This document shows positions 1 through 50,402 of a DNA stretch of 50,402 nucleotides, one piece after another. Source of the stretch: Limisphaerales bacterium (GTDB lineage Bacteria > Verrucomicrobiota > Verrucomicrobiia > Limisphaerales > BOG-1460); contig PLQC01000124.1 in NCBI GenBank assembly GCA_003159675.1, positions 37,650 to 88,051 on the forward strand. The letters are read 5' to 3'. The notes beneath the pieces were generated by a model. That model saw only the letters and a program-made list of their open reading frames with translations. It was not told the origin of the DNA and searched no databases. The translations under genes were made by a program, and so were the position numbers. The stretch's first letter is position 1. Each line of letters starts with the position of its first letter.

Positions 1-281
1 CCGTCCTTGAAATGCCGCATGTGGAGCTGGCACGCGGCGGTGCCGCGACGTCCGCCGTGCGGGATGCCGTTGATCACGAGCGAGCACATGCCGCAAATGC
101 CCTCGCGGCAGTCGGAATCAAAGGCAATGGGCTCCTGGCCGCGCTCCATCAGGCCTTCGTTGACCACGTCGAGCATTTCCAGGAAGGACATGTCCGGCAA
201 CACGCCTTTCGCCTCGCAGGTCTCGAAGCATCCGGGCGCACTGGCGTTTTTCTGCCGCCAGACTTTCAGAGTCAGATTCAC
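1..281 (-). CDS. sdhB: Succinate dehydrogenase/fumarate reductase iron-sulfur subunit (N-terminal part, cut by window edge)
   Basis: This is the iron-sulfur subunit of complex II, which passes electrons from the flavoprotein SdhA to quinone in the membrane. Only about 93 N-terminal residues are present because the gene runs off the left edge. The [2Fe-2S] site is visible: Cys58, Cys63 and Cys66 in the motif CREGICGMC, with a further Cys at 84. The start is a GTG at 279-281 that overlaps the sdhA stop codon (GTGA), and an AAAGGAG ribosome site sits just upstream, so it is translationally coupled to sdhA. The motif spacing fits the B-type (Bacteroidetes/Chlamydiae/epsilon) subunits. The 4Fe-4S and 3Fe-4S sites lie outside the window. 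Confidence 0.93.
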
Positions 282-2194
282 TTGTAGCTCCTTTGCGCCA
301 GGTGAACCTCGTCGTAAACGAGCGGTTCCTTGTGCAGGACCGGCGGCTTGTCCGGTCCCTGGTATTCCCACGCCGCCACATACGAGAAATGCTCGTCATC
401 CCGCAGAGCTTCCCCGTCCGCCGTCTGGAATTCCTCGCGGAAATGACCGCCGCAGGATTCCCTGCGATGGAGGGCGTCCAGGCAGAGCAGTTCGGCGAAT
501 TCCATGAAATCGGCCACGCGCCCGGCATATTCGAGATTCTGGTTCAACTCGCCGTTCTCGCCGGTCACATTCACGTTTTTCCAGAATTCAGCGCGCAACT
601 CCGGGATGCGTTTGAGCGCCTCCTTCAGTCCGGCTTCATTCCGCGCCATGCCGCACTTCTCCCAAAGCAGTCTGCCCAGTTCACGGTGCAGCGACGTCAC
701 CGTCCGCCTGCCCTTGATCGAAAGAAGTTTCTGGGTGAAGGCGCGGACGTCTTCCTCGGCCTTCCTGAACTCCGGATGGCTGGTGGCCGGCCTGGCCTGC
801 TTTGCGGAGGCAAAATAGCCGCCGATGGTGTATGGCAGGACGAAATAGCCGTCGGCCAGACCCTGCATGAGCGCGCTGGCCCCAAGCCGGTTCGCCCCGT
901 GATCGGAGAAATTCGCCTCACCGACCACGAACAGGCCGGGCAGCGTGCTCATCAGATTGTAATCCACCCAGGTGCCCCCCATCGCGTAATGCATCGCCGG
1001 ATAAATGCGCATCGGAGCCGCATACGCGTTTTCGCCGGTGATTTTTTCATACATGTCAAAGAGATTGCCGTATCGCTCGCGGATGATCTCCTCCCCGAGC
1101 CGCCCGATGGCGTCCGCGAAATCGAGATACACGCCGAGGTTGCCGGGGCCGACGCCGCGCCCCTCATCGCAGACCTGCTTCGCGGCGCGCGAGGAGATGT
1201 CGCGCGGCGCCAGGTTGCCGTAGCTTGGATATTTCCGTTCGAGATAATAGTCCCGGTCCGGTTCGGGAATGGACGCGGGCGGTTTGCCGCAGTCCTCCTT
1301 CCGCTTCGGCACCCAGACCCGGCCGTCGTTGCGCAACGATTCGGACATCAGCGTCAGCTTGGACTGGTGTTCGCCGCTGACGGGGATGCAGGTCGGGTGG
1401 ATCTGGGTGTAGCACGGGTTGGCAAACAGCGCGCCCTTTTTGCAGGCGCGCCAGGTGGCCGTGACGTTGCAGCCCTTGGCGTTGGTCGAGAGAAAAAACA
1501 CGTTGCCGTACCCGCCGGTGGCGAGCACGACTGCATCGCCCGCGTGAGAGGAGATTTCGCCGGTGACCAGATTGCGCGCCACAATGCCCCTGGCATGGCC
1601 GTCGATCACGACGAGATCGAGCATTTCGGTGCGCGGAAACATCCGGACGGCTCCGAGGCTGATCTGCCGGCACAGGGCCTGGTAGGCGCCCAGCAGGAGT
1701 TGCTGGCCCGTTTGACCGCGGGCATAAAACGTGCGCGAGACCTGGGCTCCGCCGAACGACCGGTTTGCCAGCAGGCCGCCGTATTCGCGGGCGAACGGCA
1801 CGCCCTGCGCCGCGCATTGGTCGATGATGTTCGTGCTCACCTGGGCGAGCCGGTATACGTTGGCCTCGCGGGAACGAAAATCGCCGCCTTTGACGGTGTC
1901 GTAAAAGAGCCTGTGAACGCTGTCCCCGTCGTTCTGATAGTTCTTCGCGGCATTGATGCCGCCCTGCGCCGCGATGCTGTGCGCGCGCCGGGGACTGTCC
2001 TGGAAGCAGAGACACTTGACCTGGTAACCCAGTTCGGCGAGCGACGCCGCCGCCGAGGCGCCCGCCAGGCCGCTGCCCACGACGAGGACCTCGAACTTCC
2101 GCTTGTTCGAAGGGTTGATCAGTTTCAGATCAAACTTGTGCCGGTCCCATTTCTGAGCGATCGGGCCGGCCGGAATTCCGGGATTGAGGTTCAT
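278..2194 (-). CDS. sdhA: Succinate dehydrogenase/fumarate reductase flavoprotein subunit
   Basis: Catalytic flavoprotein of complex II, oxidising succinate to fumarate. It has 638 residues, a usual length for the B-type family. The FAD-binding Rossmann motif GSGLAG is at residues 40-45. His72 in [10 protein letters not shown] is the expected site of covalent FAD attachment. The substrate-site region with HPTC follows near residue 265, and the C-terminal part has the usual helical domain. It lies between sdhC (6 bases upstream) and sdhB (4-base overlap), giving the order sdhCAB. I see no separate sdhD, as expected for the single-anchor B-type enzyme. Direction of catalysis in vivo cannot be read from sequence. 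Confidence 0.97.
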
Positions 2195-2200
2195 AGGCGG

Positions 2201-2914
2201 CTATTTCGACGCCTCCCTTCCGTAGCCCAGCAGGATCGCCACCGGGATCGACGTGTAGCCGATGAAAATCAGGCAGGCGACCCCGCGAGCGGACCGGTCG
2301 AGAAACGGACCGTACGCCTTGTTCTTCCAGCCGAGCGACTGGAACATGCTGCTCACGCCGTGGCTGAGGTGAAGGCAAAGCAGGGCAATGCCGAGAATGT
2401 AGAAGCCGGACACCCAGCCGTTGTTGAATCCAACCACCATCATCTTGAAGATATCATGGCGTCCCAGCGCGTCGTAGAACTCCGGCTTGGCGGCGAAATC
2501 CCGTCCGGTCAGGTTCACCGCCCGCACCATCACCGTGTAGTGCAACAGGTGATAGATGACGAAAACGAAAATGATGGTCCCGCTCATCAGCATCGTGCGG
2601 GAAGCATAGCTGGATCCGACCGGCTGATGCTCGGCATAAGTGATCGGACGGGCGGCCTTGTTCTCCAGGGAAACCTTGATGGCCGACCACACGTGCAGCC
2701 CGAGCATGAGGAGCAGAACGATCCGCGCCGGCCAAAGCAGCTCGATGTTCGATTGCAGAAAAGATCCGTAACGGTTGATCGCCTCGGGACCGAGGAAGAC
2801 CTGCAGATTCCCCAAAAGATGCGCGACCACAAACAAAAAAAGCACACAGCCCGATACGGCCATGAGATACTTTTTCCCCAGCGACGATCCAAAAATGTTG
2901 CCGACAACTCTCAT
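2201..2914 (-). CDS. sdhC: Succinate dehydrogenase cytochrome b subunit (di-heme, B-type anchor)
   Basis: Membrane anchor of complex II that binds heme b and quinone. The 237-residue protein has five likely membrane helices, at about residues 17-37, 59-80, 106-130, 166-190 and 208-230. His residues within helices, for example in VVAHLLGNL, LGLHVWSA, YHLLHY and CLHLSHG, are candidate heme ligands. This matches the single-polypeptide cytochrome b558 type found with flavoproteins like the one downstream. It is the first gene of the sdhCAB operon, with a possible promoter about 30-60 bases upstream. Confidence 0.94.
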   Translation of the reverse strand: MRVVGNIFGSSLGKKYLMAVSGCVLFLFVVAHLLGNLQVFLGPEAINRYGSFLQSNIELLWPARIVLLLMLGLHVWSAIKVSLENKAARPITYAEHQPVGSSYASRTMLMSGTIIFVFVIYHLLHYTVMVRAVNLTGRDFAAKPEFYDALGRHDIFKMMVVGFNNGWVSGFYILGIALLCLHLSHGVSSMFQSLGWKNKAYGPFLDRSARGVACLIFIGYTSIPVAILLGYGREASK

Positions 2915-2946
2915 TGAAACCTGCTTCGCGCCACGATACGAGAGGC

Positions 2947-2976
2947 AGTCTAATGAGGATTCAGCCGCAGCGTCAA
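2947..2976 (-). promoter_or_regulatory. Possible sigma-70-like promoter of sdhCAB
   Basis: On the minus strand TTGACG (2971-2976) and TAGACT (2947-2952) are separated by 18 bases and lie 33 bases before the sdhC start. The match to TTGACA/TATAAT is fair (5/6 and 4/6). No other evidence supports it. Confidence 0.33.
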
Positions 2977-3015
2977 CGAGGCGGCGCCAAGTATTAGCAA
3001 CGCGGAGACATTCCT

Positions 3016-3708
3016 TTACACAGACTTATCCGTTTTTGCCGTTGGTGCAACAATTCTGGTCAAGAGGCCGGACAGGTCTGTCAGCGCTCCTTTCCCCGCC
3101 TTGCCGGCGCCGCGGTGGATTTGCAGCGCCTGGAATCCCGCCGCTTCGGCGCCGCGCACGTCGTTCTCCAGGCTGTCGCCGACGTGGAGAATGGAGCCGG
3201 GGGGCAGCCTGAATCCGGAAGCGGCCTGGTCGAAGAGGATTCGCGCCGGCTTAACGGAACCGGCCTCGCAGGAAATGACGATCGTTTCAAAAAGGCCACT
3301 GAGCCGCAACCGGCGGAGCAGCGGGCGCAACCGCTCGTCCCAGTTCGAGATGATCCCCAGCCTGAGGCCGCGCGTGGCAAGCGCGTTCAGCGTGGGCCAT
3401 ACGTCGTCGAAAACATGCCAGGTTTCCGGCCGCGCGAAGCGTTCGTAAAGCTTCGGGAAAAAGGTTGCGCTCGGCGGCAGGGCCGCGAGACCCTGGAACA
3501 CTTCATCCACCAATTCCTCCCACCCGGCGCGCACGTGGTTGAAATGCCGCCGCGCTCGCCACGCCTCCCTGAAGCGCGTCTGCAGGAAATCCGGTGAAAT
3601 GTTCCCGACTCCGTGCCGGGCGGCGACTTCGGCGTAAACATGCCCGACGGAGGGCCAAGGCTCCATCAAGGTTCCACCCACATCGAACGTGACGGCTTGG
3701 ACGCGCAT
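3016..3708 (-). CDS. HAD-superfamily phosphatase, HDHD3-like
   Basis: A small-molecule or phosphoprotein phosphatase of the haloacid dehalogenase superfamily; the substrate is unknown. Numbering from the ATG at 3708, about 230 residues: motif I is FDVGGTL with the nucleophile Asp9, motif II is the Ser in IISNWDE, motif III is the Lys in GSVKP, and motif IV is GDSLENDV near residues 177-184. The second Asp of the usual DxD is Gly, as in other HDHD3-like proteins with altered motif I, which may change or weaken catalysis. An in-frame start at 3780 would overlap the end of folC and adds a segment without homology character, so I prefer 3708. It lies 53 bases after folC on the same strand. Confidence 0.8.
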   Translation of the reverse strand: MRVQAVTFDVGGTLMEPWPSVGHVYAEVAARHGVGNISPDFLQTRFREAWRARRHFNHVRAGWEELVDEVFQGLAALPPSATFFPKLYERFARPETWHVFDDVWPTLNALATRGLRLGIISNWDERLRPLLRRLRLSGLFETIVISCEAGSVKPARILFDQAASGFRLPPGSILHVGDSLENDVRGAEAAGFQALQIHRGAGKAGKGALTDLSGLLTRIVAPTAKTDKSV

Positions 3709-3761
3709 GTTGAATTCAGGGCCCGTGTTGTTCCAGACCGCGATGGACGCAAGGGCGCGCG

Positions 3762-5087
3762 CTATCGTTTCGGCAGCCACTCATTTAATTTCTTCTCGTC
3801 TTCCGCCGTCGCACCGGCAAGGTGCAGCAATTCCATCGCCTCGCCGATGAGGTAAAGCGAGCCTGCGATGACGACGAAGGGATCCCCGGCCGTTTTCTCC
3901 AGCGCGTCGGCGAGCGAGGCGCAGACCTCGATGCGGGCGCGAGGGTTGGCCTCGCGGCAAACGGACACCAGTCTGGCGGGATCTTCGGTCCGGTCGCTGT
4001 GGATCGGCGTGAGCAGGAGCCGCCCGGCCAGCGGCGCCAGCGATTGACACATGCTGGCCGAGTCCTTGTCCCGGAAGACGCCGAAAATGAGCGCGGGCCT
4101 GGATTCGGGGAATTCGGCCTCGATCGCCACGCGCAACGCCTCGGCACCGGCGGGATTGTGCGCGCCGTCGAGAAGGAGGGTTTGCCCTGACGCCTCCTGC
4201 ACGCGCTGCATGCGGCCCGCCCAGCGAACCGATTCCAGGCCCGCGCGGAGCGCGGCGTCGCCGACGGGGATCAGCCCCTCGAGCGCCCGAACGGTGGCTG
4301 CGGCGGTCGCGGCATTGAGCCGCTGGTGCGGACCGTGGAGCGGAAGGTCGATCGCGTCCAACGGAGGACGGACGGCCTGCAGCGGCTCGACGACCGTCAG
4401 CGGCGCCTTCTTCCGCGCCGCCTCCGACGCGATGACCTCAAGCCCTTCGCCCGGTCTTGCCGCCGTGATGACCGGCACGGCGGGTTTGATGATCCCGGCC
4501 TTTTCCTCCGCGATTTTTTCAAAGGTGTCGCCGAGCCATTCGGAATGCTCGATGCCGATGTTGGTGATGACGCTCGCCAGCGGGGTGACGATGTTGGTCG
4601 CGTCGAGCCGTCCCCCCAGGCCGGTCTCCCAAACGACCAGGTCGCATTTCTGCCCGGCGAAATAGCGCAACGCCATGACGGTGATGAATTCAAAGAACGT
4701 GGGGTGCAGGTCCTGGCTGGGATCTCCGGCTTCCGCGGGCCAGGATGCCGCCGGCCCTCCGAACTTGAAACTCAGTTCCCTGAGTTCCGCCACCAGCCGG
4801 ACCACGTCCGATTCGCCGATGAACCGGCGGTTTATCTGGATGCGTTCGGCGAAGCCGACGAGGTGGGGCGAGGTGAACAATCCGACGCGCAGACCCGCCG
4901 CGCGATAGATGCTTTCGAGCATTGCGCACGTGGAACCCTTGCCATTGGTGCCGGCGACGTGGATGAAGCGAAGCGGGTTCTGCGGGTCGCCCGCCAGCGC
5001 GGCGAGCTTGAAGGTTTTCTCCAAACCCAATTTCGCGCCGAACAGGCGAAGGCTGTAAAGAAATTGAATGGCGTCCGAGTAAGTCAT
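3762..5087 (-). CDS. folC: Folylpolyglutamate synthase / dihydrofolate synthase
   Basis: Adds glutamate to dihydropteroate and/or extends the polyglutamate tail of folates, using ATP. The 441-residue protein has the Mur-ligase-like P-loop HVAGTNGKGST at about residues 43-53. The family segment TSPHL follows near residue 78, then TNIGIEHSEWLG in the middle. The C-terminal domain carries LLDGAHNP and a FGVFRDKD segment, both typical of FolC. The gene stands alone upstream of the HAD phosphatase. The next 570 bases upstream hold no gene, so its promoter should lie just above 5087. Confidence 0.95.
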   Translation of the reverse strand: MTYSDAIQFLYSLRLFGAKLGLEKTFKLAALAGDPQNPLRFIHVAGTNGKGSTCAMLESIYRAAGLRVGLFTSPHLVGFAERIQINRRFIGESDVVRLVAELRELSFKFGGPAASWPAEAGDPSQDLHPTFFEFITVMALRYFAGQKCDLVVWETGLGGRLDATNIVTPLASVITNIGIEHSEWLGDTFEKIAEEKAGIIKPAVPVITAARPGEGLEVIASEAARKKAPLTVVEPLQAVRPPLDAIDLPLHGPHQRLNAATAAATVRALEGLIPVGDAALRAGLESVRWAGRMQRVQEASGQTLLLDGAHNPAGAEALRVAIEAEFPESRPALIFGVFRDKDSASMCQSLAPLAGRLLLTPIHSDRTEDPARLVSVCREANPRARIEVCASLADALEKTAGDPFVVIAGSLYLIGEAMELLHLAGATAEDEKKLNEWLPKR

Positions 5088-5660
5088 CGTTCAACGGCAA
5101 ATGATGTCGCTGGAACTTATGTGAACGGGTGCCATTCCGCCATGATATTTGCCTGAACCCGGAGACAGCGGTGCGGGAGGAACTGCACGAAGGGCAGGAC
5201 GTGTCACTCCGTCCGCGCGGTGGCCGATCAACCGCAAGAAACGCACGGATCGCAAAGAGCCGGAGCTTTCCACGAATTGCGAATTAACACGAAGAACCGG
5301 CAGGGGATACGGGCGACTCGCCCGTCTCGTTCGGCGACTCGCCGAACGAAATGAGAGGGAGCGATGAATTGGCAGGAATCGTGGCTGCCTGTTTGAGGCG
5401 CGCCGCCATTCCGTCCGGCGAGTCGCCGGACGGCACAGGCTGGTAGCCCGTGCTACCCGAACCGGCACGCTGACTTGAAAATAGCATGGATTATCCGCGG
5501 CACCCGACAACGACGATTTTGAAAGGATGAGGAAAGAATGATGAATGAGGAAATCCCAGTTTGCTCGAATCGTCGCGGCAAGGCTTCATCTTTCTGGAAT
5601 CAACCTTCTGCATTCGGAATGGTGGGCTCCGGCCCGCCCGGCTTGGCCTAAAGTGGCAGC
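5088..5660. other. Gene-free stretch built of decayed repeats
   Basis: I see no credible gene here. The stretch holds a fragment resembling a CCGCAAGAAACGCA-type repeat (about 5231-5262), the palindromic composite element at 5303-5458, and a segment rich in GATGAATGAGGAA-like words (about 5525-5560). It then runs into the broken hicBA pair. It looks like a repeat graveyard. Confidence 0.6.
5303..5458 (+). repeat. Composite palindromic repeat, copy 1 (156 bp)
   Basis: The element has three strong palindromes: ACGGGCGA-C-TCGCCCGT (5309-5325), a 23-base one centred on 5338 (5327-5349), and a 23-base one centred on 5422 (5411-5433). They are followed by a fourth hairpin that ends in GTGCTACCC (5450-5458). 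A second copy with the same order, spacing and length is at 47689-47845. The variable part lies between the second and third palindromes. Confidence 0.75.
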
Positions 5661-5871
5661 ATGAAGCGATTGACCGCGATCATTCCATCCGGGTGAAACG
5701 AAGCGCTGGCTGGTGGCCTTCAACACGGAGATGGGCACAACAAGTCAGGGCCGCACAGTAGAGCAGGCTTTCGCGAATTTGAAGGAATCCACGGAGCTCT
5801 ATCTGGAGGAAAAGACGTTGCCGGAACGTTCACCCGCATTTCTCACAACGTTCGAGGTTGGCCATGCCTAA
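5661..5871 (+). pseudogene. hicB: HicB-type antitoxin, frameshifted remnant
   Basis: HicB proteins neutralise the mRNA-cleaving toxin HicA. The reading frame opens at 5661 with MKRLTAIIPSG and hits TGA within 12 codons. From about 5692 the neighbouring frame continues as WLVAFNTEMGTTSQGRTVEQ, then AFANLKESTELYLEE, and ends in FLTTFEVGHA at 5869-5871. Together these match the beginning, middle and end of a short HicB of about 70 residues, so one indel near 5685-5693 has broken the gene. Its stop overlaps the start of the hicA remnant, as in intact hicBA pairs. Confidence 0.75.
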
Positions 5872-5965
5872 ACTGCCGTGCGTGTCAGGACAGAAAGTCG
5901 CGAAAGCACTAGAACGGCTCGACTTCGAGCAGCGCCGGCGGTGCGGCAGTCGGAGGTCGGGTTAG
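5864..5965 (+). pseudogene. hicA: HicA-type toxin, truncated remnant
   Basis: HicA is a small double-stranded-RNA-binding-fold mRNA interferase. The frame from ATG 5864 reads MPKLPCVSGQKVAKALERLD, then FEQRRRCGSR, and stops at TAG 5963-5965 after 33 residues. It begins like HicA (SGxxVxKALExLGFE) but is lost just where the catalytic His of the family's GSH motif should be: the GS is followed by Arg. Family members are usually 60-80 residues. With the broken hicB upstream, this is a dead toxin-antitoxin locus. Confidence 0.72.
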
Positions 5966-5998
5966 AATCAGAAACTCCAGGCTGCGAACGCAGCGGCC

Positions 5999-6244
5999 TT
6001 ACTTCACCTCCACGCCGGTCGCAGCCTGTCCGGCCTGCAAAAAAGTTTTGATGAGTTCACCTTCGCCGCACACCATCATTCCGGAAAATCTTTTGAACCA
6101 TTTTCCTTCCGGCACTTCAGGCCGGGTGTCCAGCCATTCCGCCAACAAGCCGAGCTGGTCCGCGGAAACGTTCCGGCTTTTGATTCGTTCCAGCAAATGC
6201 TCGAACAGCGGGCGAGGCAAATTGCTGCGCTGAACGTGGGGCAT
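5999..6244 (-). CDS. Small conserved-looking protein, second gene of a two-gene pair
   Basis: An 81-residue soluble protein of unknown function, beginning MPHVQRSNLPRPLFEHLLER. It has a helical N-terminal half, a central segment with the motif GKWFKRF, and the sequence GEGELIKTF near the C-terminus. It has no signal peptide or membrane segment. It starts 2 bases after the stop of the gene upstream (6247-6456), so the two are almost certainly cotranscribed. I recall similar pairs in verrucomicrobial genomes but can name no established family. The tight pairing, the size of both proteins and the nearby antitoxin genes suggest, but do not show, a toxin-antitoxin-like module. Confidence 0.72.
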   Translation of the reverse strand: MPHVQRSNLPRPLFEHLLERIKSRNVSADQLGLLAEWLDTRPEVPEGKWFKRFSGMMVCGEGELIKTFLQAGQAATGVEVK

Positions 6245-6246
6245 GG

Positions 6247-6456
6247 CTAATTGCCGTAAAATCCGCGGGCGAGGGCGGTTTTCAATTTTTCGACCTCCGC
6301 AGGATCGTCGGAATCAACCATTCGCTGCGCCAGGGTCGACAGCTCTTTTCCCAGAAGCTGGCGCGTGCGCGCCAGTTCAAAAGCAAATTGAATGACTTGC
6401 GATTGTTCAGCCGGCGGCAGGTGCTTGATTTCCTCGATTACTTTGGTCGCTGTCAT
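6247..6456 (-). CDS. Small helical protein, first gene of a two-gene pair (antitoxin-like)
   Basis: A 69-residue charged, helix-rich protein beginning MTATKVIEEIKHLPPAEQSQ. The segment IEEIKHLPPAEQSQVIQFA resembles the helical dimerisation part seen in several small antitoxins (DUF2281-like), although I cannot assign a family. It ends in ARGFYGN. The downstream gene begins 2 bases after its stop. It may be the antitoxin half of a pair whose other half is the 81-residue protein. No DNA-binding ribbon or helix-turn-helix is evident. Confidence 0.72.
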   Translation of the reverse strand: MTATKVIEEIKHLPPAEQSQVIQFAFELARTRQLLGKELSTLAQRMVDSDDPAEVEKLKTALARGFYGN

Positions 6457-6533
6457 ATCGAAACAATACCTGAAACCGGACCGTGCGCAAACTCAACCAG
6501 GAAGCAGAGAACGGAGTCGGAAGGAGAACGACG

Positions 6534-6740
6534 TCATTTCAAGAGCAGTTCATTGAAAACGTCGTCGTCCGCGTTGTCCCAGGTCTTCGACAGCGATTCC
6601 TCGGAAATCTTCAGCCACGCATCGCGTTCCGTGTCGCCCGACTCAATGGTCACGCGCACGTGAGATTTTTCAGGAAGCGACAGCGGCTGCGACAACAACA
6701 GTTTGCCGTTCTCGTAAATGGCTTCGACTGTTTTTGTCAT
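6534..6740 (-). CDS. AF2212-like (DUF104) antitoxin, apparently orphan
   Basis: A 68-residue protein whose first half, MTKTVEAIYENGKLLL then PLSLPEK, is the small beta-barrel typical of AF2212/DUF104 antitoxins. The tail, with SKTWDNADDDVFNELL, resembles the toxin-binding tail of antitoxins that pair with PIN or MazF-type toxins. The start is placed at 6740, since an in-frame start at 6791 adds a segment without similarity. No PIN or MazF gene follows: 77 bases downstream comes the unrelated two-gene pair. It is therefore an orphan, or its partner is a new type. Confidence 0.75.
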   Translation of the reverse strand: MTKTVEAIYENGKLLLSQPLSLPEKSHVRVTIESGDTERDAWLKISEESLSKTWDNADDDVFNELLLK

Positions 6741-6835
6741 GAGGAGACGTTTCCGGCTGGTCGTTGCATTGGCAAGTCTGAGGCATGGCATGGGCTTTCC
6801 CTCGCCTCTCCGCAGCTTGCTCCGGCCCAGCCAAT

Positions 6836-7021
6836 CTAAAGCACGAACTCCACATTAACGGGCTTCGGCCTTTGCTCTATTTCCTCACGCGTAGGTGGAA
6901 AGCGCCGGAATAATTTTTCGTTTAGCCGAAACGCCTCTTCGGTTGACATTCTTGGAGTGAAAGGATTTTTGGCAAGCCAAGCGGCTCTTTGCTTTTGCAA
7001 TTCTGTTTGCTTGGTTTTCAT
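6836..7021 (-). CDS. Small protein of unknown function downstream of pyrG
   Basis: A 61-residue hydrophilic protein, beginning MKTKQTELQKQRAAWLAKNP and ending VNVEFVL. It starts 4 bases after the pyrG stop, so it is probably read through from pyrG. A longer frame reaching up to 7240 would lie inside pyrG and is not credible. I recall short proteins with a motif like MSTEEAFRLNEKLF and a DVEFVL-like end elsewhere in Verrucomicrobia, without known function. There are no cysteines, signal peptide or membrane segment. Confidence 0.6.
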   Translation of the reverse strand: MKTKQTELQKQRAAWLAKNPFTPRMSTEEAFRLNEKLFRRFPPTREEIEQRPKPVNVEFVL

Positions 7022-7025
7022 ATTT

Positions 7026-8639
7026 TCACAGCGGTTTCTGGTGCAGCCGCGCGAGGGCCGCCGCGATGAATCCCTTGAACAACGGGTGCGGCTGGTGAGG
7101 TTTGCTCTGAAACTCCGGGTGGAACTGGCTCGCGATGAAAAACGGGTGCTTGGGCAGCTCGATGATCTCGACCAGCTTGCCATCCGGCGTGAACCCGCTG
7201 AAGACGAAATCCGCCTTCTCGAACTGCTCGCGGTAGGCATTGTTGAATTCGTAGCGATGCCGATGGCGTTCCTTGACGATGAAGGCCCCGTATAACTGTG
7301 CCGTCTTGGTTCCGATGACCAGTTGGCAGGGCTGCGCGCCGAGGCGCATCGTGCCGCCTTTCTGGGTCACCTTGGTTTGCTCGTCCAGCATGGCGATCAC
7401 CGGATGGGGCGTGTTGGGGTCGAATTCGGTCGAGTGGGCCTTGGCCAGCTTCAACACATTCCGCGCGAACTCGATGGTGGCGATCTGCATGCCCAGGCAC
7501 AGGCCGAGGTAAGGCACATTGTTTTCGCGGGCGTAGCGGGCGGCCTTGATTTTTCCCTCGATGCCGCGCTCGCCGAAGCCGCCGGGGACCAGAATGCCGC
7601 CCAGGCCTTTCAGGATATTCTCGGCGCCTTCGGGTTCGATTTGCTCGGCATCCACCTTCACGATTTCGACACCGCAATCATTGGCTATGCCGCCGTGGAT
7701 GATCGCCTCGTAAACGGACTTGTAAGCGTCCTGGAGCTCGATGTATTTGCCAACCACGCCGATGCGGACGCGGTGCTGCGGGGCGATGAGCTTGCGCATG
7801 ATTTCCTGCCAGTGCGTCATGTTGGCCAGCGGCATGTCCAGGTGAAGCAGACGGCAGACAAGATCGTCGAGCCGCTCCCGTTGGAGCATCAGCGGGACCT
7901 CATAAATGCTGTGGTCCACGTCCTTTTCCTCGATGACGGCATCGAAGGGCACGTTGCAGAAGAGCGAGATTTTCTGGCGCAATTCCTTGTCCAGCGGCCG
8001 TTCGGTGCGGCACACGAGAATGTGCGGTGCGATGCCGATTTCGCGCAGTTTGGCGACGGACTGCTGGGTGGGTTTGGTCTTCAACTCGCCGGCGGCCTTG
8101 ATGAAAGGCACGTAGGTGACGTGCATGAACACCACGTTGCCCGTGCCGGCTTCCAGCGCAAACTCGCGGATCGCTTCCAGGAACGGCAGGCCCTCGATGT
8201 CGCCGGTGGTGCCGCCGATTTCGGTGATGACCACGTCGGCGTTGCTTTGTTCGGCGAGGACGTGAATCCGTTTTTGAATTTCATCGGTGACGTGCGGGAT
8301 GACCTGGACGGTTTTGCCAAGGTATTTGCCCTCGCGCTCGTTGTTGAGAACGGTCTGGTAAACCTGGCCGCTGGTCAGATTGTTCAGCCGGGTCAGTTTC
8401 ACATTGGTGAACCGCTCGTAATGGCCCAGGTCGAGGTCCGTTTCCGCCCCGTCGTCCAGAACATAAACCTCCCCATGCTGGTACGGATTCATGGTGCCGG
8501 GATCGACGTTCAGATACGGGTCGAACTTCTGCAGCACGACCTTGAGTCCGCGGTTTTCGAGCAGGGTGCCCAATGCGGCCGCCGTCAGGCCCTTGCCCAG
8601 CGAACTCACCACTCCACCCGTGACAAAAATGTATTTCAC
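7026..8639 (-). CDS. pyrG: CTP synthase (glutamine-hydrolysing)
   Basis: Makes CTP from UTP, ATP and glutamine, the last step of pyrimidine nucleotide synthesis. The 537-residue length is normal. The N-terminal synthase domain opens with the P-loop [12 protein letters not shown] and the segment [19 protein letters not shown]. The C-terminal class I glutaminase has GGFGERG, the nucleophile Cys near residue 378 in LGLCLGMQ, and the His-Glu pair in FHPEFQSKP near 505. The start codon is GTG. It follows kdsB by 16 bases; CTP is a substrate of KdsB, so the pairing makes sense. Confidence 0.97.
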
Positions 8640-8641
8640 TA

Positions 8642-8671
8642 AAATTGTTGAATCGTTAAATTGTTGAATCG
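8642..8671. repeat. 14-base tandem repeat with 16-base period at the kdsB stop
   Basis: The sequence AAATTGTTGAATCG occurs at 8642-8655 and again at 8658-8671. On the minus strand the upstream copy supplies the end and stop codon of kdsB, and the other copy fills the gap before pyrG. Confidence 0.7.
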
Positions 8672-9402
8672 ATCATCAATCTTTCCACCCGCGTCACGTC
8701 TTCCGGCACATCCACGCTCGCGCCGTCGTAATCCACCTTCACGACCGCGATCTGGATTCCGTTTTCCAACGCGCGCAACTGCTCGAGTTTCTCCGCGGAT
8801 TCCAGCGGTGAAACCGGAAGTTGCACGAGCCGCAGCAGCGTTTGGCGCCGGTACCCGTAAATGCCCAGGTGCTTCAAAAATGGAAACGCCGCCAACTGTT
8901 CGCTCACCGAACCACTGGCGGCCTCGCGCAGATACGGAATCGTGCGCCGGGAAAAATATAGCGCCCGGCCGGCGGTGTTGACAACGACTTTTACGACATT
9001 TGGATTCTCCAATTCCTCCGGATGCCCAATCGGCGCCGCGGCGGTGGACATCTCCTCGTTTTCGAGCGCCCGGGCAACCGCATCGATGACCGCCGGATCC
9101 ATCAGAGGTTCGTCGCCCTGAATGTTCATCACGGCATCGCACTGGCAACGCACGGCGGCTTCCGCGATGCGATCCGTTCCGCTCGGGTGCCCGGCGCGCG
9201 TCATTTCGACCCGGCAAAACTTTCTCGCCGCATCCGCGATTCGCGCGTCGTCCGTGGCCACAATGATTTCGGAGAGCGACCGGGCCTTCCGGCAGCGTTC
9301 GACGACGTGCTGGATGAGCGGTTTCCCCGCGATGAGCGCCAGCGGCTTGCCGGGAAAGCGCGTGGAAGCGTATCGCGCCGGGATGAGGCCAAGGATTTTC
9401 AT
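8656..9402 (-). CDS. kdsB: 3-deoxy-manno-octulosonate cytidylyltransferase (CMP-KDO synthetase)
   Basis: Activates KDO with CTP to CMP-KDO for the lipopolysaccharide inner core. It has 248 residues, normal for the family. The nucleotide-binding start [18 protein letters not shown] is clear. [15 protein letters not shown]-like (here [10 protein letters not shown]) and the metal-binding NIQGDEPL follow, and then [11 protein letters not shown] near residue 180. It lies upstream of pyrG on the same strand and about 110 bases downstream of the GmhB-like gene, which supplies another inner-core sugar step. Confidence 0.96.
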
Positions 9403-9514
9403 GAGTTACTCAAACCTGTCAAACACCACCCCAACGGGGCGCCACCCAGCAACCCGGGCCACGCTTCGGATCAATCGATCCCGGATGATACCAGCCCGGA
9501 GAGGGCGGCACAAT

Positions 9515-10084
9515 TCAATCAGCCGCCCGTTCACCGGTTCCACCCGGGTTCAAAATCCACCCCGCCGCCGCCGCCAGATCCTCCACCACCACGGCGGACC
9601 GCAGCTTCCCGGGCGAATTGCGTTCCAGTTCCGCGCCGTATCCGGTCCGGACGAGAATGCACCGCTTCACGCCCGCATTCCAGCCGCATTCCAGATCGAC
9701 CAGCTTGTCGCCGATGAAGTGGCTCTCCGCGAGATCAACGCCAAACGTATCCCGCGCGTCGAAAAGAAACTGCGGCGACGGCTTTCGACCCCGGCTCGAC
9801 GCGTCTGGCGCCTCGGGGGCGATGTAAATCTCCTCAAATCGGACCCCGGCGCGCGCGAATTCCCGCCGGATGTGTTCGTTCACCCGTTCAACGTCGGCCA
9901 GGGTGAAATAGCCCCGGCCGACCCCGGACTGGTTCGACACGATAAAGAGTTTGAACCCGGCGTCCTGAAGCTCTTTCAGCGCCTTCGCCGCTCCCGGCAG
10001 GATCTCCACCTGCTCCACTTCATGGAGATAATGCTTTTCCGCGATCATCGTCCCGTCGCGATCCAGGAACACGGCTCGATTCAT
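9515..10084 (-). CDS. gmhB: D-glycero-manno-heptose 1,7-bisphosphate 7-phosphatase-like HAD enzyme
   Basis: Probably removes the 7-phosphate of heptose bisphosphate in ADP-heptose synthesis. Alternatively it is a related histidinol-phosphatase-like enzyme. It has 189 residues. Motif I is FLDRDGT with Asp8 and Asp10, motif II is VSNQSGVGRG, motif III is the Lys in GRKPSP, and motif IV is FIGDKLVDLE. The zinc loop of typical GmhB, with three Cys and a His, is not seen: the segment IAPEAPDASSRGRKPSP has no Cys. The family assignment is sound; the exact substrate is less certain because of the missing zinc site. Confidence 0.85.
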   Translation of the reverse strand: MNRAVFLDRDGTMIAEKHYLHEVEQVEILPGAAKALKELQDAGFKLFIVSNQSGVGRGYFTLADVERVNEHIRREFARAGVRFEEIYIAPEAPDASSRGRKPSPQFLFDARDTFGVDLAESHFIGDKLVDLECGWNAGVKRCILVRTGYGAELERNSPGKLRSAVVVEDLAAAAGWILNPGGTGERAAD

Positions 10085-10138
10085 TCTTGTCGCGAGGATT
10101 TTCAGGAAAGCGGCTGCGAATCAAAGCAAAATCCATCC

Positions 10139-11029
10139 TCAATTCGCCTTCAACCGAAAATACTGTTGCGGCCCGGCGGCCGGGTTGGTGTACGGGCTCG
10201 TGGCGCCCGGCACGTTGGTATAAGTGCCGGCGACCGATGGCGCCGACTGCAGGGCAAACGCGGCGTTGCTCCAGGTCAACACCGCGTTGCCGCCGAGGAG
10301 TTGAATGTTGAGCGGGATCGGGGCGAGCGTTCCGGAAGCGCTGTAGCTCAATCTGAAGTTGTCGATTCCGACGGTGTCGCAGCGGTTGCTGCCCGTGCTG
10401 GGATCCAGCGCCGCCACGCGTATCCAGACATTCTGGTCCAGGTGATCCAGACGATTTCCGAAGGAGAACGCTTTGGTCGTTCCGCCGAACGCGCGGGGGT
10501 CGGCATAGGTTCCGAGAACGCTGAAGTTGACCGGCGTGCTTCCAACGCCATAGTCAATCGTCCAGACCGTCGAACGGTTTGTCTGTTCGGACAGGAGATT
10601 GCAGTCGAGGCTGAGCTGAAAGTTGGCGAACTCGATCGTGTTCTGGAGCTGCAGGACGAAGGCCGCCCCCGGATCGCCAAACGTGGTGGTCTGGCGGATG
10701 CCTGGACAGCGGTTGGTGCAACTTCCCTGAACCGTGGTGCTCTCCCCGCCCGAGAAGTTTGTCGCTCCGTTGCCCGTTGTTGACGCGTAGTTCGCGAACT
10801 GGCCGGTTTGTGTTCCCCAACTCGTGTTGGTCGGATTGAACGACGCCGGGGTTCCCAGACTGGTCGCGCTGGCGTTGGTTCGCACCGTCCACCCCCGCGG
10901 CAGTCCTGATCGTGTGCCGTCGAACGTTTCAGTGTAGTTCGTGCCGGTGAGGGTCACCTGGGCCGAAGCCCCGGTTGCGGCGGCAATAAGGAGGCACCTC
11001 ACGATTGATCCAGTCATTTTGGTTTTCAT
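10139..11029 (-). CDS. Secreted protein of unknown function with a verrucomicrobial C-terminal module
   Basis: An exported protein of 296 residues counting from ATG 11029; a longer frame to 11170 puts an unlikely stretch in front of the signal peptide. Residues 1-26 form a signal peptide ending near TGASAQ. The middle part is rich in Thr, Ser, Asn and Gly, as in beta-sandwich proteins. It contains TWTVRTN-like and VGIDNFRLSY segments reminiscent of lamin-tail or carbohydrate-binding domains. The end, with LQSAPSVAGTYTNVPG and QQYFRLKAN, resembles a short module found at the C-terminus of many secreted verrucomicrobial proteins. There are four Cys in the mature part. No enzyme motif is seen. 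Confidence 0.7.
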   Translation of the reverse strand: MKTKMTGSIVRCLLIAAATGASAQVTLTGTNYTETFDGTRSGLPRGWTVRTNASATSLGTPASFNPTNTSWGTQTGQFANYASTTGNGATNFSGGESTTVQGSCTNRCPGIRQTTTFGDPGAAFVLQLQNTIEFANFQLSLDCNLLSEQTNRSTVWTIDYGVGSTPVNFSVLGTYADPRAFGGTTKAFSFGNRLDHLDQNVWIRVAALDPSTGSNRCDTVGIDNFRLSYSASGTLAPIPLNIQLLGGNAVLTWSNAAFALQSAPSVAGTYTNVPGATSPYTNPAAGPQQYFRLKAN

Positions 11030-11461
11030 GCGTTGATTTGGTTGTTGAGTGTTTGCAGTACGGAAGGAAATGTTGAAGACGACCGGACCGGCTCCAGGGA
11101 ACCCAGGATGGGGAAGACAAAAAGATCCCGCGACGCAGTGATCTGCGTCCGGCCACAACCCCGATGACAATGGTCATCACCCGTTTCCAATCGATGAGGA
11201 GAAACCCCGGGAACCCAAGGAGCCAGAGTGCAAGCCCGTCGATCCCTTATCTCCGGTCGCTATTCAAAAAAACAAAATCGGCCGAGGACGTCAAGAGGAT
11301 TTGCCGGCGGTTTTCGACCGGAATTGTTCACCGCAGATGGACGCAGATGAGAGAAGTGAATCGGGCTTATCTGCGTTCATGGTCGTCCATCTGCGGTTAA
11401 ATCTTTTGTCCTGCCAGAGGCGTAACCTCGGACGGACGGGTCCGCCAATTCACCTTGGCGG
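11030..11461. other. Gene-free stretch with a long inverted repeat
   Basis: No credible gene. It should contain the promoter of the secreted protein at its left end. The interrupted palindrome at 11331-11396 is the only clear structure, together with a shorter dyad of CGACGCAG/CTGCGTC near 11132-11151. Confidence 0.55.
11331..11396. repeat. Interrupted inverted repeat, CCGCAGATGGACG type
   Basis: The left arm CCGCAGATGGACGCAGAT starts at 11331. The right arm ATCTGCG...GTCCATCTGCGG ends at 11396. The outer 13 bases of the arms are perfect complements. Such 'cgcagatggacgcagat' elements are, in my recollection, frequent between genes of Verrucomicrobia; their function is unknown. Confidence 0.7.
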
Positions 11462-12493
11462 CTACAGGTCGTTGAGCACATCGATCAGCCGGCGCAGCCG
11501 CCCGTAGTCGCGCCGGTTGAACCCGAATGCCAAACGAGGAAGATCCACGTTGTCCCGGTCCTGGATTTCCTCCGGAGTGGGGTCGATCCGTTGGATGGCC
11601 GGGCCGGCAATGATGTCGGCGAATTCCTCGTTCAGGGCTCCCAGCGCGGACGCGGGCGGCGCGTGCCGCAGCCGGAGGACGAAAAGATCCTTCACAAACC
11701 GGCTGGAATGGAAATTACTGTAGAAGCGCGTGATGATCTTCACCGCCTCATCTGTGTCATCAGTGATCTGGTACAGATTCAGGTCGTCGGGCGATATCAA
11801 CTGGTCGCGCAGCAGATGTTCCCGCACGTGTTTGTCCCAGGTCTTCCAGAACGTGCCGCCGGGCCGGTCCACCAGCACCAGCGGCATCAGTTGGCCCTTG
11901 CCCGTCTGCATCAACGTGAGCGCCTCGTAGCCCTCGTCCATGGTCCCGAACCCGCCCGGAAAGAGCGCGATCGCATCCGAGTGCCGGATGAAGATCAGTT
12001 TGCGCGTGAAGAAATACTTGAATGTGACGAGCTTTTTGTCCTCCCGAATGACCGCGTTGGCGCTCTGCTCCCACGGCAGGCGGATATTGACGCCAAAACT
12101 TTTCTCCGGCCCGGCGCCTTCGTGGCCCGCCTGCATGATGCCCCCGCCGGCGCCGGTGATGACCATGAATCCTGCCTCGGCAATCTTGCGGCCGAACTCG
12201 ACCGCCTGCCGATACTCCAATTTAGTCGGTTGCGTCCGGGCGGAACCGAAAATCGTCACCTTCCGGATGCCGGAGTAAGGGACGAACAATTTGAAGGCAT
12301 ACCGCAGTTCGCGGATGGCCGTCTGGATCACCCGCACGTCGCCGCTGTCCTCGACATCGCTCAAAATCCTCAACGCGCTCTCGATGATGTCGCCGACGCT
12401 TTCCTGGTTGTATCCTCCCCCTTTGTAGTCGATGAGTTCCTGGATGCGGCGACGGAGTTCCGGATCCCCCGGCGCCTTTTCTGCCTTTCTCAT
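11462..12493 (-). CDS. LOG-family Rossmann-fold protein (TIGR00730-like nucleotide hydrolase)
   Basis: A protein of 343 residues from ATG 12493. The in-frame extension to 12598 is Pro/Arg rich and unlikely to be coding. The core has the lysine-decarboxylase-like/LOG fold, with TIFGSARTQP near residue 82, ITGAGGGIM near 112, and the hallmark PGGFGTMDE near 178-186. Characterised LOG proteins release cytokinin-type bases from nucleoside monophosphates; the bacterial forms also act as nucleotide N-ribohydrolases. The N-terminal 80 and C-terminal 90 residues extend beyond the minimal family. It stands alone, facing away from pyrF. Confidence 0.85.
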   Translation of the reverse strand: MRKAEKAPGDPELRRRIQELIDYKGGGYNQESVGDIIESALRILSDVEDSGDVRVIQTAIRELRYAFKLFVPYSGIRKVTIFGSARTQPTKLEYRQAVEFGRKIAEAGFMVITGAGGGIMQAGHEGAGPEKSFGVNIRLPWEQSANAVIREDKKLVTFKYFFTRKLIFIRHSDAIALFPGGFGTMDEGYEALTLMQTGKGQLMPLVLVDRPGGTFWKTWDKHVREHLLRDQLISPDDLNLYQITDDTDEAVKIITRFYSNFHSSRFVKDLFVLRLRHAPPASALGALNEEFADIIAGPAIQRIDPTPEEIQDRDNVDLPRLAFGFNRRDYGRLRRLIDVLNDL

Positions 12494-12669
12494 GGCGCGA
12501 GGGTACCGCGTGTCCCCGGAAATGCAACCGGTTCGGGAAGGATGCGTGGGCGGCGCCCCAGGCCCGGGGCGCCGGCTTGGGCTGCGGTTCGCAGCCAATT
12601 CAGCCGGCCCCTCCCGCGATCCGCATCAGAACACTGCCCCCGATTGGAAAGAGGCCGGAGCGCGTTTAC

Positions 12670-12748
12670 GCCGCTTCATCGTTCGGAAGCCCACAGGTCA
12701 ATCGTTTCGTCTCTGCTCGCTCGGACGCTGAAGCGGCCTGAAGGCCGC
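12670..12748. repeat. REP-like element with nested dyads
   Basis: GCCGCTTCA at 12670-12678 pairs with TGAAGCGGC at 12729-12737. The latter overlaps a tight hairpin GCGGCCT-GA-AGGCCGC (12733-12748). Both arms are exact. Confidence 0.6.
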
Positions 12749-12792
12749 GCACCGGGGGTGGTGTGTGGGGTGTGTTACCCATACCGGGCGGA

Positions 12793-12814
12793 GCGCGGAC
12801 AGCCATGTCCGCGC
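12793..12814. repeat. Perfect hairpin, 9-bp stem and 4-base loop
   Basis: GCGCGGACA (12793-12801), loop GCCA, then TGTCCGCGC (12806-12814). There is no T tract after it, so it is more likely a REP-type repeat than a terminator. Confidence 0.65.
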
Positions 12815-12983
12815 GAATCCTGGATGCATGAGGATGGGAGGAATTCCCACCAGATATCCCATGCGCGGACTCAGCGGTCCGTGCTCCGAGCCTTTGGGCA
12901 ACACGCCCTGCGGACGCGCCCCCCTCCCGCGCCGCGGTGAATTGGCCTTGTGCAATTCTTAAATGCGGTTTCAATGTCGGGTC

Positions 12984-13694
12984 ATGCGAAATCCGATTAT
13001 TGCCGCATTGGATGTTTCGACGGCTGAAGCCGCGCTGGAGCTCGCCCAAAAGATCGCCCCCTCGGTCGGCGGGTTCAAAATCGGAAGCGAATTATTCACC
13101 AGCGCCGGACCGGAGATCGTGCGCCGCGTCCGGGCCCTGGGTGCGGCGGTTTTTCTCGATTTGAAGTTCCACGACATCCCCAACACCGTGTCCAAAGCGG
13201 TCGAAGCCGCGGTCAGGCTCGACGTCCAGATGCTCTCGGTCCATGCCGGCGGCGGGACCGCGATGTTGAAGGCGGCGGAGAAGGCCGCGCAGGAAAGCGC
13301 GTGGCAGTTGGGCCATGCGCCCCCGCTGGTGCTCGGGGTGACGGTGCTGACGAGCCTGGACAGCAACGCCCTCAGCGAAATCGGACTCGACCCCAACGTG
13401 GCCCGTCAGGTGCGGCGCCTGGCCAACATGGCGAACAAGGCCGGACTCCGCGGGATGGTGTGTTCGCCCCTCGAAGTCGCCGACCTGCGACAGACGCTTC
13501 CTCCCAGCACCCAACTGGTCACGCCCGGTGTCCGGGTCGAGGCGAACCCCGCCGACGACCAGAGGCGCACGCTTTCACCGCGGGAAGCGATGGCCGCGGG
13601 GGCGAACTGGCTGGTCGTTGGACGCCCCATTTACGCCGCGCCGGATCCGCGCGCGGCAGCGGAGGCCATCTGGACCTCCCTGAATGCCAGCTAG
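12984..13694 (+). CDS. pyrF: Orotidine 5'-phosphate decarboxylase
   Basis: Converts OMP to UMP, the last step of de novo UMP synthesis. It has 236 residues from ATG 12984; an ATG 21 bases upstream adds only seven residues. The N-terminal IIAALDVSTAEAALEL, the catalytic motif DLKFHDIPNT near residues 59-68, VHAGGG near 89, TPGVR near 180 and VVGRPI near 211 are all in place for the group I enzyme. It is the leftmost gene of the plus-strand run that extends to 20683. Confidence 0.95.
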   Translation: MRNPIIAALDVSTAEAALELAQKIAPSVGGFKIGSELFTSAGPEIVRRVRALGAAVFLDLKFHDIPNTVSKAVEAAVRLDVQMLSVHAGGGTAMLKAAEKAAQESAWQLGHAPPLVLGVTVLTSLDSNALSEIGLDPNVARQVRRLANMANKAGLRGMVCSPLEVADLRQTLPPSTQLVTPGVRVEANPADDQRRTLSPREAMAAGANWLVVGRPIYAAPDPRAAAEAIWTSLNAS

Positions 13695-13774
13695 GAACAC
13701 CGGAAGGCCATTCTGTGCCGCCCACCGCGTGTGTTCCCCCCGCACCCCCGCGTCGGAGGGGGCCTAAATATCCA

Positions 13775-13803
13775 TTGGCATTTTGCGCCCAACCAGGCAT
13801 GAT
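13775..13803 (+). promoter_or_regulatory. Possible sigma-70-like promoter of the small basic protein gene
   Basis: TTGGCA (13775-13780) and CATGAT (13798-13803) are 17 bases apart. They lie 53 bases before the ATG at 13857. The matches are 5/6 and 4/6. Inference only. Confidence 0.4.
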
Positions 13804-13856
13804 GCACCGTCCGCTCCGGCTCGGGGCGGCCAAGTCAACCATTAAGAATTTGATTT

Positions 13857-14012
13857 ATGTCACAGCATCGGAGTTTGCGTGCGGCGGCCAAGTTGGGCGG
13901 CAAACGGAATGTGCTCAAGCGGTTCGAGCGCACGGAACTGCTTAAGAAACGCGGCCAGTGGAAGGACGGTGACCGGATCACCGGCCTCCGTAAGACCAAA
14001 CCGGACGCCTGA
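13857..14012 (+). CDS. Small basic protein of the Verrucomicrobia/Chlamydiae type (TIGR04137-like)
   Basis: A 51-residue, strongly basic protein that starts MSQHRSLRAAAKLGGKRNVL, continues KRFERTELLKKRGQW, and ends GLRKTKPDA. This pattern matches, from memory, the short basic protein family annotated in Verrucomicrobia and Chlamydiae, which is suspected to be ribosome- or rRNA-associated but has no proven function. The size, charge and lack of acidic patches resemble small ribosomal proteins. A plausible promoter lies upstream, and the pseudouridine synthase, an rRNA-modifying type, follows 94 bases later. It is a useful lineage marker. Confidence 0.82.
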   Translation: MSQHRSLRAAAKLGGKRNVLKRFERTELLKKRGQWKDGDRITGLRKTKPDA

Positions 14013-14106
14013 ACCCGCCGTCGGGTTGCGATTTTCGATCCTTGGCCGGACGAAGCGCCGAGCTTCCGAAGGTCCCGCATCGGCGATCGGCAACTCAAAA
14101 CTCCGG

Positions 14107-14811
14107 ATGGTTCGTCTGCACAAATTCCTTGCGGAAGCGGGCGTGGCGTCACGCCGTGCCGGCGAACAAATCATCCTGGCCGGCCGCGTCGCCGTGAACG
14201 GTGAAATCATCCGCCAACTCGGCACGAAAATCGATCCCCGGCGGGATCACGTCACGGTGGACGGCCAGGGCGTTCGCGCCCGGCGCAAGCTTTACGTGGC
14301 CCTCCACAAACCCCGGGGCTGCGTCTGCTCGCGCAAGGACGAGTTCGATCGCCCGACCATTTACGAGTTGCTGCCCAAGGAATGGGACAGCCTCTATTCC
14401 GTCGGCCGGCTGGATTACGACACAGAAGGATTGATTTTCCTGACCAATGATGGAGAATTCGCCCTGCGACTGACGCATCCGCGGTACGAAGTCCGGAAGA
14501 AGTACGTCGTCACCGTCGAGGGACGGGTGGACGAAGAGGCTCTGAAAAACTTCACCCGGGGCGTGGTCGATCATGGCGAAAAACTGAAGGCGGAAAAGGC
14601 CCGGTGGATTCCATCGCATCGATCCCGGAGCACGGTCGAACTTGAATTGACGGAGGGCCGGAACCGCGAGGTGCGCCGCCTGTTCGAATCTCAGGGTGCC
14701 ACCGTGAAGCGGCTCCAGCGAACGCAGATTGGAAAAATCAAACTGGGCGAATTGAAACCCGGCAAATGGCGGGCATTGACAGAACCGGAGATTAAATCTC
14801 TACTTGGCTGA
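14107..14811 (+). CDS. rRNA pseudouridine synthase, RsuA/RluB/RluE/RluF family
   Basis: Isomerises a uridine in rRNA to pseudouridine; the exact site cannot be told from sequence. From ATG 14107 it has 234 residues. Residues 1-45 form an S4 RNA-binding domain (RLHKFLAEAGVASRRAGEQ). The catalytic motif is GRLDYDTEGLIFLTNDG with the nucleophile Asp103. The C-terminal part has EGRNREVRRLFE, typical of the RluB/RsuA branch. Longer in-frame starts would overlap the small basic protein gene. The SH3 protein begins 8 bases after its stop, suggesting one transcript. Confidence 0.9.
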   Translation: MVRLHKFLAEAGVASRRAGEQIILAGRVAVNGEIIRQLGTKIDPRRDHVTVDGQGVRARRKLYVALHKPRGCVCSRKDEFDRPTIYELLPKEWDSLYSVGRLDYDTEGLIFLTNDGEFALRLTHPRYEVRKKYVVTVEGRVDEEALKNFTRGVVDHGEKLKAEKARWIPSHRSRSTVELELTEGRNREVRRLFESQGATVKRLQRTQIGKIKLGELKPGKWRALTEPEIKSLLG

Positions 14812-14819
14812 GTGATGTT

Positions 14820-15935
14820 ATGAAAATGAAACTTTGGTCGGTTTACGTGATGATGGTTTCCACGAGCCTGCTCGCGCAGCAAGCAAGCAATTCCGTTCCC
14901 GCCGAGCCCGTCGAACCTCCCGCCGCCGCCCCGGTGGCGGCCGCAGTGCAGCCGGAGCCGGAACCTACCAATGCCCCCGCCGCCAAACCTGCCGGCAAAA
15001 AGGCCGCCGGGAAGAAGGCCCGGGCCAAACATGCCGCCCGAAAAGCCGCCGAGGCCGCTGCGGAGCTGAAGACCGTGCCGCTCGTTCCCGGACCGGCCGT
15101 GGTCGCCGCCCGGCACGTGAATGTGCGCGGCCAGGCGAAGCTCAACAGCGAAGTCATCACCCGCATGACAAATGGGGAGCCCGTGACGGTGATTCAGGAA
15201 GTGACGCTGAAGCATTCCGGACCGGAGGAGCCCTCGGTCTGGGCAAAAATCGCTTTGCCGGAAAAGGCCCACGCCTGGGTGTATGCCTCCTACATCGACG
15301 CGACGAATAAAACCGTCATGGCGAAAAAGCTGAACTTGCGGGGCGGACCGGGGGAGAATTACAGCGTTCTCGGGATCCTCCACCAGGGCGATGGGGTCCA
15401 GGAAATCCAGACCAAGGGCAAATGGATGGAAATTGAAGCAACCACCAATGCCTACGCTTTTATGGCGGCCCAATACCTGACCCAGGAACCGTCCGCGCTC
15501 GCCGCCGCCGCTCCCGAGCAGCCCGCGGCCGTGGCCGAAGCCGCACCGGCCGCCGAAGCCGCCACCAACACCCCGGCTGCGACTGAGGCCGTGACCGACA
15601 CGAATCAAATGGCCGTCGCCCCGACGAATGAAATGGCCGCGGCCGCGACGAACGAAGTGGCCGCCGCCCCGCCCGCGGAAGAGCCTCCGCCGCTCCGCAT
15701 CGTGCAGCGCGAAGGCATTGTTCGCTACACCGCCAGCATTCAGGCCCCGACCATGTTTGAACTGGTCAGCCCGGAGAACCACAAACCCATCGATTACCTT
15801 TACACCACATCCACCAACCTTGACCTGAACCGCTACAAGGGGCTGCACATTGTCGTCACGGGCGAGGAAGGTCTCGACGAACGCTGGAAAAACACGCCGC
15901 TCATTGTCATTCAACGCATCCAGGTAATCGAGTGA
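14820..15935 (+). CDS. Secreted SH3-domain protein with Ala/Pro-rich linkers
   Basis: An exported or envelope protein of 371 residues. A signal peptide covers roughly residues 1-19, ending SLLAQQ. A Pro/Ala/Lys-rich linker follows to about residue 85. There are two bacterial SH3-like repeats, at about 92-158 (VVAARHVNVRGQAKLNSEVI) and 165-222 (AKKLNLRGGPGENYSVLG). These are followed by a second Ala-rich linker to about 300 and a conserved-looking C-terminal domain of about 65 residues (YTASIQAPTMFELV). SH3b repeats often bind cell-wall peptides. The stop overlaps the folD start (TGATG). Function is unknown. Confidence 0.8.
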   Translation: MKMKLWSVYVMMVSTSLLAQQASNSVPAEPVEPPAAAPVAAAVQPEPEPTNAPAAKPAGKKAAGKKARAKHAARKAAEAAAELKTVPLVPGPAVVAARHVNVRGQAKLNSEVITRMTNGEPVTVIQEVTLKHSGPEEPSVWAKIALPEKAHAWVYASYIDATNKTVMAKKLNLRGGPGENYSVLGILHQGDGVQEIQTKGKWMEIEATTNAYAFMAAQYLTQEPSALAAAAPEQPAAVAEAAPAAEAATNTPAATEAVTDTNQMAVAPTNEMAAAATNEVAAAPPAEEPPPLRIVQREGIVRYTASIQAPTMFELVSPENHKPIDYLYTTSTNLDLNRYKGLHIVVTGEEGLDERWKNTPLIVIQRIQVIE

Positions 15936-16825
15936 TGGCGGGGGCCGACCTCATCGACGGGCGTGCCATCGCCGCAACAATCCAGGCCGATGTGGCACGG
16001 CGGGTCGCCGGATTGAAAACCCGCGGCGTGCAGCCCGGTCTGGCCTTCGTCCGCGTCGGCGAGGACCCGGCGTCGAAAGTCTATGTCGGCCGGAAGGAAA
16101 AAACCTGTGGCGAACTGGGCATCCATTCCGAGACTCACGTCCTGCCCGAGGCGGCGGATGAAAGGGAATTGCTCGAGTTGATTTCAGGATTGAACGCGGA
16201 TCCGCGTTTGCATGCAATCCTGGTCCAGGCACCGCTTCCCGCGCAGATCCGCGAGTCCGTCGTGTATTCCGCCGTGCTGCCGGGGAAGGATGTGGACGGT
16301 TTTCATCCGGTGAACGTGGGCAAACTGGCGCTTGGTGATCCGACCGGATTCAAACCCTGCACGCCGGCGGGCATCCGGGAATTGCTCGCGCATTCGGGCG
16401 TGCGGACCGAAGGCGCCGAGGTCGTCATCCTCGGCCGCGGCAACATCGTAGGCAAACCGCTGGCGATCCTGCTCTGCCAGAAGGAGCCGAATGCGAATGC
16501 AACGGTGACGATCTGCCACTCGCGCACGCGTGACATCCGGGCGCATTGCCGCCGGGCGGACATTCTGGTCGCCGCCATGGGCGCGCCCGAATTTGTGAAG
16601 GCCGACATGGTCAAACCGGGGGCGGTTGTGATTGACGTGGGGGTGAACCGGGTGCCCGATCCCGGCGCCAAGGGCGGCTCGCGACTGGTGGGCGACGTGG
16701 ATTTTGCCGGCGTGCGAGCGGTCGCCGGAAAAATCACGCCGAATCCCGGCGGCGTCGGCCCGATGACCATCGCCATGCTGATGCAGAACACCGTTCGCGC
16801 CGCCGAAATAGCCGCGCACATTTGA
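15935..16825 (+). CDS. folD: Bifunctional methylenetetrahydrofolate dehydrogenase / methenyltetrahydrofolate cyclohydrolase
   Basis: Interconverts 5,10-methylene- and 10-formyl-tetrahydrofolate, supplying one-carbon units to purine synthesis (PurH is also in this window). It has 296 residues from ATG 15935, which overlaps the upstream stop codon; a GTG one codon earlier is also possible. The catalytic segment YVGRKEKTCGELGI holds Lys56. KDVDGFHP lies near residue 110, GRGNIVGKP near 167 forms the NADP site, and PGGVGPMT lies near 271. Family length and all signatures are normal. Confidence 0.96.
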   Translation: MAGADLIDGRAIAATIQADVARRVAGLKTRGVQPGLAFVRVGEDPASKVYVGRKEKTCGELGIHSETHVLPEAADERELLELISGLNADPRLHAILVQAPLPAQIRESVVYSAVLPGKDVDGFHPVNVGKLALGDPTGFKPCTPAGIRELLAHSGVRTEGAEVVILGRGNIVGKPLAILLCQKEPNANATVTICHSRTRDIRAHCRRADILVAAMGAPEFVKADMVKPGAVVIDVGVNRVPDPGAKGGSRLVGDVDFAGVRAVAGKITPNPGGVGPMTIAMLMQNTVRAAEIAAHI

Positions 16826-16844
16826 GAATTGAAATCCTGACAAT

Positions 16845-17291
16845 ATGCAAGCCACTCGAATTCTGCCCGATCTGCAATGCTCGCTCCTGTGCGAGGAAAT
16901 CCGCCAGGAAGTGACGGGAAGCTTCTTCCTGATCGGTGTCATCAATCTTATCCGCGTGCCGCAACTGCCGGTTGTGGCCTTCAGGTTGAGCGTCTTCAAT
17001 CGCTGGACGGCGGGCCTCGGCCAATTCACCGAAAGCGTCCGGTTCATCGCCCCGGACCAGACCACGGTGCTGCGCAAAGGCGAGGTGAAATTCAGCCTGC
17101 AGGATCCCAATCTGCAGGCGACCAATGTCACCGTTTTCGGACAGGTCGAGTTCAAGACCGCGGGAACCCATTTCGTCGAGGTGCTCGTGGATGACGTCAT
17201 GAAACTCCGCTATCCGATTCCCGTCCTCCTCGCGCCGCCCCAGGCCCAGAATCCTCCGCGCCCGGCCGCCGAGGGCCAGCCGCCCTCCTGA
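16845..17291 (+). CDS. DUF6941-like protein
   Basis: A 148-residue protein of unknown function. The start PDLQCSLLCEEIRQEVTGSF resembles the opening of the DUF6941 family, which is common in Verrucomicrobia and reads 'capability, response, version'-like: CEEIRQEVTGSFFLIGV. The body is predicted beta-rich, with GHTFVEV-like strands (here AGTHFVEVLVDD) near residue 110. It closes with a Pro-rich tail. It has no signal peptide. It lies 19 bases after folD on the same strand. The family link is from memory and should be treated as probable. Confidence 0.65.
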   Translation: MQATRILPDLQCSLLCEEIRQEVTGSFFLIGVINLIRVPQLPVVAFRLSVFNRWTAGLGQFTESVRFIAPDQTTVLRKGEVKFSLQDPNLQATNVTVFGQVEFKTAGTHFVEVLVDDVMKLRYPIPVLLAPPQAQNPPRPAAEGQPPS

Positions 17292-17359
17292 AACCCCGCC
17301 CGGCAGGGCCGACACAACCGCTGACAATCGCCGCCCGTCCCGCTAATATCGGAAGCCTG

Positions 17360-17404
17360 ATGAAACCGCCGGTCGCGCGCCGACGGCGACGTCGTGTTTC
17401 ATGA
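17360..17404 (+). CDS. Possible 14-residue basic leader peptide
   Basis: ATG 17360 opens a 14-codon frame, MKPPVARRRRRRVS, that ends in a TGA overlapping the ATG of the membrane protein gene (ATGA at 17401-17404). It could couple translation, but may equally be chance. There is no clear ribosome site in front of it. Confidence 0.2.
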   Translation: MKPPVARRRRRRVS

Positions 17405-18249
17405 TACTACCGGTACCAGCAAAGCTGAAGGGCTGGCAGCCGCTGACTCCGAGCGGGGTGGCGGCATTCGCCAACGCTTCGATGGGGCGCCTGTTTCTCG
17501 TTCAATTCGCCGCCGCCGCCCTGATCGCCGCGTCGCTGGTCTGGTTCCTGGCCACAGATTGGTTCCCCTCCATCCGCGCCGCGATCCATCGCCTGCCAGC
17601 GCGGGGCGAAATCCGCGCGGGTCGGCTCGACTGGGCGGATGAATCCCCGCAAACCCTGTCCGAGGGACATTTCCTCGCCTTCACCGTCGATCTGAATCAT
17701 GAAGACCGGTTGCACTTGCCGACGCACGTTCAGGTCGAATTCGGAAGGGACAGTGTCCGGATCTATTCCTTGTTCGGATGCGCCGAATCCGGCTATCCGA
17801 GGGACTGGACCCTCCCGTTCAACCGATCCGACCTGGAGCCCTGGTGGGGGGCATGGGAGCCTCCCATCCTGTGGATCAGTGCGGGTACCACCCTTGTGGT
17901 GCTGATGGGAGGGTGGATGCTCCTGGCGACAGTTTACTTCCTACCGGTGTGGTTGACCGGCTACTACGCCAATCGCGACTTGAGTTTGTTGGAAAGCTGG
18001 AAGATGGCGGGCGCGGCGATGGCGCCCGGGGCTTTGCTCATGGCTGCGGGGATCGTCCTGTATGGGCTTGGGGCGCTCGATCTGGTGGAATGGATCATCA
18101 CCGTCTGCGCCCACTTCCTGGTCGGATGGCTCTATTTGTTGATGAGCCCGTTTTGTGCTCCGCGGCTGCCGTCGCCGGTCGCAATCCGGGGAAATCCCTT
18201 CACTGTTCCCGGGGACAAGAGGAACAGGCCGCGCGACAGGAGAACTTAG
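17401..18249 (+). CDS. Membrane protein of unknown function
   Basis: A 282-residue protein with a membrane helix at about residues 31-50 (LVQFAAAALIAASLVWF), followed by an extracytoplasmic domain to about 150. Then come three further helices, at about 159-180, 198-222 and 228-246. The soluble part contains LEPWWGAWEPP just before the second helix. No known motif is recognised. It sits between the DUF6941-like gene and the TPR-LysM lipoprotein on the same strand, so a role in the envelope is likely by context only. The start has no Shine-Dalgarno sequence. Confidence 0.75.
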   Translation: MILPVPAKLKGWQPLTPSGVAAFANASMGRLFLVQFAAAALIAASLVWFLATDWFPSIRAAIHRLPARGEIRAGRLDWADESPQTLSEGHFLAFTVDLNHEDRLHLPTHVQVEFGRDSVRIYSLFGCAESGYPRDWTLPFNRSDLEPWWGAWEPPILWISAGTTLVVLMGGWMLLATVYFLPVWLTGYYANRDLSLLESWKMAGAAMAPGALLMAAGIVLYGLGALDLVEWIITVCAHFLVGWLYLLMSPFCAPRLPSPVAIRGNPFTVPGDKRNRPRDRRT

Positions 18250-18294
18250 CCAACGCGTATTGCGCCTTTCCGCCGGTTCGATTAGTGTCGCCCC

Positions 18295-19068
18295 ATGACG
18301 TGTTCGGTCCGGCTTATTCGCTGCGCGCTGGCCTTTCTGCTCCTGGCGTGCCTGGACGGCTGCCTGCCTTCCAGTCAAAGCCAGATGGAGGAGGAGAAAG
18401 AGCCGCATTTTCTCGCGGGCAAGAGCTGCATCAACAACATGGATTACAAAGGGGCGATCGATGAGTTCGAAAAAGCGCTGGAAGCGAATCCGCATTCGGC
18501 ATCAGCGCATTTTCAGTTGGGATGGTTGTATGAGGAGAAGGAGCCCGACCCGGCCGCAGCCATCTATCATTACGAGCAGTTCCTGAAGCTGCGCCCGAAT
18601 TCGGACAACGCCGAGGTGATCGCTCAGCACATCACGAATTGCAAGCAAGACCTCGCGAAAACCGTCCTGCCCCTGCCGGTCACGCCGGGTATGCAACGCG
18701 AATTCGAGCAGCTCGCCGAGGAGAACAAGCGGCTCCACGAGGAAATCGAGAAGTGGAGGGCTTACGCAAGCCGCCTGCAGCCGCCTGCCAGCCCTGCCCC
18801 CTCCGCAACCGCCACGAACAAACCGGCGCACACCGAGCTGGCCGCGCAAGCCCCGGCGCCACATCCCGCCTACAACAATCTTCCGGCCGACACTCGTCCG
18901 CCGGAAACCACAAGCTCCACCCACACCTACGTGGTCAAGTCCGGGGATTCCCTCTATTCGATCGCCCGGAAGGGCGGCTTCAAGCTCGAGGCTCTCCTCG
19001 CCGCCAATCCCGGCCTGGATCCCAAGCGGCTCAGGGTCGGACAGGGATTGAATCTTCCATCGCCCTGA
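18295..19068 (+). CDS. Lipoprotein with TPR repeats and a C-terminal LysM domain
   Basis: A 257-residue envelope lipoprotein. The lipobox LDGC gives the lipidated Cys23. Residues 40-110 form about two TPR-like repeats (YKGAIDEFEKALEANPHSAS and the following helix pair). A coiled-coil stretch lies at about 145-165 and a Pro/Ala/Thr-rich linker at 165-205. The LysM domain is at 211-255 (TYVVKSGDSLYSIARKGG). LysM binds peptidoglycan, so the protein probably tethers a TPR scaffold between the membrane and the wall. It is followed after 11 bases by a membrane-anchored protein gene. Confidence 0.85.
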   Translation: MTCSVRLIRCALAFLLLACLDGCLPSSQSQMEEEKEPHFLAGKSCINNMDYKGAIDEFEKALEANPHSASAHFQLGWLYEEKEPDPAAAIYHYEQFLKLRPNSDNAEVIAQHITNCKQDLAKTVLPLPVTPGMQREFEQLAEENKRLHEEIEKWRAYASRLQPPASPAPSATATNKPAHTELAAQAPAPHPAYNNLPADTRPPETTSSTHTYVVKSGDSLYSIARKGGFKLEALLAANPGLDPKRLRVGQGLNLPSP

Positions 19069-19079
19069 CGGGATCCACC

Positions 19080-19892
19080 ATGCTTTCCCGGGCCGTTTTC
19101 ATCCTGATCACCGTGTTCTGGTTGACGATGAACGCCCTGCTCTGGCACGCCGAGTTCGGTTCCCGCGACGCCCGGTCCAGCTCCGTCGCGCTCGAATCGG
19201 TTTGGGACCGGATTCTGACATCGCCCGACAGTTCCTCCTTGAGCGTTGTTTGGCGTGGCCGGAGGGTTGGGTATTGTCACTGCGTCACCAGTGTGGGTGA
19301 GGCGTGGGCAAACGTGACGGATGACACCCTGCCGGCGGGAGCGCCGAAGAAAAGCCGTTCGTACCAACTCCAGGTTGAAGGCAGCGTCGTCATGCCGACA
19401 TGGACGAACCGCCTTCGATTCGATGGCATCCTCAAAGTGGATCTCCACCACCAATGGCAGGAACTGGATGTCCACGTGAGAATCCGCCCCGTATCGTGCC
19501 ACATCCATTCTGTCGCCCGCGAGCAAACCGTGCAATTGTCCGCCCAGGAGGGTGAGGCCCGGCTCGAACACACCTTCAAATTCTCCGAATTACGCAATCC
19601 CGAAGCCCTAGTCAGCGCCTGCTGGGCGCCGTTTGCGGGCGAGTGGCCGGGAGAAGCGGGATCGCTGCCGCCGACAATGCCAACCCCGGGATCGCCCGGC
19701 TTGGGAGTCAAGTCGGACGCCAGCGAGGAAACGCTGCAGATCGGCCATGCGCAGGCCCGCGTTTATCGGGTGCAGACCCATTTGCTGGATCGAGACGGGG
19801 TTCTCATACTCGTCAGTCGCGTGGGCGAGATCCTGCGGGTCGAGCTGCCGGGTGGATGGATCCTGGTCAGCGACCAATTGATGGCTCTGTGA
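19080..19892 (+). CDS. Membrane-anchored protein of unknown function
   Basis: A 270-residue protein with an N-terminal membrane helix at about residues 5-23 (AVFILITVFWLTMNALLW) and a periplasmic body. Residues about 50-140 look beta-rich (SLSVVWRGRRVGYCHCVTSV). The C-terminus RVGEILRVELPGGWILVSDQ resembles the end of lipoprotein-type or LolA/MucB-like beta folds, but no family is certain. There are few Cys. It begins 11 bases after the LysM lipoprotein and is followed by the ABC ATPase 23 bases later. The spacing implies one operon. Confidence 0.75.
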   Translation: MLSRAVFILITVFWLTMNALLWHAEFGSRDARSSSVALESVWDRILTSPDSSSLSVVWRGRRVGYCHCVTSVGEAWANVTDDTLPAGAPKKSRSYQLQVEGSVVMPTWTNRLRFDGILKVDLHHQWQELDVHVRIRPVSCHIHSVAREQTVQLSAQEGEARLEHTFKFSELRNPEALVSACWAPFAGEWPGEAGSLPPTMPTPGSPGLGVKSDASEETLQIGHAQARVYRVQTHLLDRDGVLILVSRVGEILRVELPGGWILVSDQLMAL

Positions 19893-19915
19893 CGAACCCC
19901 TGTGGTTGATCGGGC

Positions 19916-20683
19916 ATGATTGAACTGGTTCATCTGGTCAAAAAATTCGGCGATCTCATCGCCGTAAACGATGTCACGCTGGCCATACCGCGCGGGGAAT
20001 TCTTTGCGATGCTCGGCCCAAACGCCGCCGGCAAGACCACCACCTTGAAGATTCTCACAGGGCTGATGAAACCCGGCTCGGGCAGCGCGCGGGTCGCCGG
20101 GTTCGACGTCCAGGATTTTCCTCTCGAAGCCCGGCGCCGACTGGCCTTCGTTCCGGATTTCCCCTTCCTTTATGACAAATTGACCCCCTGGGAGTTCTTC
20201 CGGTTTATGGGAGAACTCTTCCAAATGGAAGACACCCGGATTGAGGCCAACGCCCGGCAGCTCGTCGAACGGTTCGACCTCGAACCCTGCCTGCACCAAC
20301 CCATCGAGGGACTCTCCCACGGCACACGCCAGCGCGTGGCCCTGTTGTCGGCCCTGCTGCATGATCCGGAGGTGGTGATCATCGACGAACCCATGGTCGG
20401 CCTCGACCCGCAACATGCTCGAGTGGTGAAGGATATCCTCAAGGAGCGATCCCGGGCCGGCGCCACTGTCCTCATCTCCACTCACCAGTTGAGCGTCGCG
20501 GAGGAACTGGCCGATCGGATCGGAATCATCCACCGCGGACGGCTGATCGCCCTCGGCACTCCCGACGAATTGTGCCGGCAAGACGGCCATTCCGGCTCTT
20601 TGGAAAAAGTTTTCCTTACATTAACGGCGCCAGATGCCGATATAAACCAGGAACCGGCTTCGAACGAACCCGGTCCAACATAA
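19916..20683 (+). CDS. ABC transporter ATP-binding protein (CcmA/NatA type)
   Basis: An ATPase of an ABC exporter or membrane-processing system, 255 residues. Walker A is GPNAAGKTT at residues 34-42, the signature is LSHGTRQ near 137, Walker B is VVIIDEP near 157, and the switch His is in STHQL near 189. It belongs to the DrrA/CcmA/NatA-like class, which works with separate permeases. No permease follows on this strand before the 335-base gap, so the partner lies elsewhere or the preceding membrane proteins take that role. The last 25 residues are a hydrophilic tail. Confidence 0.9.
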   Translation: MIELVHLVKKFGDLIAVNDVTLAIPRGEFFAMLGPNAAGKTTTLKILTGLMKPGSGSARVAGFDVQDFPLEARRRLAFVPDFPFLYDKLTPWEFFRFMGELFQMEDTRIEANARQLVERFDLEPCLHQPIEGLSHGTRQRVALLSALLHDPEVVIIDEPMVGLDPQHARVVKDILKERSRAGATVLISTHQLSVAEELADRIGIIHRGRLIALGTPDELCRQDGHSGSLEKVFLTLTAPDADINQEPASNEPGPT

Positions 20684-21018
20684 TGTGTGCTCAAGCAACC
20701 CATAAGGGCTGCTGCGCGCCGCCGTGAAGGCCAAAGCTGTGGCAAAAAAATTGAACGGACGCCCGTTTTCAGCAATCTACTGTGAGTGGGCGACGTTGGT
20801 TCATTGCGCGGCTGCGCCGGCGCGGCCGGTGTTTCCATTGACAGCAGGGTTCAGCAGGGATGGGGCTGGGAATCAGCAGGAAAAGTATTTGCTTTTTTCA
20901 TCCTTTCTATAAAATGGAAAAGTGAAGAATCATTTGACAGCGGGTGTGATTTTTCTTAATAACTAGCAGGTTTACTGTTGGCACTGCTTCTTGGGGTGTT
21001 AAACATACTGAACAACTT
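20684..21018. other. Gene-free stretch upstream of the polysaccharide export genes
   Basis: No supported gene. The right half is AT-rich and holds a promoter candidate at 20934-20962. The left half is GC-rich, without recognisable structure. Confidence 0.5.
20934..20962 (+). promoter_or_regulatory. Possible promoter of the polysaccharide export cluster
   Basis: A perfect TTGACA at 20934-20939 is followed 15-17 bases later by an AT-rich CTTAATAA (20955-20962) that could act as the -10 element. It lies about 56 bases before the ATG at 21019, in the most AT-rich part of the window. Confidence 0.45.
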
Positions 21019-22338
21019 ATGAAAAAATTCGTTGCCTCTATGGGATTGGCTGCACTCGGGGCGTCATGCCTCAATGCAGTTCACGGACAAGACACAGCGC
21101 CACCGCCTTACAAACCTTGGAATGTCTCGGCCACATTGCGCGGCTTTTATGATGACAACATCAATACCGCGCCCAATGGGACAAACAAGGTCGGCTCACT
21201 TGGAGGTCAGGTCAGTCCCGGGGTGGGGTTGGACTGGCGAAATGATCAAACGACCATCAAGGCCAATTACACCTATACGCTCCGGTGGTATGACAAGCAG
21301 CCCATCGGAAATACAAGCCACTACGATCAGGACCACCAGTTCGATGGCGAGTTCGACCACGCCTTCAGCGAACGGTACCAGCTCGGCGTGAAGGATTCAT
21401 TTGTCGTCGGCCAGGAGCCGGATTTTCTGCGCACTGCTTACGCCATCTCCGAACCCCAGCGCGTCTCCGGCTCCAACATTCGCAATAATGGCCAGATCAA
21501 TTTCGACGCCCAGTTGACTCCGGTCTTCGGGCTGGAGCTGGGATACGCCAACGCTTACTTCGATTATGCCGACCACGGCGTGAGAATAGACAACAGTGTC
21601 TTCCCGAACCTGGTCGCCCCGAGTCTTGCCGGCATCTTGAATCGCATGGAGCACTCGATCCATGTGGACGGGCGCTTCCAGATGATGCCGGAAACGGTCG
21701 CCATCGTGGGTTATCAATACAAAGAGGTGGATTTTACGGGGAACGAGATCATCGCCGCCCCCTTCATCATCCCGACGGGCTACCTCATCGAAACGAGCGA
21801 TGCCAGAAACAGCCGGGCGCATTATGGCTACGTGGGTCTCGATCATAACTTCAATCCCGATTTCTCAGGATCGCTCCGCGCCGGTTTGAGCGACACGGCG
21901 TACTACAATTCTCCGGACAATGCAAACGACGTGAGTCCGTACGTGATGGCGAGCCTCCGCTATAACTATGCCGTGGAAAGTTACGGAGAGATCGGATTCA
22001 GCTATGACAGAAACCCCACCGATCTCGTCAGCCCCGATGCCAGGGGCAACCTGACGTTGGGCGAGGAATCCGCGGTTGTTTACGGGAATATCTGTCACCG
22101 CATCATTCCCAAGCTCTATGGCAGCTTGATGGCCCAGTTCCAGAATTCGACGTTCACGGATGGGGAGTTTAACGGCTCCTCGGAGCGCATGTTCCTCGTT
22201 GGTTTGGACCTGAAGTACAGCTTCAACGCTTACCTTTCCGCGGATGTCGGCTACAACTATGACTGGTTGAAGTCGGATGTTCCCGAAGAGAATTACGACA
22301 GAAATCGTGTTTACTTCGGTGTGACAGGCACCTATTAA
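21019..22338 (+). CDS. Outer-membrane beta-barrel protein of the polysaccharide export cluster
   Basis: A 439-residue exported protein. Residues 1-24 are a signal peptide ending HGQ. The remainder is a series of alternating amphipathic strands rich in Tyr, Asn, Asp and Gly (for example LRGFYDDNINTAP and YTYTLRWYDKQ), ending in the aromatic-terminated NRVYFGVTGTY, as expected for an outer-membrane barrel. Proteins of this sort (BBP2-like) often precede Wzc/Wza genes in Verrucomicrobia and related phyla and may form the outer-membrane exit for the polymer. The gene is followed by a hairpin-T tract, then wzc. Confidence 0.82.
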   Translation: MKKFVASMGLAALGASCLNAVHGQDTAPPPYKPWNVSATLRGFYDDNINTAPNGTNKVGSLGGQVSPGVGLDWRNDQTTIKANYTYTLRWYDKQPIGNTSHYDQDHQFDGEFDHAFSERYQLGVKDSFVVGQEPDFLRTAYAISEPQRVSGSNIRNNGQINFDAQLTPVFGLELGYANAYFDYADHGVRIDNSVFPNLVAPSLAGILNRMEHSIHVDGRFQMMPETVAIVGYQYKEVDFTGNEIIAAPFIIPTGYLIETSDARNSRAHYGYVGLDHNFNPDFSGSLRAGLSDTAYYNSPDNANDVSPYVMASLRYNYAVESYGEIGFSYDRNPTDLVSPDARGNLTLGEESAVVYGNICHRIIPKLYGSLMAQFQNSTFTDGEFNGSSERMFLVGLDLKYSFNAYLSADVGYNYDWLKSDVPEENYDRNRVYFGVTGTY

Positions 22339-22358
22339 TATAGCCTGAAGCATGTTTT

Positions 22359-22396
22359 GGGGGGCTGGGCAATCATGACTGGCCCCCTCTTTTTTT
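22359..22396 (+). terminator. Rho-independent terminator or attenuator just before the Wzc-like gene
   Basis: A GC-rich stem GGGGGCT (22360-22366) pairs with GGCCCCC (22381-22387), with one G-T pair. It is followed by CTC and seven T residues (22390-22396). The next gene starts at 22402, only 5 bases after the T tract, so the hairpin would decide how much transcript reaches the export genes. Confidence 0.7.
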
Positions 22397-22401
22397 GACT
22401 T

Positions 22402-24579
22402 ATGGATCAATCGAAAACGCCCGCCACACAGGAATCCAGGCTGCACTTCCTGGACTACTGGCGCATCATCCGCATCCGGAAGACAATCATCCTGGCAGTC
22501 TTTTTCCTCGTCGTCATCACCGCAACCCTGGTTACCTTCATCCTCCCTGAATCCTTCTCCAGCACGGCGCGCATCCGGGTCGAACGCGACACCGCCGACA
22601 TCCCCGGGCTCGGAAACGAGCGTCAGTATCTCCCGATGAGTTATGATCCCTATTTCATTCAAACGGAGTTCGAGGTCATCCAATCCGAGGTCATCCTGGG
22701 CAAGGTCATCAACGATCTGAACCTGAACCAGGAATGGGCCGCCAAATACGGCGGCGGCGAGAGGCTCAAAACCAGCGAAACGATGGAGATCCTCAAACAC
22801 AGCATGGACCTCCGCCCCGTCCGCAATACCAGCATCATCGAAATCCGCGTTTTTAGCGAGAAGCCCGACGAGGCCGCCAAGATCGCCAATGCCATCGCCG
22901 AAACCTATCGGGCGCATCGCCTGGAACAAAATCGCGACCAGACCAAAAACGGCATCAAGGCCCTCGAGGAACAATGGAAGGAGCAGATCGAGGAGGTCGA
23001 GGAAGCGCAGACAAACGTGGATCGGCTGCGCACGGAATTGAAGATCTCGGACCCCGATCCCATGAGCACCATGCCGACTCCCACGCTGTCCGTGGAGGCG
23101 ATACGACAGTTGACGACGCAGTTGATCGCTCTCGAGGCAGATCAGGTGAGGATGGAATCGCAATTGACCAATTTGCTGGCCCTGAACCCGTCCGAGCAGA
23201 GGGAGGCTATCCAGACCGCGCTCGGACAGCCCGACGCCGAGTTGTCCAATCTCCTGAACGAATTCGACCTCTCCCAGCAGCGGCTCTTGAGCCTGGCAAA
23301 GGACTATACCCCCGACCACGCTCTTTATAAAAACGCCCAGCAAATGGCCGATGACCTGGACCAAAAGATCAAGGCCCGTGTGAAGGGAATCCTTCTGGGA
23401 TTGCAGAACCGCCTGGATTCCGCCCGGGCGGCCGTCGATGAACTCAAGACAAAGCTCGATGATGCGAAGCAGGTGGATCTGAAGACGGCCGAGGAGGGCC
23501 GCCCCTACTACACGGCCAAACAGCGGCTGGCCGAGAAAATCCAGTTCCGAATGATCCTCGCACTGAAGATCTCCCAGGAACAAACCGAGCTGTCCCTTCC
23601 CAGAACCGCCATGGTCGAAGTCCTGGATCACGCCGAAAAGGCCGATCGTCCCGAAAGACCGAAAAAAGCCCTCAATATCGCCCTGGGCATCATCATCGGC
23701 CTGATCGTCGGCGTGGGTCTCGCCTTCTTCATCGAGTATCTCGATACCAGTGTGAAGACCATCGACGACGTCGAACGCACGCTGCAGGCGCCCGTGCTCG
23801 GTGTCATTCCACAGAACGTGGGGCTGCTGATGGAGGAAGGGGCCGAAAGCCCGCATGCGGAGGCGTACCGCGTCCTGCGAACGAACCTGCTCTTCTCACG
23901 CAAGGACGACAAACTGAACAGCATCGCGGTCGTCAGCGCCGGCGCGGGCGAAGGCAAATCCACCACGGTGTTCAATCTCGCCACCATTTTCGCCCAGAAC
24001 GGGAACAGGGTGGTGATCGTGGACTCCGACCTGCGGCGCCCGGTGCTTCACAAAATGCTGCACGTGACCAACAGCATCGGCGTCACCAATTACCTCCTCA
24101 AACAGAATACTCTGGAAGAGGTCATCCAGACCACGAATCTGCCGACACTGGACTTTCTTGCAAGCGGCAAACTGCCCAGCAGTTCGCTCGGCATCTTGAG
24201 CTCCACGCAAATGAGGGAACTCATCACCGAGTTGAAGCAGCGCTATGATTTTGTCTTCTTCGACTCGCCTCCGATCATGGGCGTCAGCGATGCCTCAATT
24301 CTCGCCAGCGTGGTGGACATGACGCTGCAGGTCATCCAGTACCGCCGGTACCCGCAGCCCATGAACATCCGCGCCAAGCAAATGATCGAAAAGGTTGGCG
24401 GCAACCTCGTCGGCATCGTCCTGAATAACATCAACATGTCCCAGGACGAAAACTACTACTATTACAGCGGCTATTATCACGAGTACTACTCCAAGAACGA
24501 CGAGGAAACGGAGGCGGCCGCGCCCGGCGACAGCGGAGCCGGACCCCAGACCAAAATCAATATCAAACCAAAGTACTGA
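22402..24579 (+). CDS. Polysaccharide co-polymerase fused to a tyrosine autokinase (Wzc/GumC-CpsD type)
   Basis: A 725-residue inner-membrane protein that controls chain length and export of exopolysaccharide. It has a Wzz domain with a first membrane helix at about residues 30-50 (TIILAVFFLVVITATLV), long periplasmic coiled coils to about 420, a second membrane helix at about 427-447, and a cytoplasmic BY-kinase domain. Walker A is GAGEGKST near residue 513, Walker A' is VIVDSDLRRP near 538, and Walker B is FFDSPPIMG near 618. The C-terminal tail has clustered tyrosines (YYYYSGYYHEYY near 685-697), the usual autophosphorylation site. The Wza-like gene follows 18 bases later. Confidence 0.94.
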   Translation: MDQSKTPATQESRLHFLDYWRIIRIRKTIILAVFFLVVITATLVTFILPESFSSTARIRVERDTADIPGLGNERQYLPMSYDPYFIQTEFEVIQSEVILGKVINDLNLNQEWAAKYGGGERLKTSETMEILKHSMDLRPVRNTSIIEIRVFSEKPDEAAKIANAIAETYRAHRLEQNRDQTKNGIKALEEQWKEQIEEVEEAQTNVDRLRTELKISDPDPMSTMPTPTLSVEAIRQLTTQLIALEADQVRMESQLTNLLALNPSEQREAIQTALGQPDAELSNLLNEFDLSQQRLLSLAKDYTPDHALYKNAQQMADDLDQKIKARVKGILLGLQNRLDSARAAVDELKTKLDDAKQVDLKTAEEGRPYYTAKQRLAEKIQFRMILALKISQEQTELSLPRTAMVEVLDHAEKADRPERPKKALNIALGIIIGLIVGVGLAFFIEYLDTSVKTIDDVERTLQAPVLGVIPQNVGLLMEEGAESPHAEAYRVLRTNLLFSRKDDKLNSIAVVSAGAGEGKSTTVFNLATIFAQNGNRVVIVDSDLRRPVLHKMLHVTNSIGVTNYLLKQNTLEEVIQTTNLPTLDFLASGKLPSSSLGILSSTQMRELITELKQRYDFVFFDSPPIMGVSDASILASVVDMTLQVIQYRRYPQPMNIRAKQMIEKVGGNLVGIVLNNINMSQDENYYYYSGYYHEYYSKNDEETEAAAPGDSGAGPQTKINIKPKY

Positions 24580-24597
24580 GTCATCGGAGAAAAGGGA

Positions 24598-25227
24598 ATG
24601 ATCAAACCATCGAGAATTGCGGGCGTGGGAGCAGTGCTGTTCAGTGTCGTTGCGGCGGGATTGCTCGTCACAGGCTGCGGGACCAATGGACCTCAATATG
24701 GCCCTCTCCCCCCGGAACTGGCCTCCACCACGAAAGTCGGCTCCTCGGACAGGTTCCGTATCGGTGATCAGGTGATGGTCACGTTTCAGGCCACTTCAGG
24801 CGAGGAGATCCTCCTCAAGGATCATCACGAGGCCATCAAGGAAGATGGCACTATCACCCCTCCCTTCATCGGATCGGTCGTCGCCGCCGGAAAGACACCC
24901 GGTGATGTGCAGCGGGAATTGCAGGACAAATACGATAAAATCTACAGGAACATGACCGTGACCATCATTCCCGCAGATCGCTTTTATTATGTCACCGGCG
25001 AAGTGAAAAAGCCCGGCCCTGAGCCGTACCTCGGCGAAACCGACATCATCAAGGCCATTTCCGCCGCCCTCGATTTCACCGATTTTGGCAACAAACACAA
25101 GGTCCGGCTCACCCGCGCCAATGGCCAGACGCAAGTCATCAACGTCCAGAGAATTCTCGATGACCCGCAGTACGACGTGCCGGTTTATCCCGGAGACAAG
25201 ATTTACGTCCCGCGTCGGCTCTTTTAA
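24598..25227 (+). CDS. Polysaccharide export lipoprotein (Wza-like, short)
   Basis: A 209-residue outer-membrane lipoprotein. The lipobox is VTGC, with Cys27 lipidated. The Poly_export domain is at about residues 50-130 (FRIGDQVMVTFQATSG, TITPPFIGSVVAAG), and one SLBB-like domain is at 132-195 (YYVTGEVKKPGPEPYLGETD). It ends in YPGDKIYVPRRLF. Full Wza proteins have more SLBB repeats and a C-terminal amphipathic helix for the outer-membrane pore. This one lacks both, so the separate barrel protein at 21019 may provide the outer-membrane channel. A GGAGAAAAGGG ribosome site precedes it. Its stop overlaps the next start (TAATG). Confidence 0.92.
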   Translation: MIKPSRIAGVGAVLFSVVAAGLLVTGCGTNGPQYGPLPPELASTTKVGSSDRFRIGDQVMVTFQATSGEEILLKDHHEAIKEDGTITPPFIGSVVAAGKTPGDVQRELQDKYDKIYRNMTVTIIPADRFYYVTGEVKKPGPEPYLGETDIIKAISAALDFTDFGNKHKVRLTRANGQTQVINVQRILDDPQYDVPVYPGDKIYVPRRLF

Positions 25228-25616
25228 TGGTCCAGCTTAAGATTCTGTCTGGAAAAAAGGCGGGCACCACCTGGGTGGGCCGCCGTTTTCCTGTGCGGGT
25301 CGGACGCGATCCCTCCTGCGACCTGCAATTCGAGGAACACGGAGTCTGGAACGAACACTTCCGGATCGGTCTGAACTCTTCCGCGGGCTTTGTGCTCGAA
25401 ACCCAGCCGGATGCCCTCGTCACCGCCAACGGCCAGCCCGTGCAAAGGGCGGTGTTGCGAAATGGCGACACCCTGGAAATTGGCGCGTTGAAACTGCAAT
25501 TCTGGCTTGGCGAAGCCCGCCAGCGCGGGCTGCGATCCGCCGAGCGGCTCGTCTGGGCCGTCATCCTTGCCGTTTCCTCGGGACAAATCGCTCTTGCTTA
25601 CTGGCTCTCCCGCTGA
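25227..25616 (+). CDS. FHA-domain protein with a C-terminal membrane helix
   Basis: A 129-residue protein. Residues about 1-95 resemble a forkhead-associated (phosphothreonine-binding) domain: VGRDPSCDLQF near residue 29, then HFRIGLNSS, ANGQPVQRAVLRNGDTLEIG near 72 and the final strand LKLQFWL. Residues 107-127 form a membrane helix. The usual FHA Ser/His residues for phosphopeptide contact are only partly present (GRDPSC, NEHFRI). It overlaps the Wza-like gene by one base, so it is cotranslated with export proteins, including a tyrosine kinase, and may sense the kinase state. Confidence 0.78.
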   Translation: MVQLKILSGKKAGTTWVGRRFPVRVGRDPSCDLQFEEHGVWNEHFRIGLNSSAGFVLETQPDALVTANGQPVQRAVLRNGDTLEIGALKLQFWLGEARQRGLRSAERLVWAVILAVSSGQIALAYWLSR

Positions 25617-25720
25617 AGCGCCGCAACAGACACACGGCCCGCTGGGCCGGCTCCACCGGCGTCCCCGGGCCGGCCTTCCTCCCTTCATCCATCCGCCATC
25701 TCCCGCCGCTCCGAAACAAT

Positions 25721-27274
25721 TCAGTGCCGGAAATGACGCGTGCCCGTGAACGCCATCGCCAGATTCCGCTCGTCCGCCGCGGCGATCACCTCCGGGTCGC
25801 GCACCGATCCGCCCGGTTGAATGGCCGCGGTCGCTCCCGCTTCCGCGGCGGCGATCAGGCCATCGGAGAATGGGAAGAACGCGTCGCTGCATACCACGCT
25901 GCCCCTCAACGAAAGCCCCGCTTCACCCGCCTTCCAAACGGCAATCCGGCTCGCGTCCACCCGGCTCATCTGACCCGCGCCTATCCCCAGCGTGCGGTCC
26001 GACTTCGCGTAAACAATCGCGTTCGACTTCACGTGCTTCACCACCCGCCATCCGAACAGCATGGCGCCCAATTCCTCCTCCGTCGGCTCCCGCCGCGTCA
26101 CGATCTTCAAGCCCCCGGCCGTTGCCGCCTTTGAATCCCGCTCCTGCAAAAGATAGGAGTCCGCCCCCACGCTGCGCACATCCCACGCCCCGCCGTGAAG
26201 AGGCGCCTTCAGCAGTTTCAACAACCGCAGGTTCTTCTTCTTTTGCAGAATTTCCAGCGCTTCAGACGTGAATTCCGGAGCGACAATCACCTCGCTGAAA
26301 ATCCCGGCGATCGCTTCCGCGCACGCGCCATCCAGAACGCGGTTGACGGAGATGATCCCGCCGAAGGGCGCCTGACGGTCCGTGGCGAAGGCCGCGTCCC
26401 ACGCCGCGCGCAGGCTGGCGCCCCGGCCCACACCGCAGGGATTCGTGTGCTTCAGGATCCCCAGCGTCGGCGGATCCTCCGCGAATTCCGCGATCAAATT
26501 CGCCGCCGCCGTCAGGTCAAGAATGTTGTTGTAAGACAGTTCTTTTCCGTGAAGCTGCTGGAAGAAATCGTTGAACCTGCCGTACAGGGCCGCCGCCTGA
26601 TGCGGATTCTCCCCGTACCGCAATGTCTGTGCGAGGGGCGCCTGGATCGAAAGCGATTTCGGAAGACCGCCCCCCGCGGGCTCAAAAACGCCGCTCAGGT
26701 AAGAGGTGATGGCGGCATCATACGCCGCCGTCCGCGCGAACACCTTCGCCGCCAGCCTTCGCCGCAGCTCCAGCGATGTCCCCCCGCAGGCCCGGATCTG
26801 CTCGAGGACTTCGCCGTAGTCCGCCGGATCGACGACGACTGTCACGCTCTCGTGGTTTTTTGCCGCGCTACGCAGCATCGAGGGTCCGCCAATGTCGATG
26901 TTCTCGATCGCGTCGTGCAAACAGACCCCCGGCTTTGCCACCGTTTGCTCGAACGGATAAAGATTCACGACCACCAGGTCGATGGGCGGAATGCCGTGAG
27001 AGCGCATGGCCGCTTCATGGCTGTCGTTGCCCCGAATGTAAAGGAGTCCGCCGTGGACTTTCGGGTGCAGCGTCTTGACACGCCCGTCGAGCATCTCTGG
27101 AAAGCCGGTGTAGTCGCTGATCTCGACCGGCTTCAAACCCGCGTCCCGAAGGGCCCGGGCCGTGCCGCCGGTGGAAATGAGCTCCACCCCGGCGGAGGCC
27201 AGCGCCTCCGCTAATGGAACCAGGCCGGTCTTGTCGGAAACGGAAAGCAGCGCGCGTTGAATCTTTGGCATCAT
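25721..27274 (-). CDS. purH: Bifunctional AICAR formyltransferase / IMP cyclohydrolase
   Basis: Carries out the last two steps of IMP synthesis, from AICAR via FAICAR to IMP, using 10-formyl-tetrahydrofolate. It has 517 residues, normal length. The N-terminal MGS-like cyclohydrolase domain opens with [19 protein letters not shown] and contains [14 protein letters not shown] and [16 protein letters not shown]. The transformylase domain holds [11 protein letters not shown] near residue 275 and AFFPFSDGL near 470. Two start codons in a row (27274 and 27271) are possible. The gene runs towards the FHA gene, with 104 bases between their ends. The segment at 27275-27558 upstream holds no gene. Confidence 0.96.
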
Positions 27275-27382
27275 GCCCCATCACTTTTTCAAACGCATCG
27301 CGAGAGTCAATCGCGTAGTGCGCCAAAATGAACTGTTGCCGGGCGGGCGGGCGGGAGATGCCCCCGCCTGGATGCATGCCTG

Positions 27383-27398
27383 ACACTGCCCCCGATTG
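27383..27398. repeat. 16-base repeat shared with 12631-12646
   Basis: ACACTGCCCCCGATTG occurs here and at 12631-12646, both between genes and on the same strand. Both are followed by a base and AAA. Confidence 0.55.
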
Positions 27399-27558
27399 CA
27401 AACGGGCCGGCAGTTGACAGCCATGGGGGCCGGGTCATAGGCTGTGCTGTTGATTTTCGGATGGCAGGAGGGGCCTCAACAACCACTTCTGCCGCCAAAT
27501 CGCCCAATTTATGCCCTCAGAACTTTTTCAAGCCAGTCGGTGGACACGGGGAAACTTC

Positions 27559-27825
27559 ATGTTCCCGACCATCATCGAAGTCAGCGACAAAGCCGTGACG
27601 CGGCGCAAGCGATCCTGGTTCAACCGGGATGAAATCAGCATGAGCATCGGCAAGGTTGCGTCCGTCCACATCAAGACCGGCCTGGTCTGGTCGAACATCC
27701 TGATCGAATCTTCCGGGGGATCGGATCCGCTGGCCAGCCACGGCCATAAGAAGGGCGATGCGATCCGCATCAAGGAATTGATTGAGAATTACCAGGTGGA
27801 TTTCGGAAGGAAATCGGTAGAGTAG
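27559..27825 (+). CDS. Small PH-like (bPH) domain protein
   Basis: An 88-residue protein from ATG 27559, preceded by GGGGA at a suitable distance; an in-frame ATG at 27511 is less likely. The pattern TIIEVSDKAVTRRKRSW, SIGKVASVHIKTGL, then SNILIESSGG and a C-terminal helix IRIKELIENYQ, resembles the short bacterial PH-domain fold: seven strands and one helix. It has no signal peptide or membrane helix. It is flanked by genes on the other strand and may be a stand-alone gene. Function is unknown. Confidence 0.62.
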   Translation: MFPTIIEVSDKAVTRRKRSWFNRDEISMSIGKVASVHIKTGLVWSNILIESSGGSDPLASHGHKKGDAIRIKELIENYQVDFGRKSVE

Positions 27826-27840
27826 CGGACGCTCCCGGCT

Positions 27841-29160
27841 TCAAGGGCCGTCCAATCGCCCGTACTTCCTGATTTGCGGCCAGATCAACGCCACGGCTGC
27901 CACCACGAGGATCGTTCCGATGCCGCCGGAAACGACCGAAATGATCGAGCCCATGGCAACCGTGTTGCCGAGACTCGGCCCGAACCACTGCGCGACGAAG
28001 CCGGATTCGGCGCCGCCAAGCTCGTTGGAGGTGTTGATGAAGAGGCTATTGACGGCGGAAACGCGGCCGCGCTTTTCGTCGGGGGTCAGCAGTTGCACCA
28101 GCGAATGGCGGACCACCACGCTCACGTTGTCCACGGCGCCGCAAACGAACAGCATCAGGAAGGAAAGCCAGAACCATCGGGTCAATCCGAAAACAATCGT
28201 GGCCAGCCCGAAGACGGCCACCGACCAGAGCATGGAACGGCCGGCTTTTTGCAGCGGCGGGCGGTGGGTCAGGATCAGCGCGCAGACGACCGCCCCGATC
28301 GGCATGGCCGCGCGCAACAGCCCCAATCCATCCGCCCCGCTGTGGAGAATCTCCTTCGCATAAATGGGCAGCAGCGAGGTGGCGCCACCCAGCAGCACCG
28401 CGAACATGTCGAGCGTGATCGTGCCGAGGATGATTTTATTCTCGAACACAAACTTGAACCCGGCGCCCAAGTTTCGGATCGAAAGCGGCTGCCGCGCGGC
28501 TACGACGTGCTGGCGCCGGATCATGAGGACGAGCCCGAAGCACGCCAGCGAGGCAGCCACGTTGAGGGCATAGATCACGGCCGCCGGATGCGAATGATGT
28601 TTGCTGAGAATGGCGATCAGAGCGCCGCAGACGACGGGGCCGGCGACCGAGGAGAGTTGGAATGTGCCGCTGTTGATCGTGACCGCGCGCGAGAACAAGG
28701 AACGCGGGACCAGGTGCGGTAAAAACGCGGCGCTGGCCGGCCAGAGGAAGGTTCGAGCCGCCCCGATGACAACAAGGCAACCATAGATCCAGGCCACCGG
28801 CGCGTTCAGCGCGGAGATCAGCGTGAGACCCAGGCTGGCAAAAGCCAACAGCAGCGTCGTCGCCAAAATGATCCGCTTGCGGCTGAAATTGTCGGCTACG
28901 TGGCCGGAAGGCAGCGTGCACACCACCATCGGAATCATCTGCGAGAGGCCGACAAGGCCGAGCGCCAGCGGCGAGTGCGTGCGCTCGTAGAGTTCCCAAT
29001 CCACCGCCACGCTGAGCATTTGCTGGCCGAGAGAGGCGACGAAGCGGCCGATGAGATAGACGAGGAAGTCGCGATTCCTCAACACCGCGTAAGAACTCGA
29101 GGCATTCACATCCCGCGCCTCGGCGTCTTCGGCGGCATTCTCGGGCTCATTCATCGGCAT
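27841..29160 (-). CDS. MFS transporter (EntS/MFS_3-like exporter)
   Basis: A 439-residue major facilitator protein with about 12 membrane helices and two homologous halves. A short hydrophilic N-terminus carries the family start SYAVLRNRDFLVYLIGRF. The cytoplasmic-loop motif GHVADNFSRKR lies near residue 84. The second half contains LLTPDEKRGRVSAVNSL, as in EntS-like exporters of siderophores or small metabolites. Substrate cannot be assigned. The gene starts 98 bases from the divergently read coiled-coil protein gene at 29259. Confidence 0.88.
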   Translation of the reverse strand: MPMNEPENAAEDAEARDVNASSSYAVLRNRDFLVYLIGRFVASLGQQMLSVAVDWELYERTHSPLALGLVGLSQMIPMVVCTLPSGHVADNFSRKRIILATTLLLAFASLGLTLISALNAPVAWIYGCLVVIGAARTFLWPASAAFLPHLVPRSLFSRAVTINSGTFQLSSVAGPVVCGALIAILSKHHSHPAAVIYALNVAASLACFGLVLMIRRQHVVAARQPLSIRNLGAGFKFVFENKIILGTITLDMFAVLLGGATSLLPIYAKEILHSGADGLGLLRAAMPIGAVVCALILTHRPPLQKAGRSMLWSVAVFGLATIVFGLTRWFWLSFLMLFVCGAVDNVSVVVRHSLVQLLTPDEKRGRVSAVNSLFINTSNELGGAESGFVAQWFGPSLGNTVAMGSIISVVSGGIGTILVVAAVALIWPQIRKYGRLDGP

Positions 29161-29258
29161 TTTGGCCCTGAACTTAGCTCAAATCCGCCGAAGGTCGAGC
29201 CTCCGCGGGCATCGAATAATTCCTTTGCAAACGGGCCGCAGCCGGGCAACTTGATGAC

Positions 29259-29702
29259 ATGATTCCGGACGAAGAACCGAAGGCCGCTGCTGTCCCACCA
29301 TCCGAGCCAATGCCCGTAAAGGGGCCGCGCCGGTCGCGCCGGGGAGGCCGGCGCCATTCGAGAGGGCCTGGTCGGCCGAGCCCTCCACTTCAACCCGCGG
29401 AGCCGGCCGAGAGTTTCAGAGAAACTCCTGAGCCCGCCGGCGAAATCGAACCCGCGCCCGTTCAGGAGCCGCGATCCGGCGGGGACAGTGGACAGCCGGT
29501 GGCTGCTGTCAGCCAGGCCATCGAAGAGGTGAATCTGGTGATTGAGGAACTGAAGCGGGCGCTCGACCAGATGGAGGAGGTGCTCGAGACTCTCGAACTG
29601 GCGGAGCGGCAAAAGATCGACGACGAACGTGAAATCGATGCGTTGCAGCAGGCGCTTCGGAAACTGCGCCGGCCCGGCCCGGGCGGCCCGCCCCGGCACT
29701 GA
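29259..29702 (+). CDS. Basic/Pro-rich protein with a C-terminal coiled coil
   Basis: A 147-residue protein. Residues 15-45 are rich in Arg, Gly, Pro and Ser (PRRSRRGGRRHSRGPGRP), which suggests nucleic-acid binding. Residues 45-80 form a Pro/Glu/Ala-rich linker. Residues about 82-132 are a strongly heptad-patterned coiled coil (VNLVIEELKRALDQMEEV). No signal peptide. It faces mdh and ends 9 bases from the mdh stop. Similar short proteins are common but poorly defined. Function is not assigned. Confidence 0.6.
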   Translation: MIPDEEPKAAAVPPSEPMPVKGPRRSRRGGRRHSRGPGRPSPPLQPAEPAESFRETPEPAGEIEPAPVQEPRSGGDSGQPVAAVSQAIEEVNLVIEELKRALDQMEEVLETLELAERQKIDDEREIDALQQALRKLRRPGPGGPPRH

Positions 29703-29711
29703 ACCTTCCTT

Positions 29712-30701
29712 CTACTTCGGCAGCAAGTCGGCCACCATGGATTTCTCCTCCTTCAACTCGTTCACGCTCGCCTCAATCTTGCCGCGGCCGAATTCGTTGA
29801 CTTGAACGCCCTGAACGATCTGCCGCCCTTTGCCGTCGCTGCGAACCGGGAAGGAACAAATCAGTCCCTTCTCAATGCCGTAGCTGCCATCCGAGCAAAC
29901 ACACACGCTGTGCCAGTCGCCCGCGAGCGTCGGTTCGAGGATCGAGCGAACGCTGTCCACGACGGCATTGGCGGCGCTGGCGGCGCTCGAGGAGCCGCGC
30001 GCCTTGATGATCGTCGCGCCGCGTTGCTGAACGATGCTGATGAACTCACCCTGGAGCCAGGCCGTGTCCTGGATCGCATCGCCGACCGGGCGGCCCGAAA
30101 TCTTCGCGTTGGGAAAATCCGGATACAGGGTCGAGCTGTGGTTGCCCCACACCGCCAGTTGGGTCACCGCGGTCACGTCGGTGCCGGCCTTCCTGGCAAG
30201 CTGGGTTTTGGCGCGGTTCTCATCGAGCCGCGTCATGGCAAACCAGCGGCTGGCCGGAATGCTTCCGGCGTTGTTCATTGCGATGAGGCAGTTGGTGTTG
30301 CACGGATTGCCCACCACAAGAATGCGCGCGTCGGGAGCGGCATTTTTCTCGATCGCCCGGCCCTGGCCCACGAAGATCTTGCCGTTGATTCCCAGCAGGT
30401 CCTTTCGTTCCATGCCGGCCTTGCGGGGCACGCTGCCGACGAGCAACGCCCAGTTCACGTTCCGAAACCCTTCATCGAGGTTCGCCGTGGGCACGACGCC
30501 TTTGAGCAGCGGAAACGCGCAGTCTTCCAGCTCCATCACCACGCCATTCAACGCGAGCAGCGCCGGCTCGATCTCGACGAGATGCAGGATCACTGGCTGG
30601 TTCGGGCCAAACATGGCGCCCGAAGCGATGCGAAAAAGCAGTGCGTAACCGATCTGACCGCCAGCGCCAGTGACGGCGACGCGAATGGGTGTCATGCTCA
30701 T
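29712..30701 (-). CDS. mdh: Malate dehydrogenase
   Basis: NAD-dependent oxidation of malate to oxaloacetate in the citric acid cycle. It has 329 residues from ATG 30701 (a second ATG is two codons later), the normal length of the type with the opening [20 protein letters not shown]. The NAD site is TGAGGQIG at residues 11-18. NPCNTN lies near 131, the substrate Arg is in MTRLDENRA near 160, and the catalytic His is in WGNHSS near 190. Longer in-frame extension into the transposase region is spurious. Upstream lies the oppositely read transposase gene. Confidence 0.96.
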
Positions 30702-30803
30702 AATGGTCTTTGAAAAATGCCGGCGCAGTATGGAATCAGGTTTGTATGGAGGCAAGTGCAGAACCGGTTGGACTTTCCGTTGACGCAAAACGCTCGAGGC
30801 GCA

Positions 30804-30829
30804 GGTGGGGCGAGCGTCCCCGCGAGCCG
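30804..30829 (+). repeat. REP-like 26-mer, copy 1, upstream of the transposase gene
   Basis: GGTGGGGCGAGCGTCCCC followed by GCGAGCCG. It lies 52 bases before the transposase ATG at 30882. Two further copies are at 31386-31411 and, inverted, at 31567-31592. Confidence 0.72.
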
Positions 30830-30881
30830 CTTTACGATTCAGACTTTCCAATGGGCTTGAATTTCGATCACACTGCGGCTC

Positions 30882-31364
30882 ATGGACAACTTCGGGGAAA
30901 AGACTCTGCCCAATCGTGAGAACCCGGCACCAGGCGTCCACATCCATCTTGGCCAATCCAACATCGTCCTGCTCACCATCACGACTGAGAAACGCAATCC
31001 ATGGCTGGCCTCCGAAACAGCGCATCGGCTCATCCATGAGACCTGGTTGGAAGCGAAGGCCTGGCTCGTCGGGGATTACCTGCTGATGCCGGACCATCTT
31101 CACGCTTTTTGTGCTCCGCACGATTTGCATTTCACGATTGAAAACTGGATTGCCTACTGGAAGCGCGAGTTCCGTCTGAAACACAAGCGGGCGAAGTGGA
31201 GATTTCAGTCGCGCGGCTGGCACCACCGTCTGCGCGACGGCGAGAACCACTCGCAGAAGTGGCTTTACGTGCAGGAAAACCCATTGCGCAAAGGACTCGT
31301 GACGCGGATGGAAGACTGGCCGTTCAAGGGGCGAGTGTTTGATCTGGTGTGGACGGGAAAATAG
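30882..31364 (+). CDS. REP-associated tyrosine transposase (RAYT, Y1/IS200-like domain)
   Basis: A 160-residue protein of the Y1 transposase superfamily that cuts single-stranded DNA at REP hairpins. The HUH motif is His72 and His74 in LMPDHLHAF, and the catalytic Tyr is Tyr129 in [13 protein letters not shown]. The middle part has [17 protein letters not shown] and the end has MEDWPFKG, as in RAYTs. All catalytic residues are present, so it may be active. It lies on the plus strand between mdh and deoC, both minus, and is bracketed by three copies of a REP-like 26-mer. Typical RAYTs are 140-200 residues. Confidence 0.9.
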
Positions 31365-31385
31365 TGCCATGTCCTCCGCTGCGCC

Positions 31386-31411
31386 GGTGGGGCGAGCGCC
31401 CCCGCGAGCCG
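31386..31411 (+). repeat. REP-like 26-mer, copy 2, downstream of the transposase gene
   Basis: GGTGGGGCGAGCGCCCCC then GCGAGCCG; it differs from copy 1 at one base. The stretch GGGGCGAGCGCCCC can form a hairpin. It lies 22 bases after the transposase stop. Confidence 0.72.
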
Positions 31412-31566
31412 AAGGTCTGCCGCCCTCGATCAGGGCTTTTCAGAGGGTGTAGTTCGCTTCGTTTCCTTGGTTTCTGAACCCATGTCAGGTGAGATTTGTA
31501 ACGAAGAACGCCTGACTTCACAATACGAAGTCTCGGCTTGTACGTGGCCAGGCCCCACCCGAACGG

Positions 31567-31592
31567 CGGCTCACGAGGACGCTCGCCCCACC
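31567..31592 (-). repeat. REP-like 26-mer, copy 3, inverted
   Basis: Read on the minus strand: GGTGGGGCGAGCGTCCTC then GTGAGCCG. It differs from copy 1 at two bases. Copies 2 and 3 face each other 155 bases apart, with the 24 bases before deoC's end following. Confidence 0.7.
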
Positions 31593-31615
31593 GGCGCCAC
31601 CGTGATCCATTGTCC

Positions 31616-32308
31616 TCAACCGGCCTGCGCCTTGTTCTCCACGAACCCGTTCACGATGGTGACGCTGGCCGAGGTGCCGAGACGCGTGGCCCCGGCGGCG
31701 ATCATGGCCAGGGCTGTCTGCGTGTCGCGGATGCCGCCCGAGGCTTTCACCCCGAATTCCGGCCCGACCGTTTCCCGCATCAATTGCACGTCCTCCACCG
31801 TCGCGCCACCGGTGCCGAATCCGGTGGAGGTTTTGACAAAATGCGCGCCGCTTTCGACGGCGAGGCGGCAGGCGCGGATTTTCTCCTCGCGCGTCAGGAG
31901 GCAGGTTTCAAGAATGACTTTCACCGGGCGCTCGTCCGCCGCTTCCACCAGATCCCGCAGTTCGCGCAAAACATATTTGTCGTCGCCGTCCTTGAGTCGT
32001 CCGATGTTGATGACCACGTCGATTTCGTGCGCGCCGTCATCGATGGCCGCCTCGATTTCAAGGCGTTTGGCATCGCCCGACATGGCGCCGAGCGGGAATC
32101 CGGCGACACAGGCAACCTTGACGTCGGAATTGTCCAGTAGATGACAGGCCAGATCCACCCGCGAGCCGTTGACGCAGACGCTCCAAAAGCCGTGTTGCCG
32201 GGCCTCGGCGCAGAGTTGCTCGATGTCCCTGGCGGTGGCGGCGGCTCTCAGAAGAGTATGGTCGATGCAAGACGCGAATTGCGCGGGCGTGAGCATTTGC
32301 TTGTGCAT
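31616..32308 (-). CDS. deoC: Deoxyribose-phosphate aldolase
   Basis: Splits 2-deoxyribose 5-phosphate to glyceraldehyde 3-phosphate and acetaldehyde in deoxynucleoside breakdown. It has 230 residues from ATG 32308; the frame extends to a TTG at 32320. CIDHTLL near residue 14, VCVNGSRV near 44, VAGFPLGA near 69, EIDVVINIG near 96, KVILETCLL near 130 and the Schiff-base Lys in FVKTSTGFGTGGAT near 156 are all present. It follows the GH95 gene by 67 bases on the same strand and may share its transcript. Confidence 0.94.
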   Translation of the reverse strand: MHKQMLTPAQFASCIDHTLLRAAATARDIEQLCAEARQHGFWSVCVNGSRVDLACHLLDNSDVKVACVAGFPLGAMSGDAKRLEIEAAIDDGAHEIDVVINIGRLKDGDDKYVLRELRDLVEAADERPVKVILETCLLTREEKIRACRLAVESGAHFVKTSTGFGTGGATVEDVQLMRETVGPEFGVKASGGIRDTQTALAMIAAGATRLGTSASVTIVNGFVENKAQAG

Positions 32309-32375
32309 GACGGGCGGCAAGCGTGGTCCAGGCTGGTGGAACCGTCAATCGCGGAAAGACGCGGGGGCCCCCGGC

Positions 32376-34814
32376 TCATCCTGCGGCCGGTTTCAGCTCT
32401 CCATTCAGATTATATGATTTTCCACGTTTCGTCGCGAGCTCCACCTCGTTGTTCCCCAACCGTATTATGCAGGGGTTTCCCAGGAGAGAACGAATCGTCG
32501 CGTTCGCCAGCTTTCCGTCTTTCCAGGTCATGTCCACCTCGAAGCCACCTCGCGCGCGGAGTCCTTTGACCGAGCCGTTGGCCCAGGCCTGTGGGAGCGC
32601 CGGCAGCAACTCAAGAATCCTGACTTCCGGCTTCCGACCACCCGCTTCCGCCTCGTGGCTTTGGAGCAGCATCTCGGCGATCCCGGCGGTGCCGCCGAAG
32701 TTACCGTCGATCTGAAACGGCGGATGCGTGTCGAATAGATTCGGCAGGGTGGATTTCTGGAGGAGTGCCTGCACGTTTTCGTACGCCTTGTCCGCGTCAT
32801 GGAAGCGCGCCCAATAATTAATGATCCATGCCCGGCTCCAGCCCGTGTGTCCCCCGCCGTGGGCGAGGCGATAATCGATGGTTTTGCGCGCGGCGGCCAG
32901 GTACTCGGGCGTCTGATTCCGCGTGAACTGATGGCCCGGATACAGGCCGAACAGGTGCGAGATATGGCGGTGTCCCGGCTCCGGTTCCTGGAATTCCTCC
33001 GCCCATTCCATCAGCCTCCCATCCGAACCGATGCCCGGCCAGGCCAGCTTGTCGAGTGCGGCCTGGACTTGCGCGGTCAGGTCGTCCTGAATCCCGAGGA
33101 CGCGGGCGGCGGCAAAGAAGTTGTTGAAGGTGTCCCAGGTGATTTCCTGGTCCATCGAGTCACCCATGGAAACACTGTGGTTTTTGCCGTCGGGACCGAT
33201 GAATTCGTTTTCGGGCGATGCGCTGGGACCGGACACCAGTTTGCCGGTCTTCGGATTGGGCACGAGCCAGTCGAGCAGGAACAGAGAGGCGTCCCGGAGG
33301 ATCGGATACGCGCGGTCCCTCAGAAATGCGCAGTCGCCGGTGAACCAGTAATGCTCGATGAATTGCCTCGTGCACCAGGCGCCCCCCATCTGCCACAGGG
33401 CCCATTTCGGCTCGCCGCCCGTGGGCGTATACAGCCACGCATCGGTCGTGTAATGGCCGACGAAGCCGCGCGCGCCGTAATAATCATGCGCCGTTTTTCG
33501 CCCGGAAGTGGCCGCATAGGCTTCGATGAAGTCAAAGAATGGCTCGTGGCACTCTGAAAGGTTGCACACTTCGGCCGGCCAGTAATCCATCTGGATGTTG
33601 ATGTTGATGTGATAATCGGAACCCCACGGGGCCCAGATGTCCTTGTTCCAGATGCCCTGCAAATTTGAGGCCATGCCGCCGGGCCGGGACGATCCCATCA
33701 GCAGGTAACGGCCATATTGGAAATACAGCGCCACCAAATCCGGGTCCTCGGCGCCATTCTTCACCGCTTCCAACCGCTCGTCGGTCGGCATGCCTGGCGC
33801 CGGGGCGGCCGAGAGCCGCAGATCCACCCGGCGGAAAAGGCTCCGGTGGTCCTTGACGCTGCGTTCCCTGAGGCTGTCGTAAGCGCCCCTGGAAGCGGCG
33901 TCCGCCACCTTGAGCGCCCGCTCGCGATAATCGGTGGTGAGTGGATCGAGCGGGTTCTTGCGATTATAGTCCGTGGCGGCAGCCACGAGCAGCGTGACCT
34001 CGTCAGCATTGGTGACGGTGAGCCGGTCTCCCGCGGCATCGACCCGGCCGCCTTCCGCCACCGCCTTCAGCACAGCCGCGAAATTGACCCCGCTCGTGTG
34101 ATTGCCGGCGGGTGCCTGTCTGCTCATGAGGAGCGTGTCCGGCCCGGAGGCGGCCACCTGGACATCCGGCCTTTTCAGTTCAGCCTCGAAATTGATTTTG
34201 CCCGGATGATCGGCCGAGAGATGAATCGCGATGACCTGATCGGGCGCGCTGGAGAAAACCTCGCGACGATAAGTGACGCCGTCCATTTTGAAGGTCGTCA
34301 CGGCGAGGCCGGTATCGAGGTCCAGGGAGCGGCGGTAGTCGGTTGCCTCGTCCTCCAGACCGGTTGTGAGGAACAGCTCCCCCATCGTCTGGTAGCTGTT
34401 GCCTTCTCCTTTCCCGATCAGGAGCTTGCTCCGGACCAGCCGCTCCGCCTCGGAGTAGTTGCCGTCGAAGAGCAACCGCCGGATTTCGGGCATGGCTTTG
34501 TAGGCGCCCTCGGGAATCGGCTGCGCGCCGCCGCCGGACCAGAGGGTGTCTTCGTTCAGTTGAATGTGTTCTCCGGTGACACCGCCGAACACCATGGCGC
34601 CGAGCCGGCCATTGCCGACCGGCAGTGCCTCTTCCCATGTTGCCGCCGGCCGACGGTACCAGAGCGAGAGGGGTTCCGCAGGAGGCGCCGCGGCGCCGGA
34701 AATCCGGTTGGTCCGGGTTGAGTCCGCGCCGAGGGCGCCGGTGACCGTGGCGAGATACAAAGCAAAAGCAAGGGCGGATCGGGTTTTCACAAGGATCGGA
34801 TTTGCGCGCCTCAT
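32376..34814 (-). CDS. GH95-family alpha-L-fucosidase (or alpha-L-galactosidase), secreted
   Basis: A glycoside hydrolase of 812 residues, inverting, usually cleaving terminal alpha-1,2-linked fucose. A signal peptide covers about residues 1-29 (ending ALGA). The N-terminal beta domain opens with [20 protein letters not shown]. The six-hairpin core contains [10 protein letters not shown] near 383 and the two Asn of [12 protein letters not shown] near 403. The likely catalytic Glu is in SPENEF near 536. [13 protein letters not shown] lies near 620 and [16 protein letters not shown] near 701. All family landmarks are present. It ends a minus-strand operon with uronate genes, 22 bases after the MFS gene. 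Confidence 0.93.
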
Positions 34815-34836
34815 CCGGCGCGCGACGGCCGTCTGT

Positions 34837-36237
34837 TCACAGGTCGTTGATGGGTTGATGCCTTGGCACCAGGATTTTCATGAGGATCCACGCCGTCAGA
34901 TAGCTCAGGCCGCAGATGGTGAACATGATGAGGTAGGCGGTCTGCGGAGTGTGGCTGAAGGCATCCGTCAGTCTGCCCGCCAGCATCTGGATCGACACCC
35001 CGCCAATGCCTCCGGCCATGGTGCCGATGCCGGTGACCGAGCCCACGGATTTCTTTGGAAACATGTCGGAGACCGTCGTGAAGAGGTTTGCGGACCAGGC
35101 CTGATGCGCGGCGGCGGCGATGCAAATCACAGCGACGGCCAACACGGATGCCCTTTGCCCGAAGTGACCGACATTGCCAAAGTACTGGGTCGTCAACACG
35201 GTCAGCGGGAATACGGCAATGATAAACATGGCGGTCATGCGCGCCTGGTAAACCTGCATCCCCCGTTTTATGAGCGTCATGGGAATGCTGCCTCCATAGA
35301 CGCTGCCGACGATGGCGACTCCGTACACAATGAATGTCGGCAACATGACATCGTGCTTCGTCATCCCAAACTGCTTTTTCAAATAGTCCGGCAGCCAGAA
35401 CAGGTAGAACCACCAGACGCCATCGGTCATGAATTTGCCGCAAAAGAACGCCCAGGTCTGCCGGTAGCCAAAAAGCCTGCCCCAGGAAACCTTCCCCTTG
35501 TCACCGCCGCCGATATCGCCGGTGTCTTCATCATCGATGTGGATGTAATCGTTTTCGGCTTTTGAAAGCCGTTTCTGCCTGGCGGGGGTGTCGTAGAGCC
35601 AAAACCAGAATATCAGCCAGAGAAAGCCCGCTGCGCCCGTGAAAATGAACGCCATCTTCCATCCCTTCTGGTCGCCGAAATGAATCATGCACCAGGGGAC
35701 AAACAGGGCGGCAATCATGGCGCCAAAATTCGAGCCGCTGTTGAATATCCCGGTCGCCAACGCCCGTTCGCGCTTGGGGAACCATTCGGCGACCGTTTTG
35801 ATGGAGGCGGGAAAATTGCCGGCTTCGCCGACGCCGAACGCGCTGCGGACCAAAATGTGCATCGCCAGCAGCCGTCCGACGAAGGCATTGAGAATCCCGA
35901 ATATGGACCAGACGATCAGTGAAAGGGCCAGACCCAGCTTGGTTCCGATCTTATCGATAACCCATCCGACGAGGACCGTCATTCCTGCGTAAACTCCGGT
36001 GAAGAAAGAAGTCAGGAAGGCGAAGTCCGTGTTGGACCAGCCAAAGCCCCCCCGGTCGGTCGGCAGGCAGAAGAACTCCTTCAGGTAGCTGATGACCTGC
36101 CGGTCCAGGTAGTTGAAGGTTGTGGCGAAAAACAGCAAACCACAGATGACCCAGCGGTAATGGGTCAGGGCGCCTTCCGTTTGGGAGCGGACAGTTGCGT
36201 CCCGGCCCGGACCCGTGGATTCAGTGGAATTGGACAT
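34837..36237 (-). CDS. MFS transporter, hexuronate (ExuT/ACS family) type
   Basis: Probable uronate:proton symporter of 466 residues with about 12 membrane helices. The first helix region reads [22 protein letters not shown], the usual ACS-family start. The loop motif [10 protein letters not shown] is near residue 92, and [28 protein letters not shown] near 130 is characteristic of ExuT/GudP-like carriers (given here as two parts: [17 protein letters not shown] and [11 protein letters not shown]). ATG 36237 is preferred because GAGGG lies at ribosome-site distance. A GTG at 36252 would overlap the kduD stop. It sits between kduD and the GH95 gene. Confidence 0.9.
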
Positions 36238-36248
36238 AAAAAGTGCCC

Positions 36249-37028
36249 TCACCGCGCCAGCCAGCCGCCGTCAACGGCAATGGTGTAACCGTGCATATAG
36301 TCGGATGCGGCCGACGCCAGAAACACGGCCGCGCCCTGCAGATCTTCGGGCGAACCCCAGCGGCCCGCGGGAATGCGCGCCAGGATTTCCGCATTGCGCT
36401 TCGCGTCGGCCCGCAGGGCCGCCGTGTTGTCGGTCTGCATGTAGCCGGGCGCGATGGCGTTGACGTTGATGCCGTGCGGCGCGAGTTCGTTGGCCAGGAT
36501 CCGCGTCAGACCCATCACCGCGCTTTTCGACGCGGTATAGGAGGGCACGCGGATTCCGCCCTGGAACGAAAGCATGGAGGCGATGTTGATGATTTTTCCC
36601 CCGCGCCCCTGTTTCACCATCTGCACTGCGGCGGCCTGGCTCAGAAAAAACAGGCTCTTCTGGTTCACCTGGATGACTTCATCCCAGTCCGTTTCGGTGA
36701 ATTCCAGCAGCGGCGCCCGGCGGATGATGCCCGCGTTGTTCACGAGAATGTCGATGCCGCCGAGCTCCTTCACCGCCGCATCGACAATGCGCGGCACGGC
36801 GCCGGGATCGAGGAGGTTGGCCTGAATCTGGCAGACGCGCCGGCCCAACACGCGAATTTTCCGGGCCGCTTCCTCCGTCGCAGTGGAAGCGACCAGCGCC
36901 ACGTCGGCCCCCGCCTCCGCGAGTCCCAGGGCCATGCCCTGGCCCAGGCCCCGGCTGGCGCCTGTGACAATCGCCACCTTGCCGTTCAATTTGAATTGAT
37001 CGAGGATCATCCGGTTTGCCTTTGTCAT
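36249..37028 (-). CDS. kduD: 2-dehydro-3-deoxy-D-gluconate 5-dehydrogenase (short-chain dehydrogenase)
   Basis: Reduces 2,5-diketo-3-deoxygluconate to KDG in pectin or unsaturated-uronate catabolism. It is a 259-residue short-chain dehydrogenase. TGASRGLGQG near residue 22 is the cofactor site, NNAGIIRR near 98 is typical of KduD, the catalytic Tyr and Lys are in YTASKSAV near 163-167, and it ends in HGYTIAVDGGWLAR. Its ATG overlaps the kduI stop (ATGA, 37025-37028), so it is translated together with KduI, which makes its substrate. Confidence 0.93.
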   Translation of the reverse strand: MTKANRMILDQFKLNGKVAIVTGASRGLGQGMALGLAEAGADVALVASTATEEAARKIRVLGRRVCQIQANLLDPGAVPRIVDAAVKELGGIDILVNNAGIIRRAPLLEFTETDWDEVIQVNQKSLFFLSQAAAVQMVKQGRGGKIINIASMLSFQGGIRVPSYTASKSAVMGLTRILANELAPHGINVNAIAPGYMQTDNTAALRADAKRNAEILARIPAGRWGSPEDLQGAAVFLASAASDYMHGYTIAVDGGWLAR

Positions 37029-37855
37029 TTCAATTGGTCCACCGGCGCGGGATCCATGTCGTCGAACGTCTGGTTCTCACCGCCCATGCCCCAGCAAAAG
37101 CTGTAGGCGCCGGTGCCGCAGCCGCAATGAACAGACCAACCCGGCGAAATCACCGCCTGCCGGTCGGCCACGACCAGATGCCGCGTTTGGCGCGGCGCAC
37201 CCATGAAGTGCATGACACGCCGCTGCGGGCCGAGGTCGAAATACAGGTAAATCTCCGAGCGCCGCGTGTGGGTGTGCGGCGGCATGGTGTTCCAGACCGA
37301 TCCTTCTTCGATCTGGGTGAATCCCATGACCAACTGGCAACTCCGGATCCCGCCGGCGTGGATGTACTTGTAAATCGTGCGGCGATTCGCGTCCGCCGCG
37401 GCGCCCAGGTCAACGCGCGCCGCGTCCCTGGCGCGGGCCAGCGTCGTCGGATACGACGCATGCGCCGGGTAACTGAGCAGATAAAACGCGGCCGGAGCCG
37501 CCGCCTCGCGGCTCGAAAAAGACAGGTCCCGGCTGCCGCGCCCGACGTAAAGACAGTCCAGTTTTCCCAGGTCATATTGCTTGCCGTCCACGTGCACCGC
37601 CCCTTCGCCGCCGACGTTCAGGATGCCGAGCTCGCGCCGCTCGCAGAAATAGGCTGCGCGAAGCTCCGCGTCCACCGCCGCCCGGAGCGAGGACTCCGTC
37701 GGCACCGCAGAGCCCACGATGGCGCGGTCGGCATCGGTATAGGCCAATTCGACCTTTCCCGGCGCGAAGAGGGATTCGATCAGGAATGCCGCGCGCAGTT
37801 CGTCGGTGTTGTATTTGGGATAATCGCTTTGATTTGGAGAGGATCGGATTTGCAT
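37025..37855 (-). CDS. kduI: 5-dehydro-4-deoxy-D-glucuronate isomerase
   Basis: Isomerises the linear unsaturated uronate product to 2,5-diketo-3-deoxygluconate. It has 276 residues from ATG 37855; a longer in-frame start at 37918 would overlap the upstream gene. The metal site of this cupin is visible in PPHTHTRRSEIYLYFDL (two His and a Glu near residues 194-201), and a further His is in SVHCGCGTGAYSFCWGMGG near 243. The protein starts after SSMQIRSSPNQ and has the usual length. It lies 26 bases after the GH105 gene. Confidence 0.94.
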   Translation of the reverse strand: MQIRSSPNQSDYPKYNTDELRAAFLIESLFAPGKVELAYTDADRAIVGSAVPTESSLRAAVDAELRAAYFCERRELGILNVGGEGAVHVDGKQYDLGKLDCLYVGRGSRDLSFSSREAAAPAAFYLLSYPAHASYPTTLARARDAARVDLGAAADANRRTIYKYIHAGGIRSCQLVMGFTQIEEGSVWNTMPPHTHTRRSEIYLYFDLGPQRRVMHFMGAPRQTRHLVVADRQAVISPGWSVHCGCGTGAYSFCWGMGGENQTFDDMDPAPVDQLK

Positions 37856-37881
37856 AGATGATTTCACGGTCAATCCCGGCG

Positions 37882-39777
37882 TCATCGCGCCTTGAAGGTT
37901 GAAATGTAGTTTATCCACGAGTTCCTGTCAGGAAAATCTCCGCTCCGGGTCCAGCCTGCGCCGGCGTAATAAACGAACGGCAGCCCGCGTTTGACCTCGG
38001 TTTGCAGAAATGCCTCGTCTTTCATTTGCATCGGTGTCGCGGGGGAAGTCATGACCACGCCGCAGCCAATCGTCCCGTTCGGCGGCTGCTCCGGTTCCCA
38101 ATACGCCATCCAGGAATTGTCCTTGCCGAACTGGAGTGTGCCGCCGCCTTCGCGTTTGGCGATGCCGACCGCAACCGGCAGTTCGTCCGGACCTCCGTCC
38201 CAGTCGAGCAGGCACTCGATCCGGTTCAAATTGGAACCTGTTTCGAGCGAGATGCGCCTCGTCTCGCGAACCGTGACTCCCGCTGCGTCATACGGGGCAT
38301 AACTCAGTTCAAAAACGACACGTTCCGGCCCGCATTCCAGAATGTGCCAGGTCAGAAAATTACTCGCGACGCACAATCTGCCTTCGAGCCAGATGCCGGT
38401 TCCACCGCACCCACGGCCCGACCCGACCTTGTACATGTCCAGCCCTTCGCCGTGGTCCGCGTGGTGGTCGTCAAGGTAATACCATTTCTCGATGACCGGC
38501 CGGCAGGTGCGTTTGACCCAGACGTCGATGCCGCTGCTGATTTCACCCGCACGCTCCAGTGCGGGGCCATACATGCGAAATGCGATGCGGTCGTTTTCCC
38601 AGGCAAAATCCTCGTTGCGCTGCGGCAGGAACGCGCCATAAGCCGCGGCCGGGACTTCGCTCAATGCCAGCCGATACACCTCGCTGCCGGCAAGCAGAAA
38701 GGCGCCGACGCCATAAACGTCCGAAGACACCGGATCGAATTCCCTCGGATCGGCGCCGATGGGCTGGACGTGCTCGAGTTTTCCCTCGGGCGTGACACAT
38801 CGAACGAGGGCTTTCCATGCCTTGCGGACGACCGGCTCGAAGGCGGCGCGATCGAGAATGCCCCGGTTGACTCCCCATGCGAGCGCGAAGGTGTCGAAGC
38901 CGGAGCCGCTCGTTTCCTGGAGCGGATACGAAGCCGGGTCCAGCAAGCTGGAACGCCACAAACCGTCCGTTTGCTGGAGGGAGGCGATTTTCGCGGCCAT
39001 TTGGCTGAATTGTAGTTCGAAGAACTTTCGATCCGGATACTCCGGCGGCAGGTTTTGCAGTACGCGCGCCAACCCGGCCAGCACCCAGCCATTGCCGCGA
39101 CTCCAAAAAACTTTCCTGCCGTTCGCCTCATGCTGGTTGAGATACCGGCTGTCGCGGAAATAGAGATGCTCGTCTTTGTCGTACAGCAGGTCCGACGTGA
39201 CATGCCATTCCCGGTCCATGAAATCAAGACAGCGCCTGTCCCCTGTGGCGTTGTAGAGCCGCACCCACGCGGGAGGCGCCATGAACAAGGCGTCGCACCA
39301 GGACCAGCGGACGCCGGAGCCGTCGGTCACGAAATGCAAATCGTCGGACCTGGGATGCGCGAGGATGGCGTCGAAGCGTTCCTTGACCGGGCCGAGCATG
39401 GCCGGGTCACGATGCTGCAGGTAGAGGTCCAGGTAGGTTTAGGCCACGCATTGATCGTCGGCGTGATAGGTGCGCGGGCGAAGTTTCCACCCTTGGCGCT
39501 CGCCCATCTCCACCATGGCATCATGATACTTCGCGTCATCGGCGATGTCGCTGAGCGCCATGATTCCGGTGTACAACGCCCCATACGTCCAGTCGGCCGG
39601 CGGATGCCGCAGCGGTTGAGCCAACTGCCAGTCGGCCGCTTTCTTCACCGTGCCGAGAACGGCCTGCGGCGAGAACTCGCCCGAGATCCTCGCGATTTCG
39701 GCCTTGGATTCAATTGCCGCTCCGGACCGGAGTGAAAGAACGAGCGCAACTGCGAGGAGAATGGCGGGAGGTTTCAT
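37882..39777 (-). pseudogene. GH105-type unsaturated glycuronyl hydrolase with DUF4861 domain, interrupted by an in-frame TAA
   Basis: Would encode about 630 residues. There is a signal peptide (residues 1-21 from ATG 39777), a six-hairpin GH88/GH105 domain (about 25-350; WTYGALYTGIMAL, YHADDQCVA, the candidate catalytic Asp in WCDALFMAPP near 161), and a DUF4861-like C-terminal domain (AWENDRIAFRMYGPAL, KWYYLDDHHADHGEG). Codon 113 (39439-39441) is TAA. The frame continues without a shift as TYLDLYLQHRDP, where relatives have a Gln before the Thr, so a CAA-to-TAA change is likely. A shorter product could start at MLGPVKERF (39399) but would lack the signal peptide. GH105 enzymes free unsaturated galacturonate or glucuronate from oligosaccharides. 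Confidence 0.8.
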
Positions 39778-39883
39778 TTTTCGCGTGCTCGTTGAGCCGG
39801 TCAGCCGAGGTATCATGGCGAAATTAAATCCTCCCAGTCAAGTCACCCTGTGCGCTGGAACACCGCGGCGCGAGGTATTGTCT

Positions 39884-41473
39884 TCAGTGCACCGCAACTG
39901 GTTTCGAGCCGGGGCGCACGCGCTTGAACAACAAGACCATGGGAAGGCACACCAGACACAGGACGCCAAACAGCCTGAAGTCCTCGACAAACGCCCATAG
40001 ACTGGCCTGGCGCAGCAGGGAATTGTAAACGAGGCCCGCCGCCTGTTGATGGGCCTGATAGGAGCCGCTGACGGCAGACAGCGCGTGTTGGGCCATGACC
40101 ACATGCCGGTTGTATTCGAGATTGTACGGCGTCAGGTTCGAGACCATCGTGGCCTGGTGGACCTGCGCGCGGCGTGAAATCAGGGTGCTTACCATGGCGA
40201 TGCCGAAGCTTCCGCCAAGGTTGCGCATGAGGTTGAAGATGCCGGTGGCATTACCCATCTGGTCCTGACGCAAGTAACCCATGGTCGCGGTCGTCAGCGG
40301 CACGAAGATGAAACTGATGGCGACTCCATTCAACACACTGGGCCAGATCACGCTCCATACGGAAATCTCGAGGTTGATGTGGCCCAGCCAGAAGGACGAG
40401 GCCGCCAGCAATATGAATCCGATGCCCATCAGCAAGCGATTTCGCACCCGCCCGACGAGGCGGCCCACGATGGATGTGGTGATGAAGGCTCCCAGGCCGC
40501 GCGGGCTCAGAGCGAACCCGCTTTGAAGCGCGGGATAGCCCATCAGGGTCTGCAGGAAAATCGGCAAGGCCGCCGTGGTGCCGTACAACACGCCACCCAG
40601 ACAGGTGATCAGCACGATCCCCGAGGTGAAGTTGCGACTCTTCAGGATGCGCAGATTCACGATGGGATGAGCGGTCCGGAGTTCGCGCACCACGAACGCC
40701 AGGAAGCAGGCTGCCGAAACGACCATGAACCAGGTGATCCAGGTGGACTCGAACCAGTCTTCCTCCTGGCCCTTGTCCAGGACGATTTGCAGAGTGCCCA
40801 GCCAGATTGCCAGGAACGAGAACCCCAGGAAATCAATGCGCTCAATCTTGGCATTCTTGATATACGGCGGATCCTCGATCACCGCCTGCGCCATGAGCAT
40901 CGCAAAAATCCCGACCGGCACGTTGATGTAAAAAATCCAGCGCCAGGAATAATTGTCCGTGATCCATCCGCCCAGCGTTGGTCCCAGAATGGGCGCGACG
41001 ATCACTCCCATGCCGTAGGTCGCCATGGCGGCGCCGTGCTTCTCGGGCGGGAAACTCTCCAGCAACACGGCCTGCGCGATCGGCTGCATCGCTCCGCCGC
41101 CGAAGCCCTGGAGAATGCGCGCCACGATGAGGAACTGCAGGGTGGGCGCCATGCCGCAAAGGATCGAGGCCCCGGTGAATATGCCGATGCACATCACCAG
41201 CAGGCGGCGGCGGCCGAAATAGATTCCGAGCCAGCCGGTGATCGGCAGCACGATGGCATTCGAAACCAGATAACTGGTCAGCACCCAGGTGGCCTCCTCG
41301 GTCGTCGCAGAGAGATTGCCCGCGATGTGAGGCAGGGAAACGTTCGCGACGGACGTGTCCAGGATTTCCATGAACGTGGCCGACATCACAGCGACGGCAA
41401 TCAGCCATGGATTGTGGGTCGGGCGCCAAGGCGCGGGCGCAGAGGAAGGTCTGCTTGTGGGAGAGTCCGCCAT
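39884..41473 (-). CDS. EmrB/QacA-type MFS drug exporter (DHA2 family)
   Basis: A 529-residue proton-driven exporter with about 14 membrane helices. The first helix has the DHA2 signature ATFMEILDTSVANVSLPHIAG. The motif VLTSYLVSNAIVLPITGWLG follows, then GRRRLLV in the loop and ARILQGFGGG in helix 4. The C-terminal tail is short. It starts 12 bases after the HlyD-type gene on the same strand, a standard EmrAB pair that forms a tripartite pump with an outer-membrane channel. No TolC-like gene is in this window. Substrates are unknown. Confidence 0.93.
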   Translation of the reverse strand: MADSPTSRPSSAPAPWRPTHNPWLIAVAVMSATFMEILDTSVANVSLPHIAGNLSATTEEATWVLTSYLVSNAIVLPITGWLGIYFGRRRLLVMCIGIFTGASILCGMAPTLQFLIVARILQGFGGGAMQPIAQAVLLESFPPEKHGAAMATYGMGVIVAPILGPTLGGWITDNYSWRWIFYINVPVGIFAMLMAQAVIEDPPYIKNAKIERIDFLGFSFLAIWLGTLQIVLDKGQEEDWFESTWITWFMVVSAACFLAFVVRELRTAHPIVNLRILKSRNFTSGIVLITCLGGVLYGTTAALPIFLQTLMGYPALQSGFALSPRGLGAFITTSIVGRLVGRVRNRLLMGIGFILLAASSFWLGHINLEISVWSVIWPSVLNGVAISFIFVPLTTATMGYLRQDQMGNATGIFNLMRNLGGSFGIAMVSTLISRRAQVHQATMVSNLTPYNLEYNRHVVMAQHALSAVSGSYQAHQQAAGLVYNSLLRQASLWAFVEDFRLFGVLCLVCLPMVLLFKRVRPGSKPVAVH

Positions 41474-41485
41474 GGGTTGCTCTCT

Positions 41486-42760
41486 TCAATCTTTGCCCAT
41501 GGCCGGCAACCCGTTTCCGTGCTGATTTCTGTTCGCCACCCTGGACCAAACAAAGCCTGCGGCGATGGCGAGAAGGATTGCGACGACGGCGATAACGACA
41601 TCGGGAACTTCGAACCCATTGACCCTGACGGAAGGCACGACGGACATGCCCGGCCCGAGCACGTGGGCAGCCTCGACTGGTTGATCAAAAAGAATCTTGA
41701 CCGGCACGCGCTGGACCACTTTGACATAGTTGCCAACCGCATTTTCGGGCGGGAACAGACTGAACGCCGCGCCGCTTGAGGCCTGGATGCTCTCGACACG
41801 ACCGGCAAATTTGCGGCCTCCAAGGGAATCCATCGTAATCCTCACCTTCTGTCCCGGCCGGATGTTCCTGAGCTGGGTTTCCTTGAAATTGGCAATGACA
41901 TAAATGTCGTTGGCGACCAGCGCCATCAGCCTTTGGCCGACTTGGACGTAATCGCCCTGTTCCACGGCCTTTTGTGTGACGCGTCCGTCCTGCGGCGCGG
42001 TGATGCGGGTGTACGACAGGTTCAAGTCGGCCTGCTGGACGTCCACGCCGGCCTGGTCGGCCTGCGCCTCCGCCCGTTCCCAGGCCCTGCGTCCCGCATC
42101 AAGTTCGGCCCTGGACTCGGCAATCTTCGACCGGTCGCTGGCCGCCTTTTCCTGGGCCGCCTTCAACGTGGCATCCGCCGATGCCGCGACCGCCTTGGCG
42201 GTGTCGAATTCCTGCGGCGATATTATCCTTTGCCGGATCAAATCCTCCGCCCGCTTCAAATCGGCGTCGGCCCGCTCCGCCGTCGCCTGATTGGCCGCGG
42301 CCTGGGCTTCCGATTGGTTGGCGGTGGCCTCGGCGGTCCCGACCTGGGTGGCGAGCAGTTCGATGCTCGACAGCAGCAATTTGACGTTGGCATCGGCTGC
42401 GACCCGGGCCGTCTTCTTCTGCGCAACCTGAATCTCGAAGTCTCTCGGATCGATCTCCGCCAGCACGTCGCCCGCCTTCACGGCCTGGTTGTCGATGACG
42501 GCAAGCCTCTTGATCTGGCCGGCCACTCTTGGGGCCAAGGAAACCGTCGTCGCATCCAGAAACGCGTCATCGGTGGACTCATGGGTGAAGCTGTCGATGA
42601 TGTAATACAGACCGAAGAAAAAGAGGACGGCGAGCATGACGCTGCCCGCCACGATGGTCGGCCGCCGCTTCCAAAACGACGGCTTGTGATTATTCAGCGG
42701 CGCCTCGATCCCTCCAGCCTCTGCCGGGGATCCCGCGCCCCGCGTGTGCTCGTCATCCAT
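41486..42760 (-). CDS. HlyD/EmrA-type membrane fusion protein
   Basis: Periplasmic adaptor of the exporter, 424 residues. A membrane helix lies at about residues 36-55. The barrel-sandwich segment STDDAFLDATTVSLAPRVAG follows near 66, then long Ala-rich coiled coils at about 115-235, and YTRITAPQDGRVTQKAVEQG near 250. The C-terminus is unusual: after the beta-barrel domain, residues 384-405 (VVIAVVAILLAIAAGFVW) look like a second membrane helix, which most EmrA proteins lack. It is the first gene of the pair. The 425-base gap to the divergent kinase gene should hold the promoters. Confidence 0.9.
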   Translation of the reverse strand: MDDEHTRGAGSPAEAGGIEAPLNNHKPSFWKRRPTIVAGSVMLAVLFFFGLYYIIDSFTHESTDDAFLDATTVSLAPRVAGQIKRLAVIDNQAVKAGDVLAEIDPRDFEIQVAQKKTARVAADANVKLLLSSIELLATQVGTAEATANQSEAQAAANQATAERADADLKRAEDLIRQRIISPQEFDTAKAVAASADATLKAAQEKAASDRSKIAESRAELDAGRRAWERAEAQADQAGVDVQQADLNLSYTRITAPQDGRVTQKAVEQGDYVQVGQRLMALVANDIYVIANFKETQLRNIRPGQKVRITMDSLGGRKFAGRVESIQASSGAAFSLFPPENAVGNYVKVVQRVPVKILFDQPVEAAHVLGPGMSVVPSVRVNGFEVPDVVIAVVAILLAIAAGFVWSRVANRNQHGNGLPAMGKD

Positions 42761-43185
42761 AGCCCTTCAAATCCTGAGTAACGCTTTCTGTTGATGTTCA
42801 CCGAATCGCGGACGCCCCGGTTCCAGGAATCACTCATTCATTTCCGGATCAGCCGCCGCCAGCGATATAACTAATCGGTTACTTCATCCGGATTGTCCAC
42901 TCCAAAGTGGAACTCGAGCGCCGGAGCGGAACGACCCCCAAACACCGCCCCAGAGTGCGAAGTCAGCCCGCCCGGACTCTCCTGTTGCCAACAGCCGGGC
43001 GGGACGGAGGTGCGGAATTCATCAGTGGGTTGGGTGGAGGGGTCCCTAACACCGCCGGTGTTTTCCAGAATCCTGCCATCACTGCCGCTAAATTGGGCAG
43101 GTTGTCTGGAACCCGATGCGTGTGAGGGCTCTCGGACAGCTTCATTTCCGTCCGGCATATCTTTTGCTTTGCCAGCCTTCTGGTT
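42761..43185. other. Gene-free divergent promoter region
   Basis: Separates the minus-strand efflux pair from the plus-strand kinase. Short open frames on both strands have no family features. I see no dyad strong enough to name an operator. Confidence 0.5.
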
Positions 43186-45069
43186 ATGGATGTCAACCCG
43201 CAGAACAATCATCGAATCCTGATTATTGATGATAACCGGTCGATCCATGATGATTTCAGAAAGATCCTGGGCGCGTCGAACGAGTTGCCGAACAAACTGG
43301 GCGCGCTGGAAGGGACCCTGTTTGGCGGAGAGACCTCGCGCCCGGAAATGCCCGTATTCCAAATCGACTCGGCTTTCCAGGGCCAGGAAGGGCTGGACCT
43401 GATCGAGAGGAGTCTCCAGGAGAATAATCCCTACGCCATGGCTTTCGTGGATGTCCGCATGCCGCCGGGCTGGGACGGGGTCGAAACCACGGCGCGAATC
43501 TGGCAGAAATACACCGACCTGCAGGTGGTCATCTGCACCGCATATTCCGATTATTCCTGGGAGGAGATGTTGAAGCGGCTCGGCTATTCCGACCGGCTCG
43601 TGATTCTGAAAAAGCCGTTCGACAACATCGAAGTTTCGCAACTGGCGATTTCGCTGACCGAGAAGTGGCGTCTTTACCAGCAGGCAAGACTCCGCCTGGA
43701 GGATCTTGAGAAGATGGTTCACGATAGAACCCTTGTCCTGGAATCGACCAATTTCAAACTGGGCGACGCAAACCATCAGTTGATGTTGGCGACGGAAAAG
43801 GCCCAGAAGATGGCCGAGGCTGCGCTCGTGGCCAGCAAGACCAAAAGCGCGTTCCTCGCCAACATGAGCCACGAAATCCGCACTCCGATGAATGGCGTCA
43901 TCGGCATGATCCACCTGCTCCTCGAGTCCGAGCTGACACCCGACCAGCATGAATGTTGCGACGTCATCAAGACGAGCGCCGAGGCGCTGCTGTGCATCAT
44001 CAACGACATTCTTGATTTTTCCAAAATTGAAGCCGGCAAGCTGAGTTTTGAAACGGTGGAGTTTGACCTGGACGAGACGGTCAAGGGTGCCATCGACCTG
44101 CTGGCCCAGCGCGCGCGGGAGAAGGGGCTGAATCTGACCCACCAGATCGCCCCGGGCACTCATGCGCGGTTGGTGGGCGATCCCACGCGCGTCCGGCAGG
44201 TTTTGTTGAACCTCCTGAGCAACGCCGTCAAGTTTACCCACACGGGCGGCATTTCCCTGGAGATCGCCCCATTGAGTGAAACAGACAGCCAGATCGAATT
44301 GCAGTTCACCGTCACCGACACGGGGATCGGGATTTCGGAAGCCGCCCAACAGCAGTTGTTCCAGTCGTTCACCCAGGCGGACTCATCGACCATGCGGCGG
44401 TTTGGCGGGACCGGTCTGGGATTGGCCATCAGCCGCAGACTGGCTGAACTGATGGGAGGCACGATCCTGTTGACGAGCAGCCTGAAAAAGGGTTCGACCT
44501 TCCGGTTCACGGGCAAGTTCGGAAAGCAACCCGCCGCCCGTGTTCCCTCCACCGAAACCGCCACGTCCGGCGCTGCTCCGGCCGGGACGCCGGCAGTTTC
44601 CGAACACCACCCGCCCGCCGCCCCGCCCGCCGCCTCCAAGGCCCGCGTGCTGTTGGCTGAGGACAATCCAGTCAACCAGCTCGTCGCGGTGAAGCAGCTC
44701 AACAAGCTCGGATACGAGGCGGATGTCGTTGCCAATGGAATCGAGGCTGTGGAAGCTTACGGACAACGGCCGTACCGCATTATTTTCATGGACTGCCAGA
44801 TGCCGGAAATGGACGGATACGCGGCGGTTCGAAAAATTCGCGAGCTGGAGGCGGAGCGGACTCTGAGCCCGGCCCGGATCATCGCGATGACGGCTCACGC
44901 AATGCAAGGGGACAAGGAACTCTGCCTCGCGACGGGAATGAACGATTACCTTGCCAAGCCGGTGGACATGGAGCACCTGAGAGCGGCGCTGCAGGCAGCG
45001 GAAGAAGCCGCTTCCGTCCCAACGCCCCGTCCCCTCTCCCCGCCCCAGCCGGCCGACTGCCCGAAGTGA
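43186..45069 (+). CDS. Hybrid sensor histidine kinase with receiver domains at both ends
   Basis: A 627-residue signalling protein. An N-terminal receiver domain (about 10-150) has the acidic pair in IIDDNRSIHDDF and the phosphoacceptor Asp89 in VDVRMPPGWDG; Lys of KKPF is near 146. A coiled-coil linker (about 165-215) leads to a HisKA domain with His229 in MSHEIRTPMNG. The HATPase domain has NLLSNAVKFT, DTGIGI and FGGTGLGLAI. A C-terminal receiver (about 485-605) carries Asp536 in MDCQMPEMDG. There are no membrane helices, so it is cytosolic, with input through the N-terminal receiver or partners. There is no output domain. Confidence 0.93.
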   Translation: MDVNPQNNHRILIIDDNRSIHDDFRKILGASNELPNKLGALEGTLFGGETSRPEMPVFQIDSAFQGQEGLDLIERSLQENNPYAMAFVDVRMPPGWDGVETTARIWQKYTDLQVVICTAYSDYSWEEMLKRLGYSDRLVILKKPFDNIEVSQLAISLTEKWRLYQQARLRLEDLEKMVHDRTLVLESTNFKLGDANHQLMLATEKAQKMAEAALVASKTKSAFLANMSHEIRTPMNGVIGMIHLLLESELTPDQHECCDVIKTSAEALLCIINDILDFSKIEAGKLSFETVEFDLDETVKGAIDLLAQRAREKGLNLTHQIAPGTHARLVGDPTRVRQVLLNLLSNAVKFTHTGGISLEIAPLSETDSQIELQFTVTDTGIGISEAAQQQLFQSFTQADSSTMRRFGGTGLGLAISRRLAELMGGTILLTSSLKKGSTFRFTGKFGKQPAARVPSTETATSGAAPAGTPAVSEHHPPAAPPAASKARVLLAEDNPVNQLVAVKQLNKLGYEADVVANGIEAVEAYGQRPYRIIFMDCQMPEMDGYAAVRKIRELEAERTLSPARIIAMTAHAMQGDKELCLATGMNDYLAKPVDMEHLRAALQAAEEAASVPTPRPLSPPQPADCPK

Positions 45070-45126
45070 AGGCGTCCCCGGCGCCGCGGGATTGCCAGCA
45101 TGCCACCTGGCGGCTATGCTGCCGGC

Positions 45127-45540
45127 ATGACCGCATTCCCTGTCAGCCCCGAAAAGGAAGCACAGCTTTCGCAGCGTATGGCCGCGCTCGGAGTGCGCGA
45201 GGCGGAGCTTGAAGAAAGCTTCGTTCGTTCGGGCGGACACGGCGGTCAAAACGTCAACAAGACGGCCACCTGTGTGATGTTGCTCCACCGCCCCACCGGC
45301 CTGCAGGTCAAGTGCCAAACCACACGTCACCAGGGACTCAACCGCTTCATCGCGCGCCGCCTCCTGCTCGACAAGATTGAACGGATGCGAACGGGTTGCG
45401 TGGCTGCCGAGCGCTCGAGGATCGAGAAAATCCGCCGCCAGAAGCGGAAACGCTCCCGCCGCGCCCGGGAGAGGATGCTCGCCGATAAATCGCATCACTC
45501 CGCCCAAAAGGCCGACCGGCGCCCGATCGGGCCGGAGTGA
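45127..45540 (+). CDS. Small class-I release-factor-like protein (GGQ domain only)
   Basis: A 137-residue protein with the catalytic domain of class I release factors. GGHGGQNVNKTATCV carries the GGQ motif near residue 42. It is followed by LHRPTGLQVKCQTTRHQGLN and a basic C-terminal tail rich in Lys and Arg (RQKRKRSRRARERM). It lacks the codon-recognition domains of RF1 and RF2. It resembles ArfB/C12orf65-type ribosome rescue hydrolases, whose basic tail enters the mRNA channel of stalled ribosomes. It lies 61 bases before prfB and might be cotranscribed. ATG 45127 is preferred over 45100. Confidence 0.85.
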   Translation: MTAFPVSPEKEAQLSQRMAALGVREAELEESFVRSGGHGGQNVNKTATCVMLLHRPTGLQVKCQTTRHQGLNRFIARRLLLDKIERMRTGCVAAERSRIEKIRRQKRKRSRRARERMLADKSHHSAQKADRRPIGPE

Positions 45541-45601
45541 ACCGCCGGCGATCAATCCCTTCTGGATTCCGGATTCCCGCTCCTGTATTCTTGGAAAAAC
45601 T

Positions 45602-46748
45602 ATGTTCGACACCATTACGGCGGAAATCACCACTGCAGCGGACAAGCTCGCCCACTTGCGGAGGTTTCTTTGACGTGCCGGGCGCGCAGAAACGCCTGGG
45701 CGAACTCAACGCCCTGATGGCGGCGGACAACTTCTGGAACAATCGCGAACAGGCCCAAAAGCTCATCGACGAGGCCAACTCGCTTCGCAACAAAATCGAG
45801 CCGCTGCTCAAGGCGGAAAAACAGGTCGAAGACTTCCAGGTGATGGTCCAGTTGGGCGAGGCCGAGCCGGAGACGGCGCAGGCCAAGGTCCAGCAGGAAC
45901 TCGAGGCCGACCTTGCAAAGTTCTTCAAGGAACTTGATGCGCTCGAACTCCGGGTCTTCCTCAGCGGCCCCCATGACAAAAGCAACTGCATCCTGAGCAT
46001 CAACGCCGGCGCCGGCGGCACCGAGGCCCAGGACTGGGCGGAAATGCTCTCCCGCATGTACCCGCGCTGGGCCGCATCGCGCGGCTGGGACGTCGAAGTC
46101 ACCGACGCGCTTCCGGGCGAAGGCGCTGGCCTCAAGAGCGTGACGATGCTCCTCAGCGGCGAATTTGCCTACGGCTACGCCAAGGCCGAACGTGGCGTGC
46201 ACCGGCTGGTGCGCATCTCGCCGTTCGACGCCAACAAACGCCGGCACACCAGTTTTGCGAGCGTGGATGTGATCGCCGAAATCGAGGAGGAAGACGCGGA
46301 AATCGTCATTCCGCCGAATGAATTCCAGGTGGACACATTTCGGTCGGGCGGCAAGGGCGGCCAGAATGTGAACAAGGTTGAGACGGCGGTTCGCATCACA
46401 CACCTGCCGACCGGGCTCGTGGTCGCGTCGCAATCACAGCGTTCCCAACACCAGAATCGCGCGACGGCCATGAAACTGTTGTTGTCGAGAATCTACGCGC
46501 AACGCGTCGATGCGCAGAAAGCCGAGATGGAACGCTTCTACGGCGAGAAGGGCAGCATCTCGTGGGGCAGTCAGATTCGCAGCTACGTTTTTCAGCCCTA
46601 CCGGATGGTCAAAGACCTGCGCACCGGAGTGGAGACGAGCAACGTGCAGGCCGTGATGGATGGCGACCTCGACCCGTTCGTCAACGCCTGGCTGCGGGCC
46701 GGCAGCCCGGCCAAGCGGATGCAGGGCGTGAAAGACGAGGAAGGATAG
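45602..46748 (+). CDS. prfB: Peptide chain release factor 2 (programmed +1 frameshift)
   Basis: Recognises UGA and UAA stop codons and releases the nascent chain. The product is about 381 residues from two frames: 45602-45670 (starting MFDTITAEI, 23 codons) and 45672-46748. At 45668-45674 the sequence CTT TGA C, preceded by AGG, is the classical shift site: an in-frame UGA is read through by slipping +1. The second part contains DALPGEGAGLKSVTML, the GGQ motif in SGGKGGQNVNKVET, and a FDANKRRHTSF segment near the SPF-type anticodon region. GGQ and the shift site together make RF2, not RF1, certain. Confidence 0.96.
45661..45674 (+). promoter_or_regulatory. RF2 programmed +1 frameshift site
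   Basis: The window GAGGTTTCTTTGAC contains the Shine-Dalgarno-like AGG, the slippery CTT, the in-frame TGA (45671-45673) and the favourable C that follows it. High RF2 level ends translation at UGA; low level allows the shift, so RF2 limits its own synthesis. Confidence 0.94.
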
Positions 46749-46823
46749 CCGCAAGAAAACGCAGGAGGCGCAAGGAAAGGAATTTGTCTGTTGCGCATTT
46801 TGTGACTTTTTGCGGCCGGCGAT
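46748..46823. repeat. Degenerate inverted repeat, CCGCAAGAAAACGCA type
   Basis: The left part GCCGCAAGAAAACGCAGG begins at 46748. The right part TTTTTGCGGCC ends near 46820 and pairs with GCCGCAA. Similar words occur at about 5231-5262. It fills the prfB-trpC gap. Confidence 0.5.
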
Positions 46824-46826
46824 GCA

Positions 46827-47657
46827 ATGAACGTACTCGACACCATTGTTGAGCAGAAGAAACGTGAAGTCGCGCGACTGCCCGCGCGACTCATCGCGGC
46901 GGGCGACCTGCGCGACGCGGTGCTCGCCCGAGGCGAGGGGCGGAACTTTGTTGCGGCGATCCGTCAGCCGCGCCCCGGCGCGATCGCGCTGATCGCCGAG
47001 GTGAAAAAGGCATCGCCGTCGGCCGGTGTCATTTGCCAGGACTTCGATCCGGTGCGTATCGCCAGGGAGTACGAAGCCGCGGGCGCCGCTTGTCTGTCCG
47101 TACTCACCGATGAAAAGTTCTTTCAGGGCTCGCTCGATGACCTGCGTCAAATCCGGGCGGCGGTAAAGCTGCCGCTGCTGCGCAAGGATTTCATCATCGA
47201 CGAGCGGCAGATCCTGGAGGCCATCGAGTGGGGCGCGGATGCCATCCTGCTGATCGTGGCAATCCTGGATGACGCGCGGCTGCGCCGGTTTCATTCGCTC
47301 GCGAGCGGGGCGGGCCTGGCGGTTCTGGTGGAGGTGCACGACGAAGCGGAGCTGGCCCGCGCGCTGGCGGCCGGCGCCGTGCTCATCGGCGTGAACAACC
47401 GCGATTTGAAGACGTTCAATGTGGATCTGGGTACCACCGAGCGGCTCGCGGCGACGATGGAGGATCGAAGATTGAAGAGGACAGACGGCTCCACTCCACT
47501 CCTGCCCCTGCTGGTGGCTGAGAGCGGCATCCATACCCGTAAGGACGTCGAACGCCTGGCGCACTGCGGTGCGAGCGCCATTCTGGTGGGTGAATCCCTC
47601 ATGAAAAACGGGGATATTCCCGGAAAGGTGAGGGAATTGATCGGGCCGGCACGGTAG
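46827..47657 (+). CDS. trpC: Indole-3-glycerol-phosphate synthase
   Basis: Converts CdRP to indole-3-glycerol phosphate in tryptophan synthesis. It has 276 residues, normal for a single-function TrpC. VLDTIVEQKKREVA at the start, IAEVKKASPSAG near residue 56 with the catalytic Lys, YEAAGAACLSVLTDEKFFQGS near 92, PLLRKDFI near 118, GVNNRDLKTF near 192, and VAESGI near 232 are all present. No other trp genes are adjacent, so the pathway genes are dispersed. The composite palindromic element at 47689 follows directly. Confidence 0.95.
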   Translation: MNVLDTIVEQKKREVARLPARLIAAGDLRDAVLARGEGRNFVAAIRQPRPGAIALIAEVKKASPSAGVICQDFDPVRIAREYEAAGAACLSVLTDEKFFQGSLDDLRQIRAAVKLPLLRKDFIIDERQILEAIEWGADAILLIVAILDDARLRRFHSLASGAGLAVLVEVHDEAELARALAAGAVLIGVNNRDLKTFNVDLGTTERLAATMEDRRLKRTDGSTPLLPLLVAESGIHTRKDVERLAHCGASAILVGESLMKNGDIPGKVRELIGPAR

Positions 47658-47688
47658 GAACCCGGCGAAGGAAGCCTGCGTGAAAAAT

Positions 47689-47845
47689 GGGTAGAACGGG
47701 CGACCCGCCCTTTCCAGTCGGCGACTCGCCGACCGAAAGACCTGGACCATTGACAACAGTTTGGCCCCAATTTTGAAGTCGGACGCCTGTTCCTTTTCCG
47801 TCCGGCGGGTCGCCGGACGGCACGGGCCAGTGGCCCGTGCTACCC
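47689..47845 (+). repeat. Composite palindromic repeat, copy 2 (157 bp)
   Basis: It starts GGGTAGAACGGGCGACCC and holds palindromes at 47717-47733 (GTCGGCGACTCGCCGAC), 47798-47820 (one mismatch at the centre) and 47820-47840 (GCACGGGCCAGTGGCCCGTGC, perfect). It ends GTGCTACCC like copy 1 at 5303-5458. Order and spacing agree between the copies, while the interior differs. Confidence 0.75.
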
Positions 47846-47892
47846 ATTCCAATTATTATTCACACAGGCCCAAGACGCCGGACCGCGTATCT

Positions 47893-48636
47893 CTAAAGAT
47901 CGCAGCTAGGTGTTTTGCTACCAGTGTTCTCAGATGCGGGCACGCGTCCGAGTTGCCGCTTCAAATACCATCGGACCATCACCAGATCGCATGCGCCGCG
48001 TCCAAGCCGGTTCCACATGCCATAATTGGATCGGCCCGCGGTTCGGGGGCGGTGAGAGACCGGTATTTCCCTGACGGCGGCTCCTCCTCCCTGAGCAAGG
48101 ATGGGCATGAAGCGGTGGAAACCGTTGAAGGCGGGAATTGTCTCCAGCACCGATCGTTTGAAGGCCCTCAGATTGCATCCGGTGTCCTGAAAGTCCGCGT
48201 TGAGAACCAGTTTCCGGGCCACGCGCGCAACAGACGAGGAAAAGCGGCGCAGCGGGTTGTCCATTCGCTTGACCCTCGCCCCGCAAACAAGGTCGCAGTC
48301 CGCCAGCTCCGCAAGGAGCCGGGGCAGGTCGGAAGGGTCGTTCTGCAGATCGCCGTCCAACGTCAGGATCACGCCTCCCCGACTTGTTTTAAAACCGGTC
48401 CAGAGAGCGGCGCTCTGCCCCGAGCATCGGGCATGGCGGATGGCCCGAACGCGCGGGTCAGCCCTGGAAACCTCCAGAATTCTCTCCCAGGTGTCGTCCG
48501 CGCTGCCGTCATCCACCAGGATCAATTCGATTCCGCGGGGATCGCTTTGCAGGGCGCTGAAGATCTCCCGCGCCAGGGGCGCCACATTCGGGCCTTCATT
48601 GTGAAAGGGCACCACAACGGAGATTTCAGGGTTCAT
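47893..48636 (-). CDS. Family 2 glycosyltransferase (DPM1/ArnC-like)
   Basis: A 247-residue transferase that probably makes a polyprenyl-phosphate sugar or transfers to a lipid or protein acceptor. From ATG 48636 it starts MNPEISVVVPFHNEGPNV. The GT-A nucleotide segment LILVDDGSADDTW lies near residue 42, the metal-binding DGD in ILTLDGDLQNDP near 93, and the conserved DTGCNLRAFKR near 150. No C-terminal membrane helices are present, unlike ArnC proteins. It follows the bactofilin pair on the same strand with 111 bases between. Acceptor and donor are unknown. Confidence 0.88.
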   Translation of the reverse strand: MNPEISVVVPFHNEGPNVAPLAREIFSALQSDPRGIELILVDDGSADDTWERILEVSRADPRVRAIRHARCSGQSAALWTGFKTSRGGVILTLDGDLQNDPSDLPRLLAELADCDLVCGARVKRMDNPLRRFSSSVARVARKLVLNADFQDTGCNLRAFKRSVLETIPAFNGFHRFMPILAQGGGAAVREIPVSHRPRTAGRSNYGMWNRLGRGACDLVMVRWYLKRQLGRVPASENTGSKTPSCDL

Positions 48637-48747
48637 GCAATGTCTCAAAGCAGAATGCCGATTGAAACCAGCGTCAAGCCAGATCCGGGATGAATCGGTC
48701 TCAAGCCAGAATGCCTGGACCCGGTTCGACCTCCCGGCGATCCCGGA

Positions 48748-49467
48748 TCACGAGGCGGCGGCGGCCGGTTGACTCGCGGATCGATCGGCGCCGATCCGCA
48801 GATTTCCGATGAGGACGGCTCCCTCCTCGATCACAAGGCTTCCGGCCTCCAGGTTTCCGAACAAGCGGGCGGTGGCTCTCAGGGTGATGGGGCCTTTCGC
48901 CTGGAGATCGGCGACCAGTTCCCCGGAAATGTCGGCGGATCCCACTTGAATGCGCTCTTTCCAGCGAAAAAGGTTGTCAGCCGGAATGACCAGGCACCCC
49001 GCGGCGATGGTGCCTTTAATCTCGGCCATCGTGTGGATCGTGAGCGACCGTTCGGCCACGAGCTTTCCAAGGAACCGTCCCTTGATGACTGCATCCCGGG
49101 CGAGGGTCTCGGAGTTAAAAACATAGCCTTTTGGCTCGATGACGAATGTGCCCTTGGTTTTGAAGTTTTTTGAGACCGCGGTGACGATGTGATAGTCCTT
49201 GAGGTCGATGTAGCGGCTGCACCGTTTGCACATGGTGGACTCGGCGGTGGCCGGGACCTCCAATTCAGCGCCGCACTCGAAACAGGTGATCTTTTTCTGT
49301 GCGGGTCCGGCCGCCAGGGGCTGGGGATGCGGCTGAAGAATGTCCTGAACCCGAAGATGCTGCCCGCACTTTTTGCAAATGCTCGAGAACCCCGTACGCG
49401 GCTCCATTTGTTGATGCCCGCAACGGGGGCACGGCACCAGGACTTTGTCCTTTTTGCTCGCCGGCAT
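48748..49467 (-). CDS. Bactofilin with two N-terminal zinc ribbons
   Basis: A 239-residue cytoskeletal protein. Residues 13-38 (CPRCGHQQ and CKKCGQ) and about 62-85 (CFECGAE and CKRCSRY) form two CxxC...CxxC zinc ribbons. Residues about 105-225 form the right-handed beta-helical bactofilin domain: repeats ending in hydrophobic turns such as GYVFNSETLARDAVIKG and KGTIAAGCLVIP. A Ser/Ala tail follows. Bactofilins polymerise without nucleotide and organise wall or envelope growth; zinc ribbons could tie this one to another protein or nucleic acid. Upstream is the second bactofilin, with 124 bases between. Confidence 0.85.
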   Translation of the reverse strand: MPASKKDKVLVPCPRCGHQQMEPRTGFSSICKKCGQHLRVQDILQPHPQPLAAGPAQKKITCFECGAELEVPATAESTMCKRCSRYIDLKDYHIVTAVSKNFKTKGTFVIEPKGYVFNSETLARDAVIKGRFLGKLVAERSLTIHTMAEIKGTIAAGCLVIPADNLFRWKERIQVGSADISGELVADLQAKGPITLRATARLFGNLEAGSLVIEEGAVLIGNLRIGADRSASQPAAAAS

Positions 49468-49591
49468 TCAAAGGTTGGAGCCTGTGCTAGAACCGACTCC
49501 CGCGAGGGCTGGCCGGACGCCGGGAACCCCGTCCCTGCGATTCTGGAAATTAACGCAAGCCGTCACGTTGGACGAGTCCTGGAGAAGTGCT

Positions 49592-50005
49592 TCAGCGGAA
49601 GGTTGGTTTCGCCGGTTCGGACGCCTTGGGGGCCTCGCCGGAACGCGGTGGCGCCGCCGTCGGGGCGACCTTGTTCGGGTTCACTTCCGTTTTTCCCACA
49701 AACGTCACCCCTTCTTCGATAGCCAGTTTGGCGGCGCGGATATCGCCGAACATTTCCGTCTTGGCTTTGATATCGATTTTCTCCTTCGCCACGATGTTGC
49801 CGTTGACCTTTCCGCGCACCACGACGGACTGGGCGTTGATATTGCCGTTGACGACCGCGCTGTCGCCCAGGTTTAGGACTCCGTCCGACTGGATTTCGCC
49901 CTCCAACTTGCCTTCAAACGTGAGTTCGCCTGAAAACTTAAGGGTGCCTTTGATCTCGACGTCCGCCGCCAAAATGTTTTTTGATGTGTTGGGTATTGCA
50001 TTCAT
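49592..50005 (-). CDS. bacA: Bactofilin (polymer-forming cytoskeletal protein)
   Basis: A 137-residue protein with a central beta-helix at about residues 20-108. The family pattern is clear: SGELTFEGKLEGEIQSDGVL, GDSAVVNGNINAQSV, GKVNGNIVAKEKIDI, and GDIRAAKLAIEEGVTFVGK. The N-terminus has NILAADVEIKGTL, typical of the short membrane-associated start, and the C-terminus is a Pro/Ala/Lys-rich tail. It probably forms filaments with the zinc-ribbon paralogue downstream. No ribosome site is seen before the ATG at 50005, in a stretch with many T residues. Confidence 0.92.
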   Translation of the reverse strand: MNAIPNTSKNILAADVEIKGTLKFSGELTFEGKLEGEIQSDGVLNLGDSAVVNGNINAQSVVVRGKVNGNIVAKEKIDIKAKTEMFGDIRAAKLAIEEGVTFVGKTEVNPNKVAPTAAPPRSGEAPKASEPAKPTFR

Positions 50006-50402
50006 TGGTTTTTCGCGTTTGATTCATTTTTTCCGGGCGAGGCGCCGTCGATCAGCCGCCGATCCTGTGCATCCTGCAATCCGAGCCTTGCAGTTTGCAC
50101 GCAGAAACCCCTTCCCGGCTCCGAAAACTCTTTTCATTGGATCATTTTGCTTCGAGCCGAGCAGGCTTGCAAGCGCCGGCTTCGGGCAAAGACGAGTTAT
50201 TCGAAGCAGGGTTGTTCAATCCCTCGCTTTCCATCGTCGCCTCGAACCGGATTATTCGGGCAGAAACCGTGCCAGCGAGCCTTCGCCGCACCCCTCACTG
50301 AATATTCGAGATGGCTCCCAACCTGGATATTTCACACGTCTAAGCAAGGAAAGGGTGGCACAGGCTACCAGCCAATTGTATTCGGCATAGGGCGGATTGC
50401 GA
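50006..50402. other. Gene-free stretch at the right edge
   Basis: No supported gene; the promoter of the bactofilin gene should be near 50010-50060. Near 50353-50372 the words GTGGCACAGGCTACCAGCC resemble the end of the composite repeat (5431-5446), so a further copy may start here. Confidence 0.4.

What the first reader, a model, noticed from the sequence alone, without database searches (positions are those of the whole stretch)
5999..6456. Unnamed two-gene small-protein module, possible new toxin-antitoxin type
Two genes of 69 and 81 codons are separated by 2 bases on the minus strand. The first is a charged, helical, antitoxin-like protein. The second has a compact domain with GKWFKRF and GEGELIKTF motifs. 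The neighbours are a dead hicBA pair and an orphan DUF104 antitoxin, so the locus sits in a toxin-antitoxin hot spot. I recall similar pairs in other Verrucomicrobia, which suggests mobility, but no established name.
Basis: partly seen in the sequence, partly recalled or inferred. Interest (0 to 1): 0.6.

Follow-up and report, generated by a model that had tools for sequence, protein, structure and literature searches.

The report
Unnamed toxin-antitoxin gene pair, Verrucomicrobiota
Two tiny neighbouring genes that recur together across one order of Verrucomicrobiota look like a self-contained poison-and-antidote pair whose poison belongs to a protein family not found in the family databases searched, and which has a relative inside a giant phage protein.

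Summary
In detail: 69- and 81-codon genes, 2 bases apart, minus strand. Both are real genes. Gene 2 is under purifying selection (median dN/dS about 0.23) and matches no Pfam, NCBIfam, PHROG or PADLOC family. In the window's order, 61 of 320 genomes carry gene 2, patchily and at mostly unrelated chromosomal sites; elsewhere in the phylum it is rare. All 50 intact gene-2 loci from those genomes have a gene-1 tail (about 35 residues, ending GFYG or close to it) in frame just upstream. The reverse fails: 18 loci keep full gene 1 with gene 2 broken or gone. Gene 1 is modular. Its N-terminal half also precedes Fic/Doc, PemK/MazF and PIN toxins, and its tail occurs behind an HTH domain before gene 2. 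This is the anatomy of a type II toxin-antitoxin module with gene 2 as toxin. The gene-2 model (pLDDT 78) is alpha-alpha-beta-beta-beta with a helix histidine (47/51) and last-strand threonine (51/51), the residue pattern of BECR-fold RNases; DUF4258 is the nearest family by profile, but weakly. A gene-2 domain also starts a polyvalent protein of jumbo phage Tunturi_5. Toxicity, neutralisation and RNase activity are untested. It is a new toxin family within a known kind of system.

The parts
6247..6456 (-). Gene 1, 69 aa: predicted antitoxin. Residues 1 to about 33 are an N-terminal module shared with antitoxins of Fic/Doc, PemK/MazF and PIN toxins; residues about 34-69 are a tail ending GFYG specific to gene 2.
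   Evidence: ORF; alignment A1 with 12 invariant positions incl. GFYG; full, N-only and C-only hit classes; partner toxins
5999..6244 (-). Gene 2, 81 aa: predicted toxin of an unnamed family; two helices then three strands, H16 in helix 1 and T67 in the last strand
   Evidence: ORF; alignment A3; residue counts; AF2 model pLDDT 78, pTM 0.66
6245..6246 (-). 2-base spacer; the two genes are tightly packed, as in most homologous loci (short gap or overlap)
6534..6740 (-). AF2212-like (DUF104) orphan antitoxin directly upstream; separate element in the same hot spot
   Evidence: Pfam PF01954 E 2.2e-10
5713..5965 (+). probable hicB/hicA remnant (opposite strand)
   Evidence: partial PF07927 HicA E 0.012, below cut-off; sequence
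6836..7021 (-). 61-aa ORF ending NVEFVL just downstream of pyrG; unknown small element
5088..7025 (.). pyrG-folC interval, 1.9 kb here against a few tens of bases in seven relatives: insertion hot spot holding the module

Best explanation
A mobile, two-gene type II toxin-antitoxin module. Gene 1 (first in the operon) is the antitoxin: its N-terminal helical module dimerises and/or binds the promoter, and its GFYG-ended tail wraps and blocks gene 2. Gene 2 is the toxin, an 81-residue protein most likely of the BECR (RelE/colicin D/EndoU) fold that cuts RNA with a helix histidine and a last-strand threonine. When gene 1 is degraded or not made, free gene 2 stops growth by cleaving RNA (mRNA or tRNA). 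Shown: the pair, its conservation, linkage, dispersed sites, one-way dependence and gene-1 modularity. Inferred: DNA binding, neutralisation, toxicity. Inferred more weakly: BECR fold and RNase chemistry.
For: Every one of 50 intact gene-2 loci from the order has the gene-1 tail in frame upstream; 18 full gene-1 loci have gene 2 broken or absent; no intact gene 2 stands alone. Gene-1 N-module recurs before other toxins: 11 of 20 N-only loci have a Fic motif downstream, one has PemK/MazF (E 1.7e-24), one PIN (5e-12); a representative Fic scores 6e-11. The gene-1 tail recurs behind an HTH domain (L083-L085, L097, and L212 outside the order) or short basic N-termini (L072, L077, L094, L095), always before gene 2. 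Gene-1 and gene-2 distances correlate (r about 0.58, p 0.001). Flanks are shared by only about ten pairs among some 60 loci; the pyrG-folC site is closed up in seven relatives. Fold: a-a-b-b-b, H16 47/51 and T67 51/51, the His-in-helix plus S/T-in-strand pattern given for BECR RNases in PMC5512222. Profile comparison: DUF4258 scores 20.8, above all 150 and all 80 column shuffles, while ParE, BrnT and PemK do not beat their nulls.
Against: No toxicity data. The Foldseek search of the gene-2 model finds nothing significant (best E 1.2; RelE 4fxe_D and YafQ 4mmg only weakly, E 4-5, with TM 0.34-0.49). DUF4258 gathers only 2 of 51 members at E<1, best 0.012; hhalign probability is 17.5% over 38 columns. 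H16 is replaced in 4 of 51. A prediction of the gene 1-gene 2 chain failed (pLDDT 52). The one-way loss could also come from transcriptional polarity. Mantel partial correlations do not single out the gene-1 tail over the N-module (0.39 v 0.42). No plasmid carries gene 2 or gene 1.
Confidence: 0.72

Rival explanations
1. Type II toxin-antitoxin module as above, but gene 2 is not a BECR RNase: a helical-hairpin plus small sheet that inhibits another target (gyrase, ribosome, membrane) with no catalysis.
For: No significant fold match, DUF4258 link covers only the helical half, the strongly conserved R6, P10, W49, K51, C59-G60 have no assigned role.
Against: Helix-His and strand-Thr conservation, strand order and the DUF4258 profile signal.
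Confidence: 0.3
2. A conserved two-gene regulatory or accessory operon that is not toxic; gene 1 is a repressor/chaperone and gene 2 an effector of unknown, non-toxic role.
For: Toxicity is untested; polarity alone could explain why gene 2 never survives without gene 1.
Against: Gene-1 N-module is that of antitoxins before Fic, PemK and PIN toxins; patchy distribution, dispersed sites and frequent decay fit selfish modules.
Confidence: 0.15
3. Reversed roles: gene 1 is the toxin and gene 2 the antitoxin.
For: Some modules have the toxin gene first (HigBA, BrnTA, HicAB).
Against: Gene 1 swaps N-terminal DNA-binding-like domains while keeping a partner-specific tail, and persists when gene 2 is lost; a free toxin should not persist.
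Confidence: 0.04
4. Anti-phage module: gene 2 is the effector and the related domain in phage Tunturi_5 is a stolen counter-defence copy (decoy that titrates gene 1 or replaces the toxin).
For: Gene-2 domain at the N-terminus of a jumbo-phage polyvalent protein with ART-PolyVal, SprT-like, 2'-5' ligase and GNAT domains; His and an alcohol residue kept.
Against: A single phage record, phage host is an acidobacterium by its name, no defence genes shown next to the module, no PADLOC hit.
Confidence: 0.12

Closest known systems
[quoted passage not shown] 13 Pfam families, PMC11980606)
   Same: Small monodomain protein encoded after a small antitoxin; RelE order is b-a-a-b-b-b-a, the model here is a-a-b-b-b with a bridge near residue 3; His/Thr pattern of BECR RNases
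   Different: No Pfam hit over cut-off, no significant structural match, no profile similarity to ParE or BrnT; conserved W49-F-K and C59-G motifs are its own
DUF4258 (PF14076), BECR-fold toxin family of unknown target
   Same: H-x3-R-x3-R-x-I-S helix motif; T in the last strand; antitoxin-toxin gene order
   Different: Weak profile link only (17.5% probability, 2 of 51 members at E<1); C-terminal half does not align
Fic/Doc, PemK/MazF and PIN modules of the same order
   Same: Same gene-1 N-terminal module in the antitoxin position
   Different: Different antitoxin tail, unrelated toxins
Panacea/DUF4065 hyperpromiscuous antitoxin network (PMC8832971)
   Same: One antitoxin domain combined with many toxins
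   Different: Different domain; in Panacea the shared domain neutralises, whereas here the swapped tail is presumed to do so
PBECR RNase domains of phage polyvalent proteins (PMC5512222)
   Same: Gene-2-like domain found in a polyvalent protein; His-in-helix plus S/T
   Different: Not matched to a named PBECR family; solo TA versions form the bulk of the family here

Membership tests
Type II toxin-antitoxin module | two small adjacent co-directional genes | tested here: met
   2-base gap in the window; short gaps or overlaps in 49 of the 50 intact loci checked, 54 bases in L067
Type II toxin-antitoxin module | invariable linkage of toxin to antitoxin | tested here: met
   50/50 intact gene 2 with gene-1 tail upstream; none alone
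Type II toxin-antitoxin module | antitoxin with exchangeable N-terminal DNA-binding/dimerisation part and partner-specific tail | tested here: met
   N-module with Fic, PemK, PIN; tail with HTH or short basic N-termini. DNA binding itself not shown
Type II toxin-antitoxin module | patchy, horizontally moving distribution | tested here: met
   61/320 genomes; few shared flanks; closed-up pyrG-folC site in relatives
Type II toxin-antitoxin module | toxin inhibits growth, antitoxin protein neutralises by binding | not testable with these tools
   needs experiment; chain prediction uninformative
RelE/ParE (BECR) superfamily | BECR fold: N-terminal helix or helices then 3-5 antiparallel strands | tested here: inconclusive
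   model a-a-b-b-b but Foldseek not significant
RelE/ParE (BECR) superfamily | commonly, His in N-terminal helix and S/T in strand 4 | tested here: met
   H16 47/51, T67 51/51; phage copy keeps His and an alcohol residue
RelE/ParE (BECR) superfamily | sequence-profile match to a member family | tested here: inconclusive
   DUF4258 above shuffles, ParE and BrnT not
DUF4258 (PF14076) | match above the curated cut-off | tested here: not met
   best E 0.012 in 2 of 51 members
RelE-type toxins | RNase activity | not testable with these tools
   needs biochemistry

The most novel reading that the evidence does not exclude
Gene 2 founds a new BECR-like RNase toxin family that serves both as a chromosomal toxin-antitoxin effector in Verrucomicrobiota and as a domain that a jumbo phage carries in a polyvalent protein, and gene 1 belongs to an unrecognised plug-in antitoxin system in which one N-terminal module is joined to toxin-specific tails for at least four unrelated toxins.
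Probability: 0.4. Interest if true: 0.62.

Novelty: new member of a known kind. Interest (0 to 1): 0.47.

Why it matters
It adds a toxin family that the searched annotation libraries miss, in a phylum with little toxin-antitoxin work found here. It also exposes a modular antitoxin: the same N-terminal half is joined to different tails for Fic, PemK/MazF, PIN and this toxin, which gives a way to find further unknown toxins by searching for genes next to that half. The phage copy gives a testable link to phage-host conflict.

Tried and rejected
Searches for gene 2 in plasmids, a viral contig collection, Pfam, NCBIfam, PHROGs, PADLOC and PDB sequences found nothing usable. One phage hit survived, and searching with the phage domain found no further phages. 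A read-through gene 1-gene 2 chain was predicted to see the interface; confidence was too low to use. An apparent gene 1-gene 2 similarity (the aligners pair gene-1 tail with gene-2 helix 2) did not clearly beat shuffles (3 of 150) and was dropped. A Mantel test for the gene-1 tail tracking gene 2 better than the N-module was negative. Weak gene-2 matches inside long ORFs (L207/L211, L209, L210) look like chance or remnants; L208 looks like a decayed pair.

Full report
Observation. Neither reaches a Pfam, NCBIfam, PHROG or PADLOC cut-off. They lie between pyrG (7026-8639, minus) and folC (3762-5087, minus), with an AF2212-like (DUF104) antitoxin directly upstream (E 2e-10) and a probable hicBA remnant on the other strand (weak).

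Relatives. A scan of one genome per bacterial and archaeal species found 11 gene-2 loci, labelled Verrucomicrobiota apart from naming oddities, and every one had gene 1 immediately upstream. With a gene-2 profile, 61 of 320 genomes of the window's order match (34 of 154 high-quality ones). Elsewhere in the phylum matches are few: the wider searches returned 3 of 388 and 2 of 289 genomes, the window's own included. Gene 2 is under purifying selection: dN/dS 0.08-0.37 among the listed pairs, median 0.23 over 78 pairs with dS below 1.5.

One-way dependence. In 80 loci collected by gene-2 and gene-1 searches of the order, 42 have full gene 1 plus intact gene 2, and 8 have intact gene 2 preceded by a protein sharing only the gene-1 tail. 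18 have full gene 1 with gene 2 broken or absent, and none has intact gene 2 without the tail. A few of the 18 lie near contig ends (L142 certainly), so the number is approximate. This is what a toxin that needs its antitoxin predicts; polarity of the operon is the alternative.

Gene 1 is modular. The gene-1 profile returns three classes: full length, N-terminal only (about 1-35) and C-terminal only (about 29-69). Of 20 N-only loci read, 11 have a Fic motif (F-x-D-G-N-K-R) 200-420 bases downstream of the antitoxin start, one a PemK/MazF toxin (1.7e-24) and one a PIN protein (5e-12); a representative Fic protein scores 6e-11 in Pfam. RelE-like ORFs follow in some others by eye but gave no Pfam hit. 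The tail-only class has an HTH domain (L083-L085, L097; the Pfam HTH hits are below cut-off, best 3.5e-4) or a short basic N-terminus in front of the same ELxxLA...GFY(G) tail, and stands before gene 2. The one intact-like relative outside the order with gene 1 (L212) also has the HTH version, although its gene 2 is frameshifted.

Dispersal. All-against-all comparison of flanking ORFs from some 60 loci shows shared neighbourhoods only for about ten pairs, mostly close relatives. At the window's own site, seven relatives have pyrG followed by folC with a gap of roughly 15-60 bases and nothing between, whereas the window has 1.9 kb of small modules; other relatives carry different inserts there. 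No gene-2 or gene-1 copy was seen in plasmid records.

Gene 2 as a protein. AlphaFold2 on eight sequences gives helix 11-22, helix 28-39 and strands 48-53, 56-61, 64-69, with mean pLDDT 78 and pTM 0.66. RelE is described as b-a-a-b-b-b-a (PMC11980606). Foldseek finds no significant match in the PDB; among weak hits, RelE 4fxe_D, YafQ 4mmg and 7etr_D (SO_1444-SO_1445 complex) have the highest TM-scores of the listed hits (0.34-0.49). The viral library gives none. Conserved residues are R6, P10, V44, W49, G60, T67, L69, G77 in all 51, and H16 47, R20 48, R24 49, K51 49, C59 49 of 51. A helix histidine with a Ser/Thr in the last core strand is the common BECR active-site pattern (PMC5512222). Profile comparison with DUF4258, a BECR toxin family of unknown target, scores 20.8 against a shuffle maximum of 17.4; ParE, BrnT and PemK give nothing. 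I therefore prefer a BECR-like RNase at about even odds or slightly better, but do not file gene 2 as DUF4258, whose cut-off it fails.

Phage copy. A gene-2-like domain (32% identity over 72 residues; profile comparison probability 98%) opens gp321 of jumbo phage Tunturi_5. The stretch of gp321 read here also has SprT-like, 2'-5' RNA ligase, ART-PolyVal and GNAT domains, the make-up of polyvalent proteins. Only one phage record has it.

Verdict. Shown: a real, selected, obligately ordered, dispersed two-gene module with a modular first gene. Inferred from that anatomy: a type II toxin-antitoxin system with gene 1 as antitoxin. Inferred more weakly: a BECR-fold RNase toxin. Not tested: toxicity, neutralisation, DNA binding, RNA cleavage. 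The toxin family is unnamed in the databases searched here; the kind of system is known.

Noticed in passing
window 6836-7021 (-); L250 and L244 between pyrG and folC: A 61-aa ORF just after pyrG ends NVEFVL; in L250 a nucleotidyltransferase-like ORF (weak NTP_transf_5, E 8e-4) is followed by a 68-aa ORF ending CIVEFVL, and L244 has one ending EEFVL. Possible small partner of a nucleotidyltransferase module.
   Followed up: partly
L157-L159, L161, L162, L166, L167, L171-L173, L175 (Fic); L163 (PemK); L169 (PIN): An N-terminal antitoxin module 'MTAxxVIEEIKxLPPxEQxxV' precedes at least three unrelated toxin families with different tails; the examples scanned have no Pfam hit over cut-off. Searching genes next to it should reveal more toxins.
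   Followed up: partly
L016 2938-6216 (PP885688.1 gp321): A gene-2-like domain is the N-terminus of a polyvalent protein annotated 'MutT/NUDIX hydrolase' in phage Tunturi_5; Pfam shows ART-PolyVal, SprT-like, 2'-5' ligase and GNAT in the stretch read, no NUDIX.
   Followed up: partly
window 6534-6740 (-) and L061: A protein about 68% identical to the window's DUF104 antitoxin region lies next to the gene pair in L061 too, but on its other side: toxin-antitoxin pieces cluster in shifting order.
   Followed up: no
L009 / L060: The record titled Akkermansia muciniphila MAG carries a decayed copy identical to that of a genome of the window's order (G405), so the public label is probably wrong.
   Followed up: no
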